This document shows positions 1 through 64,000 of a stretch of 64,000 nucleotides of DNA, piece by piece; within the stretch, counting starts at the first letter, position 1; each line of letters starts with the position of its first letter. The stretch lies in NCBI GenBank assembly GCA_902806435.1, contig CADCWO010000032.1, forward strand, positions 1 to 64,000, in the 5' to 3' direction. Source of the DNA: an uncultured Synechococcales cyanobacterium. GTDB taxonomy: Bacteria > Cyanobacteriota > Cyanobacteriia > Thermosynechococcales > Thermosynechococcaceae. Position numbers and translations under genes: made by a program. The notes under the pieces are model-generated. The model was not told where the DNA came from. It ran no database searches and saw only the letters and a list, made by a program, of their open reading frames with translations.

Positions 1-67
1 CCCCTTAGACCTAGCCAGTGGAGATGTTGCTCCGGTTGCTCTGACGGCTCCTGCGATTCACGCCTAA
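1..67 (+). CDS. psbA: Photosystem II D1 protein, 3' end only
   Basis: The open frame starting at base 2 ends in TAA at 65-67 and reads PLDLASGDVAPVALTAPAIH plus a final Ala. This is the C-terminus of D1, the photosystem II reaction-centre subunit of the thylakoid membrane. D1 is processed by CtpA after the Ala of the conserved PLDLA segment. Here that leaves a 16-residue extension, the usual cyanobacterial length. The rest of the gene lies left of the window. The identification rests on 21 residues but they are highly characteristic. Confidence 0.88.
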   Translation, partial: PLDLASGDVAPVALTAPAIHA

Positions 68-98
68 GCCGCAACTATCTCCTAGCACCTGCTAGTTC

Positions 99-129
99 AA
101 AGCGTCCCCTGAGTCAGGGGACGCTTTTT
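99..129 (+). terminator. Rho-independent terminator of psbA
   Basis: A perfect inverted repeat, AGCGTCCCCTGA (101-112) and TCAGGGGACGCT (114-125), is followed by a T run to 129. It lies 32 bases after the psbA stop and no other plus-strand gene ends nearby. Confidence 0.9.
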
Positions 130-187
130 AACATTAGAACAAAGAGATCTGCCTCAGAGCATGAGTGCATCTAGTTGCTAAAGGCAG

Positions 188-502
188 TCAAACAACTTGC
201 CGCGACGAAATCCGGTGCAGAGGTAAACAAAGCACACAAGAAAAGGTGATGAAATATGAAAAAATAGCGGTTATCTTCAAATTGATGAACAAGATTTCCC
301 AGTCAGGTAACGCTAGCTTCTGAATTGAGGTTGCTAGGCAGTAAACCATCCAGTAAGCAAAGCACATCCTGAATAGTATGCGCTCTGTTGCCTCGGTGTC
401 ATTGCTCTGAGAAGGTTTTGGCTCATGCAGTAGGTAAAGACCTGCAATAGAAGCAAAGAAAGAAACAATCAATAAATAATCGTGCCAAAAGAGGTTAGGC
501 AT
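188..502 (-). CDS. Small conserved-looking membrane protein, function unknown
   Basis: I do not recognise this 104-residue protein. It has three hydrophobic stretches, roughly residues 8-25, 42-60 and 72-92. A polar, Ser/Glu-rich loop lies between the first and second, and the tail is basic. This suggests a three-span membrane protein. The frame extends to a TTG at 538, but the ATG at 502 (MPNLFWHDYLL) places the first membrane segment directly at the N-terminus, so I prefer it. The gene stands alone and converges on psbA. The call rests only on the open frame and its hydrophobicity pattern. Confidence 0.45.
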   Translation of the reverse strand: MPNLFWHDYLLIVSFFASIAGLYLLHEPKPSQSNDTEATERILFRMCFAYWMVYCLATSIQKLALPDWEILFINLKITAIFSYFITFSCVLCLPLHRISSRQVV

Positions 503-763
503 GACTGTACCTTGAGGTAGATTAAGAGCTTCAACCAAATAAGTCTAAAGGACTAAGTGTCCTTGGATACAATAATCCTTACAAATTGCAATAACGTGAT
601 TCACTGGGTGAATGCTGTTGAGGACGTCATGCACAAAATTGAAGCAGAGCGAATTTTCTGGGCTGCGCGCAATCTACCCTGAGACGAAAGTGCCAGCCTG
701 CGAAGAGCAGAGGGAATCAAGACCAGCCAGAGCGCGATCTCAGCAACCCTAGGCAATCTAGGT

Positions 764-1978
764 TTACTCTGGCACCTGAAGTGAAGCTGATTGTGTAATA
801 GTATCCTGTCTGCTCCAAAGCTCTTGGGAAGCTATCAGGTTGTTGCTCCAGGTTGAGCCAGGAGCTGTAGTTGAGACCATAGCTGCCAGCAACTGGTAAG
901 GGTCAACTTTAAACGGTAAGCGATGGATATCTGAATTTTGGGCACAAGCAACTTTAGCAGCAGTTTCTAAATCCTCTAGAGTAGCAGTTGCTAAACCCAG
1001 GTCTCCTAGAGTGGTAGGCAAACCAATCTCGGCGTAGAACTTCAACAACTGCTGACGGGCTGTTGCTGCCAAGTTACTATTTTGCAGCATTTCTTCTAAG
1101 CGAAGCTGCACCAGAATCCCATAGGCTACTTTTTCACCGTGCAAACTGCTGTGACTCACTGGTAAATGGGTAAGCCCATTGTGGACCGCATGGGCAGCAA
1201 CAGTACGACACTGGGCTCCCCCCAAACCTCCAATCACTCCTGCTAGAAGCACTGTCGCATCCACAACTTCTTGCCAAGCTGAGCTGCCAGGTTGCTCAAG
1301 GGCAGCAGCCGATTTTTGCAAGAGGATATCTCGCAAGACCCGCGCTTGTTGCACTGCAGCAATGATCAGGGTTTGCTCAGACGTAGCACTACTTACAGAA
1401 GCTTCATACCACTTTGCTAGGGCATCACCGATTCCGGCAACTAGCATTCGTTGGGGAGCGGTCTGGACCAGGCCGTAGTCCAAGAGCAGCAAGTCTGGGC
1501 AACTGGAAAGACTTACATCGTAGTGAAAGGCCCCAACCTGGGAGTAAACGTTTGAGAGGGCAGTCCAAGCAGCACAGGTCGCTGCAGACGTGGGAACTGT
1601 CACTACTGGCAGCTTGCACTGGTGGGCTACCAGCTTTGCTGTATCCAAAGCTTTGCCACCACCAATGCCAATCACTAGATCTGCTTGGTGATCGCAAACC
1701 GCTTGCCGCAAGACCTGTAAACTGCTCTCACTGCAATTAGGACTATAGACAGCGGTTGACAGGCAAAGGTGTTGCTGCTCCAGGGCTGGATGCAGCCAGG
1801 CTTGTGCTGTTTCTTGGGTTTGTTCGCCACTAATGACCAAAGGTTGCTTGCCCAAGGCTGCGATCGCGCCGCCGCAGTTGGCAAGCACATCTACCCCTCG
1901 GATCACTTGCCGAGGAGCTACAGCTAAAGAGCGATAGCCAGAAGTCGGGGTTACAGGATCAGATGTTGGGGTAGACAT
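764..1978 (-). CDS. Iron-containing alcohol dehydrogenase family protein (GldA-like)
   Basis: This 404-residue protein has the group III, glycerol-dehydrogenase-like architecture. The nucleotide-binding motif GIGGGKALDTAK lies at about 104-115 and the segment VPTSAATCAAWTALS at 128-142. Candidate metal ligands are Asp185 (GIGDALAKWYEA), His263/His266 (AAHAVHNG) and His280 (HGEKVAYG). The family oxidises or reduces small alcohols, polyols or aldehydes with NAD(P) and a divalent metal. The substrate cannot be read from sequence; glycerol is only one possibility. The N-terminal 15 residues are Ser/Thr/Pro-rich and probably disordered. The gene lies just downstream of ycf51 on the same strand, with a 35-base gap, and may be co-transcribed with it. 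Confidence 0.85.
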   Translation of the reverse strand: MSTPTSDPVTPTSGYRSLAVAPRQVIRGVDVLANCGGAIAALGKQPLVISGEQTQETAQAWLHPALEQQHLCLSTAVYSPNCSESSLQVLRQAVCDHQADLVIGIGGGKALDTAKLVAHQCKLPVVTVPTSAATCAAWTALSNVYSQVGAFHYDVSLSSCPDLLLLDYGLVQTAPQRMLVAGIGDALAKWYEASVSSATSEQTLIIAAVQQARVLRDILLQKSAAALEQPGSSAWQEVVDATVLLAGVIGGLGGAQCRTVAAHAVHNGLTHLPVSHSSLHGEKVAYGILVQLRLEEMLQNSNLAATARQQLLKFYAEIGLPTTLGDLGLATATLEDLETAAKVACAQNSDIHRLPFKVDPYQLLAAMVSTTAPGSTWSNNLIASQELWSRQDTITQSASLQVPE

Positions 1979-2013
1979 GGAGCAATATCTATTCAGTGTG
2001 TAGCTTTATGAGA

Positions 2014-2541
2014 TCATCCGGCTTTGGCCTGAGACTGGGGCAACCGAGCAAGGCTCTCTTGGAAGATCGTTGTTTCCATCTGTGGATCATCACGTAACAA
2101 CAGCGATCGCTTAATCTGTCCTAGGTAGAGGGGTTCGGAAATACCAGGTTCTGGGTGAAGGATGGTGCGGGCGCGGATGGTTAGTTGCTGATCACCCCGG
2201 CTCAAGCGGCCGGGAGAAAATAAATCATTAGCAGCTTGACGTAGGGTAGCAGATAGTTCGGTCTCTGTAATTTTGGGCGGCAGGGCAATCACAACCTGAG
2301 TCACCCCGGAATCATACACCCTTGAAAACCGCATAGCCCCCGGAATCACCGTGCGGGTAATCGGCACTAAACTTAAAGCTAACAATCCGGCACTCACAAC
2401 TCCCAGTAATCCTGTCGCCCCCACTAAACGGAAACGGATGCCCCACTTGAAAATAAATCCTAAAATTACTAGAGCTGCACAGGCAAGGGTAGCAATCCCT
2501 ACCCATTCACCAGCAATCAGAAAATTCGTGCCTGTCTGCAT
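2014..2541 (-). CDS. ycf51: Ycf51 family protein (DUF2518)
   Basis: This 175-residue protein is found in cyanobacteria and in some algal plastids, and its function is unknown. Two N-terminal membrane spans lie at about 14-32 and 37-60. They are followed by the family core, with SLVPITRTVIPGAMRFSRVYD near 57-77 and a region around RQAANDLFSPGRLSRG and TIRARTILHPEPG. The soluble domain probably faces one membrane side. The gene ends the sufU-ycf51 pair: sufU stops only 3 bases upstream of its start, so the two are likely co-transcribed. The assignment rests on recognition of the conserved core. Confidence 0.85.
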   Translation of the reverse strand: MQTGTNFLIAGEWVGIATLACAALVILGFIFKWGIRFRLVGATGLLGVVSAGLLALSLVPITRTVIPGAMRFSRVYDSGVTQVVIALPPKITETELSATLRQAANDLFSPGRLSRGDQQLTIRARTILHPEPGISEPLYLGQIKRSLLLRDDPQMETTIFQESLARLPQSQAKAG

Positions 2542-2544
2542 TAC

Positions 2545-3015
2545 TTAAGACTCATTACTAACGTACTCAGGTGTTTCACTATGAGCTAGCTCTAGGGCGG
2601 CTTTCAAGGTATGCCACGTTAAGGTGGCACATTTAATCCGCACAGGAAACTGGGCGACGCCCTGCATCACATTTAATTTTCGTAACTCTTTAGGAAACTC
2701 TGCTTCCCCTTTCATCATCGCCTGAAAGCGTTGAATCATCTCCAAAGCCTCTTTGACACTTTTGCCGCGCATCGCATCGGCCATTAGGTCAGCAGAAGAC
2801 ATCGCGATCGCGCAGCCTTCTCCTTCAAATTTGACATCCTGGATATGATTGCCCGCTTCATCAAGCTGTAAAGTCAAATCAATTGTGTCACCACAGGAGG
2901 GATTATGACCCCGCTGGTGGCGGTGGACAGGGCTGGTTTTACCACGATTCCGTGGCTTTTTGTAGTGCTCTAAAATGACTTGTTGATAAAGATTCCGTAG
3001 GTTATCCAGAGACAT
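2545..3015 (-). CDS. sufU: SufU/IscU-type iron-sulfur cluster assembly scaffold
   Basis: This 156-residue protein has the three conserved scaffold cysteines. They lie in NPSCGDTIDL (about residue 41), GEGCAIAMSSADLM (about 66) and VRIKCATLTWHTL (about 128), with the ligand Asp next to the first. The roughly 20-residue insertion before the third Cys (QAMMKGEAEFPKELRKLNVM) is typical of SufU rather than IscU. In SUF systems SufU binds zinc and accepts sulfur from the SufS desulfurase. A direct scaffold role is also proposed, and the sequence does not separate the two. It is cytoplasmic and heads a likely operon with ycf51. Confidence 0.9.
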   Translation of the reverse strand: MSLDNLRNLYQQVILEHYKKPRNRGKTSPVHRHQRGHNPSCGDTIDLTLQLDEAGNHIQDVKFEGEGCAIAMSSADLMADAMRGKSVKEALEMIQRFQAMMKGEAEFPKELRKLNVMQGVAQFPVRIKCATLTWHTLKAALELAHSETPEYVSNES

Positions 3016-3142
3016 GTTGGGCTAACTAGACGTTACTTATCTTAATCCTAACCTTCTGGCGACCACCACTGCCCGTGAATTCAGCGATCTAGAGCAATTC
3101 TTGATTGCATGGGATACAGTTTAGCCTGTAGACCTAAATTCG

Positions 3143-3514
3143 ATGCTCATGAAAGCATACTCCGTTGACCTCCGCCAGAAAGTTATTGACGCCTACAATC
3201 AGCAAGAAGGGTCACAACGCCAACTTGCCAAGCGATTCCGAGTCAGTTTGAGCTTTATCCAAGACTTGTTAAAGCGCTATCGTAGCGACGGCACGATTGA
3301 ACCTAGAGCCCACGGAGGTGGTCGTTCGGCCACGTTCAACCCAGAGCAACGAGCAAGGGTGGCTCAGTTAGTTGCAGCGACGAATGATGCGACCTTGGAG
3401 GAATTGTCTGTCCAAGTTGAACAACACATTGGGGTGCAGGTGAGCCGGGCCACCATGGGTCGGGTTGTCCAACAGCTCAACTTAACTTGGAAAAAAAACT
3501 CTACACGCAACTGA
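3143..3514 (+). CDS. IS630 transposase, N-terminal helix-turn-helix half
   Basis: These 123 residues hold the DNA-binding part. They include YSVDLRQKVIDAYNQQEGSQ and a helix-turn-helix around RQLAKRFRVSLSFIQDLLKRY, then a second winged-helix region (ATMGRVVQQLNLTWKK). The frame ends shortly after a run of eight A at 3491-3498. Reading seven A instead of eight moves translation into the downstream frame and gives the continuous family sequence (WKKTLHATERDSERV). The two frames therefore encode one transposase. Whether slippage restores it or it is simply broken cannot be told from sequence. Confidence 0.85.
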   Translation: MLMKAYSVDLRQKVIDAYNQQEGSQRQLAKRFRVSLSFIQDLLKRYRSDGTIEPRAHGGGRSATFNPEQRARVAQLVAATNDATLEELSVQVEQHIGVQVSRATMGRVVQQLNLTWKKNSTRN

Positions 3515-3530
3515 GCGAGATAGTGAGCGA

Positions 3531-4103
3531 GTGCAACGGCTACGAGTGCAATACTGGCAAGTGATTGGGCAAGTGAGGTTGGAGGACTTGGTGTTTGTGG
3601 ATGAAACGGGCTCCAACTTGGCGATGACTCGCCGCTATGCCCGTTCCCCTAAAGGCACTCGGGCCTATGGTCACTGTCCACAGCAACGGGGCTCCAATGT
3701 CACCCTAATTGGAGCGATTGCGCTGCAAGGTATGGTTGGAGCGATGAACTTTCCTGGTGGCACTGATGCCCTTGCCTTTGAAACCTACCTTACCCAAGTA
3801 TTGCTACCGAACCTTTGGCCAGGGGCATGTGTGGTCATGGACAATCTTCCCGCTCACAAGGTTGCAAGGGTTCGGGAAATAATTGAAGATGTTGGAGCGC
3901 GATTGGTCTACCTTTCGCCCTACTCGCCAGACTTTAATCCCATCGAAAACTGCTGGTCTAAAGTGAAGCAGTTTCTGCGTTCTAGAGCGGCCCGTACCTA
4001 TGCCGAGTTAGACCAAGCCATCACAGATGCTTTAGCAGCACTGACTAATCGGGACATCATAGGGTGGTTTACCCATTGCTGCTACTGTAGTGCATCCAAT
4101 TGA
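3531..4103 (+). CDS. IS630 transposase, C-terminal DDE catalytic half
   Basis: This open frame carries the catalytic domain of the same transposase. The first Asp lies in LVFVDETGSN, the second in CVVMDNLPAHK, and the terminal Glu in SPYSPDFNPIENCWSKVKQFLR. That is the canonical IS630/Tc1 D-D-E layout. The listed GTG start is nominal. The protein probably continues from the upstream frame through the A8 run at 3491-3498. The final residues overlap the right inverted repeat. All three catalytic residues are present. Confidence 0.85.
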   Translation: MQRLRVQYWQVIGQVRLEDLVFVDETGSNLAMTRRYARSPKGTRAYGHCPQQRGSNVTLIGAIALQGMVGAMNFPGGTDALAFETYLTQVLLPNLWPGACVVMDNLPAHKVARVREIIEDVGARLVYLSPYSPDFNPIENCWSKVKQFLRSRAARTYAELDQAITDALAALTNRDIIGWFTHCCYCSASN

Positions 4104-4112
4104 GAATTGCTC

Positions 4113-4816
4113 TATCATCTGCTCACGGTGCAGGAGGAGCCTGAGCTCGACTGTTTTGGACCTGTCCGCCAACGCATTCGTGCTAGTAAGGCATAATCCG
4201 GGGGCAAGGAGCAGACTATTTAGCCTACGCACTACTGGATGCCTTAATTGATGGCTTCTTCCCGGTACTGGAAATTTATGGTGAGCGAATCGAGGCATTA
4301 GAAAATGAAGTAGTGGAAAGCCCAACGCGGCAGACATTGGAAAAAATTCATCAGATAAGGCGAGAACTGCTGAGCCTCTGCCGCTCTATTTGGCCCCAGC
4401 GGGATGCGATTAATAGCTTAATCCGAGATGGTTACGAGCTGATTAGCCGCGAGGTGCAGGTGTACCTGCGAGATTGCTATGACCATATCATCCAGCTTTT
4501 AGATATGGTTGAAACCTATCGAGAGCTAGCTTCTAGCTTGATGGATGTTTACCTGTCTTCTGTCAGTAACAAAATGAGCGAGGTAATGAAGACGCTGACC
4601 GTAATTTCCACGATTTTTATTCCCCTGACTTTTGTTGTCGGAATCTATGGGATGAATTTTAATCCCCAGGTTTCACCCTTGAATATGCCGGAGTTGAACT
4701 GGTATTGGGGCTACCCGCTGGTTTGGGCTGTCATGCTAGCAATCGCCGCTGGTTTAGTCTCCTTTTTCTGGCGACATGGTTGGTTTAGTAACTTCTCCAC
4801 CTTGAAAAAAAGATGA
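4113..4816 (+). pseudogene. corA: corA magnesium/cobalt transporter, truncated by IS630 and frameshifted
   Basis: Coding begins at the IS630 edge with HLLTVQEEPELDCFGPVRQRIRASKA and then shifts frame near 4188. It continues as GADYLAYALLDALIDGFF to the normal C-terminus, which has two membrane spans and the signature GMN motif (YGMNFNP, near 4650). CorA is a pentameric inner-membrane channel for Mg2+. About the first third (soluble N-terminal domain) is missing, and a single-base loss sits around AAGGCATAA at 4188-4196. An ATG at 4313 opens 167 residues including both spans, but that product would lack most of the gating domain. It is most likely non-functional. Confidence 0.85.
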
Positions 4817-4880
4817 TGATTGGACCATGAGCCAACATTTTCAGTGGAACCGGGCTTAGGCCTCCGGCCCAAGCTATGGC

Positions 4881-5519
4881 TTGCTCCTGGGCAGTGGGTT
4901 GTGGGTGGTTTGGACTTGGTGGCCCTGGTGGCAGGCGGCCCAACGCACCCCTGACATGATTATCGTGCTAGGGGGTGGTATCCGCCGGGAAATGGCTGCT
5001 GCCCAACTGGCTCAGATTCATCCCCCCTTACCAGTGATTATCTCCTCTGGTTCAACCTATCCCTGTCTCTACCGGGTTTTTGTTAAAGAAGCGGGAGTCG
5101 ATTGGCGGCGAGTTACCGTTGACTTTCGAGCTGTGGATACGCTGACAAACTTCACAGCTGTGCTACCCTACGTCCAATCTCGCCAACCACGAAAGGTGTT
5201 TGTTGTCGCTACAGAAGGCCACTGGCCACGGGCAGCCGCGTTAGGTTGGCTGATCTGGGGTAGCCGCGGTATTGCCATGGAACCAGTCTTGATTAAGGGG
5301 GTTGGGCACGAAGAATCTTGGGGTAAAACCTTGGTCGATAGCTTACGGGCGATCGGCTGGCTGGCGCTAGGCAATAGGATGGTTGATCATCTATATCACT
5401 CCCCCACCTATGTAGAGACTCAAAAACAATTGCGCTCTTCGCGTTGTGAGATAGGAGAAGCGACTGTACCAGATTTTAATTCAGGCCCACTTTGGCCCAG
5501 CGAATGGAATAACCAGTAG
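4881..5519 (+). CDS. YdcF family protein (DUF218), start uncertain
   Basis: The DUF218 core is clear: PDMIIVLGGGIRREMAAAQLAQ, VIISSGST, DFRAVDTLTNFTAVLPYV and VFVVATEGHWPRAAALGWLIWGSRG. The family includes SanA/YdcF proteins tied to envelope or peptidoglycan functions, with biochemical roles mostly unknown. A Trp-rich hydrophobic stretch lies at the N-terminus. The given start is TTG. The natural start may be the ATG at 4827, in the same frame and 8 bases after the corA stop, but a TAG at 4857 interrupts it after ten codons. The gene may thus be damaged or use a late start. It follows the broken corA closely. Confidence 0.7.
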   Translation: MLLGSGLWVVWTWWPWWQAAQRTPDMIIVLGGGIRREMAAAQLAQIHPPLPVIISSGSTYPCLYRVFVKEAGVDWRRVTVDFRAVDTLTNFTAVLPYVQSRQPRKVFVVATEGHWPRAAALGWLIWGSRGIAMEPVLIKGVGHEESWGKTLVDSLRAIGWLALGNRMVDHLYHSPTYVETQKQLRSSRCEIGEATVPDFNSGPLWPSEWNNQ

Positions 5520-5550
5520 GCTACACTCAGACGCGTTAACCTGGGAGTTA

Positions 5551-8202
5551 ATGCTTAACCTTCAGCATAACCAGTCATTCCAGACCTTACCCTCCGCTAT
5601 GTCCAAGTCTTACCTTGATGTCGAAAATAATGGTCACAAGTCTTTTGAACTGCCGGGAGCACGACCTCACTACACCCCCGATCGCCCCGGGCAGGTAGAG
5701 CATATTTTTCTGGATCTAGACTTAGATATTCTTAATCAAAGCTATCAGGGCACTTGCAGCCTCCGGCTTAAACCTGTGCGCAGTGGCATTGACCAGTTAA
5801 CGTTGGACGCTGTCAACCTCAACATCCAATCCGTCAAAATTGGCAAAACCAAGCAAGCCTTTGACTACGACGGCGAACAATTGCAGATTCACCTCAAACA
5901 GCCGACCCATTTAAATAGACCAATCACCCTGGAGATCGCCTACGCCGTCGAAAACCCCCAGCGGGGGATTTATTTTATTGGGCCAACAAAAGACTATCCG
6001 AATAAGCCGGTCCAGGTCTGGACGCAAGGTGAAGATGAAGACTCCCGGTTTTGGTTTCCCTGTTTTGACTATCCGGGACAACTAGCAACCTCAGAAGTTC
6101 GGGTGCGGGTGCCTAAGGAATACACGGCGATCTCCAATGGGGAACTGATAGAAACCATTACCGATGGAGACAACAAGATCTACCACTGGATGCAAAAACA
6201 AGTTCATCCCACCTACCTGATGACATTAGCAGTAGGTGACTTTTCGGAAATTCGCGATGATTGGCAGGGTATACCCGTCATCTACTACGTAGAAAAAGGC
6301 CGGGAGGAAGATGCCCGGCGCACTATGGGTAAAACGCCCCGGATGATCGCGTTCTTTAGTGAAAAGTACGGCTATGCCTATCCATTTCCGAAGTACGCCC
6401 AGATCTGTGTTGATGACTTCATCTTTGGGGGGATGGAGAACACCTCTACTACGCTACTGACGGATCGCTGTTTGCTAGATGAGCGTGCGGCGATTGATAA
6501 TCGGACTAGCGAAAGTTTAGTTGCCCACGAGTTAGCCCACCAGTGGTTCGGCGATTTGGTGGTGATCAGGCACTGGTCCCACGCTTGGTTAAAAGAAGGC
6601 ATGGCGTCCTATTCTGAGGTGATGTGGACAGAACAGGAGTATGGCTCGCAAGACGCCGCCTATTATCACTTGAATGAAGCCCGTAACTACTTTGCGGAAG
6701 ACAGCAGCCGCTACCGCCGTCCGATTGTCACCCATGTCTACCGGGAAGCGATTGAACTTTACGATCGCCACCTCTACGAAAAAGGGGCTTGTGTCTACCA
6801 CATGATCCGGGCCGAGCTGGGGGAGGAGTTGTTTTGGCGCTCCATCCACACCTTTGTGCGGGACAACGCTCACAAAACGGTAGAAACTGTTGATTTGCTG
6901 CGGGCGATTGAAAAGGCCACTGGGCGTAATCTTGCCTTTCTCTTTGATCAATATGTTTACCGAGGTGGGCATCCAGAGTACAAGGTTGCCTATACCTGGG
7001 ACGGCGACAGCCAGCTTGCCAAGATCACGATTACGCAAACCCAGGCTAAAGAAGGCAATCGTAAGGAGCTGTTTGACCTGAAACTGCCAATTGGTTTTGG
7101 TTACGCTCAAGCGGGTCACGTTAAGGGGCAGTTGCCAGAATTAAAAACCTTTACCCTACGGGTGCACGAGCGGGAGCAAAGCTTCTACCTTCCCTTGGCG
7201 GAAAAACCACAGTTCATTAGCTTTGATGTCGGTAATTACTTTCTGAAGCAGGTGACGCTAGAGTACCCACTACCGGAACTAAAGGCTCAACTGCAATTCG
7301 ACCCTGACCCGGTATCGCGCATTCATGCTGCTGAGGCGCTTGGAAAAAAAGGGGGACTAGAAGCCGTTAACTGCCTCTCTACGGCCCTCCAATCAGACCC
7401 ATTTTGGGGGGTGCGGGCGGAAGTTAGCAAACAACTAGCCGAGATCAAGCTGGATCAAGCGGTGGCTAGTTTGATCTTAGGCTTAAGAGATCAAGATGCC
7501 AGAGTGCGTCGGACTGTAGTGGAAACACTGGCTGGTATCAAAACTAATGAGAGCTACAAGGCACTTAAGCCCCTGGTCGAAAAAGGCGACCCCAGTTATT
7601 ACGTAGAAGCAGCAGCAGCACGGGGGCTAGGAGCGATTGCTGCTTCCAACCTGGATATCAAGGAAGATAAGGCCTTGAAGCTGCTCAAATCTCTGCTGAA
7701 AAAAGCGAGTTGGAATGAAACCATTCGATCTGGAGCGATCGCTGGCCTGAGCCAAATGAAGACCTCCGAAGCCGCGCTGAACCTAATCCTGGAACATACA
7801 GCTTCTGATGTGCCTCAAGCCTTGCGTTTGGCAGCAATTCGGGCCTTAGGAACTATTTCTACAGGTCAGAGCGGGGCTAACCTGGAGCGAATTCTAGCCC
7901 GTCTGGAAGAGCTTTCACGCGAAACCTTCTTCCTGACTCAAGTATCAGTTGCTTCTGCTCTAGGACAAATGGAAACTATCAAGGCGATCGCTGTTCTGCG
8001 CGCTTTAGCTGGACAAACCCCTGACGGACGGGTGCGCCGGATTGCTGAAGAAGCAATTGAGGGCGTCCAAAAACGGGCCGGGTCCGATCAAAATGTCAAA
8101 CAACTGCAGCAAGAGCTTGATCAGCTGAAGCAGGACAACCAGGAACTTAAAAGCCGCTTAGAAAACCTAGAAGCAAAGTCCAGCCAACAGCAGTTTGCCT
8201 AG
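5551..8202 (+). CDS. M1 family metallo-aminopeptidase with C-terminal HEAT repeats
   Basis: This 883-residue zinc aminopeptidase has the substrate-binding GGMEN motif (variant of GAMEN) near 293. The zinc motif HELAH lies at 326-330 and the third ligand Glu at 349 (WLKEGMASY), giving the exact HExxH-x18-E spacing of M1 peptidases. Roughly residues 590-830 form HEAT-like helical repeats (DPDPVSRIHAAEALGKKGG, DQDARVRRTVVETLAGI). A final coiled coil (LQQELDQLKQDNQELKSRLENLE) follows. It removes N-terminal residues from peptides, probably in the cytoplasm, as no signal peptide is visible. The ATG at 5551 has GGAG upstream. The ATG at 5599 (MSKSYLDVENNGHKSF) is an alternative start where conserved sequence begins. 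Confidence 0.9.
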   Translation: MLNLQHNQSFQTLPSAMSKSYLDVENNGHKSFELPGARPHYTPDRPGQVEHIFLDLDLDILNQSYQGTCSLRLKPVRSGIDQLTLDAVNLNIQSVKIGKTKQAFDYDGEQLQIHLKQPTHLNRPITLEIAYAVENPQRGIYFIGPTKDYPNKPVQVWTQGEDEDSRFWFPCFDYPGQLATSEVRVRVPKEYTAISNGELIETITDGDNKIYHWMQKQVHPTYLMTLAVGDFSEIRDDWQGIPVIYYVEKGREEDARRTMGKTPRMIAFFSEKYGYAYPFPKYAQICVDDFIFGGMENTSTTLLTDRCLLDERAAIDNRTSESLVAHELAHQWFGDLVVIRHWSHAWLKEGMASYSEVMWTEQEYGSQDAAYYHLNEARNYFAEDSSRYRRPIVTHVYREAIELYDRHLYEKGACVYHMIRAELGEELFWRSIHTFVRDNAHKTVETVDLLRAIEKATGRNLAFLFDQYVYRGGHPEYKVAYTWDGDSQLAKITITQTQAKEGNRKELFDLKLPIGFGYAQAGHVKGQLPELKTFTLRVHEREQSFYLPLAEKPQFISFDVGNYFLKQVTLEYPLPELKAQLQFDPDPVSRIHAAEALGKKGGLEAVNCLSTALQSDPFWGVRAEVSKQLAEIKLDQAVASLILGLRDQDARVRRTVVETLAGIKTNESYKALKPLVEKGDPSYYVEAAAARGLGAIAASNLDIKEDKALKLLKSLLKKASWNETIRSGAIAGLSQMKTSEAALNLILEHTASDVPQALRLAAIRALGTISTGQSGANLERILARLEELSRETFFLTQVSVASALGQMETIKAIAVLRALAGQTPDGRVRRIAEEAIEGVQKRAGSDQNVKQLQQELDQLKQDNQELKSRLENLEAKSSQQQFA

Positions 8203-8228
8203 AATGCTCCCTCAAAGGCTAATCAGCG

Positions 8229-8278
8229 ATTTCTAGCAGCTCTGAACTAGAAATTCCCGCCCAATGTAAAACTGGGCG
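8229..8278. terminator. Two hairpins between converging genes
   Basis: ATTTCTAG (8229-8236) pairs with CTAGAAAT (8247-8254), and CGCCCA (8258-8263) pairs with TGGGCG (8273-8278). They lie between the aminopeptidase and rpsD stops. Neither has a good T run, so a terminator role is only plausible. Confidence 0.3.
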
Positions 8279-8360
8279 AAGAACTAGGGGGCTAATCTAA
8301 CCGAAAACTGCTGCACGCACTACTGCAACAGAATTTGATAGCCCCATTCGCCAGGATACG

Positions 8361-8969
8361 TTACGCTCTGCGAGAGTAGTATTCAATGACCAACAGCTCA
8401 TTGATCTGTAAGGCAACCCACTCACGTTCAGCTACACCATTAACCCGGGCAGTCATTTTGTTTTTGTCAAACTCCAGGTGGGTGGGGATGTTTGCGAGGC
8501 CAGGAAATTGTAAGTTAGCTTCTACGAGCTGACGGGAATTATCCCGTGGTCTCACACTGATCACATCCCCTGAGCGGCATTGGTAACTAGCAATGGACAC
8601 AACGCGATCGTTTACCGTTATGTGTCCATGATTCACAAGTTGGCGAGCAGCTGGAATTGTAGGAGCCATCCCCAAACGGAAGATGGTGTTATCTAAGCGC
8701 ATCTCCAGTAGCTGCAGCAGCACTTGCCCAGTTGAGCCGCTAACGCGGCGAGCTCTGCGCACGTAGCGAACGAGTTGTCTTTCTGTTATGCCGTAGTTAA
8801 AGCGAAGCTTTTGCTTTTCTTCTAGTTGAATTGCAAACTCTGAGCGTTTCTTACGGGCTTGGCCGTGTTGGCCTGGGGGATAGGCGTGTCTGGCAGCCTT
8901 ACGGGTTAAACCCGGCAAATCTCCCAAACGGCGCACTACTCTGAGGCGCGGGCCTCGATATCGCGACAT
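8361..8969 (-). CDS. rpsD: 30S ribosomal protein S4
   Basis: This 202-residue protein matches full-length cyanobacterial/plastid S4. It begins [21 protein letters not shown] and contains the S4 RNA-binding domain around [35 protein letters not shown] (about 93-127). S4 binds 16S rRNA early in assembly of the 30S subunit. In cyanobacteria the gene usually stands alone rather than in the S10/alpha operon, as here. It diverges from yidD with a 94-base gap holding both promoters. Confidence 0.97.
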
Positions 8970-9063
8970 GCAGCTTCCTCTCTTTTTCTCGTAAAATCTA
9001 GTCAGAACCTCCAGTATAAACCCTGAAAAGTCTCAGTTCAAATAGCAGAGCTAGCCTACAAGT

Positions 9064-9336
9064 ATGGGAGTTGTAAAAGCACTGATCCTGACTTTGATTC
9101 GAGGTTACCGGAATTTTATTTCTCCGTGGCTCTTATCGACTTGCCGCTATCAGCCGACCTGCTCTATGTATGCCCTAGAAGCAGTCGAACGATTTGGACC
9201 TTGGCGAGGGTGCTGGCTAGCGATTCGCCGCATAGTACGGTGCCACCCATTTAGTAGCAGTGGTTATGATCCAGTACCTCCTTTACTATCATTACCAGCA
9301 ACAGGTACAGAAAATAAGGAAAGTAAAAGTGATTAA
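9064..9336 (+). CDS. yidD: Membrane protein insertion efficiency factor YidD
   Basis: This 90-residue protein has the complete YidD signature: [55 protein letters not shown]. The three conserved cysteines and the NFISP and CRYxPTCSxYA blocks are intact. YidD is a small peripheral membrane protein that assists YidC-dependent insertion of inner-membrane proteins. It is usually next to rnpA/yidC, but here it stands alone beside rpsD, as often seen in cyanobacteria. The C-terminal tail ([11 protein letters not shown]) is polar and unconserved. Confidence 0.95.
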
Positions 9337-9359
9337 GCGTAGGGCAAGAGCCCGCTACT

Positions 9360-10040
9360 CTACCTGGAATTACTTCTCAATGGACCGTTGTTTGATTTGT
9401 CGCCACGCTGGGGGGTTGGATTGTTCGTCCTTTTTCTCGGTTTCTTCACACCCTTCGATTCTGGACTTTTCTTAGGTTTTGTTGGTTGCTGCCTAGCTTC
9501 AGGTGGTGTTACTAAGGCAATTGGCGTTCCATCGATAATGGCTAGATTATGCCCGTCACGTTCACACTCAAAATCGTAAAAATGACCAACGGCATCGGGT
9601 GGCACAAAGCCCTCAAGGCGGATCAACACATCTTTTGCACTAGGTGCTTTCCGGTTACGTCTAACTTTAACGACCACAAAACCTACCTTGTCATCCCGCT
9701 GAATGACTTCGCCGCGAATTGAGAAGAACCCATCACCAGTAGGCGGCTCATCGGTGTTGGCTTGCTTAAACCCCTTTAACTGAACGCTCATAGCGCTTCT
9801 GGTAGGGTATCGCTTTGGATAAACCACCCATAATTGTTCTTGGCTGAGGTCAACATACTTGTCCACATAGGGTTGCAGCCATCCCATAAAAGCTGGGATC
9901 TCTGTTCCATCCGGGGTAATTAAGGTTCCTCGGTTAGGGTTGTCTTCACCGGGTATGTAGCGGCCTTGGATCAAGCCAATGGCACGATACTCAAGCGGAT
10001 GGCTGGGTGGCTCAATAGGATGGGTCTCTGGGTTAGCCAT
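9360..10040 (-). CDS. Conserved cyanobacterial protein of unknown function with basic tail
   Basis: The 226-residue protein has no domain I can name. The first 160 residues look folded and hold the blocks AIGLIQGRYIPGEDNPNRGTL, LWVVYPKRYPTRS, DGFFSIRGEVIQRDDKVGFVVVKVRR and RLEGFVPPDAVGHFYDFECERDG. The alternating hydrophobic pattern suggests a beta-rich, OB-like fold. The last 55 residues are Lys/Arg/Pro/Asn-rich and probably disordered, which fits nucleic acid or ribosome binding but does not prove it. The gene converges on yidD with a 23-base gap. Confidence 0.75.
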   Translation of the reverse strand: MANPETHPIEPPSHPLEYRAIGLIQGRYIPGEDNPNRGTLITPDGTEIPAFMGWLQPYVDKYVDLSQEQLWVVYPKRYPTRSAMSVQLKGFKQANTDEPPTGDGFFSIRGEVIQRDDKVGFVVVKVRRNRKAPSAKDVLIRLEGFVPPDAVGHFYDFECERDGHNLAIIDGTPIALVTPPEARQQPTKPKKSPESKGVKKPRKRTNNPTPQRGDKSNNGPLRSNSR

Positions 10041-10754
10041 TGCTTCAAGTCCTTGCCAGTAGGGGATAGCGGTTTCGCAACGCTCAAGCGGCTGTAACTC
10101 TTTGGACCTTGAGTGCTGGGGCTAAAACCACAGACCTTGATCGTGTCCTGGTAAACGAGTTACATTACTAGGGGTTCAATTTTCAGGGTGCCCCGCCAGG
10201 GCCGATTAATAAACATAGCCTCAGAATCAAAAGCACAAGATTTATGGGGAAGGGCTACAAGGGCCAGGTCTGAAACGATACCTTGATTAGAGAAGTAGGT
10301 TTTGGTATTTCAGTATCGAAAATTTAGCCTGATGAATTATGGCTGACTAGCAAAGCCTGTTAGGGGAAGAGTAGTCCTACGGCCTTGTATTTCATAGAGT
10401 AGAGTCTAACCCTAGCTCTGTTCATTGGCGCTGTAGAACAGTTATTTCGTGTGGTTCAATAACTTTTTGAGTTGCGCCAAGAATGAATCCAGTTTCTTAC
10501 CTTGTTAATTCCAGTTTGTTCAAAGATAATCTCGATTTTCCAGGCTAAAAACCGCTCATCTCTTACTCCTTCTTCTAAAGAATAGTTTCGTTCTCTGTTA
10601 CAAGTTGGAAAAAGATATTTCAGTTTGTTTAGTCAGCATCATTAGATTTTTAATTTCAGTTTTTTGAATTTCAAGGTGAACTAGTACCAGAGACTGTGGC
10701 AATCTAGTAATACGGGGGGCGTAAGGATGATGTAATTTTTGGTTTCATAGCCCC
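10041..10754. other. Gene-free stretch
   Basis: These 714 bases are AT-richer than their neighbours and contain stops in every frame at short spacing. I see no tRNA-like clover leaf, no strong terminator hairpin and no recognisable protein remnant. The right end presumably holds the promoter of the DUF3768 gene; the left end holds that of the preceding minus-strand gene. Confidence 0.5.
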
Positions 10755-11159
10755 ATGAAAGACCAACACCAGATTGCTGCACTCAACGATCAGTTTCGTC
10801 GCGGAGATGCCAGTTTAGGGCTATGGGTGACGACAACAGGTATTGATAGCTTGTCCCATGACCGGAAGCAAGATTTAATGCAAGCGGTGCGAGACTACAA
10901 AGATTTCACCGAGGATAATGATCCCTATGGTGAACATGATTTTGGTGTTGTCAAGTGGGCAGGAAGCGAGTACTTTTGGGAAATTATTTGTTATGACAAG
11001 GGTTTACAGCATTTATCTCCTCATCCTGAGAATCCTAGCCTCACAACTAGAGTTCTCACTTTAATGCTGGCAGAGGAGTACTATACAACAACCGTTGATG
11101 GTCACCCAACGCAGGAGCAAACAACGTTAAACCGCATTAGAAGTGCTGTTTTACCCTGA
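10755..11159 (+). CDS. DUF3768 domain-containing protein
   Basis: The 134-residue protein matches DUF3768 over nearly its whole length. The conserved blocks are IAALNDQFRRG, LWVTTTGIDSL, FTEDNDPYGEHDFGVVKWAGSEYFWEIICYD, and HPENPSLTTRVLTLMLAEEYY. The DNDPxGEHDFG block is the family hallmark. DUF3768 proteins are small, cytoplasmic and uncharacterised. They are common in proteobacteria and often found on plasmids or mobile regions, so a cyanobacterial chromosomal copy may be acquired. The gene is isolated, with a long gene-free stretch upstream. Confidence 0.85.
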   Translation: MKDQHQIAALNDQFRRGDASLGLWVTTTGIDSLSHDRKQDLMQAVRDYKDFTEDNDPYGEHDFGVVKWAGSEYFWEIICYDKGLQHLSPHPENPSLTTRVLTLMLAEEYYTTTVDGHPTQEQTTLNRIRSAVLP

Positions 11160-11334
11160 GGCTAGCTGAGTAAATCATCACTGTGCTTGGCAGTTTGGGT
11201 GAGCTAGATGATTAAGGGTTAGGGACTAAAGTGAATTAGAGCTTCAAGGGAAGCTAAATGCCGTACCTGCCCTTCAGGGTTCTCACCATCTAATCGGCTT
11301 GTTACGCTAAAAATTGGACTTATTAATACTGACT

Positions 11335-13356
11335 ATGCCTGGATTGAGCAATCCCACCGCCACAATTGCATTTCCCTTAACAGCAATCATTGGGCAAGCG
11401 GCGATTAAGTTGGCATTGCTGCTGGCAGCGGTTGACCCACAACTGGGTGGTGTGGTAATCGCCGGCCGCCGGGGTACCGCTAAATCTGTGATGGCGCGAG
11501 CGCTCCATGCTTTATTGCCCCCGATTGAAGTGGTCAAGGATTCCCTGAGCAATTGTGACCCGGGTTGCCCTCAAGAGTGGGATGATCAGACTTTGGCTGA
11601 GCTTGCTGCGGGTCAGATCTCGATAGTTGACGGACAACCTATGCCTTCCACCGAAGTGGTTCCGGCGCCCTTCATCCAGCTTCCCTTAGGAGTTACAGAA
11701 GATCGGCTTTTGGGTTCAGTTGATGTCGAGCAATCTGTAAAGCAAGGAGAGACGGTTTTCCAACCGGGGCTGCTGGCGGCAGCACACCGGGGTGTACTCT
11801 ACGTCGATGAAATTAACCTCCTGGATGATCAAATTGCTAACCTGCTACTGAGCGTGCTGACGGAAGGGCGCAATCGTATTGAGCGCGAAGGGATTAGCTT
11901 TCAGCATCCCTGCCGTCCCCTACTGATTGCCACCTACAACCCGGAAGAAGGGACGTTGCGCGAACATCTGCTGGACCGGATTGCGATCGCCTTATCTGCA
12001 GATGCCGTTTTGGGGGTGGATGAGCGAGTTGAGGCTGTAACGCAAGCAATAAATTATGCCAGTTCACCGGCCGCATTCCTCGCCCAGTATGCTGAAGACT
12101 TAGATAGCCTGAAAACGCAAATTCTCCTCGCCCGCGAGTGGCTCAAAGATGTTCAGATCCAGCACGAGCAAATTGCCTATCTAGTGGATGAAGCCCTGCG
12201 CGGTGGTGTTCAGGGTCATCGGGCTGAACTGTTTGCCTTGCGAGTTGCCAAAGCCCATGCTGCTTTAAATGGACGCACAATGGTCGATGCCGAAGATTTG
12301 CGCCGGGCCGTGGAGCTGGTGATTGTACCGCGTTCAACAATTGTCCAAGCCCCGCCCCCAGAGCAACCTACGCCACCGCCACCGCCACCTCCGCCCAGTA
12401 ACGATGCTGAGCCGGAATCCGAGCAAGAGGAGGAGCAGGACGAGAATCCAGAGCAGCCGGAGGAACCACCAAGCATTCCGGAAGAGTTTGTCTTCAATCC
12501 TGAGGGGATAATCCTCGATTCCTCTGTGCTTTACTTTGCCCAGTTAGCCCAACGCCAGGGTAAATCCGGCACTCGAAATTTTATTTTTTCGGAGGACCGG
12601 GGGCGCTATGTGAAGCCGATGCTGCCGCGCGGGCCAGTTCGCCGGATTGCTGTTGATGCCACGCTGCGTGCCGCTGCCCCTTACCAGAAAGCACGCCGCC
12701 AACGTCATCCCAGTCGTAATGTAATCGTAGAGCAGGGAGATATTCGCAGTAAGCGGTTGGCCCGTAAAGCCGGTGCTTTGGTTGTGTTTGTGGTGGATGC
12801 CTCTGGCTCGATGGCTCTCAACCGGATGCAGTCGGCTAAAGGAGCGGTGCTAAATTTACTCACCCAGGCTTACCAAAACCGGGATCAAGTGGCGTTGATT
12901 CCCTTTCGTGGCGAACGCGCCGAAGTTTTACTACCCCCTACACGCTCGATTGAAGCAGCGCGGCGACGGTTAGATTTACTGCCCTGCGGCGGTGGCTCAC
13001 CCCTAGCCCACGGTCTTACCCAAGCGGTTCGAGTTGGTGTTAATGCGCGGCAGTCTGGAGATGTTGGTCAGGTTGTACTCGTTGCGATTACCGATGGTCG
13101 CGGAAACATTCCTTTATCCCGCTCTTTAGGAGAACCACCGGCAGCTGAAAAACCAGATATTAAGGGGGAGTTACTCGATATTGCTAGTAGAATTCGAGCC
13201 TTGGGGCTAAAACTACTAGTAATTGACACCGAAAATAAGTTTATTTCTACGGGGTTTGCCAAAGAACTGGCAGAACGCGCTGGAGGCCGGTATCACCACT
13301 TGCCTAAAGCGACAGATCAGGCGATCGCAGCGGTGACTCGCAATGCTTTGAACTAA
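11335..13356 (+). CDS. chlD: Magnesium chelatase subunit D
   Basis: ChlD, with ChlI and ChlH, inserts Mg2+ into protoporphyrin IX, the first committed step of chlorophyll synthesis. The protein is about 673 residues. An AAA+ domain at the N-terminus has the P-loop variant [14 protein letters not shown] and a Walker B region [13 protein letters not shown] Pro-rich then acidic linker follows ([15 protein letters not shown] and Glu-rich segment, about 340-385). The C-terminal integrin-I/VWA domain has MIDAS motif [11 protein letters not shown]. An in-frame TTG at 11314 gives seven extra residues, but the ATG at 11335 ([21 protein letters not shown]) matches the family start better. Confidence 0.95.
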
Positions 13357-13662
13357 GCGCCAGTCTGGGATGCGCGGGTGAGATAGTAACTTCACTAGCA
13401 TCAATCAGAGTCGAGACTTGACTGCTCCAACTCACGCTTAATCCGCCGCTCATGTTCCATCTGAGAACGCTAACCCACAAGTGCATTTCTAGTAGATTTA
13501 GATATTCCATACTGACTCAAGCTCAACAACAAATCGCAACATGGGGCGGAGTATCATATTTACCACTACTGTAATCTGTCGTGGTTTTTGGTCTAGACGA
13601 TAATATTAATAATTCACTGCAGAAGCTAGTTTAGTTGTAGTTCTACTTATAGGGTTGCCAAA
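13357..13662. other. Gene-free stretch between chlD and the M20 gene
   Basis: About 306 bases with no recognisable gene or RNA. The AT-rich part at 13590-13655 probably holds the promoter of the downstream amidohydrolase. No clear chlD terminator is visible. Confidence 0.4.
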
Positions 13663-14868
13663 ATGCTTTCCACCCCAAGCTCCCCTGCTATTGACCTATC
13701 TCGCATCCGGCCAGAGATTCAAGCATTACAGGCAAGCCTAGTGGAGTGGCGCAGACGGCTGCATCAACGACCGGAACTAGGCTTTAAAGAGCAGCAAACA
13801 GCTGAATTTATTGCCCAAAAACTACGGGAATGGGGCGTGGAGCATCAAATAGGAGTTGCTCAGACTGGCGTTGTAGCTATTCTTCAGGGTAACCGGCCTG
13901 GACCCGTGTTGGGCATCCGGGCAGATATGGACGCGCTACCTGTGCAGGAGGAGAATGTAGTACCTTACCGCTCCCAGCACGATGGAGTGATGCACGCCTG
14001 TGGTCATGATGGGCATACGGCGATCGCTCTTGGAACAGCCGGCTATCTCGCCCAGCACCGTGACTTTGCCGGAACGGTTAAGTTGATTTTTCAACCGGCT
14101 GAGGAAGGGCCGGGGGGAGCCAAACCGATGATTGAGGCAGGGGTATTGGAGAATCCTGCCGTGGATGCGATTATTGGTCTGCACCTGTGGAATAACTTAC
14201 CCCTTGGAACTGTGGGAGTACGCAGTGGCCCGCTGATGGCTGCTGTGGAACTATTTCGCTGCAAAATATTGGGTAAAGGTGGGCATGGAGCAATGCCTCA
14301 TCAAACCGTAGATGCGGTTGTCGTCAGTGCCCAAGTAGTAAATGCCCTGCAAGCGATCGTGGCGCGGAATATGAATCCCCTCGATGCCGCTGTCGTTACT
14401 GTAGGGGAGCTTCATGCTGGGAGCGCCCACAATGTGATTGCCGGGGCGGCGCAAATGAGTGGCACCGTGCGCTACTTTAACCCGGCCTTAGCGGATGTGC
14501 TGTCTCAGCGAGTTGAGCAGGTAATTGCTGGGATTTGCCAGACCCACGGTGCCACTTACGAGCTGGATTACTGGCATCTGTACCCTCCCGTATTAAATGA
14601 CCAGAGGATAGCTGAGCTAGTGCAGTCAGTTGCGCAAACCGTAGTTGAGACGCCAGCCGGGGTGGTGCCGGAATGCCAGACGATGGGTGGTGAAGATATG
14701 GCTTTCTTCCTCCAGGCAGTACCGGGTTGCTACTTCTTTTTAGGGTCAGCCAATCCTCAGCGTGGCCTGGCTTATCCCCACCATCATCCCCAGTTTGATT
14801 TTGATGAAGCAGCATTGGGTATGGGGGTAGAAATGTTTGTTCGCTGCGTTGAGCAGTTCTGTCGGTAA
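13663..14868 (+). CDS. M20 family metallo-amidohydrolase (N-acyl-amino-acid/hippurate hydrolase type)
   Basis: This 401-residue protein has the M20D layout: catalytic domain, lid domain, catalytic domain. Metal ligands appear in LGIRADMDALPVQE, HACGHDGHTAIALG and the PAEEGPGGAKPM block, with the general-base Glu in EE. The C-terminal ligand His lies near HHHPQFDFDE. The lid domain is around GKGGHGAMPHQTVDAV. Members cleave N-acetyl, N-benzoyl or indole-3-acetyl amino acids. The actual substrate is unknown. No signal peptide is seen, so it is probably cytoplasmic. The gene is monocistronic by spacing. Confidence 0.92.
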   Translation: MLSTPSSPAIDLSRIRPEIQALQASLVEWRRRLHQRPELGFKEQQTAEFIAQKLREWGVEHQIGVAQTGVVAILQGNRPGPVLGIRADMDALPVQEENVVPYRSQHDGVMHACGHDGHTAIALGTAGYLAQHRDFAGTVKLIFQPAEEGPGGAKPMIEAGVLENPAVDAIIGLHLWNNLPLGTVGVRSGPLMAAVELFRCKILGKGGHGAMPHQTVDAVVVSAQVVNALQAIVARNMNPLDAAVVTVGELHAGSAHNVIAGAAQMSGTVRYFNPALADVLSQRVEQVIAGICQTHGATYELDYWHLYPPVLNDQRIAELVQSVAQTVVETPAGVVPECQTMGGEDMAFFLQAVPGCYFFLGSANPQRGLAYPHHHPQFDFDEAALGMGVEMFVRCVEQFCR

Positions 14869-14907
14869 GGGACAATTTACCTAGCTAGAAAAGAATTAGC
14901 CCACCCG

Positions 14908-15468
14908 TTAGCGACCTTGTGGCAGCACCTCAGGTAATCTTTTTAGGAGCTGGTCATTCTGTTTGACAAACGCCAGGGCTTTCGGTAAATCAATTGTCAC
15001 AGTATTACTGGGATAAGCTTCTAGAAAACTAATCACGCCCAGACCTCTAGGGGAAGCAGCTCCCAGGACTAATCCTGCCCGCAGCGCTTGAATCCCAGCA
15101 TCATCACCTCGCTCAATCACTTCCGCCACTTGTGTCAGGGCCTGTTTGCCGTAGTCTGCCCTCACCAACCTGTCTACTGCCACCACATCGAGGGGAAGCT
15201 TGATTTGCAGCGCAGATTGCACTGTGGTGCGATTCTCTGAACCGAGACGGCTGAGCAGGCTTTTTAGTTCAGACGAAGTTTCTCCCCGGTCCGCATAAGC
15301 CCGAACATCAGCAACTGGTATCGATCGGGTAATCGGGCCATACTTAAAAGCAACGTTTTGCGCCGCCACGCTTGGCTTCATAGGCAGGACAGCATTCCAG
15401 GCCAAGAATGACCCTGATAGCCCAAATAACAGACAAGATAGACGATGAAGCATAAATCGATTTTTCAA
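14908..15468 (-). CDS. Exported DUF1400-type protein
   Basis: The 186-residue protein starts with a signal peptide (hydrophobic stretch LSCLLFGLSGSFLAWNAVL, likely cut after VAA near residue 36). The mature part matches the DUF1400 domain, which in cyanobacteria often precedes an alpha/beta hydrolase domain. Conserved features include VAFKYGPITRSIPVADVRAY and LGSENRTTVQSAL. The hydrolase domain is absent here, so this is a stand-alone DUF1400. Location is inferred as periplasmic or outer surface and the role is unknown. Confidence 0.75.
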   Translation of the reverse strand: MKNRFMLHRLSCLLFGLSGSFLAWNAVLPMKPSVAAQNVAFKYGPITRSIPVADVRAYADRGETSSELKSLLSRLGSENRTTVQSALQIKLPLDVVAVDRLVRADYGKQALTQVAEVIERGDDAGIQALRAGLVLGAASPRGLGVISFLEAYPSNTVTIDLPKALAFVKQNDQLLKRLPEVLPQGR

Positions 15469-15505
15469 CTAATGCAAACAGTACCGCTATCTTAGAGGAT
15501 TGCGG

Positions 15506-16699
15506 TCATCCTTGCTTGACCGCAGTTGGAGATACCTTGAGAAACTGAGCAATGCGCTGAACTGCAATTTCCAGCACCTCTGGATCTTGGACTAAAGCAA
15601 AGCGGACGTAGCCTTCTCCAAATTTGCCAAAGCCAGCGCCTGGAGAAGCCGCTACCCCAGTGGTAGCAACCAGTTGGGTACAAAATTCTATTGATTTGTC
15701 TGCCCAGTGCTCTGGTAGCTGAGCCCAGACATACATGGTCGCTAAAGGGGTAGGAACCTGCCAACCAATTTGGTGTAAAGCATTGACAAAGGCATCCCGC
15801 CGCTTCTGAAAAGTTTCAATAGTTGGTATAACGCTTTCTAAAGGAGCGTTGAGGGCTGCGATCGCCCCGTTCAACACACCCTGGTACTGGTTGAAATCCA
15901 CAGCTGCCTTCACCTGCCGCAAAGCGCGGATCAAGGCCGGGTTGCCGATCGCATACCCCACACGAAAGCCGCCCATATTGTAGGACTTCGACATGCTGAA
16001 GAACTCAATTGAAACTTCTTTGGTGGGGTCAGCCTGTAGTACTGAGGGCACAGACGTGCCATTAAATGCTAAGTCAGCATAGGGAAAGTCATGCACTAAC
16101 ACTAAATTGTGTTCTCGGCAGAAGGCTACGGCTGCTTCAAAAAAAGATAAGGGAGCAATCGCGGCTGTTGGATTGTGGGGATAGCTCAGTACCATCATCC
16201 GTGCTTGGGCCAGGACGGGTGTGGGAATCTCCTCAAAAACAGGTAAGAAATCGTGTTCCGCCCTTAAGGGCATTGGATAAACCTGCCCCCCAGCCAGGTA
16301 CACCCCGCCAGCATGGGAGGGATAACCAGGGTCTAAAAGCAAAGCAAAATCACCGGGGTTTAAAACCGCTAGGGGCAGATGAGCTGTCCCTTCTTGGGAA
16401 CCAATTAGAGGCAGTACTTCTGTTTCTGGGTCAACCCGTAAGCCAAACCGCCGTTGATACCAGTCAGCCGCTGCGCGGCGAAACGCCTGAGTGCCATGAA
16501 AGAGTAAGTAGCCGTGGGTTGCTGGGTCGGTCAAAGACTGAGCAATCACGGCCAGAATTGATTCGTGCACGGGTAGGTCAGAGGAACCCAGGGACAAATC
16601 AATCAGGTCTTGCCCGGCTGCGCGCGCTTCTGCCTTGGCCTGGTCCATGTCAGCAAAAACATTGAACTGCAGGGGCTTTAATCGTTCAGCAAATTGCAT
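15506..16699 (-). CDS. Class I/II PLP-dependent aminotransferase, DapL/DapC-like
   Basis: The 397-residue fold-type I aminotransferase has the PLP-binding Lys at 238 (SMSKSYNMGGFRVGY). Asn176 (SYPHNPTAA) and Asp204 (LVHDFPYADL) are the usual cofactor contacts, and an Arg for substrate carboxylate lies in the C-terminal VRFAL. The sequence resembles LL-diaminopimelate or succinyldiaminopimelate aminotransferases. Cyanobacteria use the DapL route for lysine and peptidoglycan, but they also carry paralogues of this family, so I do not assign a symbol. The downstream neighbour is the DUF1400 gene. Confidence 0.85.
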   Translation of the reverse strand: MQFAERLKPLQFNVFADMDQAKAEARAAGQDLIDLSLGSSDLPVHESILAVIAQSLTDPATHGYLLFHGTQAFRRAAADWYQRRFGLRVDPETEVLPLIGSQEGTAHLPLAVLNPGDFALLLDPGYPSHAGGVYLAGGQVYPMPLRAEHDFLPVFEEIPTPVLAQARMMVLSYPHNPTAAIAPLSFFEAAVAFCREHNLVLVHDFPYADLAFNGTSVPSVLQADPTKEVSIEFFSMSKSYNMGGFRVGYAIGNPALIRALRQVKAAVDFNQYQGVLNGAIAALNAPLESVIPTIETFQKRRDAFVNALHQIGWQVPTPLATMYVWAQLPEHWADKSIEFCTQLVATTGVAASPGAGFGKFGEGYVRFALVQDPEVLEIAVQRIAQFLKVSPTAVKQG

Positions 16700-16784
16700 G
16701 GGGCGTTGTCTTGGAGAGGCTATAAGAACAGTCTCCTATGCTTGTTTAGGAGAATTGCAAAATGGATAAGCAATATCTTACTGC

Positions 16785-17543
16785 CTAGGGCCGGTCTAGC
16801 TCTTCTCTCAGTTTCTTCAGTTCCAGATCTTCAGCAGTTGGATTGGCAGCCGGTAGAGCTGATTGGGCAGAGGTTGCTGGACCTAACAATCCGGCCTCCC
16901 GTTTCATCTCCAGCAGTTCTGCGTCAATATCACTACCCGATTCAAGTTGGGCGAACTGGCTCTCTAGGTCATCCGAGGCCAGCTCCGCCACCGCTTCAGA
17001 GCGAGCTTCCATTTGTAATACTTTTTCTTCCATGCGGTCAAAAGCACCCAGGGCACTGGTGGTATCAATACTGCCCATGACTTTGTTGATCTGCTCACTA
17101 GCTTTGGCAGCCCGTGCGCGCGCCCCCAGCATCTCCTTCTTGGTTTTAGCCTCTGACAGCTTACTCTCCAGGGCAGTTAAGTTACGCTTTAGGCTTTCTA
17201 CCTGGGTACTCTGTTGCGTCAACTGCGCCTGCATTCCGTTGGCTGTTTCGGCAAAGGTCTTGCGCCGGGTGAGTGCCTCGCGTGCTAGATTCTCATCCCC
17301 TTTTTGCAGGGCCAATTGAGCCCGCCGCTGCCACTCGTTGGATTGGGTTTGTGCCTGGTTGTGCTGCTGTTGCAAGCGCTTTTGAGAAGCGATCGCTTGG
17401 GCAACAGCCTGCCGCAACTGCACCAGATCCTCCTGCATATCAATGACAGTCTGCTCTAAGATCTTTTCTGGGTCCTCGGCAGAGCTGACAACAGCATTGA
17501 GATTGGACCTCACCACCCGGCTAACGCGGTCAAATAATCCCAT
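16785..17543 (-). CDS. vipp1: Vipp1/IM30, thylakoid membrane ESCRT-III-like protein
   Basis: This 252-residue PspA/IM30 family protein is almost entirely alpha-helical coiled coil. The N-terminal amphipathic helix (MGLFDRVSRVVRSNLNAVVS) binds membranes, and the block AEDPEKILEQTVIDMQEDLVQLRQAVAQ follows. It extends about 30 residues beyond the PspA core and ends in a separate short helix (DLELKKLREELDRP). That extension distinguishes Vipp1 from PspA. Vipp1 polymerises into rings and rods that maintain thylakoid membranes. A shorter paralogue lies directly upstream on the same strand. Confidence 0.88.
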   Translation of the reverse strand: MGLFDRVSRVVRSNLNAVVSSAEDPEKILEQTVIDMQEDLVQLRQAVAQAIASQKRLQQQHNQAQTQSNEWQRRAQLALQKGDENLAREALTRRKTFAETANGMQAQLTQQSTQVESLKRNLTALESKLSEAKTKKEMLGARARAAKASEQINKVMGSIDTTSALGAFDRMEEKVLQMEARSEAVAELASDDLESQFAQLESGSDIDAELLEMKREAGLLGPATSAQSALPAANPTAEDLELKKLREELDRP

Positions 17544-17748
17544 AACTCTTTCCTTTAAGCGCGTTTAGTGTTGCTTCACGAGACTCCTTGCTTTAGCCTA
17601 GCTGATCTCTCCCCATTGAGCAGTTAGAATTTACGCTTTTGTCTCTATCTTTAGTAAAGCAGGACCTTCTAGCTAGTGGGATCGCACTAGCTGAGGTTTT
17701 CTTGAGCCGGTGCCAGTTTGCCTACTTTCTCTCTAGGTTTAAGCACTT

Positions 17749-18441
17749 CTAAGTCGGCCTAGAGCTTGGTGGTAACTTTTCGGGTTCCTCTCCTGACAGG
17801 GGCGTGGTTGTTTTGATTGCCGTCACTTCACTACCTTTTTCCAGGGCGGCGAACTGCTGATCTAAGTCGTCGTCACTTAGTTCTGCCATCACCTCGGCTT
17901 GAGCTTCTAGCTGCTGAACCCGTTCTTCCATCCGATCAAAAGCATTAAGAGGACTTCTTCCGTTGACACGACCTAACGTTTCATGTAGGTTCTGGGAAGC
18001 CTGAGCGGCTTTGGCGCGGGCAATAAATAGGTCTTTGCGGGTTTTAGCTTCTGCAATCTTGGTTTCTAGGCCAGTCATGCTTTGCTTCAGTTTTATGACA
18101 ACCGCATTTTGTTGTGCTAACTGGGCAGTGATTAGTTTGACCGTCTCTGTGTAAGAACGACGACGGACCAGGGAATCTCGCGCTAGGCCTTCATTCCCCT
18201 GCTGGAGGGCCAGTTGTGCCCGTTCCTGCCACTGTTTAGCTAAGGACTGGGACTGGTGCAGTTGGCGCTCAGAACGTTTTGAGGTAGCGATCGCTTGTGC
18301 AACGGCTTGCCGCAGTTGGAGTAAATCCGTTTGCATCTCTTGCACGGTCTGCTCTAAGACTTGTTCGGGATCTTCTGCCCTATTGACCACACTATTCAGA
18401 TTTGACCTCACTACCCGGCTAATGCGGTCAAATAATCTCAT
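17749..18441 (-). CDS. PspA/IM30 family protein, short paralogue of Vipp1
   Basis: The 230-residue protein is colinear with the neighbouring vipp1 product: MRLFDRISRVVRSNLNSVVNRAEDPEQVLEQTVQEMQTDLLQLRQAVAQ, then coiled coil through LNAFDRMEERVQQLEAQAEVMAELSDDDLDQQFAALE. It lacks the C-terminal helix seen in Vipp1. The tail is short, polar and Pro-rich (GEEPEKLPPSSRPT). It probably acts as the PspA-like membrane-stress protein. The two genes are 205 bases apart on the same strand, a tandem duplication that has diverged. Confidence 0.87.
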   Translation of the reverse strand: MRLFDRISRVVRSNLNSVVNRAEDPEQVLEQTVQEMQTDLLQLRQAVAQAIATSKRSERQLHQSQSLAKQWQERAQLALQQGNEGLARDSLVRRRSYTETVKLITAQLAQQNAVVIKLKQSMTGLETKIAEAKTRKDLFIARAKAAQASQNLHETLGRVNGRSPLNAFDRMEERVQQLEAQAEVMAELSDDDLDQQFAALEKGSEVTAIKTTTPLSGEEPEKLPPSSRPT

Positions 18442-18549
18442 TATTAAAGTCCTCTGTTTTTGCTAGAAGCGAGGTTAATTGCAGCCTCTACCCTATCCAG
18501 TAGGGTGTGGGGTCGTTAATCCAATAGTACCGCAGCTTTAAATTCAGCT

Positions 18550-19605
18550 TTAAGGCTGGCGAATTGTTGCAGTAACGCCCTGGCGTTTAAGGGCTTGAAC
18601 CAGATCCTGGGCGGACTGCTTGTCATTAAAGGCACCGACCTGAATCTGCTTTCCGGCCGGAAAATCACGATAGGCATCTTTGACAACTTTTTGGGTTTGC
18701 TGCAGGACTTTCTGACTGGTGTAATTTACGACAACGTTGTAGTAGCCATCGCCTGGTGTAGCAAGCACAGTCCTGGAGGTCACCCGGAGGGGCGAAGGTT
18801 GCTTCTGAATCGCTGGCGGTGATGAACGTGCTACTTTTGGAACTGTCGTGGGGATCGAACGGCCTGTAGCTAGTTGTGGAGGATTGAAAGGGGGCGTGAT
18901 CAGTGGTGTCGGCTGAGGGCTAGACTGCTCCGCTGGAAAAGATTTGAGGTGGCTCAAGTTTGATAAGTCGAGTTTAACAAACTCCTTAGCTGAGAGATCA
19001 GGAGCAATGGCTGGCTCGGTAGGTTTTGGCGGAGAACTATGAGCGGTTGGTGAGGGCTTTACTGCACGCCCAGATACTTCTGAGTTAGAGGACTCTAGCC
19101 AACTTGGACCAAACAGGCGCGTCTCCAGCATGAGGTAACTTAACACGACACCAGCGAGTAACAGCACTGTTAATGAAGTCCCCCAGGCCGTTAGCAGAAC
19201 ACCGATTAAACTGGATTTCTTTACTGCTTTAGTCGCTTCTAAATGATTGAGCAAGGCTTCCGAAGATTCTAGGTAATCATCAGGGTGTAGGCGGTGGCGG
19301 GTTAACTCAAGCAAGCTGGCGTCTTCAACACTAGGCGTTAGGGGAGCCGGAGCTATACCAGCATCCTGAACGCTAAGTTCAGCAGTTTTAGCTGAATTCT
19401 GAGCGAGGGCAAGGTTACTAGAGGCCAGAACCTTTGAAGGCTGCTGCGGGACAAGGCCTTGGTGGATTACTGGTGCAGAATCACGCAATGCTCGATCGCT
19501 GCGATACTGGGTGAGCGTCGTCTCTAAATCTACATCTAAGCTTCTGAGCACCCCCTGCAAAATTGGATGGAGGGAGGGAAACTTTTGGGAGGGCTGTTGA
19601 CTCAT
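18550..19605 (-). CDS. SPOR domain membrane protein
   Basis: The 351-residue protein has a polar N-terminal region and one membrane span at about 133-160 (LIGVLLTAWGTSLTVLLLAG). A Pro/Ser-rich linker leads to a C-terminal SPOR domain from about 280, covering GDGYYNVVVNYTSQKVLQQTQKVV to GKQIQVGAFNDKQSAQDLVQALKRQGVTA. SPOR domains bind denuded peptidoglycan glycans at division sites. The topology places SPOR in the periplasm, so a cell-division or envelope role is likely but not shown. The gene stands alone upstream of the pspA paralogue on the same strand. Confidence 0.85.
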   Translation of the reverse strand: MSQQPSQKFPSLHPILQGVLRSLDVDLETTLTQYRSDRALRDSAPVIHQGLVPQQPSKVLASSNLALAQNSAKTAELSVQDAGIAPAPLTPSVEDASLLELTRHRLHPDDYLESSEALLNHLEATKAVKKSSLIGVLLTAWGTSLTVLLLAGVVLSYLMLETRLFGPSWLESSNSEVSGRAVKPSPTAHSSPPKPTEPAIAPDLSAKEFVKLDLSNLSHLKSFPAEQSSPQPTPLITPPFNPPQLATGRSIPTTVPKVARSSPPAIQKQPSPLRVTSRTVLATPGDGYYNVVVNYTSQKVLQQTQKVVKDAYRDFPAGKQIQVGAFNDKQSAQDLVQALKRQGVTATIRQP

Positions 19606-19770
19606 GACAGAATGCTCCGACAGCGTAGCAACAACTGATGGTTACAAAGAATTAAGGCTTGCAACCTACATGTTGATCTAATACGCTCAATTGACCCAAG
19701 AGTATGTTGAAGTTGATCCCCTACTTCATATTCTGTCTATATTGAGTTGAAGATTTGCGATCGCAGGTTC

Positions 19771-21807
19771 CTAATGCGGTTGTGATGCCGGAATTTTATG
19801 GGGAGCAAGAGACTGCTCTAATCGCGGTGTCCCGACAGAATAGGTCACGGCATAGCTGCGGGCTAACAGCCATAGCCACAAACGGGGATGACGAAATTGC
19901 AGCGCAGGCTGCAGCCCACGCACCCATTGCGGGAACCAACGACTGCCCACGGCACTAAGTAGGGCGTCTCTTGTAAAGCTCAGGTAACTACCGATCCAGC
20001 GCAGGAAATCTTGGGGCCCGACAAGCTGAGCGATCCAGTAGAGTAGCGCCGGGTGAGTCCAAGCTGCTTTCAGGGCCATACGGTTAAAGGGCAGCCAGCC
20101 AGCCCGGTCTTTAACAAAGGCAGCCGCTACAGTTGGAGGTTCGGCGGCGAGAATGCCAAAGAAGATGTTGAGCATCGAGTTGAGGCGTTGGGGTGGCAAG
20201 AACCGCCCGGTGGGTACCATCATGCCGCGGGAAAATAACCAAGTAACGGCAATATTGCTTTGGTAGGAACGAATTTGCTCTAAGTCAGCCGCTTTCAGCA
20301 GATCGTGCTTCAAGGCTGTATCTAGCAAATCGGTCAACCGGGGCAGGTTGCGAATCAAGGAACCAAACCCAGTAAAAACCAAAGGAGATTGGAGGGAAGC
20401 CGCATCACCGATCGCCAGCAAACGATCAAAGGCCACGCGGCGGTCACGGCTACTAGTGCTAAAGTGAGCCGGGATATAGCCAAAGGTTGCTTTTTTCCAG
20501 CTCAGCCGCTCCATGTCACAGCGGCGGTACTCTGGCAGGATGGCAAAGAAGTCTTCATACATTTCCAGCAGCGAACCGGGATTATCGGGATGGGGTTGAT
20601 GGTAGTGAAACAGATAAATTGTCAGTTCATCTCCTTCGCCTGGAAATAGTTCCCAAATCAATTGACGGCCTCGAGAGATGTCACCATGGCTATTAAGAAC
20701 GTCCCCATAGGTAGAGTCCCACATCCCCGGCTCATAACCACCGTCAATCACTGCCCCCACGGTGGGACAAACACTATCAAAGGCTCGGCCTCCGTTGAGT
20801 TGCCAAGCGATCGCGGAAGCACTACCCATCGCATCGACAAGCAAGCGACCCGTGACTTGCTGTTCCCGGCCAGTCGGTAAGTGCTTTGCTTGCACCCGCA
20901 CATGCGTATCGTCGATTACTGCCCGACAGAATTCTGTTTCCTCCCAAATTTCTCCTCCAGCGGCTCGCAGTTTTTCGCCACATAGATGCAGAAGCTTACC
21001 GGAATCAAGGGCAACATTGAGGACGGTTGGTGTATGCAAAACGGGGGCTTTTGCCTTAGGAGGATTATTGGCATCAAAAAATTTATTGAACCCATCCTGG
21101 TATTCCCGTGCAATCAAACTTTCAAATTCAGTGGGCGTAAACAAGCCAAGATCGATTAAGCTTTGAAACTCAGCCCGCGAAATATTCCACTCCCGGTTCA
21201 TGCGGCCAAACGGCAAGCGTTCAATTAGCAACACCTGGTAGCCCAGGTGGGCCATTACGGCAGCATGGATCACACCCAAAGCGCCACCCAGATAGATTAA
21301 ATCGTAGCCGGGCGTATTTCCTTCATTGAGTGTAGAGACGCGAGAAATCACTTCCTGTGGCTGCTGGGGGTGACGAACGCCTTCGCGCCACCGATTTTCC
21401 CACCAGTAGACCCGATTAAGATCGGATTCTCCATTGGGTATCTTTTGAAAATATTTGACGGTTAGCGGGTAGTCTTGGGCTAATGCCGTAAAAATAGACT
21501 GTTGTGATGAATTAATGGTTGGGGGTACTGGATAGTGATAGGGAAACTGAGCTCGAATTTCGCAGCGCAACTGTTGCAGAATTTGTCGCTCACCGGGAAC
21601 CCGCTGGCTCCAGCGAAATACCTTTAAGTAAGTGGTGCGCTGTACAGACCAGACAAACACCGACAATTCCCCGACTGGGAATTGGAGGCGGAAGCCGTCA
21701 GCCGTGACGACTTTGTTTCCTAACTTGGGTTGAAATTGCTCCTGTAACCAGCTTCTAACGCTGTCAATGGCCTCAGTCGGTACTTCTAAGTAAAGAACTT
21801 CTTTCAT
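19771..21807 (-). CDS. cruA: CruA-type lycopene cyclase (FAD-dependent oxidoreductase family)
   Basis: The 678-residue protein has an FAD-binding Rossmann motif near 168-190 (YDLIYLGGALGVIHAAVMAHLGYQVLLIER). The block MNREWNISRAEFQSLIDLGLF that follows is characteristic of the CruA/CruP family. LAIGDAASLQSPLVFTGFGSLIRNLPRL marks the second FAD contact. CruA cyclises lycopene to gamma- or beta-carotene in cyanobacteria and green sulfur bacteria. The paralogue CruP is similar but lacks clear cyclase activity, and I cannot fully exclude it. The length, with about 165 N-terminal residues before the FAD domain, favours CruA. It is divergent from a small conserved gene with a 108-base gap. Confidence 0.7.
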   Translation of the reverse strand: MKEVLYLEVPTEAIDSVRSWLQEQFQPKLGNKVVTADGFRLQFPVGELSVFVWSVQRTTYLKVFRWSQRVPGERQILQQLRCEIRAQFPYHYPVPPTINSSQQSIFTALAQDYPLTVKYFQKIPNGESDLNRVYWWENRWREGVRHPQQPQEVISRVSTLNEGNTPGYDLIYLGGALGVIHAAVMAHLGYQVLLIERLPFGRMNREWNISRAEFQSLIDLGLFTPTEFESLIAREYQDGFNKFFDANNPPKAKAPVLHTPTVLNVALDSGKLLHLCGEKLRAAGGEIWEETEFCRAVIDDTHVRVQAKHLPTGREQQVTGRLLVDAMGSASAIAWQLNGGRAFDSVCPTVGAVIDGGYEPGMWDSTYGDVLNSHGDISRGRQLIWELFPGEGDELTIYLFHYHQPHPDNPGSLLEMYEDFFAILPEYRRCDMERLSWKKATFGYIPAHFSTSSRDRRVAFDRLLAIGDAASLQSPLVFTGFGSLIRNLPRLTDLLDTALKHDLLKAADLEQIRSYQSNIAVTWLFSRGMMVPTGRFLPPQRLNSMLNIFFGILAAEPPTVAAAFVKDRAGWLPFNRMALKAAWTHPALLYWIAQLVGPQDFLRWIGSYLSFTRDALLSAVGSRWFPQWVRGLQPALQFRHPRLWLWLLARSYAVTYSVGTPRLEQSLAPHKIPASQPH

Positions 21808-21915
21808 TTCTGTGAACTATCGTCCTGGATAGATTGACAAGCTTAAAAAATAGGTTATGATGCCGAATATTTTCTTAAAAAATTTACAAATTTCTCATAA
21901 TTTGCATAAGTCATC

Positions 21916-22167
21916 ATGAATTATCCTATCCCCGCTAGTCCTCAGGAAATTGCTGCTCTGCGGCTAAAACCAGTGAATGAAGAACTAATCATTGCCGCGA
22001 TCGCCGGTGTTATTAATATTGCCCAGTCTGAGGGGCAATCTTTAGAAGACTTAAGAGAACAGGTTTTGGCCGATGATAGTCTCTTAGACTACTCGACCCG
22101 CAGATGGCTCAGTCGCTTAGTCACTCAGGCTTGGGAAACTTTACATCCTGATTACCTCGCTGCTTGA
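21916..22167 (+). CDS. Small conserved protein, function unknown
   Basis: The 83-residue protein has no recognised domain. It is probably all-helical: NEELIIAAIAGVINIAQSEG, SLEDLREQVLADD, LDYSTRRWLSRLVTQAWETLHP. The frame carries a HIP1-like GCGATCGC site and has coding-like codon use, which supports it being real. It starts at an ATG after an AT-rich promoter region shared with cruA. A cytoplasmic location is inferred from the absence of membrane segments. Confidence 0.65.
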   Translation: MNYPIPASPQEIAALRLKPVNEELIIAAIAGVINIAQSEGQSLEDLREQVLADDSLLDYSTRRWLSRLVTQAWETLHPDYLAA

Positions 22168-22290
22168 GCAGCCAGTACCGGTTTTACTTTAAGGCTTCAC
22201 CCTCGATAAGTGGGCCGCTACCACCGCTAACCAGCAGGCTTTAATTAACCCGTTAAAATGTTCCCTACTGGCCAATTAGGGTTTAACCAT

Positions 22291-23050
22291 TAATGCGATT
22301 CGGTTCGAGCCGCTGTTTGGTAAGCTGCATCCGATTGGGAAACGGATAGTAGACCCAAAGCCCGTTTCCTGCCTGATGATGGTTGAAGCGATTGGTCTGG
22401 CGATCGCCACCTTGGACCTGAGGGGTTTGCCCAAGTTTTAGAGCAGTTTCTAGGACAAGACATCCAGACATTGGGTGACGGAACTCTAGTCGTGCTGCAG
22501 CAACTCTATACCCGCTGGCTGAATCCATTCTGCTAGAGGTAAGGTTCTGGGAGAGCTGGCATTGTTGGTGCTCGTCAGCTTGAGTATTAGCTCGATTTTG
22601 ATTGTTAGGCGGCAACTGCCAGATGAGATCACCCTAGCAATCGCCGTTCTTGGGGCCGTAGGCTTATTGTGCTGCTGAAGCAGGTTTTTTTCTATGCCCG
22701 GAGCTAAGGCAGCAAGGATGGCAGGTACTACAGCTGTCCTAGCGGTCACGCCATGGTTTCGCTGGTCATCTACGGCCTAGTTGGTTAATTGATAGCTACT
22801 ACTTCAAGGCTAACAGTGGTTGTATTGGTCTCACCACTTTATTGGTTGGAACCAGTAACTTTGGCAGGCTGTGCTTATGCACTCAGTGGCCTACCGATAT
22901 TACTACTGGTAATGCGGCTGGGCTTGTCTGGTTAATTACCTCTATGCCAGCCTGAGACTTTGGCGAGGCAGAGCGATTTCCACCGCTCCACCCAAAGAAG
23001 AAGATGCCAAACTAAGTTACTCCGGCAAGGGGCAGGTTACAGGCAAGTTG
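22291..23050 (+). pseudogene. Decayed gene, probably of a membrane protein
   Basis: No intact gene lies between the small conserved gene and glgA, but plus-strand frames contain protein-like segments split by stops and shifts. In order they are RFEPLFGKLHPIGKR...AIGLAIATLDLRGLP, GPEGFAQVLEQFLGQDIQTL followed by VVLQQLYTRWLNP, LVLVSLSISSILIVRRQLPD followed by ITLAIAVLGAVGLL, and near the end APPKEEDAKLSYSGKGQ. The order and the hydrophobic third segment suggest one inactivated membrane-protein gene. I do not recognise the family. Boundaries are approximate. Confidence 0.4.
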
Positions 23051-23057
23051 CTACTCT

Positions 23058-24509
23058 TCAGCTACTCAAAGCTGCTGGATTGGCGGATAGTACCGGCTCT
23101 GCTGGCTGAGGGGCTGGAGTTTCTACTTCCGGCAAACCCAGTATGGACTGGTACAGTTTGATGTAATCTTTTGCAGACTGATCCCAACTGAAGTCCACAC
23201 TCATCCCTCGCTGCTGCAGCTCGTGCCATTCTGGCTTGTAGCGGAACCCTTCCCAGGCACGGATCAAGCAAGTGTAAAGATCTAAGGGTTCATAGCGATC
23301 AAAGCAGTAGCCTGTACCCGTGTGGCTCATCGGCTCGTGGTGGGAGACAGTGTCCACCAAACCACCTGTGCGGCGGACAATCGGCACAGAACCATAGCGT
23401 AGAGCTAACATCTGGCTGATGCCACAGGGCTCAAAGCGGCTTGGCATCAGAAAAGCATCGGTTCCCGCATAAATGCGCCGGGAGAGGGGGTCACTAAAGA
23501 GAATTTGGGTTGACATCCGCCCCGGGTAACGCGAAGCGATCTGCCAAAGTTGGGTTTCGTAGTAGCGATCGCCCGTTCCCAGAACAACTAACTGAGCATC
23601 GGTGTAGGCCATAAAGCGATCCAAGATTTGGATCACCAGATCAATACCCTTCTGCTCGACTAACCGTGATACTAAGCCAATCAAAAAGGCCCCAGAATTA
23701 ACTTCCAAGCCAACTTCTTCTTGCAGGGCAACTTTGTTTTTCTTTCGCTGCTCTAGGGTTTGCGCTGTAAAATTTTGAGCAATGTACTTGTCGGTTTCTG
23801 GGTCAAAGGACTTAGTATCAATCCCGTTCACAATCCCAACTAGTTTGCCACTGATGAAGGAAAGCAAGCCTTCCAATTGTTCGCCGTAGGCAGCAGTCTG
23901 GATCTGCTTGGCATAGGTAGGGGAAACCGTGTTTACGCGATCCGCGAACTGAACAGCAGCGGCCATCGTGTTATGCCCCTGCATATACCAGGGACACCAG
24001 GTAATTCTCTCTAGGTACCAGCGCCAAGGCCCCTGGTACGCCAAGTTATGAATCGTAAATACTGTACTAATATCTGGGGATTGGTGCATCCAGACCGGGA
24101 TCATCCCTGTGTGCCAGTCGTGACAGTGGATGATTTCTGGTTTCCAAAAATTCCAGCAAAACTCAGCGGCCCCATTAGCAAACAGTGTGAACCGCCAATC
24201 TTCGTCTTCACCAGAGTAGATGCGGCGCGGCAAAAAGGCTGGATGACCAAATAAGTATAGCGGTACGTTTGTTCCCGGCAGAACAGTTTCATAGACGTCA
24301 AAAGACTGGAACATGGCATATCCATGCCATACCGGGTCTTGAGGCACCGCCATTTTATCGGGTAAAAAGCCGTAGTAGGGCATGAAGATGCGGACATCAT
24401 GCCCCATTTGCTTCAATACTTGTGGTAGGGCACCGACGACATCAGCCATGCCACCAACTTTGGCAACTGGAGCAGCTTCTGCTGCAACAAATAAAATTCG
24501 CATATTCAC
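23058..24509 (-). CDS. glgA: Glycogen synthase (ADP-glucose, GT5)
   Basis: This 483-residue enzyme transfers glucose from ADP-glucose to the alpha-1,4-glucan of glycogen. The N-terminal nucleotide-sugar motif appears as [13 protein letters not shown] (KxGGL variant), with [13 protein letters not shown] at about 130. The C-terminal catalytic region is [36 protein letters not shown], holding the E-x7-E retaining glycosyltransferase motif. The last 20 residues are Pro/Ala-rich. Cyanobacteria usually carry two glgA genes; I cannot tell which this is. It is cytoplasmic and likely monocistronic. Confidence 0.95.
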
Positions 24510-24589
24510 CTCGTATCCGTTCTCTCAGGTCAGTTCTACCGTACCTGGCTGGGTACCGCCATCATACCGGGCGATCGCAACCCTGACTA

Positions 24590-25072
24590 TCAGACCAGAT
24601 GAAATTCCCTCAGTGCTGGCCCAAAGTTCTTATTTTCATGGCTGGAGCGGCTGAGCTTAATCAACACAAATCGCTCTAGGGGGGCCAGGATTGCCCACTT
24701 CTCAAGAGTTAATTCCACTCGATGTTCTTGTGTGTGAGCCTGAACACTATCTGGAACCGTTGTGGTATCTAACCAAGCTGGATCGGCCTCGACGGGCAAA
24801 TCCGTTGCGGGTGTACCCGTGTGTTCTAAGACGAGATGGCACAGAAATTCTCGATAGGCTTGAATCTCAGCTTCACTCCTACAGGACATTTCTGCTAAAG
24901 CCTGCCGCTCCTCTGGGGTGAACTGGTGCCACTGGGGCAACTTCAGCTTAATTCCGCAGGTATCAAGCTTCAGGCGAACCTGCATGGGGATGCAGCGCAA
25001 GGAATCTACAAAATCTGCCTCAAACTGAAAAAAGCGATGGGGATCAGCTACGTTCAGTGACCTGGTCATCAA
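24590..25072 (-). CDS. narM: Nitrate reductase associated protein NarM
   Basis: The 160-residue protein matches the cyanobacterial nitrate-reductase-associated family. The signature FFQFEADFVDSLRCIPMQVRLKLDTCGIKLKLPQWHQF is at 14-51, followed by TPEERQALAEMSCRSEAEIQAYREFL. NarM is needed for active assimilatory nitrate reductase in several cyanobacteria, probably for maturation. It is normally near narB or nitrate-transport genes, which are not in this window. Here it sits between glgA and a Rieske gene. Its cytoplasmic location is inferred. Confidence 0.88.
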   Translation of the reverse strand: MMTRSLNVADPHRFFQFEADFVDSLRCIPMQVRLKLDTCGIKLKLPQWHQFTPEERQALAEMSCRSEAEIQAYREFLCHLVLEHTGTPATDLPVEADPAWLDTTTVPDSVQAHTQEHRVELTLEKWAILAPLERFVLIKLSRSSHENKNFGPALREFHLV

Positions 25073-25170
25073 TAGGTAAGAATCACAGCAAAGGTCAATT
25101 ATACCGGCCCTACCTAATTTTGAATTTCAAATTTTCTGGCTTAAGTATCGATCTTAAATTACTGGGTTGC

Positions 25171-25593
25171 CTATCCGGGCTTAACCAGCACTTGATTGTC
25201 CTCAATCTTTGCCTCATAGGTAGTTAGCGGCTTTGCCGCTGGTCCTTTGACCACCTTCCCGGCTAAGTCGAACTTACAACCATGACAGGGACACACAAAT
25301 ACCTTTAAATCAACTTGCCAGCCTACCCGGCAGACAGCATGGGTACAAGTCGGGTTCACGGCAACAGGCATATTGGAATTTTTGGGATTGGGCACAATGA
25401 GTACAGGGTTTTTGCCTAGCCCCTGGGTAACTAGTATTTGGCCAGTTTGTAATTCCGCTAAAGTACCCACTTGCTGAAAGCCCCTGGGTCTGGAAGCCGT
25501 TGGAGCTTCAGAACTACAGGCAGTAATAACGACTAGCAGAGAACTAGCTAACCACCCGACGCCAACCCAACTTATAAACTCCCGGCGGTTCAT
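25171..25593 (-). CDS. Small Rieske [2Fe-2S] protein, possible lipoprotein (PetC3-like)
   Basis: The 140-residue protein has a twin-Arg-like N-terminus (NRREFISW), a hydrophobic stretch and a plausible lipobox ending at Cys26 (VITAC). The Rieske boxes are CTHAVC (83-88) and CPCHGC (101-106), with cluster ligands Cys83, His85, Cys101 and His104. Cys88 and Cys103 are positioned for the usual disulfide. The Ser after box-2 HG is replaced by Cys106, which would be expected to lower the redox potential. It lacks the length of the cytochrome b6f PetC1 and is closer to the small PetC3-type proteins, whose partner is uncertain. Confidence 0.82.
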   Translation of the reverse strand: MNRREFISWVGVGWLASSLLVVITACSSEAPTASRPRGFQQVGTLAELQTGQILVTQGLGKNPVLIVPNPKNSNMPVAVNPTCTHAVCRVGWQVDLKVFVCPCHGCKFDLAGKVVKGPAAKPLTTYEAKIEDNQVLVKPG

Positions 25594-25608
25594 GCGTACC
25601 TACCCAGT

Positions 25609-25815
25609 TCAACGTTCCTTGTGTTCAAGGCCAATCCACCACTCTCCAAGCTTCATCAGATCTTTATGAATATCTGCAAGTTCCTTGGCGTAGGCTTGTG
25701 GAGCCAAGCTTATCTGCCAGTCTTGAAGCTTCTTCAGCCGGATTTGGACAAGCAACCACGGCTTGGAAATACCGTCGCTCGCCTCAATGTATTGTGCAAG
25801 CTTGGAGCTGTTCAT
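25609..25815 (-). CDS. Short conserved cyanobacterial protein
   Basis: This 68-residue, probably helical protein has the blocks IEASDGISKPWLLVQIRLKKLQDWQISLAPQAY and ELADIHKDLMKLGEWWIGLE, which I associate with small cyanobacterial proteins of unknown function. It ends 15 bases before the Rieske start on the same strand, so the two are probably co-transcribed. The short length and lack of a named domain limit confidence. Confidence 0.6.
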   Translation of the reverse strand: MNSSKLAQYIEASDGISKPWLLVQIRLKKLQDWQISLAPQAYAKELADIHKDLMKLGEWWIGLEHKER

Positions 25816-25873
25816 CCACTCAGGTTCGAGAGGTTGATATTTCTCAAATAACTTGAAAGTTCTAAAGGTTAAA

Positions 25874-26245
25874 CTAGCTATCTTCTGTTGGCAACCCTGC
25901 TGCTTGCCAGGCCTTCCAGCCGCCTACCATCGAACAAACCTTGCTGTAACCCATCTGCTGCAAGACATCGGCAGCTAATGCTGAGCGAAAGCCACCTCCA
26001 CAGTACAGGATAAGTTCGGTATTTTTGTCTGGGACTTTCTGCTCAATATCTCGTTCGATAATCCCTTTACCAAGATGCTCTGCCCCTTGGGCATGTCCTG
26101 CTGACCATTCATGATCTTCACGGACATCGATCAGATGGATAGGAGCGTCACTACTCAGTTTTGCGTAGGCTTCTGCAACAGTTACCTCATCGATGCGTTG
26201 CCTTGCTGCTTCAGCTAACTTTAAAAATCCTTCAGAATGCTGCAC
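25874..26245 (-). CDS. Rhodanese-like domain protein
   Basis: The 123-residue protein is a single rhodanese domain. IHLIDVREDHEWSAGHAQGAEHLGKG is the CH2A-type motif, ELILYCGGGFRSALAADVLQQMGY the active-site loop with catalytic Cys, and VCSMVGGWKAWQAAGLP the C-terminal signature. The active-site loop CGGGFR is of usual length for a sulfurtransferase. It is cytoplasmic. The gene lies upstream of, and on the same strand as, the small protein and Rieske genes, and may contribute to sulfur handling there, which is inference only. Confidence 0.88.
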   Translation of the reverse strand: MQHSEGFLKLAEAARQRIDEVTVAEAYAKLSSDAPIHLIDVREDHEWSAGHAQGAEHLGKGIIERDIEQKVPDKNTELILYCGGGFRSALAADVLQQMGYSKVCSMVGGWKAWQAAGLPTEDS

Positions 26246-26362
26246 TGATTCATCCTCCCCAGATTTAATAGCCGTTCGGTTAGCTTGTATATTTTGAAAT
26301 TGTAGAGCCTGGAAGTGACAATACTGATGATTTGAGATTCATCCAACTAGTCCAGCGCTCTT

Positions 26363-26869
26363 TTAGGACCTGGGATGAGATTTAGAACGGCGAGAAGGTG
26401 CTGCTCCATTGCGAAAGGTAGAGACTAGTAGGCAGGCAATTCCGACATTAATGAAGACATCGGCGAGGTTGAACACCGGAAACTGGATCAGGCGGAAATC
26501 CAAAAAATCCACAACTTCCCCCGTTAAAAAGCGGTCAATACCATTCCCTAGCGCCCCGCCCAGAAGGAAGCCATACCCAGCTTGCTCCCATTGCTGTAAA
26601 AGTGGTCCAAACAGGGCAATACACATCAAGCCTATACTGACAATCAGCGACAGCCAGCGTAACCAAGATCCATCCTGACTAAATAGACTAAAAGCAGCTC
26701 CTTTGTTAGTAACGTAAGTCAGATGGAAAATCCCCGGCCATAGGGGCCAGGAATCGGGAGGAATCTTGAGTGTAAAGGTTGTGATTACCCAGTACTTGGT
26801 GATCCGGTCTAGAAGCAGGCTGACTAAGGCCGCTACCCAAAACAAGAAATTCTTAAAGGTCATTTGGAG
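26363..26869 (-). CDS. lspA: Signal peptidase II (prolipoprotein signal peptidase)
   Basis: LspA cleaves lipoprotein signal peptides at the lipid-modified Cys. Four membrane spans and the family motifs are visible: VSLLLDRITKYWV, FHLTYVTNKGAAFSLF, GGALGNGIDRFLTGEVVDFLDF (catalytic Asp) and FNLADVFINVG (second catalytic Asp). The frame runs up to 26953, but the ATG at 26869 (MTFKNFLFWVAALVSLLLDRITK) matches the family start and removes the overlap with bioY. The gene follows bioY by 32 bases and is probably in the same transcript. The Arg/Ser-rich tail is unconserved. Confidence 0.93.
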   Translation of the reverse strand, partial: LQMTFKNFLFWVAALVSLLLDRITKYWVITTFTLKIPPDSWPLWPGIFHLTYVTNKGAAFSLFSQDGSWLRWLSLIVSIGLMCIALFGPLLQQWEQAGYGFLLGGALGNGIDRFLTGEVVDFLDFRLIQFPVFNLADVFINVGIACLLVSTFRNGAAPSRRSKSHPRS

Positions 26870-26901
26870 GCTCTGAGTCCAGGACTTAGGATAATCGACA
26901 C

Positions 26902-27477
26902 TTAGTAAAACAGCACGCGTCGTAAGATAGCGGAAACAACCGTAACTAAACAAATTAATACAAGTTGACCTGGCAGAGGCTGTAGGGAATACTCAATGGC
27001 GGCTGACCCCCAGCTTTGCGCCAGGAAACGAAAGAGAGTTAGCCCACCCAGGTAAAGGAGGCCAACAAGATGAATGGCTGATAAGCCAGCTAAGCAACTT
27101 ATGGCTAGGAACTCTAAGCGGGCAACTTTTTGAAATGCCAAGCGACCGCAAATCCAGGCACCGGGTACAAAACCCAGTAAGTAGCCAAAGGTCGGCTCTT
27201 TAATATAGTTAAGCCCACCCCCATAGGCGAAGATCTGGAACCCACTGAGGCCAAGCATCAAATAGACAATTTGGGAGAGTGCTGCCGCACTTTTGCCACC
27301 TAGGCAGCCAGTTAAGAGAACTGCACCAATTTGATAAGTCACCCCCAGAGACAGGCTTGGCACATTACCTGAGCTCCAATTCCAAGGGGAAAGGGGAGCA
27401 GAAACGGGTATAAAGGTTCCGACAACAGTTAGCAGTAAACCGATAAAGGCCCACAGCAGCTTATCAAGGGGGGACAC
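26902..27477 (-). CDS. bioY: Biotin transporter BioY (ECF S-component)
   Basis: The 191-residue protein has six predicted membrane spans and BioY hallmarks: PVSAPLSPWNWSSG, the GVTYQIGAVLLTGCLGGKSAAALSQIVYLMLGLSGFQIFAYGGGLNYIKEPTFGYLLGF region, and a C-terminal helix. BioY is the biotin-binding S-component of an ECF-type importer and can sometimes act without the energising module. No ATPase genes are nearby. It starts 18 bases after the bioB stop, so bioB-bioY is probably an operon for making and taking up biotin. Confidence 0.92.
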   Translation of the reverse strand: MSPLDKLLWAFIGLLLTVVGTFIPVSAPLSPWNWSSGNVPSLSLGVTYQIGAVLLTGCLGGKSAAALSQIVYLMLGLSGFQIFAYGGGLNYIKEPTFGYLLGFVPGAWICGRLAFQKVARLEFLAISCLAGLSAIHLVGLLYLGGLTLFRFLAQSWGSAAIEYSLQPLPGQLVLICLVTVVSAILRRVLFY

Positions 27478-27495
27478 GGCGTAAAAGGATTTAAC

Positions 27496-28560
27496 TCAGG
27501 AGGGTAATGCAGTCATACTATCAATTAGTGTCTGGTCTAATGGGGAGCCATCTGCTGACTCTAAGACAAATCCGGCATCGCGGATCATCTCTAAATCTGA
27601 CTGAGCGGACTGACCTGGCGTTGTTAGGTAGTCACCAATAAAGATGGAGTTCGCTGGGTAGAGTCCCAGAGGTTGCAGCGATCGCAGGTGAACTTCTCTC
27701 CCTCCGGCAATCCGGATCTCTTGGGCAGGCAGAAGAAAGCGAAATAAACAGAGAACACGCAGGCAGTAGCGGGGGTTCAGGGTATTTATCTGCTCCAAAG
27801 GAGTGCCAGGAATTGGAATTAAAAAGTTAACGGGGACACTAGTCACGTCTAGCTGGCGCAAGGAAAGAGCCAGGTCAATGACATCATCGTCTGTTTCCCC
27901 CATGCCAATGATACCGCCAGAACAGGTGGTGATACCCGCTGCCCGCACATGTTCTACTGTGGCTATCCGGTCATCAAAGGTGTGAGTGGCACAGATCTGC
28001 GGGTGATACTGCTCAGAAGTATTTAAGTTGTGGTTCACTCGGTCCACCCCAGCCTCAGCCAGACGGCGGGTTTGCTCGTGGCTTAGCAATCCCAGGCAAG
28101 TACAAACTTTCAAGTTGTAGTTGGTCTTGATCTGCCGCACAGCCTCTAAAACATTGCTAAAGGTCTGCTCATTAGGAGAACGCCCAGAAATCACTAGGCA
28201 GAAGGTTCCCGCTTGCAATTGCGCCGCTCGGCCTGCCGCCTCTAGAATTTTCTTCTGGGCTAGGAGCGGGTACTTTGCGATCGCTGCGGTAGAAATCTTC
28301 GATTGGGAGCAGTAATGACAATCCTCTGGACAGAGTCCGCTCTGAGCGTTAAGTAAAAAATGTAGACGCACCCGGTTACCCCAGTAGTGACGCCGCACCC
28401 GGTAGGCAGCCGCCAGTTGGTCTAGTAGAACTTCGTCGGGAGCACGCAGGACTGCCTGGGCCTCGGTACGGGTAATTTGCACCCCTGCCAGGGCGCGATC
28501 GGCAAGGTCGTTCCAGTTCGGACAATCAATACAGGTTGGCATAGGGCGGTAATTGCTCAT
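27496..28560 (-). CDS. bioB: Biotin synthase
   Basis: This 354-residue radical-SAM enzyme inserts sulfur into dethiobiotin. The [4Fe-4S]-SAM motif is [11 protein letters not shown] (CxxxCxxC, about 77-87). Residues for the second [2Fe-2S] cluster lie in the LKVCTCLG and [12 protein letters not shown] segments, and the Arg ligand lies in [12 protein letters not shown]. The C-terminal block [14 protein letters not shown] is also characteristic. The N-terminal 20 residues ([10 protein letters not shown]) are typical of cyanobacterial BioB. First gene of the bioB-bioY-lspA run. No biotin-repressor site was recognised upstream. Confidence 0.95.
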
Positions 28561-29234
28561 ATCAAAGGCGCGAGATTAAAGCGCCAGTCTTCTCTAAACT
28601 GGATCATGAAAACGCTAAAGATCAAGCTTACGGCAGTTTTGCTTGATACACTATACGCTTGCAGATTTTGAAAGCGCTGGGGTCGTGTCGCTAGCTAACC
28701 AGAGTGGGTTCCACCACCCGGCATAAACTTCTAATGCGTCATCTCTATGGGTGACTTTCCATCAGGTTTGCTCAGCCTCACGCCAGAAGCATAGCGCAGC
28801 CGTCACATTGGCAGCCGGTTAGGGTACAGGGAAGTTTTCTGGCTCCCGTTCGATGTAGCTAGCAGCTATAAAGATACCCTTGCCAATTCAATTGGCTTGC
28901 TGGTCGTAGCCGTATCATTTCAGCCCAGCAGTAACAAAAGGGTTGGCGTGGGGCTAAATACTCCTGAGTTGATAACTAATCGGGTTATAGGCAGGGTGCT
29001 TATTTGAAAGGGTGCGGACCCCCTCCCCTAGCCACAACACAGATCTATTTGGAACAAATGCTGAGCAATTCTTTGAACACGCTCCGGCAGTAAAATCCTA
29101 GACGATGGCAAACGGCCTGGTTTTGAGCTAATGGATTGAATTTGCTGCTTGTTACGATTCATGCCTAGTCAGCAAAAGCCTTCATCTTCCATCCAAAATT
29201 GCTTATTAAATCGTTGGTAAAGATCCTTGAATAG
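28561..29234. other. Gene-free stretch
   Basis: About 670 bases between bioB and the SDR gene show no coherent reading frame, tRNA or strong hairpin. A promoter for bioB is expected at the left end. I could not identify any protein remnant. Confidence 0.45.
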
Positions 29235-30017
29235 CTATCCTTGCAGCAGCGATTGACCTCCATCGATCCACACTTCGGTGCCGGTGATGTGAGTTGAAGC
29301 CTCAGAGGCTAGGAAGAGAACTAACTGAGCAACCTGCTCTGAGCTTCCTGGCTGACCATCCGTTAGTGGGATCTTCCCTTCAGGATACTCAACAGGTTCA
29401 CGGACATGTTCTAGATCTCGTTGTTCAGTATTTTCGCCAATATCGGTTTCAATCGCCCCTGGGCAGATGACATTAACACGGACCTTGTATTTAGCTAACT
29501 CTAGCGCCGCCATTTTACTAAAGGCAACTTGGGCCGCTTTAGAACAAGCGTAGGCAGTCGCTCCTGTATTGCTAAACATCCGGGTGCCGTTAACAGACGA
29601 TGTAATAATCACAGAACCACCCCGCTGCTTCAGGTAGGGTATCGCATACTTGACAGTTAAGAATGTGCCCTTAAGGTTGGTGTTCAACGTTTTGTCCCAC
29701 TCCGCAGGTGCCAGTTCTTCCAGTGGAGACCACACACCATTAATTCCGGCATTGGCAAACACGATATCAATCTGGCCCCACCGCTCCCCAATCTGTTGAA
29801 CTGCCTGTTGCATCTGATCTGGCTGGGAGATATCAGCAACGATTGGCAATGCTTCCCCATCTTGCTGTTGGATCTGCTCAACAGTTTGTTTGAGTTCGTC
29901 CTCGGTAGGTCCTAATGCGGCGACCTTAGCTCCTGACTGGGCTAGCAACTGGGCGGCTGCCTTGCCAATGCCGGAACCAGCACCCGTAACCAGCGCCACC
30001 TTACCTGTAAGTTGCAT
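29235..30017 (-). CDS. Short-chain dehydrogenase/reductase (SDR)
   Basis: This 260-residue classical SDR has the NAD(P)-binding TGAGSGIG motif at 11-18 and NAG in VFANAGING. The catalytic Ser lies in ITSSVNGTRM, and the Tyr-Lys pair in AYACSKAAQ. The C-terminal part (ITGTEVWIDGGQSLLQG) is standard. The NADP/NAD preference and substrate are not evident; an alcohol, a keto group or a 3-oxoacyl compound are all possible. Annotated relatives are often called general SDRs. The gene stands alone. Confidence 0.9.
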   Translation of the reverse strand: MQLTGKVALVTGAGSGIGKAAAQLLAQSGAKVAALGPTEDELKQTVEQIQQQDGEALPIVADISQPDQMQQAVQQIGERWGQIDIVFANAGINGVWSPLEELAPAEWDKTLNTNLKGTFLTVKYAIPYLKQRGGSVIITSSVNGTRMFSNTGATAYACSKAAQVAFSKMAALELAKYKVRVNVICPGAIETDIGENTEQRDLEHVREPVEYPEGKIPLTDGQPGSSEQVAQLVLFLASEASTHITGTEVWIDGGQSLLQG

Positions 30018-30159
30018 ATGTTCCCTCTTTACATACTTAAGATTGTCCTGAATTTATCCAAATGTTGGATAGTTATGAGCCTTGATAGGCTTACACTATG
30101 TTTCTGATATTCGAGGCTTCCATTCCTCTAATCAAGAGCCTATACACCGGGAATTGGTA

Positions 30160-30486
30160 TTACGAATCCTCAGGCAGCATACTCTTTAGCATCTTGAGGC
30201 TTTCTCCGGTCCAAATGTCCCAGCTCTTACCACTTCTAAGATGATCAGGGCACTGTTGGAGCACCCTGGATAAAGCAGGAACTTCGTCTCGTTCTAAAGC
30301 ATCCAAAATAATTTTAGAGATTACATCTCTGACTTCGACTCTTAGCTGTTTTTCTGAAAAATCTTCCCCGTTCAAGCGAGAAAATGGCAGAATTGTACCC
30401 CTAAGTAAGTAGCCAAGGGCACAACCCGTTAAGTAACAGAACAATGCAGCAGCAAATCCACTGGAGAGGGTTAAGGAAGGCGACAT
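30160..30486 (-). CDS. Hypothetical protein with one membrane span
   Basis: The 108-residue protein has an N-terminal span (about 8-27, GFAAALFCYLTGCALGYLL) and a helical, charged cytoplasmic part (EKQLRVEVRDVISKIILDALERDEVPALSRVLQQCPDHL). No family is recognised. The start at 30486 has the sequence MSPSLTLSS, and nothing else fits better. The gene sits alone between the SDR and a decayed flavodoxin-like gene, and lacks an obvious operon partner. Confidence 0.55.
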   Translation of the reverse strand: MSPSLTLSSGFAAALFCYLTGCALGYLLRGTILPFSRLNGEDFSEKQLRVEVRDVISKIILDALERDEVPALSRVLQQCPDHLRSGKSWDIWTGESLKMLKSMLPEDS

Positions 30487-30747
30487 ACTTACTTAGAGTA
30501 TCCCTACCACGTCTAGATTCCAGTCTAGCCAGAATGGCACCGAGTTAAGCACGATCGCGAATTTATAGACATGGAGAGGACGAGAGGCTGTAGATTTGCA
30601 GGTATTCAGGCTGGCGTGACATTGAAGAGCTAGCGACTGATGCGGTCTATCAAGCGACAGAATGTACCGTGATCCGACAAAAGCAAGGTGACTCGTCTGG
30701 GCACCGCATTTGAGAGATAAGGTTTTTCCTGAGATAACAAATAATCT

Positions 30748-31307
30748 CTAGGCTGCTACATTTTTTCGTCCGTACCACAAAACTTTTGCCATCCAGATCA
30801 ACTCCTTCAAGACTTATCTAGACGTGCTATGTAAGCTTCATCCAAAAGTTGATCAGACTGATCAGACAGCTGTTGAACATTGGATAAGTTACCATCCCAA
30901 AAGGTGTTAAGCAGCCCTAACTCCCGCCGTACGGGCAAGAGATTCTGAATCACGCACGTGCTACCAAAGGTCTAGCAGAAACCCCACAAAAACCAACGGC
31001 CTTATGCATATACTCTTTTAAGTTTGTGTCGAGCACCTGCTTGAAGAGGCCTGGATAGCCAGGGTTGTACTCTGGTACAACGATGATTAGCGCATCTGCC
31101 CGGGTCACAGTTGCTGAGAATTGCAGGTCTTTGATCAATTCACCCGCGCCTGGTATTGGCAGTGGGTATTGCAAATATCAATTAGTTCGGACTCAGCGCC
31201 TTCTTGCTGACCTCTTCTACCACAAAGTTAACGACGTATTCGCTCATTAGGCCTTGACGGGAGGTACTAAGAATTACTGGGATAAATAGTGCTCGGCTTA
31301 TATTCAT
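30748..31307 (-). pseudogene. NAD(P)H-dependent FMN reductase, inactivated
   Basis: Flavodoxin-like sequence is spread over at least three frames on the minus strand. It starts with MNISRALFIPVILSTSRQGLM and VNFVVEEVSKK, then a stop and shift. LQFSATVTRADALIIVVPEY with NPGYPGLFKQVLDTNLKEYM and AVGFCGVSA follows, then a shift. Next come VIQNLLPVRRELGLLNTFWD and VQQLSDQSDQLLDEAYIARLDK, then a shift, and it ends LKELIWMAKVLWYGRKNVAA. Together these cover the whole NADPH-dependent FMN reductase family, so this is a single decayed gene. The conserved EYN motif has become EYNP rather than EYNHGYPG. Confidence 0.82.
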
Positions 31308-31547
31308 ATTCCTTAGCACTGCGTTTATTGAATGGCTAATTTCTTGAAACTCGCCGAAGCGCGGTCGCCCAGAAATTTCTACGCTCAAAACTTGGGAGTT
31401 GAACCAAATAATGGTTTAGGATAACGTTTTAATGTTTTACAGGCCTAGATACATTCCCTTCTTTCAGGAAGAGAGTACCAAGCCAACCTCAACTTGTTTT
31501 GTGATAGTCCCAGCGAGTTGTGGCAATTTGAACAACGGCTTGAGCAA

Positions 31548-31808
31548 TTAGCTAACTACCCAAGCGTAGGCGATGATTCCCATTAGTGCTGTACCAACAA
31601 TCGCTTCTCTTTGCTCAGACCAAAGATGACTCCAGTTATTGAGTAGGTAAGCCCAGGTAGCTCGACGTTCTTCACCCAACTCTGCCATGAGTTCAGCAAC
31701 TTTGGCATTAACTTGATCAATTGAGACTTCACCCTTATGATAGGACGCCTCTAGATCGTCTAACTTGCGCCAGTACCCTTGGGTCGCGGCCCAGAGATTT
31801 GGAAGCAT
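31548..31808 (-). CDS. Small helical membrane-anchored protein
   Basis: The 86-residue protein starts at the ATG at 31808 (MLPNLWAATQGYWRKLDDLE). The frame is open further to 32069, but that part has no coding character and overlaps the hli promoter. It has a charged, likely coiled-coil body (VNAKVAELMAELGEERRATWAYLLNNW) and a C-terminal membrane segment (AIVGTALMGIIAYAWVV). The family is not recognised. It diverges from the hli gene, with both 5' ends in a 222-base gap, so a shared light-related control is possible but unproven. Confidence 0.6.
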   Translation of the reverse strand: MLPNLWAATQGYWRKLDDLEASYHKGEVSIDQVNAKVAELMAELGEERRATWAYLLNNWSHLWSEQREAIVGTALMGIIAYAWVVS

Positions 31809-31840
31809 GATGTAAGGATTTATTTCACTACATATTAAGC

Positions 31841-31989
31841 TATGTAACAAATGTAGCTTTTTCTTTGCGGTGAGCTCGTCTACAAATAGACAGAAGTATG
31901 TGTGAAACCCTTGACGTCGCGCTTGTTCACAGTATACCCATGGATAGATTGCCTGCAAAAAACATTCCGTTACATTTACTTGTACACAG
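31841..31989. promoter_or_regulatory. HLR1-like elements between divergent genes
   Basis: HLR1 is a pair of TTACA-type repeats bound by RpaB upstream of high-light genes. On the minus strand at 31841-31857 there is GCTACATT followed after one base by GTTACATA; the usual spacer is two bases. On the plus strand at 31970 there is GTTACATT without a good partner. The location upstream of hli supports the idea, but the matches are imperfect. Confidence 0.3.
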
Positions 31990-32030
31990 CAATATTGCTT
32001 AACAAACAACCACTTACTAGAGTTAATCCT

Positions 32031-32243
32031 ATGCAAAGCACACCTAACACTCAAACTACCAAGACCCACTACGAAAAGCAGTTTAGTCGTCCCTATGGCG
32101 AGTTTGCTACCAAATGGGAGCTCGGTTCAAACCCTAGCGCCGAGTTGTGGAATGGCCGTCTAGCGATGGTCGGTTTTGCTGCAGTTATCATTATTGAGTT
32201 AACTACTGGTCAAGGTTTACTTCATTTCTGGGGCTTAATCTAA
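32031..32243 (+). CDS. High-light-inducible protein (one-helix chlorophyll-binding)
   Basis: The 70-residue Hlip starts at the ATG at 32031 ([18 protein letters not shown]). The open frame extends upstream to 31902, but that part lies in the promoter region. A single membrane helix carries the chlorophyll-binding motif [19 protein letters not shown] (ExxNGRxAMxGF), followed by a short lumenal or stromal tail. Hlips bind chlorophyll and carotenoid and protect photosystem assembly under stress. The hli paralogue number cannot be assigned. A strong terminator follows at 32293. Confidence 0.92.
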
Positions 32244-32292
32244 TCGTTGCTAAAACTTACTATTTCTGAGTTTTCTAGCACGAACTCGCCTG

Positions 32293-32328
32293 AATTGGAA
32301 GCTTGGACTACAAGCTTCCAATTTTTTT
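32293..32328 (+). terminator. Rho-independent terminator of hli
   Basis: AATTGGAAGCTTG (32293-32305) pairs perfectly with CAAGCTTCCAATT (32311-32323) around a 5-base loop, and is followed by a T run to 32328. It lies 50 bases after the hli stop. Confidence 0.92.
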
Positions 32329-32420
32329 AGCTCGCCAACGTAGTGGTGATTGAACAGGCTTAAAGTTCAAAGTTTATATAACAGATGTGTCTGCTCAAGC
32401 TAATCCTCGTGTGATCTACT

Positions 32421-32630
32421 CACGTTCATACAGCCTTAGCTACCGTAACGGATGAGGTAGTCAGTGCGCTGATTCATCAAATATTGTCGAAAAATTGCTT
32501 TTGCCGGATGAACACTTGATTGATGCTGGCTATGTCACGGCTGAGCATCTCGTCAATAGTCAGGCAGAATACAATATCGACGTGGCCGGTCCTGTCCAGT
32601 GTGACCCAAGTTGGTAAGCGGGCCACAATT
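32421..32630 (+). pseudogene. Fragment of an IS1182-type transposase
   Basis: Two plus-strand pieces in different frames read VHTALATVTDEVVSALIHQ and LLLPDEHLIDAGYVTAEHLV followed by NSQAEYNIDVAGPVQCDPSW. These match the central part of IS1182-family transposases. A frameshift separates them near 32500 and a stop follows at about 32614. No inverted repeats were found. It is a remnant with both ends missing. Confidence 0.75.
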
Positions 32631-32651
32631 CTAAATTTTCGGCTCCACCAC

Positions 32652-32740
32652 TCCCGGTGCATTAACACGACTTCATGGACCCCAGCCTGGCCATGATGAG
32701 GCTGGAATCTGCTACCCTCAGCGGTTACATTAGACTGCAC
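32652..32740 (-). pseudogene. Remnant of a PAS-type sensor kinase gene, similar to the one at 37.7-39 kb
   Basis: The minus strand reads AGVHEVVLMHRE, nearly the same as AGVREVVLMHRD in the PAS region of the kinase coded at 37.7 kb. The underlying bases share about 36 positions (CCCGGTGCATTAACACGACTTCA and on). Further right, 32713-32740 matches 38948-38975 at 23 of 28 positions, in the same order and orientation. This suggests a kinase copy with most of its sequence deleted. Confidence 0.6.
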
Positions 32741-32918
32741 TGATCCCCGGATGCCCCTCCTCAGCTAAATAAGCAGCGGTTACCGACTATATAGGATCAG
32801 AAATTGTCCTTCAGGAATAAGGCTTCAGTTCGCCGGATAAGTTACTCGGTCCAACCTCGTTTTAATAGGTTTGAAAGCGATCGCTTAGGTTTGCTTGGAC
32901 AAAAATTTACCGCTACCG

Positions 32919-33167
32919 CTACTTTCTCACGATGTGGGCTGCGCTATTTGGGCCTCGGTTGACTAAATACGGATAGTTTGAGCTGCTTCTTACTGATGTC
33001 TGAGGGGCTTTATCCACAATGAAAGCTGCTCCGTTTGGACCTCGGTTGACCAGTTGTGGCTTAGTTTGTGCCATAGCGGAAGCTGATACAAACTCAAAGC
33101 TTAGAGTAATAACGCCAACTAATCCTGCAGTTGCTAAAGTTTTTGAACCTTTCATCATTTGCCTCAT
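32919..33167 (-). CDS. Small secreted protein with a duplicated LVNRGPN motif
   Basis: The 82-residue protein has a signal peptide (hydrophobic stretch LATAGLVGVITLSFEFVSASAMA, cut after AMA near 33). The mature part is about 49 residues long and consists mainly of two copies of a 17-residue unit: PQLVNRGPNGAAFIVDK and PYLVNRGPNSAAHIVRK. The copies are separated by a short Ser-rich linker. I do not recognise the family. The product is probably periplasmic. It follows transposase and kinase remnants and precedes the degenerate response regulator. Confidence 0.65.
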   Translation of the reverse strand: MRQMMKGSKTLATAGLVGVITLSFEFVSASAMAQTKPQLVNRGPNGAAFIVDKAPQTSVRSSSNYPYLVNRGPNSAAHIVRK

Positions 33168-33318
33168 ATCAAAGGGTTGTCAAAGCGACTGTAATAGAAG
33201 ATACAGGTTACTTAAGAAGCAAAAATGAATTTTCCCTGAGCTAAGGTATAGTCTTTGCTGAGAAAATGATCAGCAGCTTGAAGGGGTATCCAACCTGCCC
33301 TAATCCTTTGGTCATTTT

Positions 33319-34053
33319 TTATTGCCGCAGTACATACCCAACACCACGAACGGTTTGAATCAGCCTTTTTTCGTTGTTGGCCTCTAACTTCAGCCGCAAG
33401 TAGCGAATGTAGACCTCAATGATATTGGAATCACCCGTGAAGTCATAGCCCCAAACCAGTTCTAGGATGCGATCGTGGGTGATCACTTGCCGGGGATGAG
33501 CCATTAAATAGTCAAGTAAATCGAACTCTTTTACCGTTAATGCAATTAACCGGCTACCGTAATAGACTTCTCGCGTTTTCCGGTTTAACGCTAAATCTGC
33601 GAATTGCAAGATATGCGAGCTTTTTGCCTGGGTGCGTCGCAAGTGAGCCCGAATTCTGGCCAACAGTTCCTCAAGACTGAAGGGCTTAGTAATACAGTCG
33701 TCTGCACCTGCATCTAAGCCCACTACGCGATCGCTGACCTCACCCTTGGCAGCGATTAAAATAATTCGAATCTTACTCCCAGTTGACCGCAGGCGGCGAC
33801 AAATTTCATATCCAGATAAATCAGGAAGCAACCCGTTGATAATCATCAAATCCGGATAAGATTCCCGTGCCAGCGTTAGACCAGTAACACCATCGTGGGC
33901 AGTACTGACTTGGTAGCCTACATAGCTAAGCTCAAGCTCGATGACTTGAGCTAATGGAACTTCACCTTCAACCAGTAAGATGCGACTTGAATAAGGATGT
34001 TGCTTTTGGTAGCTTTGGGCGCTGACGCTCTTATTGTCGAGTTTTGTTGGCAT
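33319..34053 (-). CDS. OmpR/PhoB-family regulator with a degenerate receiver domain
   Basis: The 244-residue protein has an N-terminal CheY-like receiver and a C-terminal winged helix. The phosphorylation residues are altered. The acceptor Asp is Asn73 (LMIINGLLPDLSG), the acidic pair is Gly30-Glu31 (LLVEGEVP), and the conserved Thr/Ser is Ala101 (ILIAAKGE). Lys123 (TKPFSLEE) remains. The DNA-binding domain (IEVYIRYLRLKLEANNEKRL and so on) is intact and nearly identical to that of the regulator at 40368. It therefore probably binds the same sites without phosphorylation control. No kinase gene is adjacent. Confidence 0.9.
   Translation of the reverse strand: MPTKLDNKSVSAQSYQKQHPYSSRILLVEGEVPLAQVIELELSYVGYQVSTAHDGVTGLTLARESYPDLMIINGLLPDLSGYEICRRLRSTGSKIRIILIAAKGEVSDRVVGLDAGADDCITKPFSLEELLARIRAHLRRTQAKSSHILQFADLALNRKTREVYYGSRLIALTVKEFDLLDYLMAHPRQVITHDRILELVWGYDFTGDSNIIEVYIRYLRLKLEANNEKRLIQTVRGVGYVLRQ
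33327..33498. repeat. 172-base near-identical repeat of the regulator DNA-binding region (copy 1)
   Basis: This segment matches 40376-40547 with only four mismatches over 172 bases, in the same orientation. The sequences diverge strongly outside it. It covers the coding part of the winged-helix DNA-binding domain. Confidence 0.9.
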
Positions 34054-34234
34054 GAAATACCTCCTCGGCTTTGAGAAACAAAGGTTTAAGGGAGCTCTGG
34101 AACCGGCACTGTTAACTTAAGTAATTCCTGATTCTGGGCTCGATGTGCTGTGTAGTAACCTGACACTAGGTGTGCAGAAACTCGGACCATTACCTGGTTT
34201 GGACTGCATAACTACGCCTTTTTAAGACCATTCT

Positions 34235-34489
34235 TTATCCCAGCAAGCCTCGGCTTGCCAATTCATGTAACAACAACGCTGGGGCAGGATTGAAGAAAAT
34301 ATCGCCGTGCAAATCAAGCGATGGTCGTACCACTTGTCCATTGTTCCAGTCAGCAATCCGCTTCTGCGCCTCTGGGTTTTCGTCAATGTCAACATAGCGA
34401 AAAGCGACGCCGAGCTCTTCGAGTTGGTATAACAAGCGCTGCGTAAAGCCACACCAACTCGAACCATAAACCACCACTGCGTCAGTCAT
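34235..34489 (-). CDS. Glutaredoxin/mycoredoxin-like protein with one active-site Cys
   Basis: The 84-residue protein has a thioredoxin-fold pattern: VVVYGSSWCGFTQRLLYQLEELGVAFRYVDIDENPEAQKRI. The active site is C13-G-F-T16, so only the first Cys of the usual CxxC is present. The cis-Pro region reads VVRPSL instead of TVP. It resembles mycoredoxin-type glutaredoxins, but the resolving Cys is missing, so it may act as a monothiol enzyme or bind a ligand instead. It stands alone between two two-component regulators and is cytoplasmic. Confidence 0.8.
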   Translation of the reverse strand: MTDAVVVYGSSWCGFTQRLLYQLEELGVAFRYVDIDENPEAQKRIADWNNGQVVRPSLDLHGDIFFNPAPALLLHELASRGLLG

Positions 34490-34658
34490 GTCTTTTGACC
34501 TTACCGACTAAAGCCTGTTGTTTGAATTATTCAGCAGAAACCGGTTTTTCCCTTGAAGCCAGAGTTGAGATTTTTGATACTAAAAAAGGCTAACTAGATG
34601 GTTAACCCGGGGATGGATTGATGACTATAACTAGGGTTAGAGTGTGATCTTGTAAGCT

Positions 34659-35291
34659 TCAGTCCAGATGCACAATGCCCCGTTTCAAAGCTGTGGTAAC
34701 TGCCTGGGTGCGATCGCTGACGCCCAGCTTCTTCAATAGGTTGTTGATATGGGCCTTGACCGTACCCTCGGTGATAAACAAGGCTAGTGCGATATCTTTA
34801 TTGGGTTTACCCTGAACCATCAGGTGCAGCACCTCCAGCTCTCGAGGTGATGGCTCGCAGTTGTTGATTCGCTCCGCCAACTTGACGGCAATGTTAGCTG
34901 GGATATAGGTTTGCCCAGTATGGACGCTGCGAATGGTTTCCAGCAGCTCCTCGGGTGGCGCATCCTTGAGCAGGTAGGCTTTAGCGCCAGCACGTAGGCC
35001 CCGGTAAATATCTTCGTCCCCGTCATAGGTTGTAAGGACAATGATACGTGCGCTCAGAAACTGCTTGCGAATACGTGTAATCGCCTCAACTCCCTCCATT
35101 TGGGGCATCCGCAGATCCATTAGGGTGATATTAGGTTGGTGTTGGCGGAACAATTCAACTGCTTCGCGGCCGTTGTTAGCTTCGCTGACGACGGCCATAT
35201 CTGCCTCGCGCTCGATAAGTGACCTCAGGCCCTTGCGCAGGATGGGATGGTCATCTGCAATGAGGATACGAATTGGGTTTTCTTTCAACAC
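34659..35291 (-). CDS. NarL/LuxR-type response regulator
   Basis: The 210-residue protein has a receiver with intact residues: the DD pair in IRILIADDHPIL, the acceptor Asp in ITLMDLRMPQMEGVEA, and Lys in LLKDAPPEELL. The C-terminal LuxR helix-turn-helix is PSPRELEVLHLMVQGKPNKDIALALFITEGTVKAHINNLLKKLGV. It follows the hybrid-looking kinase gene by 30 bases on the same strand, so it is very likely its partner. The kinase reading frame is broken, so its input may be lost. Confidence 0.93.
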   Translation of the reverse strand: MLKENPIRILIADDHPILRKGLRSLIEREADMAVVSEANNGREAVELFRQHQPNITLMDLRMPQMEGVEAITRIRKQFLSARIIVLTTYDGDEDIYRGLRAGAKAYLLKDAPPEELLETIRSVHTGQTYIPANIAVKLAERINNCEPSPRELEVLHLMVQGKPNKDIALALFITEGTVKAHINNLLKKLGVSDRTQAVTTALKRGIVHLD

Positions 35292-35321
35292 TGCTTTGGC
35301 TCTCCTTTTGATCTGGGTAAG

Positions 35322-38300
35322 TCAGGATGCAAGCCGCGGTATTGTCACAGCCACTTCCGTTCCTTTTCCGGGCTGGCTAGTAATAGTCAGTTGGCCCCCT
35401 AAGCGCTCGGCACGCTCCTGCATCCCGATTAGTCCAAAACCTTTTCCAGTAGCGAATTCATCATGAAACTTGGGTGACGCGGCAAATCCCAGCCCGTCGT
35501 CTTGTATACGCAATCGTACCTGTTGAGCCTCGAAGATCAACTCGATGTGGAGCTGCTGTGCTGAGGCATGTTTGAGCGCGTTAGTGACAGCTTCCTGGCC
35601 AATGCGTAGCAGGTCGCTTTCCATGTCTTTGGGCAGGGAGCAGGGAGTGCCTCGCAAACCAAATATTGCCTCAACCGGCAAGCTGCTAGTCATCTGCTCA
35701 ACCAGGTGTGCCAGGGTGTCGGGTAGGCTGTTCTGTTTTAAGGTTGCCCGTAGTGCCCAGACAGAGCGACGTGCCTCTTCCAGCCCTTGACGGGCGAGGA
35801 TCAAAGTCCAGTCAATATGCTCGCGCGCTGCCTCTTCCCTCGCCAAGACGCGCTTAGCTGCTTCTTGGTGCACTACGATCCCGGTAAGCGCTTGCGCCAA
35901 GGTATCGTGGATCTCGCGCGCCATGCGGTTGCGCTCTTCTAGCACGGCAGATTGCTTGACTTCTTCGGCCAGACGCGTCAGCTGAATTGCCAGGACCGTC
36001 TGGTTTGCTAAAGCGTGAATCAACTCCAACTCTTCCGGCTTGAGGGCTGTTTCCTGACGCCAAGCCAAGCCCAATGCTCCGAGCGGTTGGTCTGCGATCA
36101 TCAACGCCAGCAATGCAGCTTCACGGTGACCCATGCTGTGATGCCACTCGAGCGTCCCTGGCCAAGCCGTCCCGTCGAAGCTGGCCAGGTTGAGCAAAGT
36201 GATTTCTCGTGTCTGGCAGACCTGGGGGAAGGCAGGCGTAATATCAGCCGGAAAAGAGGCTTGGAAAAGCTCCGGGTCGTCCGCTAGAGTGCCAGGATAA
36301 ACCTGGCCATCTCGAACGGCGATGCGGGTTTTAAGTGTATTCGTCGCAGCCTCAAAGAAGAAGATATGTCCAGTTGCAGCCGCAACTTGCTGGCTCACTT
36401 CCAAAAGCACATGACCGAGAAAGGCATCTAAGTCCGGCTCGTCGGCTAGACAGCTCAAACTGCTGCTGAGTGCTTCGTTAGCCTTTGCCAGCTGTGCCGC
36501 CCGCTCTTGTACTGCTTTTTCGCGCTCAGCAAGTAAATCACGACGCTGAATTGCCCCCGCAAGACAGGCCGCCGCCGTCTGTAAGACCGCAATTTCTGAG
36601 TCGTTCCACAGCCGTTCGCTATGACAGTCATCAAACCCAATGATGCCCCAATACTGCCCGTTGACGGCGATTGGCACGGCCAGTAGTGACAACGCACAAT
36701 CGGCTGTCTGGAGCCCCTGCGCTGGTTCGGGCATGTCACGGGCTAGTCCCTGCATAGGCCGTCCAGCCTTCATCTCCTCGAGCCAGCCTTCAAAACCATC
36801 GTAAGTCATCGGGTACCGACCAGGAATATCGCTGGATCGGGGCAAACCAGGCACTGTCCACTCGTAGGGGCAAACTACCATGTCCTGGCCCGTAGAATCG
36901 TCAAAATAGTTTTGGAAGATGTAGATCCGGTCGATACCCGCAGCTTCGGCGATCGCTGCCAATGCCCCCTTGGCAGCAGTGTCGAAGTCGTCAATGGAGA
37001 TGAGTCGTTGAGCTGCCTCGGCCACACCATTGAGTAAGGCATCGCGTCTCCTTAGCTCTTCGTTGTATTGGACCAGTTGCTGGGCGCGCTCCTGGGCTAT
37101 ATTTTCTCGCTCTTGTAGGACAGCGGTTTGCCTAGATTGCTCCGCCAAGCGGGTCAACTGGATCGCCAGCGTTGCCTGTTGCGCCAGGGCTTGTGCCAAC
37201 TCGACTTCTTCAGGCGAAAAGTGCTCGTGTTGAGTGCGGCGGATGCCGAAAAAGCCGATAGCTTCCTCGCCCACCATCAAGGGAATTGCTAGGGCAACCT
37301 TGACTCCTGCTTGCAGATGCCAGAGGCGATGCTCCGGCCAGATCAACGGATTATTTGCTAGATTATCCAGCACGAGTGGGCCGCGTTTTTGAACCAGTAC
37401 CGACCAAAAGGGTGTATGGTCGGCGGGAATATGCTTAGGGATGAGTACAGCGGTTGGTGGGTTACCAGGGTATACCTCACCGTTGTGGTAGGTAATGTGC
37501 AGCCTCAGTGTGTCCTGCGCCGGTTCATAGAAAAACAGGTGGCTAGAATATACTTGTAGCTGTTCCGCGATCGCCGTTAGAACTTGCCCCAAGAACTTGT
37601 CCAAGTCCGGCGCAGTTGCCAGGAGGTTCAGCGTACGGGTTAGCACCTCAATCTGTCCACGTGCCAATTGCTCGGCTTGCTTGAGCGCGGAGACATCCCG
37701 GTGCATTAACACGACTTCACGAACCCCAGCCTCATCTTTGATTGGGTAGTGGAAGCCCTGCACCCAGCGCACGCACCCTTTCGGGGTGGCATTTTCACCA
37801 ACTTGAAAGGGATCGTATAAGGTTGGTGGAGTCATGGTGGCCTCACCAGCAAAGGCCTGCTGAATCAAGGCGGCTACACCTGCATTTGTCAGTTGCTGAT
37901 CCTCCAAATAGTTCCAGTTGACGAGGTCGCTGTGTGTAATTCCCCATAGCTCCTCATAGGCACGATTGACTTCCAAGGTGCGACCATCTGGTGCCAGGAT
38001 TTGCATGCTCATGGGTGACTGCTCAAAGATAGCTCGGAAGCGCTCTTCCGACGCCTGGAATGCTTCCTCCAGCTGCTTACGCTCGGTAATGTCCCGTTGG
38101 GTGCCCCAGACGCGCACTAGGCAATCATTATTGATAATGCCAACTAGATTATTGAGGATGAAGTGGATACTGCCGTGCCGGTCTTCTTCGCGTGTTTCGC
38201 CGTCAGTGAGGCGGTAGCCGGAGCTAATAAAAGTACGGAGGTAACCCGATTTTGGAACTTGTCGGGGGTAAAGTGGGGCAGGCGTGCCCCTGTGATCTCC

Positions 38301-38725
38301 TTCGCCTGCTTGTAGCCATAGGTGTGGGCAAAGACGTCATTGCACTCAGCTAACTCAGCATGGCGGTATATAAGGTCAATCTGTTCTTCCAGCGGAAGGT
38401 GTATGGGGATCGGCATGGCCAACTCAAAGCACCAAATGCCTTCACTAGTTGTGGCCACAAAGACTTGGTAGCGCTCTAAGTTTTCCTGCAATGCTTGATT
38501 TGCCTGGGTCAGTTCCGCTGTTCGCTGCTGCACCCGGAGTTCTAATTCTTCTTGCAACTTGTGTAATGCCTCAGCTGCCTTCTTGTGTTCTGTCTCCAGT
38601 TCCTCCCGGGCCTGGTGGCATTGGTTAAGCTCCATTTGTAAGGTTTGCATGGCGATCGTCAGTTCTGCTTTTGTAAGCACGACACCTCTCCTAGCATCAC
38701 GAGATAGTTGCTGGAATTGACACAA
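35322..38725 (-). pseudogene. PAS/GAF sensor histidine kinase (NarX/LiaS type), frameshifted near its N-terminus
   Basis: Two frames together encode about 1130 residues. The first (38725 to about 38250) has a coiled coil (ELETEHKKAAEALHKLQEELELRVQQRTAEL) and the start of a PAS domain. The second (to 35322) continues with the rest of PAS, a second PAS (MSMQILAPDGRTLEVNRAYEELWG), three GAF-type domains and a HisKA_3 domain (REIHDTLAQALTGIVVHQ). It ends in an ATPase domain (DDGLGFAA, GLIGMQERAERLGG). A one-base loss near 38236-38250 separates NRVTSV from the expected LRTFISSGYRLTDGE. The ORF from 38117 alone keeps the catalytic part. It has no membrane segment, so it is cytoplasmic. Confidence 0.85.
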
Positions 38726-39340
38726 ATGAACTTGCTTGTCAACAGCTTATACCAGGTTGTCTCATGGTTCTGTTTGCACCAAGCCTGAGCGCGCAGCGAT
38801 CGCCGAGACTCATTCTCCTGATGCGCAGTCTCACCGCTGTTTTGCACCAAGCAGGTGAAAGCTTGAAAGAAACACGTGGGATTAACCCACGCTAATGCGT
38901 GCCGCAGGTTATGCGGATGAACCCCTCTCCCTATCGTGGCTGGCCGGTACCCTCAGCAGTTGAATCAGACTGCGCGATCGCCCTATTGCACCACCCACCT
39001 AGCTAGAGTGATGCAGCCTGATACAAGGTATTACAAGGGTTTGGTCGCTGTCGAGTTTTGGATCCTGGCCTGACCTTGCTGCTTTAGGGCTAGCCCTTGC
39101 CACCTTAGGGATTTGTCTTTCTGCACCATTGCTTTACCTTACTGGATCATGGTTTCACCCCATTTCACGGTGGCTTCACCATCCATTTTCCTGGTTCTCC
39201 TGCTGTCTTTTGGCATCTTGAAATCTCTAGACGGCACCCCTTGCAACAGCAAGGCAGCAGTGGAACCTGCCTGAGTTCCCCAGTAAGGTTACAGGCAGTC
39301 TGGCTAGCACCTATCAAAAGGACAATCCAAATTACTTTCC
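38726..39340. other. Gene-free stretch with repeat fragment
   Basis: About 615 bases between the kinase start and the IS982 element. 38948-38975 matches 32713-32740 (23 of 28). Around 39060-39215 a plus-strand frame reads ALGLALATLGICLSAPLLYL, which looks like a fragment of a lost membrane-protein gene, but I cannot name it. No RNA gene or strong hairpin is seen. Confidence 0.4.
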
Positions 39341-40310
39341 TAACGTGAGTTCGGGATAAGAAAAGGAGGGGACAAGTAGGGTGAGAGTTGTCAAACCTAT
39401 TCAGCAGGCCTCTCCAATGTCTAGTCTAGAAGAACTGTTTTGTCATATTGATGATTTTTACCAAGCCTTTGAACCCTGCTGGCAGCAGCACCTGTTAGGC
39501 CAAGGGTACCGAAGCGCCGGCGCTCCAGAGCGATGAGTCTGAGTGAAATCCTGACGATTCTAGTGGCCTTTCATCAGCAGAGCTATCGCGACTTCAAAAG
39601 CTACTATGTCAAACAGGTCCCTAAGCACTGGTCGGGTGAGTTTCCGGGCTTAGTGAGCTATCAGCGCTTTGTTGAATGGATACCCTCAACGTTGCTACCG
39701 CTGTGTGCCTATCTCAAATCTTGCTTTGGCAAATGTAGCGGAATTAGCTTCATTGACTCCACTAGCCTCAAGGTTTGCCACAACCGTCGCATCTGTGATC
39801 ATCGGGTTTTCGCCGGACTCGCCGCCCGCGGTAAAACTTCGGTGGATTGGTTCAGTGGTTTGAAGCTACATCTGGTGGTTAATGATTATGGAGAACTGCT
39901 CAATGTCACTTTGACACCAGGCAACATTGATGATCGCAAACCTGTTGCGGATTTACTCAAAACGCTCTTTGGAAAAGTTTTTGCTGAGCGAGGTTATGTC
40001 TGTCGAGCGCTAGCTGAGCAGCTGTTCAATGCCTATGGCATTGAGTTTTTTGCCAAACGTAGGCGCAATATGAAGAATACTCTGATGCGCTTGAGTGATA
40101 AGCTGCTGGCCCGGAAGCGGGCCATTGTGGAAACCATCATCGATCAGCTCAAGAACATTTCGCAAATTGAACATTCTCGTCACCGCAGTCCGCTCAATTG
40201 CTTTGTCCACATCTTGTGCGGGCTGATTGCTTATTCTCATCAGCCGAAAAAGCCGTCCATCAATTTTGACTTCGCTTTACCTCAAGCGGCTTAACCCGAA
40301 CTGAGGTTAA
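39341..40310 (+). mobile_element. IS982-family insertion sequence, about 970 bp
   Basis: Terminal inverted repeats are visible. The left end reads TAACGTGAGTTCGGGATAAG (39341). The right end, complemented, reads TAACCTCAGTTCGGGTTAAG, with 17 of 20 matching. The transposase fills most of the element. I could not identify a clear target-site duplication, so the outer edges may be off by a few bases. It lies between the frameshifted kinase and the regulator at 40368. Confidence 0.75.
39417..40294 (+). pseudogene. IS982 transposase, frameshifted
   Basis: The first frame begins at ATG 39417 ([20 protein letters not shown]) and ends near 39534. The rest is in another frame, open from the ATG at 39533 ([16 protein letters not shown]). 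In that second frame the codons just before it read KRRRSRA, as in normal IS982 enzymes. The break therefore lies near 39504-39512. The catalytic DDE region is present: [38 protein letters not shown], and KRRRNMKN to the end. The two frames may overlap as ATGA, so reinitiation cannot be excluded. A single complete product is unlikely. Confidence 0.8.
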
Positions 40311-40367
40311 GTAGGCAGAGGATCTCCAGCGTTTGGGAAAATATCATCAGTAGCGAGTGGTGGGGGA

Positions 40368-41042
40368 TCACTCTCGCAGTACATACCCAACGCCACGAAC
40401 GGTTTGAATCAGCCTTTTTTCGTTGTTGGCCTCTAACTTCAGCCGCAAGTAGCGAATGTAGACCTCAATGATATTGGAATCGCCCATGAAGTCATAGCCC
40501 CAAACCAGTTCTAGGATGCGATCGCGGGTGATCACTTGCCGGGGATGGAGGAGTAGGTACTCCAACAAATCGAATTCCTTTGCCGTCAATTCAATTGAGC
40601 GCTCTCCCCGCTGGACTTCGCGCGTCTGGCGATTCAAGCTTAAATCTTCAAATTGCAAAGTACCAGAGTCTGCTTCCTGCGCCCGCCGCAAATGAGCTCT
40701 TACTCTAGCTAACAACTCCTCAATGCTAAAGGGCTTGACTACGTAATCATCGGCTCCTGCATCTAAACCCGCCACACGATCAGTGATTTCATCTTTTGCG
40801 GTTAATAAAATAACTGGCACTTGATCTCCAGTTGAGCGCAGGCGACGGCAGACTTCCAAGCCGGATAAGCCTGGAAGCAGCCAGTCTAAGATAATTAGGT
40901 CGGGGTGAGAATCTCGCGCGGTGGTCAGTCCTGCCAAACCATCGTGCACTACACTGACTTGGTATCCCTCATAGCCCAGTTCTAGCTCAATCATCCGGGC
41001 CAGTTTGGCTTCATCTTCAACCAGCAAGATATGAGCGCCCAT
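40368..41042 (-). CDS. OmpR/PhoB-family response regulator
   Basis: The 224-residue protein starts at the ATG at 41042 (MGAHILLVEDEAKLARM), 7 bases after the upstream kinase stop; an earlier ATG at 41090 would overlap the kinase. Receiver residues are intact: Asp10/Glu11, the acceptor Asp53 (LIILDWLLPGLSG), Thr81 (LLTAKDE) and Lys103 (VVKPFSIEE). The C-terminal winged helix is of the OmpR type (ELVWGYDFMGDSNIIEVYIRYLRLKLE). It is the partner of the kinase at 41050. I infer that it controls the divergent redox cluster, based on direct repeats there. Confidence 0.93.
   Translation of the reverse strand: MGAHILLVEDEAKLARMIELELGYEGYQVSVVHDGLAGLTTARDSHPDLIILDWLLPGLSGLEVCRRLRSTGDQVPVILLTAKDEITDRVAGLDAGADDYVVKPFSIEELLARVRAHLRRAQEADSGTLQFEDLSLNRQTREVQRGERSIELTAKEFDLLEYLLLHPRQVITRDRILELVWGYDFMGDSNIIEVYIRYLRLKLEANNEKRLIQTVRGVGYVLRE
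40376..40547. repeat. 172-base near-identical repeat of the regulator DNA-binding region (copy 2)
   Basis: This is the partner of 33327-33498, with four mismatches over 172 bases. It covers the winged-helix coding region of the intact regulator. The receiver coding regions of the two paralogues are far less similar. Confidence 0.9.
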
Positions 41043-41049
41043 GGTTTGA

Positions 41050-42525
41050 TCAGTAAGCGGGTAAGGTGATTGTAAATATACTACCCTCACCCCCTTTAGA
41101 GCGAACTGTAATGCTGCCAGACATACCTTCGACGAGGGTCTTCACAATCGCCAGCCCCAAACCATAGCTACCGGATAGCCCCAAACTGCTGTCAGTAGTG
41201 GAACGAGCCCTAGCTTCATCTACCCGGTAGAAGCGCTCAAAAACACGGGCTTGGTGTTGCAGCGGAATGCCACGACCGCGATCGCAAACTTGGATTGTGG
41301 CATCCTTCCCGATCTGGTCTAGCTTCACTGTCACCGGTTGGCCTGGATCTGAGTACTTTAGAGCATTGTCAATCAGGTTGAGCAGCACTTGTCTGAGGCG
41401 ATTACTGTCGACTCTTCCCATAATTGGAACCGATGGTGCTTCAAGGGCAATGGTCCGGCTGCTAAACTGCTGTGCCATCCCAATGATTTCAAGTACTAGA
41501 TCATTGAGCACCAGCGATTCTAAGCGAAACTGCATGGTCCCACTCTCAGCCCGCGCTAAGTCGAGCAAGTCTTGCAACAAACGAATGGTGCGGCTTGCTT
41601 CAGCAGCAGCAATTTCCAACGCTTCCCGCTGAGGTTCGGTCAGATTGGTCGCTCGCCGTAGCGTACTTTGCAGATAGCCATGCACAATTGTTAAGGGCGT
41701 TCGCAACTCATGGGAGACATTGCCCACAAATTGTCGCTGTTGTTCCCAGGCTTGTTGCTGCTGTTCCCAAGCTTCCGACAGACGAGACAACATCATGTTG
41801 AAGGTTTGGGCTAATTCCCTGACTTCGCTTGGTGCCTGAGTAAGTTGAAGGCGAGTTTGCCCTAGATCTTTAGCTGAAACTGCCTTGACCGTTTGACTCA
41901 TCGTCCACAGGGGCTGGAGCGATCGCTGCACATAGAGGGCAATTGCCAATGTAATTACGCTAATCACTAAGATACTGACAATACTCAAGCTGCGGACCAG
42001 ATCAATCAGCATGGTCTCGTCTTTAGTGATGTCCTGAGCGATATAAAGTTGACCCACCATCCTTCCCCGCACGTTCAACGGTTTACTACATAGCACTAGA
42101 TAATGGTCACTAATCTCCCTTACCTCAGGTTTACTCGGTAAGTCTGATTGGGTAATCAATTGAGCCGTAATACCGTGAGTATCGGCCTTTAGGGTTTCAG
42201 ATTTAGCTAGAACCGTACCATCACGCTTGACCCAAATCAACAAGTTCGGAGTGCTTCGATTGTCGATTGCCTTTTGTAGCCCTACCTCAAGGGGTAACAT
42301 TTCGCTATAAAGGGCAACATCGCGCGGCAAACGAGCAGCAACGTACACGATAGATTCTTTGTGAGAGTTAACGAGAATCTGGTACATTTGCCAGCTTGTC
42401 CAAGCGGCAAGACTACCTAATCCCAAGACTGAGACTGCTGTAATTCCTACTGTGAGACGAAATTGTAGCGAAAGTGGGTCAATTCGTTTTCTGAGTTGAT
42501 TAATTGCTCCTAGTAAATCAGCCAC
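41050..42525 (-). CDS. Membrane-bound sensor histidine kinase
   Basis: The 491-residue protein has two membrane spans at about 23-48 and 185-207, which enclose a periplasmic sensor region of about 135 residues. A HAMP domain follows (LQPLWTMSQTVKAVSAKDLG), then HisKA with the phosphoacceptor His (NVSHELRTPLTIVHGYLQ). The HATPase has the N box (LRQVLLNLIDNALKYSD), G1 (DRGRGIPL) and G2 (GSYGLGLAIVK) motifs. Topology resembles metal- and envelope-stress-sensing kinases. Gene order is kinase then regulator, 7 bases apart, which indicates an operon. It diverges from the Met-rich protein gene, with a TTTAATCT direct repeat in between. Confidence 0.94.
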   Translation of the reverse strand: MADLLGAINQLRKRIDPLSLQFRLTVGITAVSVLGLGSLAAWTSWQMYQILVNSHKESIVYVAARLPRDVALYSEMLPLEVGLQKAIDNRSTPNLLIWVKRDGTVLAKSETLKADTHGITAQLITQSDLPSKPEVREISDHYLVLCSKPLNVRGRMVGQLYIAQDITKDETMLIDLVRSLSIVSILVISVITLAIALYVQRSLQPLWTMSQTVKAVSAKDLGQTRLQLTQAPSEVRELAQTFNMMLSRLSEAWEQQQQAWEQQRQFVGNVSHELRTPLTIVHGYLQSTLRRATNLTEPQREALEIAAAEASRTIRLLQDLLDLARAESGTMQFRLESLVLNDLVLEIIGMAQQFSSRTIALEAPSVPIMGRVDSNRLRQVLLNLIDNALKYSDPGQPVTVKLDQIGKDATIQVCDRGRGIPLQHQARVFERFYRVDEARARSTTDSSLGLSGSYGLGLAIVKTLVEGMSGSITVRSKGGEGSIFTITLPAY

Positions 42526-42662
42526 AAACTTTATGCAAAAAATACATTTATTTATTAAAAAAGTAATCTCAGTTTAACGATGCATTTTGAAAAACTATCG
42601 ACAAGCAAGTAAGAGAAGTGATAGAAGTTAATTCCCAAACCCAACCTGCTTCTAGCAAAATA

Positions 42663-42681
42663 TTTAATCTAAATTTAATCT
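42663..42681 (+). promoter_or_regulatory. Direct repeat TTTAATCT-N3-TTTAATCT (site 1)
   Basis: TTTAATCT at 42663-42670 recurs at 42674-42681, an 11-base period. Tandem 8-mers spaced by three bases are the typical operator layout of OmpR/PhoB-type regulators. The 8-mer fits the cyanobacterial Pho-box pattern (PyTTAAPyPyT). It lies between the divergent kinase/regulator operon and the Met-rich protein gene, so it may serve either. Confidence 0.55.
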
Positions 42682-43016
42682 TTTCTTCAGCAGATTCTCA
42701 GAATAGTAGGGCAGACTATCTACCAATCAGCTCAATCTGGGCAGGTCCCTGAAGGCAATTTTTTGATGCTATTTCACGTCATTGTTGCAGCAACCTTCTA
42801 CAAGGTTTAGCCGTGTAACTTTCAAGATTTAGCTTGCTAATCACAATCTCATCGGATGAACTACCAAGATCGTAAAGCTCTTTTTGAAGTTTTTAATTAG
42901 ATGGACCTGAGAAAACTCACAGTCTAGGCTCAGGGAGTTCTCAGATTAGCTAATTATGATTTGACAAAACGCTCAAGCTTTTCAACATAGCTCAGCAAAA
43001 CCAAGGAGATACTTCC

Positions 43017-43397
43017 ATGTACTCACTCGTCAAAACCTCAGCCATCGCCGCTATCCTCAGCATAACAATGGCAACCACTGCCGAAGCTAAACAGCCAGAC
43101 AGCAATACAACCGCCAGTAGCACCCCTGCCCAATCTCAAATCCTGATTGCCCAAACTCAAGCGCCCTTTAGGGACTCAAGGCCCTACCGGAACTTTATTT
43201 ATGAAAGGCGCATGATGGATGAAATGATCATGGAGCGGATGAGAATGGTAGGTATGGCTCAAGAAATGCTTGAAACGACCAAAGATCCTGGGATGAGGAA
43301 AATGGCTCAGGATATCATTACCTCCGGCAATGCTGAAATCACTAGAATGCTCCAAACGCGCAGACAAATGTTCTTTGAGAACCCGGATAAAGGATAG
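43017..43397 (+). CDS. Secreted methionine-rich protein, DUF305-like
   Basis: The 126-residue protein has a signal peptide cut near residue 24 (MATTAEA). After a polar linker, residues 55-120 form a helical region with 12 methionines between 66 and 118, eight of them within residues 66-84 (RRMMDEMIMERMRMVGMAQEM). The tail MRKMAQDIITSGNAEITRML has the pattern of DUF305-type proteins. Clustered Met residues can bind Cu+ or absorb oxidants. A good ribosome site (AAGGAG) precedes the ATG. The gene diverges from the kinase/regulator operon and leads a redox cluster, so its product may be a stress scavenger or metal chaperone. Confidence 0.8.
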   Translation: MYSLVKTSAIAAILSITMATTAEAKQPDSNTTASSTPAQSQILIAQTQAPFRDSRPYRNFIYERRMMDEMIMERMRMVGMAQEMLETTKDPGMRKMAQDIITSGNAEITRMLQTRRQMFFENPDKG

Positions 43398-43549
43398 TCT
43401 GGCAGAGTTTGGCCGTTATTGAGCATGGCTGAACTCTTGCTGTTGAGCTCTAACGCTGGCCTGTTGTTTCCCTGGTGAAGCGATCGCAAAACCATGGATG
43501 ATGTAGGTGTACCCTTGATCGATGCTAAATCCACCTTAAGGGGGAGGAT

Positions 43550-43568
43550 TTTAATCTAGCTTTAATCT
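43550..43568 (+). promoter_or_regulatory. Direct repeat TTTAATCT-N3-TTTAATCT (site 2)
   Basis: The same 8-mer recurs at 43550-43557 and 43561-43568, with the identical 11-base period as the site at 42663. It lies about 175 bases before the cytochrome b gene. Two matching copies in one locus make a shared regulator likely. Confidence 0.6.
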
Positions 43569-43741
43569 GAGGCAGAGGTTAAGACTGTACTCTGATCTCA
43601 AGGCTGTAGAAGAATGAGCTGTGACCTGTGCTAAGCAACTTTGCTATGAACTACTGCTCAGACACAACGCTGACTTCGACTGAAGAGGCACCATCAGCTG
43701 GTAGCCTATAACGCTCATTCTCAAGGAATATCAGGTGAGCA

Positions 43742-44341
43742 ATGACATCCACTTCTGCTAAGCGATCGCGGCCTGCTCCTAAGCAGGCTATTCAAGCCAA
43801 GCTATTTCACTCACTCAATATCATCGGCTTGATTTTGATGACTACCAGTGGGCTGCAAATTTATAATGCCAATCCCGTATTTGGCGGACGTGGAGGCTGG
43901 CCTTTTCCTGACCTATTTTTGCTGGGGGGTGGCCTTGCCAACGGTAGACACTGGCATTTCGCCGCAATGTGGCTGTTTTCCCTAAATTTACTAGGTTACG
44001 GCGTTTACATTTTGCTTACCCGCCGCTGGAAGCAGCGCTTTGCTAGTTCCGCCGACCTGAAAGCACTCAAAGCTAGTCAGAACGAAAAGCGTAAAACCTA
44101 TGCCTGGCATCGATTAGTATATACAGCTATTATTCCCATTCTGCTCCTGGCGATACTGAGCGGGATGGGAATGTATAAGCCAGCCCAGTTCCCGTGGATT
44201 GTGGATTTATTTGGTAGTTGGCAGGCACTGCGAGTTGTCCATTTTATTACCGTACCAACGGTTGTCGTCTTTTCCCTAGCTCACTCCCTGTTAGGGCTAA
44301 AGGTGGGGACTATGCGTCTAGTCCGATCCATTTTCTGGTAG
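43742..44341 (+). CDS. Membrane cytochrome b (b561/formate-dehydrogenase gamma type)
   Basis: The 199-residue protein has four membrane spans (about 24-42, 72-94, 121-142 and 159-184). Candidate heme-ligand histidines are in KLFHSLNIIGLI, GRHWHFAAMW, YAWHRLVYTAI and RVVHFITVPTVVVFSLAHSLLG. It resembles the cytochrome b subunits that pass electrons from quinol or another carrier to a periplasmic oxidoreductase. It starts 8 bases before a molybdopterin-oxidoreductase gene, the arrangement expected for a membrane anchor/electron donor of that enzyme. A distinct MsrQ family signature is not seen, so the role is inferred from context. Confidence 0.82.
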   Translation: MTSTSAKRSRPAPKQAIQAKLFHSLNIIGLILMTTSGLQIYNANPVFGGRGGWPFPDLFLLGGGLANGRHWHFAAMWLFSLNLLGYGVYILLTRRWKQRFASSADLKALKASQNEKRKTYAWHRLVYTAIIPILLLAILSGMGMYKPAQFPWIVDLFGSWQALRVVHFITVPTVVVFSLAHSLLGLKVGTMRLVRSIFW

Positions 44342-44349
44342 AGGTCTCT

Positions 44350-45069
44350 ATGGATTTGCTTCAACCGCGTCATAGATTATTGCGCCGTCGTTTCCTGCAG
44401 CTTTCTGGTTTGAGCGGCATTAGCCTCGTCCTGGGTGGGTGTGGGTCTAACCTGTTTGCAGAGACGGTTAACGACGCCTTTGAACCCCTGAATCAACGTG
44501 TTGAGACCTTACTGTTCAAGCCACAAACTCCGGTACCAGAATTTCCGCCAAGCGCGATCGAGCCAGAGGCCCTATTAATTAATTCTTTTGGAGAAACCCC
44601 CAGACTCAACCCAGCTACATTTCGTTTGGTGATTGATGGGGAAGTGAATAACCCGCTCAGCCTCAGCATGGATGAGATCCGACGGATGCCTCTAACTTCA
44701 ATGATTATTCGTCATGTCTGCGTTGAGGGCTGGGCGGCGATCGTCCAATGGGGTGGTGTCCGACTACGGGACCTAGTGCAATTGGTTCAACCCAAAAATA
44801 GCGCTCGCTACGTTTACTTTCAGTCAGCGGATGGCTATTCCGAAAGCTGGGATCTAGATTCCGTTCTTCATCCCCAAACGTTGATGGCTTACCAAAAAAA
44901 TGATCGTCCCTTGCCCGTAGATAATGGGGCACCACTTCGGCTGGCCTCTCCGGTCAAGCTAGGCTACAAGCAAAGCAAGTGGGTGACTCGAATCACGCTG
45001 GTCAATGAGTTGATGCCTTCTAAGGGCTACTGGGAAGACCGGGGTTACGAGTGGTATGCAGGGTTGTAA
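44350..45069 (+). CDS. Exported molybdopterin-dependent oxidoreductase, MsrP/YedY-like
   Basis: The 239-residue protein starts at the ATG at 44350, 8 bases after the cytochrome b stop. An in-frame extension to 44218 overlaps that gene and is unlikely. The N-terminus has a twin-Arg export motif (RRRFLQLSG) and a lipobox-like VLGGC with Cys31. The domain is the sulfite-oxidase-type Mo-cofactor fold. The Mo-ligand Cys is Cys124 in RHVCVEGWAAIVQWGGVRLRDL. MsrP reduces oxidised methionines in periplasmic proteins. Similar single-domain members also include other sulfoxide reductases, so the substrate is an inference. Confidence 0.85.
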   Translation: MDLLQPRHRLLRRRFLQLSGLSGISLVLGGCGSNLFAETVNDAFEPLNQRVETLLFKPQTPVPEFPPSAIEPEALLINSFGETPRLNPATFRLVIDGEVNNPLSLSMDEIRRMPLTSMIIRHVCVEGWAAIVQWGGVRLRDLVQLVQPKNSARYVYFQSADGYSESWDLDSVLHPQTLMAYQKNDRPLPVDNGAPLRLASPVKLGYKQSKWVTRITLVNELMPSKGYWEDRGYEWYAGL

Positions 45070-45160
45070 GGTTGTGGTTTTTGTTGCTAAAGGGGTTTAG
45101 CTACGTCATGCCCCTAAGTGACCTTTATCTTCCGGTTTATTGAGCCAAGAGAGAATAGAA

Positions 45161-45748
45161 ATGAGCAAGCTTCTCCGGCGACGCCAGCTATTACTGTACT
45201 TTAGTTTAGGAGTTGTGGGAGCCGGTGGAGCTGTCGCCTTGCAAAGTAACTTTAGGAAACCTAGCCCTGTTGCCTCTGGTGCCCCTGCTACCTTTGCTGC
45301 TCCCCCTTTGCCGAAGCGTCAGCCCTTAAAAGAGTTTCGGGGAATTAGCCAGTGGTTGAATTCTGATCCCCTTACGGTTGCCGATCTTAAAGGGAACGTT
45401 GTGCTGCTCCAATTCTGGACGTTTGGATGTAGTGTCTGCCAACTCACCCTACCACACGTCACGCGCTGGAACCAGCAGTATGCTGCTCAGGGATTGAAGG
45501 TGATTGGGGTCCATACTCCAGAATTCCCTTACGAGCGGGACGTGAATAGTGTTAAAAGCGCGCTAAAGCGGGCCCAGATCACCTATCCTGTGCCGATTGA
45601 TAACGAATTGCAGACTTGGAGCGCTTATCAAGAACGCTTCTGGCCACATCTGTACTTGGCTGATCGCGATGGCATTATCCGGTTTGACTATGCTGGAGCC
45701 GGCGCTTACCAAGAAACTGAGCAAGCAATCCGCACGCTCTTAGGATAG
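45161..45748 (+). CDS. TlpA-like membrane-anchored thioredoxin
   Basis: The 195-residue protein starts at the ATG at 45161 (MSKLLRRRQLLLYF); an in-frame TTG at 45140 is less likely. An N-terminal signal anchor is followed by a Pro/Ala-rich linker and a thioredoxin fold of the TlpA/DipZ type. The active site is WTFGCSVC (Cys90, Cys93), followed by LTLPHVTRWNQQYAAQGLKVIGVHTPEF. It probably reduces disulfides in the periplasm or lumen. It precedes ccdA-like by 4 bases, so the two form a functional unit in which CcdA delivers electrons to this protein. Confidence 0.88.
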   Translation: MSKLLRRRQLLLYFSLGVVGAGGAVALQSNFRKPSPVASGAPATFAAPPLPKRQPLKEFRGISQWLNSDPLTVADLKGNVVLLQFWTFGCSVCQLTLPHVTRWNQQYAAQGLKVIGVHTPEFPYERDVNSVKSALKRAQITYPVPIDNELQTWSAYQERFWPHLYLADRDGIIRFDYAGAGAYQETEQAIRTLLG

Positions 45749-45752
45749 TTTT

Positions 45753-46445
45753 ATGCCTCCTTCTCCGCCATCGATTGGGTTGGCATTGCTTGCTGGAGTT
45801 TTAGCGGTCTTATCTCCCTGTGTTTTGCCGGTTATGCCCTTGATTATTGGGCGATCGCTTCAGTCCCATCGCTATGGCCCGCTTGCTCTTGTAGTCGGTT
45901 TGATTGCCGGTTTTGCTGCTATTGGCAGCTTATTAGGCGTGACCGCGAGTTGGTTTGCCGGGTTAGCCACTGCCCTAAGAACGTCCGCCATTACTCTGCT
46001 GCTGGTTGCGGGGGTTTTAGCAATTTTCCCCAAACTAAGCTACCGGCTGTTCAGCTACTTGCGCTTGGATCGCTGGCTACAGGCACCATCACGAGTCGGA
46101 TTAGTCGGAGAGTTCTGGTTAGGTACCCAACTTGGTTTGCTATGGACGCCGTGCGCCGGGCCCGTACTCGGTAGTATTTTGCTCCTGGCTGCGGTGGAAC
46201 ACGATGCTAGAGCTGCCTTTGTGCTTCTTAGTGCCTATGGTCTAGGTTCTGGTCTTCCACTGCTCGCGATCGCCTATAGTGGTCGTTATCTTAGTCAACA
46301 CTTACTTGGTTTACGCTCCCACAGTGCCAAGCTCCAAAGGGTAGGGGGAGTGATTGTGGTGATGAGCGCGATCGCAATTTTCCTAGGTTGGGATATCCAA
46401 ATTCAGCTTTGGCTGGCACCTATCTTTCCAACTCTACTATTTTGA
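45753..46445 (+). CDS. CcdA/DsbD-type thiol electron transporter
   Basis: The 230-residue protein has six predicted membrane spans. The two conserved cysteines are Cys23 (AVLSPCVLPVMPLIIG) and Cys134 (GLLWTPCAGPVLGSILLLAAVEHD). They shuttle electrons from cytoplasmic thioredoxin across the membrane. In cyanobacteria a CcdA homologue also serves cytochrome c maturation at the thylakoid; whether this copy does so is unknown. The upstream TlpA-like gene is 4 bases away and is the likely acceptor. Confidence 0.9.
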   Translation: MPPSPPSIGLALLAGVLAVLSPCVLPVMPLIIGRSLQSHRYGPLALVVGLIAGFAAIGSLLGVTASWFAGLATALRTSAITLLLVAGVLAIFPKLSYRLFSYLRLDRWLQAPSRVGLVGEFWLGTQLGLLWTPCAGPVLGSILLLAAVEHDARAAFVLLSAYGLGSGLPLLAIAYSGRYLSQHLLGLRSHSAKLQRVGGVIVVMSAIAIFLGWDIQIQLWLAPIFPTLLF

Positions 46446-46625
46446 AACTTGATAAATGCTTTAACCATTGCGGGTGCCTTTTTAAGACGGAAGGGCATTG
46501 AACCGCTAACAAGAGTTGTGAATGTGCAATCAGAGACTGGGGGATTGAGTTAACGAATGTCTGCAACTTATCGCTCTATTCGGGTATTTGTTACGCTTTG
46601 GGCACTGGCAATTGACCTAAGATCT

Positions 46626-46653
46626 GCAAAAGCCCCGATTTCGGGGCTTTTGC
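46626..46653. terminator. Bidirectional terminator between ccdA-like and rpoC2
   Basis: GCAAAAGCCCCGA (46626-46638) and TCGGGGCTTTTGC (46641-46653) form a perfect hairpin with A/T flanks on both sides. It lies 12 bases from the rpoC2 stop and about 180 from the ccdA-like stop, so it mainly serves the rpo operon and may work both ways. Confidence 0.9.
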
Positions 46654-46664
46654 ATTAGTCAGAT

Positions 46665-49600
46665 TTATTCAATATCGTCGAGTTCCTCCTCGTCATCATC
46701 AACGAACTCATCATCAATTAAGGTATCAATATCCTCGTCAGCTTCGTTGCGCTCAAAACCAAAGCTAGCTTGGAGACGCTCTGCGGGCGCAGAACCTGGA
46801 GCGGGGGTCTCACTGATTCGTGGTACTTTATCAACGATTTCATTGAAAGTAGTTTCCAAGCTATAGCTGCGAGCAGTCCGATCATCAATCACATCGGCAA
46901 GGTCTTCGTCTAGGAAGCTAGGCCCATCAAGCAGAGAATCTGCATCCACTGAACCAATTTCTTCATAGGAGTTGAAGCCCGTTCCAGCTGGAATCAGACG
47001 ACCAATAATCACGTTCTCTTTCAAGCCCCTTAGCCAATCTGATTTACCCTCGATCGCAGCTTCAGTTAGCACCCGTGTGGTTTCCTGGAAGCTAGCAGCG
47101 GAGATAAAGCTATCTGTATTCAGGGAGGCTTTGGTGATTCCCAACAAGACAGGAGTATATTCCGCCGGAGCACCGCCAGTGATTGCCATTGCTTCATTCA
47201 CCTGCACAACTTGGTAGAGGTCAATCAGCTCACCCGGCAGCATCGTGGTATCCCCACCATCATCGATTCGCACTTTGGAGGTCATTTGGCGCACCACAAC
47301 CTCAATGTGTTTGTCGGCAATATCGATACCTTGAGACTGGTAGACAGACTGCACTTCATTCACCAGGAAGGTTTGCACCTGTTGCAAACTAATCAAGGCA
47401 GCTTCATGAACACCCTTGGTCTCCCGGTGCAACTTGAAAAAGATCTCCAAGATGTCGTGGGGGTTAATCGGCCCGTCAGTTAACGATTCACCAGCACCAA
47501 CAGTCTGACCATCTGTAGCAACCGGGTTCTGACCAGGGCCAACGGGGTAGTTAGTTACGATGCCATCTGGCTCGACGACATTAATATCAATACTGTCGTC
47601 ATCGTTATAGAGAACCTGAGCTGTCCCCGGCCGTTGGGCTAGGATGCACATTTCCTTAGGTTTACGGGCTTCTAACAGTTCTTCAATTCGAGGTAAACCT
47701 TGAATGATGTCTCCAGTTTTTGTTCGCTCGAAAACAAGTAGAGCTAGGTTGTCACCCCGCTGGACAAGGTCTCCATCATCGATGTGTAGTACTGCGCCCG
47801 GAGAAACAAGATAGGGACGCGCAATCCGTAGCGTTACCTTGCCATCACCGTTGTGCGTTACCTGGGCTGATTCACTTGCCTTGACCCCTGGTGCAATTTC
47901 ATCACCAGGCCGCAGCAGATCACCGACTTGAACCGTTGGCGCTTTACTCCCAATGTCCATCACGATTTGATCAGAATCTGTGACAACCAGGATGCGCCGG
48001 ATTGCTTCTGTACCGTGCCGGATTCCCCGCACTTCACCGGCTTGTTTTGTTTTGATCTCCGTACGAGCAACGACGGCTCCTGGTGCAATCTGATCACCAT
48101 CCTCGACCAACAGCCGCGTGTGGGTACTACCCTGCGTGGGGTCGGCAGCGATATCGCGGCGGATGACAAGCGATTCTAGAATCACCAGTTGCAGCCGCAT
48201 CACTTCTAAATCTGTTTCATCGGGAATGAGCTCAATATCCGCAGCCAGTTGAGGAGCATCGGTGTCGATCTCCAGGACAAGCTGAGTGCGCAACAGATCT
48301 AATCCTTCCACTGACTTAACTCGCTCACCATCCTTGTAAGGAAGACGTTGCACGGGCCGCAGACGGATCGCGCGACCAGCCTCATTAACCGATTCCTGGC
48401 TGGGAACCGATGGCTCGTCTGGCACCTCAAATTCAATTACAGGTCGTAGTAGCGCAGCCGGTCCTTCTGGTGTTTCTATGTACTGGATTTGCCGCAGGTC
48501 CTGCACCGCCACTCCCGGAATCAATTCCTGCCCAGGATAGAGCAGGTTACCGTCTTGGGTCAGGACTTCCTCTGGGTTATCGGCTAAATGCAGTTCACCC
48601 GGCTTAATGACGATTTCCCGCAGGATATCGTTTTTTTGCGTGACTTCAATTACACCACTACTTTGGCAGAAGATGTCTTTCACCACCTCTGTCCCTGCTT
48701 CAACGTATTGCCCGTCTTCCACTAGCAATAAGGAAATATCTTTATTGACTTCATGGGCTTCTTCTGGAATCCAGAGTAGCGTTCCTCCTTTAACAACTTC
48801 GTACCCCTGTTTTGCCTTTCCTCGCTTGGCAACTTCTACACCGGAATAGCGGATCATACCGCCAGTCTTGGTACGGTAGCGGTCATCAATTAACTCTGCC
48901 ACCACTTGATTGTTGCCAACCTTAGTTCCTGGCGCCGTTTTTAGGGAAAATCGTTGGTTTTGACGAGTTTCAATCACATAGTGCTCTCGGCCTTGATAGC
49001 TCTCAGCCCGAACCTGGGCTTGATCGAGCAGCACAGAGGCCGTAACGATTTCAACCTCACGGCCACCTTTGCCTTCAGAGTGCTCTGGTATCCGGACAAC
49101 GCCCCCATGTTCAGTGACTAGCTTTGTTTCTGCTAAAACGTCGTCTGCGCCAATGCGATCTCGATTATCTACCACTGGTTCCGCACCAGGCGGGAGGTTG
49201 TAGACTTCACCAGCCAGTACCCAGATCAGGCCGCCTCGGGGTGCAATTCGGGTAGAGTTACCTTGACGATCTTTTTTCTCCTCTGCCACTAATCCAGAGA
49301 ATTTCACTTCTCCCGCCAAGTCAGAGCCAACGTCTTTAGTGGCTTTTTCGGTGGACTTACGGACGTTGCGCCCGGTAATCGCTACCTCTGCCAGCATTTG
49401 CCCCTTTTTGACCTTTTCGCCGTCTCGTACCAAGAGCGTTGAGCCTTGGGTAACCGCAAAACTCTCCTTTTGGTCTGTGGTTTCAATCGTCAACAGAGAA
49501 TTAGTCTCCACCGTTAACGCCTCTTCCCCATGACGGGTCCTCACAGGTCGAGAGCGCAGGCGCTTGGGATAGTGGACTGTGCCCTCAAAGGGTGCCCGGA

Positions 49601-50681
49601 CTTGCGCTGCTACCTCTGCCGTAAATACGCCACCTGTGTGGAAGGTACGCATGGTTAGTTGCGTACCAGGCTCCCCAATCGATTGAGCAGCAATAATACC
49701 TACAGCCTCTCCAATGTCAACAAGGTGGGCGTGGGCCAGACTCCAACCGTAACAGTGCTGGCAAACGGAACGCGTGGCTTCACAGGTCAAGGGCGATCGC
49801 ACAGTCACTTGCTCGACCTTGGCCTGGCCAATTACTTGGCAAAGATCATTAGAAATTGCTGAATTGCGCGGGGCAATTGTCTCACCGGTTCCCGGGTGCT
49901 GGAGATCTCGAGCCAAGACTCGACCAAGCAAACGGTCCTTTAACGGAATCAAGACGCGATCGCCATCTCGCATACTTTGAACGGTAATACCCCGCTCTGT
50001 ACCGCAATCTAGCTCCCGAATAATTACATCTTGAGAGACATCTACTAGGCGACGGGTGAGGTAGCCAGAATCTGCCGTTCTTAAAGCAGTATCTACTAGA
50101 CCTTTACGGGCTCCATAGGAAGAAATAATGTACTCCGTAACCGTCAAACCCTCGCGGAAATTGGTTTTGATTGGTAGGTCAATAATTTCGCCCTGCGGGT
50201 CAGCCATCAGACCCCGCATCCCTACCAGCTGCCGCACCTGCGAAATATTTCCCCTAGCACCCGAAAACGCCATCATGTAGACGGAGTTAAGCGGGTCATT
50301 GGACTCAAAGTGTTTTACTACTTCATCTTTAAGTTCTTCACTCGTTCCGTTCCAGGTATCAATTACCTTCTGGAAGCGTTCGACCTCCGTAATTTCGCCA
50401 CGAGTATAGCGGTCTTCAGTTGCCCGGATTTGTTCTTCTGCGGTTTCCAGTAATTGGCGTTTCGTTGGCGGAACTTGCAGATCATCAACGCTGATCGAAA
50501 CCCCGGCTTTCGTCGCGTAGCGAAACCCCAAGTCTTTCAGTTGGTCAGCCATCTCGGCCGTGCGCGCTGTTCCGTAGTGCGTAAAGGCCCAGGCAATCAG
50601 TTGTTTTAACTGCCCTTTATTGACAACTCGGTTCCGAAAAATGACGGCTGGAAGCTTATCAGTGGAATTTAATGATGCCAT
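46665..50681 (-). CDS. rpoC2: RNA polymerase beta' subunit, C-terminal part (RpoC2)
   Basis: This is the C-terminal part of the split beta' subunit, about 1338 residues, unique to cyanobacteria and plastids. The start is the ATG at 50681 ([25 protein letters not shown]); the frame runs to 50771 but overlaps rpoC1. Conserved landmarks include the trigger-loop region ([29 protein letters not shown]), the Zn-type segment [13 protein letters not shown], and a long insertion of sandwich-barrel hybrid motifs at about 300-1000, typical of cyanobacteria. The C-terminus is acidic (Asp/Glu-rich). It follows rpoC1 by 16 bases. Confidence 0.97.
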
Positions 50682-50697
50682 TGTTACTCTCTCCAAG

Positions 50698-52572
50698 TTA
50701 GCTGACCAGGGAATCTTGAATGGTCTTGTTGTAGATGATCCGGCCAGGGGTAGTACGGACGTATTGGGCAATCAAGTTGCCCTCTGCATCTTCCCGGATG
50801 CGGCGGGAGGGGTAGGTTCTTGTGACGACTCCGTCCGGTGATGTTTGCACCTCCTGGGGTTCAGAGCTGGATTTCTCCTCTACCTGACCATCAAAGCGCA
50901 CCCAGACATAGGCGTGTAGATCAACTTGCTTTTGCTCGTAGGCCATGATCGCATCATCCAAGCTGGCAAAGTAACGTCCGGCTCCCTGTTGCTGTTTAGG
51001 ATTCTCAGCTGTCAGATAGTAGCAACCTAAAACCATGTCCTGGCTAGGTGTAACAATCGGCCGACCGGTTGCTGGAGAGAGGATGTTATTAGAAGCCAGC
51101 ATGAGTAAGCGCGCCTCCGCTTGGGCCTCGATGGATAGGGGGACATGGACTGCCATTTGGTCGCCGTCAAAGTCAGCATTAAAAGCCGGACAGACCAGAG
51201 GATGCAGTTGAATCGCTCTCCCCTCAACTAAGATCGGCTCAAACGCCTGAATCCCCAAACGGTGAAGGGTTGGGGCCCGGTTCAGCAGTACCGGGTGACC
51301 GTCAATCACTTCTTCCAAAACATCCCAAATAATCGGATCGTTGCGCTGGATCAGGCGCTTTGCCGCTTTGATGTTGTTAACCAGGCCCTGGTGAATCAAG
51401 CGATGGATCACGAACGGTTGAAATAGCTCAATCGCCATTTCCCGCGGTAAGCCACACTGGTGTAGCTTCAGCTTCGGACCAACTACGATGACGGAGCGAC
51501 CAGAGTAATCGACCCGCTTACCAAGTAGATTTTGGCGAAATCGTCCTTGTTTACCTTCAATAATGTCTGATAAGGACTTCAAAGGCCGGTTGTTGGCACC
51601 GACAACGGTGCGGCCCCGACGACCATTGTCAATCAGCGCATCCACCGCTTCTTGCAGCATCCGCTTTTCATTGCGCACGATGATTTCTGGCGCTAAGATT
51701 TCTTGCAAACGTGCCAACCGGTTGTTACGGTTGATCACACGGCGGTAGAGGTCATTCAAGTCCGACGTGGCAAAGCGACCACCATCTAATTGGACCATCG
51801 GGCGCAAATCCGGCGGGATGACTGGAATCACCTCTAAGACCATGCTGTCTGGATGTGAGCCGGTGGCGACAAAGTTATCAACTACACGCAACCGCTTGAT
51901 CAGTTTTGCCCGCTTTTGACCTTTGGAGCCAGCAATTTCTGTGCGTAGTTGCTCTGCTTCTGCCTCTAGATCAATCGCTTGCAATAACCGCTGGACGGCT
52001 TCGGCGCCAATGCCAACTTCAATCCCCGCTAATTGAGTGTCTTCGCTGTAGATCTGGTCTTCCAGTTCCAGCCATTGATCTTCGGTCAGCAGTTGCTTGA
52101 AGCTTAAGTTCTCCGCATTGCCGGGGTTAAGAACGACGTAAGCATTAAAGTAAACAATTTGCTCCACATCCCGCAAAGGCATATCCAGCAGCGTTGCCAT
52201 ATAGCTGGGAATTCCCTTGAGATACCAGACGTGGGTTACAGGGGCTGCCAGCTTGATGTAGCCCATGCGATGACGACGCACCCGAGACTCTGTGACTTCC
52301 ACGCCACACCGTTCGCAGACAATTCCCCGATGCCTCACCCGTTTATATTTTCCACAGTGGCATTCCCAGTCCTTTGCTGGTCCAAAGATCCGCTCACAGA
52401 ACAAGCCATCCATTTCTGGCTTCAGCGTCCGGTAGTTGATCGTTTCGGGCTTGGTTACCTCACCCACAACTTGCCCGTTGGGCAATGTGCGCTCACCCCA
52501 CTGCCGGATCCGATCTGGCGATGCCAGACCAATCTTCACGTAGTCAAACCGCTGTTCTAGCTTTGGCATCAC
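50698..52572 (-). CDS. rpoC1: RNA polymerase gamma subunit (RpoC1, N-terminal part of beta')
   Basis: The 624-residue protein is the N-terminal part of beta'. It carries the Zn ribbon ([24 protein letters not shown]), the lid and rudder regions, and the catalytic Mg motif in [20 protein letters not shown] (shown as [13 protein letters not shown]). The active-site Asp triad is intact. The start [16 protein letters not shown] could also be the next Met. It forms an operon with rpoB upstream and rpoC2 downstream. The split after rpoC1 is diagnostic for cyanobacteria and plastids. Confidence 0.97.
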
Positions 52573-52629
52573 TTAAAGCCTTCCTCTCCCAATAACTGCG
52601 TATCCTATTGCCTAAAAATCGGCTGAAAG

Positions 52630-52657
52630 CTAGCGCGATCTCCCGTGATCGCGCTAG
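52630..52657. other. Strong hairpin between rpoB and rpoC1
   Basis: CTAGCGCGATC (52630-52640) pairs perfectly with GATCGCGCTAG (52647-52657) around loop TCCCGT. There is no T run after it on either strand, so simple termination is unlikely. It might be an RNA processing or attenuation element controlling the rpoB to rpoC1 ratio. Confidence 0.45.
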
Positions 52658-52694
52658 TCGTCCTACCAGATTCATCTTGACTTATTAACGACGA

Positions 52695-55600
52695 TCACTC
52701 ATCACTGTCATCCATATCAACCCGTGAGAACGACTCGTAGGTCGGCCGTGATGGTGTCCGGCGGTTGCCGATGTCAGCCATTAAATCAACTTCAACATCA
52801 CGGCTAGTTCCATCTTCTTGCGTTTCAACTTTGTGAACAGCGATATCTAAACAGAGCGATTGTAGTTCCCGCATCAAGACCTTGAAGGACTCCGGTGTAC
52901 CAGGACGCGGAATTGCCTGCCCTTTAACGATCGCGTTTAGCGCTTCGTTACGGCCCTGCATGTCGTCTGACTTCACTGTTAACAGTTCCTGGAGGGTATA
53001 GGCTGCTCCAAAAGCTTCCAAGGCCCAAACTTCCATTTCTCCAAACCGCTGTCCCCCTTGCTGAGCTTTACCACCTAAGGGTTGCTGTGTGACTAGGGAG
53101 TAAGGTCCTGTCGAACGGGCGTGAATCTTGTCGTCTACCAGGTGAACTAGCTTCAGCATATAGGCTTTACCTACTGCCACTGGCCGATCAAACGGTTCTC
53201 CAGTCCGACCATCAAAGACCTGGATTTTGCCTGGGTTGGTCGGATCAAAAAGCCATTCCTCCCCCGTTGTTTGTTGAGCTTCTAGAAGCTTGCCATGTAC
53301 CGTTGTTCGTGAAGCTTCTTCTCCATGCATCTCATCAAACGGTGTCACCTTAAATCGAGTACCTAGGTTTTCGCCTGCCCAACCGAGAAGGCACTCAAAT
53401 ACCTGGCCCACGTTCATTCGTGACGGAACACCCAAAGGATTAAGAACTAGATCTACAGGAGTGCCATCGGGCAAGTAGGGCATGTCTTCCTGGGGCAAAA
53501 TCCGGGAGATAATTCCCTTGTTGCCGTGGCGTCCAGCCATCTTATCGCCCACTTGGATCTTGCGGGTCTGGGCTACATAGGCGCGGACGACCATGTTAGC
53601 TCCGGGAGGTAGCTCGTCACCCTGTTCTCGGGTAAATACCCGCACATCCACAACTCGACCTTTTTCACCGTTAGGAACCCGCAGAGAGTTGTCCCGGACA
53701 TCTCTTGCTTTCTCGCCAAAAATTGCCCGCAGCAACTTTTCTTCCGGCGGCTGATCCGACTCACCCTTTGGGGTAACCTTACCTACTAAGATATCTCCAG
53801 CGTCTACCCAGGCACCAGGGCGGATAATTCCATTTTCATCCAGCTGGCGCAGCGCATCTTCACCCACGTTGGGAATTTCGCGAGTAATTTCTTCCGGACC
53901 TAATTTAGTTTGACGTGCTTCGATTTCATACTTTTCAATGTGAATCGAGGTGTAGACGTCGTCCTGAACCAGGCGTTCGCTGATTAGGATTGCATCTTCG
54001 TAGTTGTAGCCTTCCCAAGGCATATAGGCAACCAGCACGTTCTGACCGAGGGCCAGTTCTCCCCCTTCTGTAGCAGAACCATCGGCCATGATTTGTCCTG
54101 CCTGGACGCGATCGCCCACGTGAACCAGTGGACGTTGGTTAAGACAGGTATCCTGGTTTGAGCGCTGGTACTTCTGAAGTTTGTAGCTGATTTCGCGACC
54201 CTCATCCGTGCGGATCTGGAGTTTGTCTGCAGAAACGTAGGTGACCTCACCATCGGTCCGGCTGACAATGACCATCCCTGAGTCGCGGGCTGCTTGAGAT
54301 TCAAGACCCGTACCTACCAGCGGTCGCTCTGGTTTAAGGAGGGGAACTGCTTGTCGTTGCATGTTTGATCCCATCAGGGCGCGGTTGGCATCATCATGCT
54401 CCAGGAACGGAATTAACGACGCCGCAACAGAGACAATCTGCACGGGGGAAATGGCTACGTAGTCCACTTCCATCGGTGTCGTGGTTGTAAAATCCTGGCG
54501 GTAACGCACCGGGACAATATCTCCCTGGATATAACCGTCTGCGTTAACCGGAATGTCTCCCGGTGCCACCCTCAGGTCATCTTCTTCATCAGCGGTCATA
54601 TAAAGAGGGGCTTGATCTTTGAGAACTCGTCCCTCAGAGACTGGGTAAAACGGAGTCTCGACAAACCCATAGGCATTCACCCGGGCATGGGTAGCTAGGG
54701 AACCGATTAAACCGGCGTTAGGCCCTTCTGGAGTTTCAATTGGGCAGATACGACCGTAGTGGCTGGGGTGAATGTCTCGCACGGCAAAGCCTGCCCGTTC
54801 CCGGGTCAATCCGCCGGGCCCTAGAGCACTCAAGCGTCGTTTGTGGGTTAACTCAGCTAGGGGATTGGTTTGATCCATAAACTGGGACAGCTGGCTGGAG
54901 CCAAAGAACTCCTTGATTGCCGCCACAAGGGGTTTAGGGTTAACCAATGAGGCCGGAGTGAGGGACTCAACATCAGAAACCGTCATTCGCTCCCGGATGA
55001 TTCGCTCCAGGCGGTTTAAGCCAACCCGAACTTGGTTTTGCAGTAGCTCGCCCACAGAGCGAACGCGGCGATTGCCCAAGTGGTCAATATCATCCACACT
55101 GCCGAGATCGAACTCTAAGTTGATCAAGTAATCTACGGCAGCCAGAATATCCTGAGGCGTCAGTACTCGCGTGGTTTCTGGAACATTTAGGCGTAGTTTT
55201 TTATTGAGTTTGTAGCGCCCAACCTTACCCAAGTCATAACGTTTGGGGTCAAAGAACCGAGAATCAAGAAGTTGTTGACCTCCAGAAACAGTTGGTGGCT
55301 CTCCGGGGCGTAACTTACGGTACAGCTCCATCAGAGCTTCTTCTTCCCCGTATTGCCCTTCTTTTTCAATCGTTTTTTGAAAATATTCCGGGTGGCGTAG
55401 GGCGTCAAAGATTTCGTTGTCACTCAGGCCCAGTGCTTTGAGCAACACTTGAGCCGAAAGCTTCCGTGTTTTGTCAATCCGTACCCAAACCAGATCATTT
55501 TTGTCGGTTTCAAATTTCAGCCAGGCACCCCGGTTGGGAATCAAGCTGGCGTTGTAGATTCTCCGACCATTTTTGTCAGTCTCCGACTTGTAGTAAACAC

Positions 55601-55994
55601 CGGGACTGCGCACAATTTGATTAACAATTACCCGTTCCGCACCATTAATAATGAAGGTGCCGCGATCGGTCATGAGGGGTAGGTCACCGACAAACACCTC
55701 TTGCTCCTTAATCTCACCAGTCTCTTTATTAATCAGGCGAGTGGGCACATACATTTGCACAGCATAGGTGCTGTCACGGCGTTTAGCTTCATCGACATCG
55801 TATTTCGGTCGCTTGAGCTTATAATCTTTGGCCAGGAAATGGAGTTCAATCTTGCCAGTATAGTCTGTGATCGGGGAAAAGCTATCTAGCTCTTCGATAA
55901 GACCTTCTTCAAGAAACCAACGGAAACTTTCCCGCTGAATCTCAACCAAGTCAGGTAAAGTAAATGCAGGCGGGGTATAAAGCGAATTAGTCAT
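52695..55994 (-). CDS. rpoB: RNA polymerase beta subunit
   Basis: The 1099-residue protein starts [24 protein letters not shown], the cyanobacterial form. Key regions include the rifampicin-binding region ([40 protein letters not shown]), the universal [33 protein letters not shown] block, and [19 protein letters not shown]. Near the C-terminus are [18 protein letters not shown] and [22 protein letters not shown]. The first gene of the rpoB-rpoC1-rpoC2 operon. A long 5' gap separates it from tatD, so a promoter of its own is likely. Confidence 0.98.
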
Positions 55995-56233
55995 GCGTCT
56001 CCTCTAGAGGTCACGCGCGGCGCGAATTTCAGATGGTACAGTGTTAATCAAGAAATGTCAATACCTAATTGCTGGCTTGGAGCTCTTACCAAAAAGCAAG
56101 GTAAAAAACCTTCAGACAGCAAAGCAACCGCTTCCAAGTAGATTGTTCGGCGGTTGAGGATTTCAATTATTGCGGCTCCAGCAGCCTAGAGCTGAAAAGA
56201 CAAACCAAAGTTTCAATTTGTTACACTCCTTTT

Positions 56234-56239
56234 ATTATA
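56234..56239 (-). promoter_or_regulatory. Possible -10 element of the rpoB promoter
   Basis: The minus strand reads TATAAT at 56239-56234 inside a 347-base gap between tatD and rpoB. No good -35 is seen. It would give a 5' leader of about 230 bases. The assignment rests on this single hexamer. Confidence 0.3.
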
Positions 56240-56341
56240 GTGACGTTAGTAGCAAATAGGTGCGGTGAGCCTTAGCATTTTTGAGCTAGTCTTAACCTCT
56301 AAAAGATAGATAAAGATAGAAACTGATGGTTCTCTAGGCGG

Positions 56342-57124
56342 CTAGCCTGGCAGTTGAAATAACCGACGGGCATTCTGTGTCGTCTGTTCTGCTAGGGTTT
56401 CAAGAGGTACCTGGCGCAACTGAGCCATATACTCTGCTGTGTGTCGCACATAAGCGGGTTCATTTCGACGTTGCTTACGCTTGGGCACTGGCGCTAAAAA
56501 AGGACAATCTGTCTCCACTAGCAAGCGATCACTGGGGACCGTGGCCGCTGATGCTTGCACTTGGTTGGCGTTCTTAAAAGTGACAATGCCACTGAAGCTG
56601 ATGTAGAACCCTAAAGCTAAAAACCAGCCAGTTTCTTCTGGGGTTCCACTCCAGCAATGCATTACACCAGCTACAGGCCCATAGGTTCGATTGAACTTTT
56701 GCAGCTGCTCTGCCAGCTCCAAAGCAGCATCCCGACAGTGAATAATCACGGGTAGGTTTAGTTGTCGGGCGATCGCTAGTTGCGCTGCCAAGACCTCAAA
56801 TTGCTGGTCTCGGTTCTCAGCCCTGTAAAAGTCTAGGCCGATTTCACCAATCGCCACAACTTTTGGATCAGACTGTGCCAACGTCAAAATCTGATTGGTA
56901 TAGTCGCCAGTCCACTGCTGCGCATCTAGAGGATGTAAGCCAACAGAAAAAAATAGCTCTGGAAATCGATCTGCTAAAGCCTGAATAGCCAAGAATTCCC
57001 CCGGTTCTACACAAGAGTGAACCAGCTGGACAACTTCTGCTTCACGCCAGCGCCGAGCTACGTCATCTAAATCGGGCTCGAATGTATCAAAATTGAGATG
57101 AACGTGGGTGTCGATCAGCTGCAT
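56342..57124 (-). CDS. tatD: TatD family metal-dependent hydrolase
   Basis: This 260-residue TIM-barrel hydrolase has the metal-binding pair in [11 protein letters not shown] and a bridging Glu in [16 protein letters not shown]. His residues lie in VIIHCRDAA and GVMHCWSGT, and the final Asp is in [11 protein letters not shown]. TatD proteins are 3'-5' DNA exonucleases with possible roles in DNA repair. The gene follows rpsT by 73 bases and precedes rpoB, an order seen in many cyanobacteria. Confidence 0.94.
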
Positions 57125-57197
57125 CTAATACAGAACTACCATAAACCTGCTGCCACCATCGCCTCGATGCCTAAACTTAACTCAAAGTTAGGAAAGG

Positions 57198-57491
57198 TTA
57201 GGAAGCTACGACCTGCTGCTTTAACGCCCGGGCCAGTTGGGATTTTTTGCGGGCACCATTGTTGGGATGCAGAACCCCCCGTTTCACAGCTTTATCAATT
57301 TTGCTGTAGGCAGCATTTATCCGCTGTTGGACTTCTTGCATTGCCTCCGGACTGGGGGCTGCTGCATAACCGTTTAAAGTTTCATGGTACTTCTTCGTCA
57401 AAGTTTTTACCGCTGACTTATAGGCTTTGTTCCGTAAGCGGTTACGTTCACCGATTTCGACGCGCTTGATGGCAGACTTTATATTAGCCAC
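57198..57491 (-). CDS. rpsT: 30S ribosomal protein S20
   Basis: The 97-residue protein is S20, starting [35 protein letters not shown], with the rest of the helical bundle ([35 protein letters not shown]). S20 binds 16S rRNA helices 9 and 44. It is divergent from hisD with a 168-base gap and heads the rpsT-tatD-rpo run. Confidence 0.96.
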
Positions 57492-57659
57492 AGTTAGTCC
57501 TAGACAGTTTTTTTCACAAATTTCCAGAAAACTATCATAGCACCTGTGTTTTCAAGTAGCTCTGATTTGGAAAAATCCAGGTTAAGCTATGAAACAAGGG
57601 AATCGGTTCCTGTGAGCCGACTCTTGCATAGGTAATTTCGAGTTGGCATTCTAGACTTC

Positions 57660-58961
57660 ATGCTGCGAATTATTACCCAACGGGCCGAGGCACAAACTGA
57701 GTTACGTCGCATTTGCGATCGCACTCATGATGACCAAGTGGTTCACAAGGAAGCAACGGTGCGGGAAGTTCTCCAGATGGTCAAGCGTCAGGGAGACCGG
57801 GCATTGTTACACTACACAGCTGAGTTTGACCAGCAAACTTTAGCCCCAGAAGAATTGCGCGTCAGCGGCTCGGAACTGGATGCTGCCTACCAGCAAGTTT
57901 CCCAAGAGCTCTTAGAGGCGATCCGGCTGGCTCGGCAGCAAATTGAAGCCTTTCACCGCCAGCGTGTCCCAAAAAGCTGGGTGCAGTTTGGGGAAGATGA
58001 GGTTGTGCTGGGCAAGCGGTACACCTCAGTCGACCGGGCCGGGCTTTACATTCCAGGGGGGCGGGCTGCCTACCCCAGCACCGTATTGATGAATGCTGTG
58101 CCAGCCGTCATCGCGGGGGTGCCCCGGATTGTCATGGTGACACCGCCCGGTCCCGCTAAGACGGTTAATCCGGCGGTGCTAGTTGCCGCCCAGGAAGCGG
58201 GAGTGGAAGAGATTTATCGGGTAGGTGGGGCGCAAGCGATTGCTGCTTTGGCCTACGGCACAGAGACCTTACCAAAAGTAGATGTGATTACTGGGCCTGG
58301 AAATATCTACGTCACCCTGGCAAAAAAGCTGGTCTACGGCACGGTAGGCATTGATTCCCTTGCCGGTCCCTCGGAGGTCCTGGTGATTGCCGACCATAAT
58401 GCCAATCCAGTTTATGTCGCCGCTGATCTACTAGCGCAAGCGGAACATGATCCAATGGCGGCGGCCATTCTGCTGACTACGGATCCTAGCCTAGCGACTA
58501 AAGTACTAGCTGAGGTGGAGCAGCAATTGCAAAACCACCCACGCCGCATCCTGACAGAAAAGGCGATCGCCCATTATGGTTTGGTGGTGGTGGTGGATTC
58601 GCTCCAGGTGGCGGCAGAACTCTCTAACGAGTTCGCTCCAGAGCACTTAGAGTTAGAAGTGAGCGACCCCTGGGCTTTGCTGGAAAGCATTCGCCATGCT
58701 GGGGCGATTTTTCTGGGTTCCTCAACCCCGGAAGCTGTCGGGGATTATTTGGCTGGACCAAACCATACCCTACCCACCTCTGGCTCTGCCCGTTATGCCT
58801 CAGCGCTAGGAGTCGAAACCTTTATGAAGCATTCCAGCTTGATCCAGTACTCACCGGCAGCTTTACAAAAAGTCGGCAGTGCGATCGAAGTGCTGGGCCA
58901 GGCGGAGGGTCTCCACTCTCATCGAGATTCGATTCGGTTCAGAACGCAACCGGAGGCGTAG
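57660..58961 (+). CDS. hisD: Histidinol dehydrogenase
   Basis: This 433-residue zinc enzyme performs the last two oxidations of histidine synthesis (histidinol to histidine) with NAD+. Motifs include YIPGGRAAYPSTVLMNAVPA, IYRVGGAQAIAALAYGT, VDVITGPGNIYV, IDSLAGPSEVLVIAD, and the active-site FAPEHLELEV (catalytic Glu-His). Zinc ligands are expected in LAQAEHDPMAAA and in GPNHTLPTSG. Cyanobacterial his genes are usually scattered, as here. Confidence 0.96.
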   Translation: MLRIITQRAEAQTELRRICDRTHDDQVVHKEATVREVLQMVKRQGDRALLHYTAEFDQQTLAPEELRVSGSELDAAYQQVSQELLEAIRLARQQIEAFHRQRVPKSWVQFGEDEVVLGKRYTSVDRAGLYIPGGRAAYPSTVLMNAVPAVIAGVPRIVMVTPPGPAKTVNPAVLVAAQEAGVEEIYRVGGAQAIAALAYGTETLPKVDVITGPGNIYVTLAKKLVYGTVGIDSLAGPSEVLVIADHNANPVYVAADLLAQAEHDPMAAAILLTTDPSLATKVLAEVEQQLQNHPRRILTEKAIAHYGLVVVVDSLQVAAELSNEFAPEHLELEVSDPWALLESIRHAGAIFLGSSTPEAVGDYLAGPNHTLPTSGSARYASALGVETFMKHSSLIQYSPAALQKVGSAIEVLGQAEGLHSHRDSIRFRTQPEA

Positions 58962-59039
58962 TATTAGTCCCTTTGCGTGTAATCTAGTCTCTAGACCCCA
59001 CCCGTATAGTATTTCTAGCAGGCTTCAGGAGACTACACA

Positions 59040-59462
59040 GTGTTTAAAACGATTCTGGTAGCCCTCGATAGTTCAGAGCTCTCGGAGCGCGTGGTGCGGA
59101 GTCTAGACGAATTTCAGATCCAGCCAGATACTCATGTCATCCTGGCGCATGTGATTCCTCCAGCTGAACCTGGCCTGGAAAAACCGGCTGACCAGCCCCA
59201 GGTTGAGCCAGAAATTAGTTACCAAAAAATTGAAAATCAACTTCAACTTTTCCAAGTGAGCCTAGCCTATCGTAGCGTTCGAGAAATTGTATCGGGAGAC
59301 CCGGCAGAGGAGATCGTGCGACTTGCCAACATCTACCACGCTGACTTAATTATCCTTGGCAGTCGTGGCTTGACTGGCATGGAGCGGATTTTGCAAGGAT
59401 CCGTCAGTAGTCAGGTTGCGGCGGATGCTCCCTGTTCGGTTTTGGTAATTAAGCCCAGTTAG
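59040..59462 (+). CDS. Universal stress protein
   Basis: The 140-residue UspA domain starts with GTG (MFKTILVALDSSELSERVVRS). The ATP-binding motif G-2x-G-9x-G(S/T) is present: GSRGLTGMERILQGSVSSQVAADAPCSVLVI. It therefore probably binds ATP. Usp proteins respond to starvation and oxidative stress, with no specific role known here. An upstream AGGAG (CTTCAGGAGACTACACA) supports the GTG start. It lies 78 bases after hisD on the same strand. Confidence 0.92.
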   Translation: MFKTILVALDSSELSERVVRSLDEFQIQPDTHVILAHVIPPAEPGLEKPADQPQVEPEISYQKIENQLQLFQVSLAYRSVREIVSGDPAEEIVRLANIYHADLIILGSRGLTGMERILQGSVSSQVAADAPCSVLVIKPS

Positions 59463-59484
59463 CAGGACGGTCAACCCAGTCCTA

Positions 59485-59877
59485 CTATTGGGTCAGGTTC
59501 TGTTGCACACTCAAAAACTGGCGGAGGCGGAACAAGCTAAGGGTTTGCCCTAAGTTTAAGGGCAGTAAGGATACGCCCTCTAAGCGTGACTGTACCCAGT
59601 TATCTCCCCAGTACCACTCATGAAAGCCATCAATGCCCTGGCTTAGGAGTAGCCGTAAACAGTTAGCCTCAACCACATCCACCAAATGTTGAATTGCTAC
59701 TGGTCCCAACCAAACTGTAAAGACAAGTCCCGGATGCAGTTGGGTGGGTAAACCTGTTGATAGCCGTTGTGGCAACCATTGCTGCAGGTAATCTGGACGC
59801 GTCAGAGAGTCATGCAGCAACGTTGCTGGGGCCTCGACCTCAATTCGCAATGCACTTTGTTGAAAGCTACCTAGCAT
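59485..59877 (-). CDS. SRPBCC-like (START/polyketide-cyclase fold) protein
   Basis: The 130-residue protein begins with a pattern typical of SRPBCC proteins: ALRIEVEAPATLLHDSLTRPDYLQQWLPQRLS, then a beta-rich core (GLVFTVWLGPVAIQHLVDVVEANCLRLLLSQGIDGFHEWYWGDNWVQSRLEGVSLLPL) and a C-terminal helix. Such proteins bind hydrophobic ligands. The assignment is based on the N-terminal pattern and size and is not certain. It converges on the universal stress gene with a 22-base gap. Confidence 0.68.
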   Translation of the reverse strand: MLGSFQQSALRIEVEAPATLLHDSLTRPDYLQQWLPQRLSTGLPTQLHPGLVFTVWLGPVAIQHLVDVVEANCLRLLLSQGIDGFHEWYWGDNWVQSRLEGVSLLPLNLGQTLSLFRLRQFLSVQQNLTQ

Positions 59878-60025
59878 TACCGTTGCTATCCCGTCAGCAT
59901 CGTCACTATTTAGTATGAGGCCAAACCAGTCAGCAGAGAGGCAATTTCATCACTTTCTCTGCCTCCAGCAGCAGTTCTAATTACAGTAAACTGGAAAAAA
60001 CCTGTTAACAAACGTAATAGTTTGC

Positions 60026-60928
60026 ATGCCTGACCAATTAGTTCGAGCAACAGCAGCAGACGGAGGTATCCGGGCGGTGGGGGTAATTACCACCCGGCTG
60101 ACGCAAGAAGCAAGGCAGCGTCACAAGCTTTCGTACGTCGCAACAGCCGCACTGGGGCGGACAATGGCAGCAGGGCTGCTGTTAGCCTCCGGGATGAAGC
60201 AACCTCAGTCTAGGGTAAACATCCGTGTTAAAGGTGATGGACCTTTAGGCGGTATTTTGATTGACGCTGGTTTGGATGGTACGGTACGGGGCTACGTTGA
60301 TCACCCGGACGTTGAGTTACCTCCCAATGCTAAAGGAAAGCTAGACGTCGGTGGTGCCGTAGGGCGAGACGGCTATCTCTACGTGATTAAAGATGTGGGA
60401 TATGGCTATCCTTCCTCTAGTACGGTGGAGATTGTTTCCGGCGAGATTGGTGATGATGTCACGCACTATCTAGTTAGTTCCGAACAAACCCCTTCTGCTT
60501 TAGTTCTAGGGGTATTTGTTGAAGCTAAGGGCGTCACCGCAGCCGGTGGTATTTTGGTCCAGGTGCTGCCAAAAGCAGCACGTGATGAAGCTTTGGTAGA
60601 GCTGTTAGAGTCACGGGTGTCTGCCCTTTCTGGTTTTACCCCTCTACTACAAGCCAACAAAACTTTGCCAGAAATTTTTGAGCAACTTCTGGGAGATATG
60701 GGTTTAGAGATTTTGTCGCAAACCCAATTACTGCGTTTTCATTGCGGTTGCTCCTTTGACCGGATGTTAGGCGCGCTCAAAATGTTGGGGCAAGCAGAGT
60801 TGCAGGACATGATTGAGAAAGATAATGGTGCCGAGGCAACTTGCCATTTTTGTGGCCAAGTTTATCAGGCTAGTAGCTGGGAACTAGAGCAACTGATTGT
60901 TGATTTGCAAACCGAAACAGGAGGTTAA
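60026..60928 (+). CDS. hslO: Redox-regulated chaperone Hsp33
   Basis: The 300-residue Hsp33 has an N-terminal substrate-binding domain (RATAADGGIRAVGVITTRLTQEARQRHKLSY). Its C-terminal zinc redox switch holds four Cys: CxC in RFHCGCSFDRM and CxxC in TCHFCGQVYQAS. Oxidation releases zinc and activates the chaperone under oxidative stress. The gene is followed after 3 bases by a small membrane-protein gene, suggesting co-transcription. Confidence 0.95.
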   Translation: MPDQLVRATAADGGIRAVGVITTRLTQEARQRHKLSYVATAALGRTMAAGLLLASGMKQPQSRVNIRVKGDGPLGGILIDAGLDGTVRGYVDHPDVELPPNAKGKLDVGGAVGRDGYLYVIKDVGYGYPSSSTVEIVSGEIGDDVTHYLVSSEQTPSALVLGVFVEAKGVTAAGGILVQVLPKAARDEALVELLESRVSALSGFTPLLQANKTLPEIFEQLLGDMGLEILSQTQLLRFHCGCSFDRMLGALKMLGQAELQDMIEKDNGAEATCHFCGQVYQASSWELEQLIVDLQTETGG

Positions 60929-60931
60929 AGC

Positions 60932-61192
60932 ATGATTGTCAAGCTAAATTTCCCGTATGTAGTAATGTTTGGGATTACGTTTACATCGGGATGTCTGGCT
61001 GGCCAGACCGCAGAGCCTACAGCTTGGGTGGTGCCTATTCTGTTAATTGGAGGTGGTTCACTGTATCTTAGCGATCGCGGGTTTAGGCAACTGCAGCGGG
61101 GTTTGCGTCAGTTCAGTTTTTGGTTGGGTCACTCCGATATTGGTCAAGCTAGCCCCAAGCTCCTGAACCTTGTCAACTGGAAAAAATCCTGA
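60932..61192 (+). CDS. Small two-span membrane protein
   Basis: The 86-residue protein has two hydrophobic spans at about 9-24 and 32-47 (VVPILLIGGGSLYL), then a polar C-terminal tail with a Gln/Arg-rich helix (RGFRQLQRGLRQFSFWLG). The family is not recognised. It starts 3 bases after hslO, so it is probably made with Hsp33. Function unknown. Confidence 0.6.
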   Translation: MIVKLNFPYVVMFGITFTSGCLAGQTAEPTAWVVPILLIGGGSLYLSDRGFRQLQRGLRQFSFWLGHSDIGQASPKLLNLVNWKKS

Positions 61193-61313
61193 ATTTCTAG
61201 GCACTGGCTGAGCTCTAGCAAATCGGAATTTGGTAATTGGTCCGTGAAGGCGATAGGATTGCGAAAGCTTATAGGCAAAACTATCCGATGCCCAGGTCCA
61301 GTGTAGGTGTGCA

Positions 61314-63119
61314 ATGACCAAAGACGACGCAGACCAACGCCCACCTCAGGAGGCCAACCTGTTTTCTCAGGCTCCAGCCAGGTTTTTGCACTCATCTCCT
61401 CTAAGTGCGCTGCTTCCAGGCGCTAGGAGCTTCAAGCACCGGATTGGCGGGGTACTAGAAAGGGTACCACTGCCTACTAGTTGGGTGTTTTGGGCAGGTG
61501 TGGGTACGGTTGGTTTTGCTAGTGCGGGTGCGATCGCCATTGCCCTACTACTGCGGATTCCTGGTATACCCAACTGTCCGCGGATTTTCTGGCCGACTGC
61601 CTCTGGTTCCTTACGGCTCTACTGTGCCCAAGTTGCTGCTGACAAGCAAACCTTGGATAACTTGCTAGAGGCGATTGCTTTGGTGAATGGCTTGCCTGCT
61701 AACCATCCACTGCGACCCGACATTAATCGCTTGGTAGAGAAGTGGTCACTGCAAGTTTTGGAGCAAGGGGAGTCAGCGTTTCAGTCCGGTCAATTGAAGC
61801 GGGCGATTGAAATTAGCCATCAGGTACCTAAAAATACCCGCGCTCACCAGCTAGTGCCGCAGCAGATTGATCGCTGGCGTGATCTCTGGGTAAGAGCAGA
61901 AAAAATTTATCAAAAAGCGGAGTCAGCACTACAGCAAGAAAACTGGCGGCGCGCATTCACTCATGCCGTGCATCTGTTGGCGGTGGATAACCGTTATTGG
62001 GAAACCACTCGCTATGAAGAGTTAAATCAGAAAATTCTGGTGGCGCAACAGGATGACAAAAAATTATCTAAAGCCAAGTATTTGTTCCGCCAGGGAGGGC
62101 TAGACAATTTATCTGCAGCGCTACAACTGATTGCGGAACTAAGCCCCAATACCTACTTTCACAAAACCGCCCAAGCCACGCAAACTGACATTTCACGTAA
62201 CTTGTTGGACTTAGCCGCGACAGCTTTGGCTAACCAAAACCTGCAAGAGGCAACTAATATTGCTGGGCGCATACCCACAAGCGTCAGTTTCTGGGCAGAA
62301 GCTCAAGACTTCATGGAGCTAGCTCAGGCGGAGGCTTCGACCTGGTCTGACGACATCTCAGGTCTGGAATCAGCGATTAGCGAGGCGAAGAAACTAGGTA
62401 CGAATCGGCCCCTCTACGAGCGAGCCCAGGAGTTAATTGCTGGGTGGAAACTAGAAATTGCCGCACTGAAAATTTTGAACCCAGCTCGATCCTTAGCCCA
62501 ACAAGGAGATACCAGGAGTTTAAATAGTGCAATTGCCCAGGTGCAAGTGATTCCACCCGGTAACCCTCGCTGGTCAGCAGCCCAACAAGACATTAACCAG
62601 TGGACCCAACAAGTCCAGACTATTGAAGACCAACCAACACTGGATCAAGCGGATCAATTTGCTAGTGTTGGCGACCTAGCATCTTTGAATTCAGCAGTGC
62701 GGACTGCCAGACGAATTGGGCCAGGGCGAGCATTGTACCAAGAAGCCCAATCTAAAATTCAAGACTGGGTAGATCAACTGCAAGCGGCCAAAGCGCAACA
62801 GCAACAAGAGCAGGAATTGCAGCAATTAGATGGCCGTTCTCAGCAGCTGATGCAATCAGGATGGGATTTAGCTGTGCAAGGCACTCCCAAAGCTTTAGCA
62901 TCAGCTATTCAAACTGCAAATCAAGTTTCTAGCTTCTCCTCGCAAAGGGCGGAAGCGGACGCGGCCATTGACCAATGGAGTCAAGAAATACTGGAGATGG
63001 CGCGCCAGCGGGCTAGCTATGACCGGACCGGAGCGATCGCGATCGCCCAGCTAGTTCCCCGCTCTACTAGTGCTTTCGCGGAAGCCCAATCTGACATCCA
63101 GTTGTGGAAGGGCAATTAA
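61314..63119 (+). CDS. Large membrane-anchored protein with repeated helical motifs
   Basis: The 601-residue protein has a basic cytoplasmic N-terminus (about 1-55), a membrane span at about 58-82 (VFWAGVGTVGFASAGAIAIALLL) and a long periplasmic or lumenal part. The latter consists of several degenerate repeats of about 50 residues, with a pattern such as LNSAIAQVQVIPPGNPRWSAAQQDINQW and LNSAVRTARRIGPGRALYQEAQSKIQDW. The repeats look like a TPR/SEL1-type helical array. Similar proteins occur in other cyanobacteria under loose names; the role is unknown. It starts at an ATG at 61314, about 120 bases after the preceding gene. Confidence 0.72.
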   Translation: MTKDDADQRPPQEANLFSQAPARFLHSSPLSALLPGARSFKHRIGGVLERVPLPTSWVFWAGVGTVGFASAGAIAIALLLRIPGIPNCPRIFWPTASGSLRLYCAQVAADKQTLDNLLEAIALVNGLPANHPLRPDINRLVEKWSLQVLEQGESAFQSGQLKRAIEISHQVPKNTRAHQLVPQQIDRWRDLWVRAEKIYQKAESALQQENWRRAFTHAVHLLAVDNRYWETTRYEELNQKILVAQQDDKKLSKAKYLFRQGGLDNLSAALQLIAELSPNTYFHKTAQATQTDISRNLLDLAATALANQNLQEATNIAGRIPTSVSFWAEAQDFMELAQAEASTWSDDISGLESAISEAKKLGTNRPLYERAQELIAGWKLEIAALKILNPARSLAQQGDTRSLNSAIAQVQVIPPGNPRWSAAQQDINQWTQQVQTIEDQPTLDQADQFASVGDLASLNSAVRTARRIGPGRALYQEAQSKIQDWVDQLQAAKAQQQQEQELQQLDGRSQQLMQSGWDLAVQGTPKALASAIQTANQVSSFSSQRAEADAAIDQWSQEILEMARQRASYDRTGAIAIAQLVPRSTSAFAEAQSDIQLWKGN

Positions 63120-63129
63120 GCTGTACTAG

Positions 63130-63447
63130 CTATCCGTAATTTTGAAGCAGCGCCGCCCCCAACACGGTATCGAGTAAGCCTGGAAAAAGAGCATCCAAGT
63201 CTTGACGTCGGAGGGAGTTAAAGTGCTGGGTTCCCTCCCTTCGGCAGTAGAGAACGCCAGACTCCCGTAGCACTCGAAAATGATGGGATAGGGTTGACTT
63301 TGCGATCGGCACCTCTAACGCGGCACAGGTAAGTTCCCCATTTTCCGCCAAGCGCTTCACAATTTCCAGCCGTACGGGGTCACCCAGTGCGTAGAGCACC
63401 CCTGGGAGGGAAATATCATTTCGGTCAGGATGACAAATCAATCTCAT
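63130..63447 (-). CDS. ArsR-family transcriptional repressor
   Basis: The 105-residue winged-helix protein has the ArsR core: LYALGDPVRLEIVKRLAENGELTCAALEVPIAKSTLSHHFRVLRESGVLYCRREGTQHFNSLRRQDLDALFPG. Two cysteines (ELTCAAL and VLYCRRE) could sense a reactive compound or metal, though the classic ArsR CVC is absent. It is divergent from an old-yellow-enzyme gene at 63648, the common arrangement of a repressor and the target it controls. Confidence 0.9.
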   Translation of the reverse strand: MRLICHPDRNDISLPGVLYALGDPVRLEIVKRLAENGELTCAALEVPIAKSTLSHHFRVLRESGVLYCRREGTQHFNSLRRQDLDALFPGLLDTVLGAALLQNYG

Positions 63448-63647
63448 AGTTGCATTATCTCATTTAAAGCTCTATAGTTTACTTATTCGAAAAACTTGAA
63501 CAAGCAAACAAAGCAGTTCAGTCAAGCGGTCAAACAGAAACATTACAGGTCTTTGTCTGCCTATTTGATTGCCACCCGTAGCTGTTAGGCTCCGGCTAAC
63601 TCGCAAACTTTTTACATAAAAAAACTCACACGTTTAAGGAAGACCAG

Positions 63648-64000
63648 ATGAATACTGCTGAGCATCTTCTTTCGCCGATCCAAGTTGGCCCTTACATACT
63701 GCGGAACCGGATGGTGATGGCACCTCTGACCCGCAATCGTGCTGGAGCCGGAAATGTTCCAGGGCCAATAAATGTAATCTACTATACCCAACGAGCTTCG
63801 GCTGGGCTACTGATTACCGAAGCGGCGCAAGTTTCCCCTCAGGGGATTGGCTATCCAGCGACGCCGGGTATTCATTCCCCAGAACAGGTGGCAGGATGGC
63901 GGCTAGTGACTGATGCTGTACATGAACAGGGAGGGCGCATCTTTCTCCAGCTCTGGCATGTCGGACGGATCTCCCATCCGTCGCTTCAGGAGGATGGTGC
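63648..64000 (+). CDS. Old yellow enzyme family ene-reductase (NemA-like), 5' part
   Basis: The frame starts at ATG 63648 after an AGGAAGA site and runs off the window edge. It encodes the FMN-binding N-terminus of OYE: LLSPIQVGPYILRNRMVMAPLTRNRAGAGNVPG, LLITEAAQVSPQGIGYP, HEQGGRIFLQLWHVGRISHPSLQ. The Thr after PL (PLTR) and the Gln of FLQLWH are the usual FMN contacts. OYEs reduce activated C=C bonds with NADPH and often act in detoxification of electrophiles such as N-ethylmaleimide. The divergent arsR-type gene is its likely regulator. Confidence 0.92.
   Translation, partial: MNTAEHLLSPIQVGPYILRNRMVMAPLTRNRAGAGNVPGPINVIYYTQRASAGLLITEAAQVSPQGIGYPATPGIHSPEQVAGWRLVTDAVHEQGGRIFLQLWHVGRISHPSLQEDG

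Follow-up and report, generated by a model that had tools for sequence, protein, structure and literature searches.

Paired 11-bp direct repeats as predicted operators of a two-component system next to an MsrP-like gene cluster in an uncultured cyanobacterium

Which protein, if any, reads two identical tandem repeats that lie 887 bp apart at a single locus? The window analyzed here, a 64,000-nucleotide stretch of DNA from an uncultured Synechococcales cyanobacterium, contains two pairs of the form TTTAATCT-N3-TTTAATCT. Both 19-mers were found where the first-pass annotation had placed them, and their sole difference is the spacer (AAA or AGC). The pairs and the surrounding genes are:

42663..42681, plus strand, first pair TTTAATCT-AAA-TTTAATCT, located 5' of both the kinase start codon (about 138 bp) and the DUF305 gene (336 bp)
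43550..43568, plus strand, second pair TTTAATCT-AGC-TTTAATCT, with the cytochrome b start codon 173 bp downstream
40368..41042, minus strand, response regulator with a receiver and an OmpR-type winged helix, closest to the named model NblR (below its cut-off); the proposed binder
41050..42525, minus strand, membrane histidine kinase (HAMP, HisKA, HATPase), first gene of the kinase-regulator operon
43017..43397, plus strand, secreted Met-rich DUF305 protein, weakly CopM-like (PF03713, E=3e-6); a proposed target
43742..44341, plus strand, cytochrome b561-like membrane protein (PF01292), first gene of the proposed target operon
44350..45069, plus strand, molybdopterin oxidoreductase, MsrP/YedY-like (PF00174, E=2e-37)
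45140..45748, plus strand, TlpA/ResA-like thioredoxin-fold protein (profile matches)
45753..46445, plus strand, DsbD/CcdA-like membrane protein (profile match)

The regulator encoded at 40368 possesses its phosphorylation aspartate (DLIILDWLLPG), and members of the kinase family were found in 169 of 390 cyanobacterial genomes; no signal could be read from the residues conserved in the sensor region of the kinase. The DUF305 protein matched the NCBIfam CopM model with E=2e-7 and 30.7 bits (cut-off 90), and the product of 44350..45069 matched the MsrP model with E=1e-29 and 103 bits (equivalog cut-off 207). Directly downstream of the regulator lies a transposase-like ORF (39533-40294, plus strand), and a similar ORF is found on another contig of the same genome (L284).

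The repeats are rare. Across the whole 4.79 Mb genome, the exact TTTAATCT-N3-TTTAATCT pattern occurs twice, with no match at one mismatch and nine matches at two mismatches. The additional genomic targets anticipated by the first-pass annotation did not appear, the whole-genome scan yielding none beyond the two. Allowing up to three mismatches within the window returned the same two 19-mer matches only (0.54 expected), and at least two matches were obtained at this setting in 12 of 100 shuffles of the window. TTTAATCT is also the only 8-mer with two exact 8-N3-8 tandems in the window, and none of 60 dinucleotide shuffles contained any 8-mer in two exact 8-N3-8 tandems. These analyses confirm that the repeats are real and more than chance. 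Among 389 other cyanobacterial genomes, the exact 19-base pattern was found 15 times versus 29 for its reversed control. Since this count does not exceed the control, the exact 19-mer was rejected as a class-wide operator. A scan for sigma-70 promoters between 42500 and 43760 returned nothing above chance.

A motif was then learned independently of this genome. We collected up to 500 bp 5' of 89 orthologous kinase operons (87 non-redundant), excluding our own genome, and applied expectation maximization. One dominant motif, TTTCTCAGCAAAAACTCATCTT, was reached de novo from most of the best seeds. It is an 11-bp tandem repeat, TTTCTCAG-N3-AACTCATCT, with the half-site nYTMAKCW, and its self-similarity is high at no lag other than 11. 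After further removal of the nearest relative, the motif scored at least 11 bits at 57 of 88 kinase promoters. Most of these sites lie 50-480 bp ahead of the kinase, and 45 of the 57 are oriented towards it. Second half-sites with a TTAAT core were present at four kinase promoters (L164, L172, L177, and L194), which places TTTAATCT inside the observed range. The earlier reading should be corrected in one respect: judging from these promoters, the conserved operator is predicted to be CTCAG-N6-CTMAT rather than TTTAATCT, which represents a variant of it at this locus. The degenerate form YTMAKCW-N4-YTMAKCW was found 20 times in the genome, and its reversed control 4 times; three of the 20 matches fall within 0.9 kb at this locus. 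The proposed OmpR/PhoB-type tandem architecture agrees with these data, both in the ~11-bp direct repeats 5' of genes and in the lag-11 periodicity of the independently learned motif.

When the window was scanned with this motif, the first pair proved to be part of a longer array, and further candidate sites were identified in the 491-bp gap between the kinase and DUF305 genes:

42663..42703, plus strand, four-repeat in-phase array TTTAATCT-AAA-TTTAATCT-TTT-CTTCAGCA-GAT-TCTCAGAA, 11-bp period
42833..42856, plus strand, predicted operator CTTGCTAATCACAATCTCATCGGA (12.8 bits, window rank 7)
42892..42915, minus strand, predicted operator TTTTCTCAGGTCCATCTAATTAAA (12.1 bits, window rank 9)
42928..42946, plus strand, weaker predicted tandem GCTCAGGG-AGT-TCTCAGAT (rank 6 in the two-half-site window scan)

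The first-pass annotation was right about the pair at 42663 but missed its in-phase continuation CTTCAGCA-GAT-TCTCAGAA, as well as the further sites of the same family inside 42526-43016. Taken alone, the 42663 pair ranks 6 of ~128,000 window positions with the kinase-promoter motif. Scored as four half-sites, position 42663 is the best in the window among ~128,000 positions, with 25.9 bits (the runner-up, 33263, scored 18.9), which indicates that the pair forms the leading two of four in-phase repeats. Neither 300 column-permuted models nor 2,000 shuffles of the gap produced a score this high, and four-repeat maxima for other periods from 8 to 14 ranged from 8.4 to 21.7 bits. The gap holds three more of the fifteen best sites of the window. 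It contains four sites of at least 9 bits against a shuffle mean of 0.31, and four were reached in none of 1,000 shuffles. Self-control of the kinase-regulator operon, as initially suggested, is supported in silico: a motif from orthologous kinase promoters elsewhere gives the 42663 array the top rank in the window. Unlike most sites at orthologous kinase promoters, the array is oriented towards the DUF305 gene, so that its chief role may be to control DUF305. The upstream comparison revealed no kinase-side TTTAATCT pair in the nearest relative.

The pair at 43550 consists of two repeats only and is weak by itself (rank ~10 with two half-sites; 1.7 bits and rank 119 with the full motif in the window). 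The nearest relative (L057) presents TTTAATCT-CAC-GTTAATCT at the matching place, where the upstream alignment is conserved as a block; ~40 bp beyond this pair lies the best site of that 20-kb locus, a consensus match of 26.6 bits. TTTAATCT pairs 5' of the cluster were also sought in more distant relatives and were found in the nearest relative only. Similar sites precede the Met-rich-TlpA-DsbD-cytochrome-MsrP cluster at several Nostoc loci. The motif is not generally enriched 5' of the MsrP-like cluster across 80 non-redundant relatives (mean rank P 0.50); enrichment is restricted to a subset, mainly clusters with the Met-rich gene (6/22). The footprint kept in the nearest relative, together with the similar sites that several Nostoc have 5' of their version of the cluster, supports the suggested local regulon, to which the cytochrome b operon would belong. 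In another genome, a 24.5-bit predicted operator (L073:6560-6583) is located ~45 bp 5' of a gene for a spondin-domain secreted protein beside the cluster.

It could be argued from the weakness of the 43550 site on the full motif, and from the lack of class-wide enrichment of the 19-base pattern, that the repeats have no regulatory role and are a chance product of AT-rich intergenic DNA. We consider this very improbable: the repeats are unique in the genome, shuffles fail to reproduce them, and they combine conservation in the nearest relative with a top rank obtained from an independently learned motif.

A PhoB-type regulator was raised early as an alternative, with the pairs serving as Pho boxes for SphR/PhoB and the cluster being induced by phosphate starvation. 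SphR binds 8-bp repeats separated by 3-bp linkers, with the consensus CTTAACCT and at least three repeats in a row (PMC1906773). TTTAATCT-N3-TTTAATCT matches YTTAAYYT-N3-YTTAAYYT at 16 of 16 positions, and because of this perfect fit to the cyanobacterial Pho box SphR stays a rival. Two of the three exact genomic occurrences of YTTAAYYT-N3-YTTAAYYT are at this locus, the genome's own pstS promoter carries CTTAATCT-CTA-GTTAAATA-AAT-TTTAATCG in the same phase, and an SphR-like regulator with an adjacent kinase is encoded on contig C208. However, each site presents two Pho-type repeats, short of three or more tandem 8-mers, and the in-phase continuation at 42663 (CTTCAGCA and TCTCAGAA) fits the CTCAG-type kinase-promoter motif rather than a Pho box. 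The neighbors (kinase/regulator, DUF305, cytochrome b, MsrP-like, TlpA, and DsbD genes) include no phosphate gene, and the SphR recognition helix KTVDVHIRWLREKIE is unlike NIIEVYIRYLRLKLE. The phosphate reading is further weakened by the distribution of Pho-like tandems, which were detected at none of 89 orthologous kinase promoters and 5' of the cluster in only 1 of 74 relatives, the nearest one. The Pho-box match stands, but phosphate control through SphR is, in our assessment, unlikely. The pstS promoter itself (L267, ~2610-2660, minus strand) displays five in-phase Pho-like repeats, namely CTTAATCT, GTTAAATA, TTTAATCG, ATTTATTA, and CTTAACCA.

Preferring the regulator at 40368 over SphR leaves other OmpR-type proteins to be weighed; 17 regulators of this type are present in the genome. 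One of these others is encoded in the window close to the second-best array:

33319..34053, minus strand, paralogous regulator, 73% identical to 40368, with a degenerate receiver
33216..33263, minus strand, in-phase array TCTCAGCA-AAG-ACTATACC-TTA-GCTCAGGG-AAA-ATTCATTT, second-best four-repeat score of the window
32919..33167, minus strand, 82-aa protein, predicted to be secreted, in which an LVNRGPN motif recurs, a possible further target with the predicted array ~50 bp upstream

In the receiver of the 33319 protein, the phosphorylation Asp is replaced by Asn and a Thr by Ala, and the acidic pair is altered. The 40368 and 33319 proteins are identical over their last ~36 residues, recognition helix included, and NblR (L282) is nearly identical to both in this helix. 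The array at 33216..33263 is the best match of model R1 in the 4.79 Mb genome and is located just downstream of 33319, 5' of the gene for the small secreted protein, whose product has no family match. The other sites of the genome scan with model R1 were within genes or of unclear relevance. The near-identical helices and the position of this best match make it conceivable that another OmpR-family regulator, most likely 33319 or NblR, binds the repeats, perhaps in competition with 40368. The motif, however, was derived from promoters of orthologues of the partner kinase of 40368, and the nearest relative (74% complete) has the sites with no close 33319 orthologue: its best match is the orthologue of 40368 and the next is at 49%. 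We judge a different binder to be rather improbable, slightly more so than phosphate control. The 33319 protein may nevertheless compete with 40368 for the same operators, possibly independently of phosphorylation.

The regulator at 40368 and its kinase also recur beside equivalent clusters, with kinship judged here by blast and profile scores, not by trees. An MsrP-like gene was found in about one third of the sampled cyanobacterial genomes, usually with cytochrome b and often with TlpA and DsbD. Orthologues of the regulator and kinase adjoin the same cluster in three loci (L057, L105, and L140), the kinase does so in two others (L061 and L125), and a kinase of the same family directly follows the MsrP-like gene in two further genomes (G293 and G148). 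Kinase and MsrP-like genes co-occur across genomes with an odds ratio of 2.4 (P=1e-4, uncorrected for phylogeny). Nostocales have a Met-rich lipoprotein gene ahead of TlpA; the lipoprotein of L105 matches TIGR02953, the MXKDX-repeat family, with 89 bits (cut-off 41), and this position is filled in the window by the Met-rich DUF305 protein. Viral contigs yielded no relative of the MsrP-like protein. MXKDX-type Met-rich lipoproteins were seen before the TlpA-DsbD-cytochrome-MsrP cluster at L105:7379-7858, L063:7537-7878, and L061:7350-7583, and a DUF4079 membrane protein (L061:6547-7281) is encoded in several genomes next to either the kinase or the cluster.

Our results make it probable that the repeats are operator half-sites of the 40368-41042 regulator, or of a protein that shares its DNA-binding domain, and that they serve autoregulation and a local regulon. 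Together, the independent motif, the 42663 array, and the conservation at 43550 mean that autoregulation and the local regulon are well supported in silico; the identity of the binder, activation rather than repression, and the signal are inferred. Regulator dimers would bind head-to-tail on repeats of 11-bp period with the half-site nYTMAKCW. The 42663-42703 array and the neighboring sites of the gap would let the system regulate both itself and the DUF305 gene, and the 43550 pair would act on the operon that runs from cytochrome b through the MsrP-like and TlpA genes to DsbD. Oxidative (hypochlorite-like) or copper stress in the periplasm is the probable trigger of the regulon as a whole, the signal being suggested by analogy with HprSR/CusSR-MsrPQ and MrpX loci. 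More tentatively, this might be an undescribed, widely conserved cyanobacterial two-component system, with an NblR-like regulator and the operator CTCAG-N6-CTMAT, that controls a periplasmic defense against methionine oxidation (an MXKDX/DUF305 Met-rich protein and an MsrP-like reductase), and in which, in this genome, a duplicated regulator, its receiver degenerate but its DNA-binding surface identical, competes for the same operators and acts as a brake or override that needs no phosphorylation; this broader picture is possible, and we regard it as somewhat doubtful. If the main reading is right, an operator and a regulon would be assigned to a pair whose kinase family is present in those 169 of 390 genomes. 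The pair would also gain a signal hypothesis and be tied to the repair of oxidized methionines outside the membrane, a process known in proteobacteria under hypochlorite and copper stress.

Several known systems share features with this locus. NblR is the nearest named model for the 40368 regulator and has a nearly identical recognition helix, whereas 40368 scores below the NblR cut-off, possesses a kinase partner and a normal receiver, and coexists with a separate NblR-like gene on C256. The Pho box of SphR has the same 8-N3-8 geometry, and TTTAATCT fits its degenerate consensus; it differs from the sites described here in that these have two repeats, no phosphate genes, and flanking in-phase repeats of the CTCAG type. 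In Synechocystis CopRS-CopM, the CopR operator is TTCATN4-5TTCAT (PMC4182526). Both systems combine an OmpR-type regulator and a kinase next to a secreted DUF305/CopM-like protein, tandem YTCAT half-sites, and a self-controlled operon, the last predicted in our case. In contrast, the period of our locus is 11 bp (5-mers N6 apart in the motif and at both sites), not 9-10, the neighbors are MsrP-like redox genes and not a CopBAC pump, and the CopM match is below cut-off. CopRS was rejected as a direct orthologue based on operator spacing.

The closest parallels in gene content come from methionine sulfoxide reductase systems. HprSR and CusSR of E. coli control hiuH-msrPQ, with a link to copper and hypochlorite (PMC9302797). 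There, as is proposed here, a two-component system controls a periplasmic molybdopterin methionine-sulfoxide reductase with a membrane partner, the candidate reductase of our locus being MsrP-like with a match below the equivalog cut-off. Their box CATTACAAAATTGTAATG is palindromic, unlike the direct repeats of this locus, where the membrane partner is a b561-type cytochrome. MrpX and BcrX, of the MXKDX-repeat family, scavenge hypochlorite beside MsrPQ in Azospira (yedYZ-mrpX) and Brucella (bcrXQP) (PMC8315932). The Nostocales versions of the cluster likewise present a Met-rich MXKDX-type protein by the MsrP-like and cytochrome genes, whereas the window has a DUF305 protein at the Met-rich position, and a two-component system adjoins the cluster in place of the ECF sigma/anti-sigma control of the Brucella locus. 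In its predicted gene content, the target cluster thus resembles the MrpX/MsrPQ loci of hypochlorite defense.
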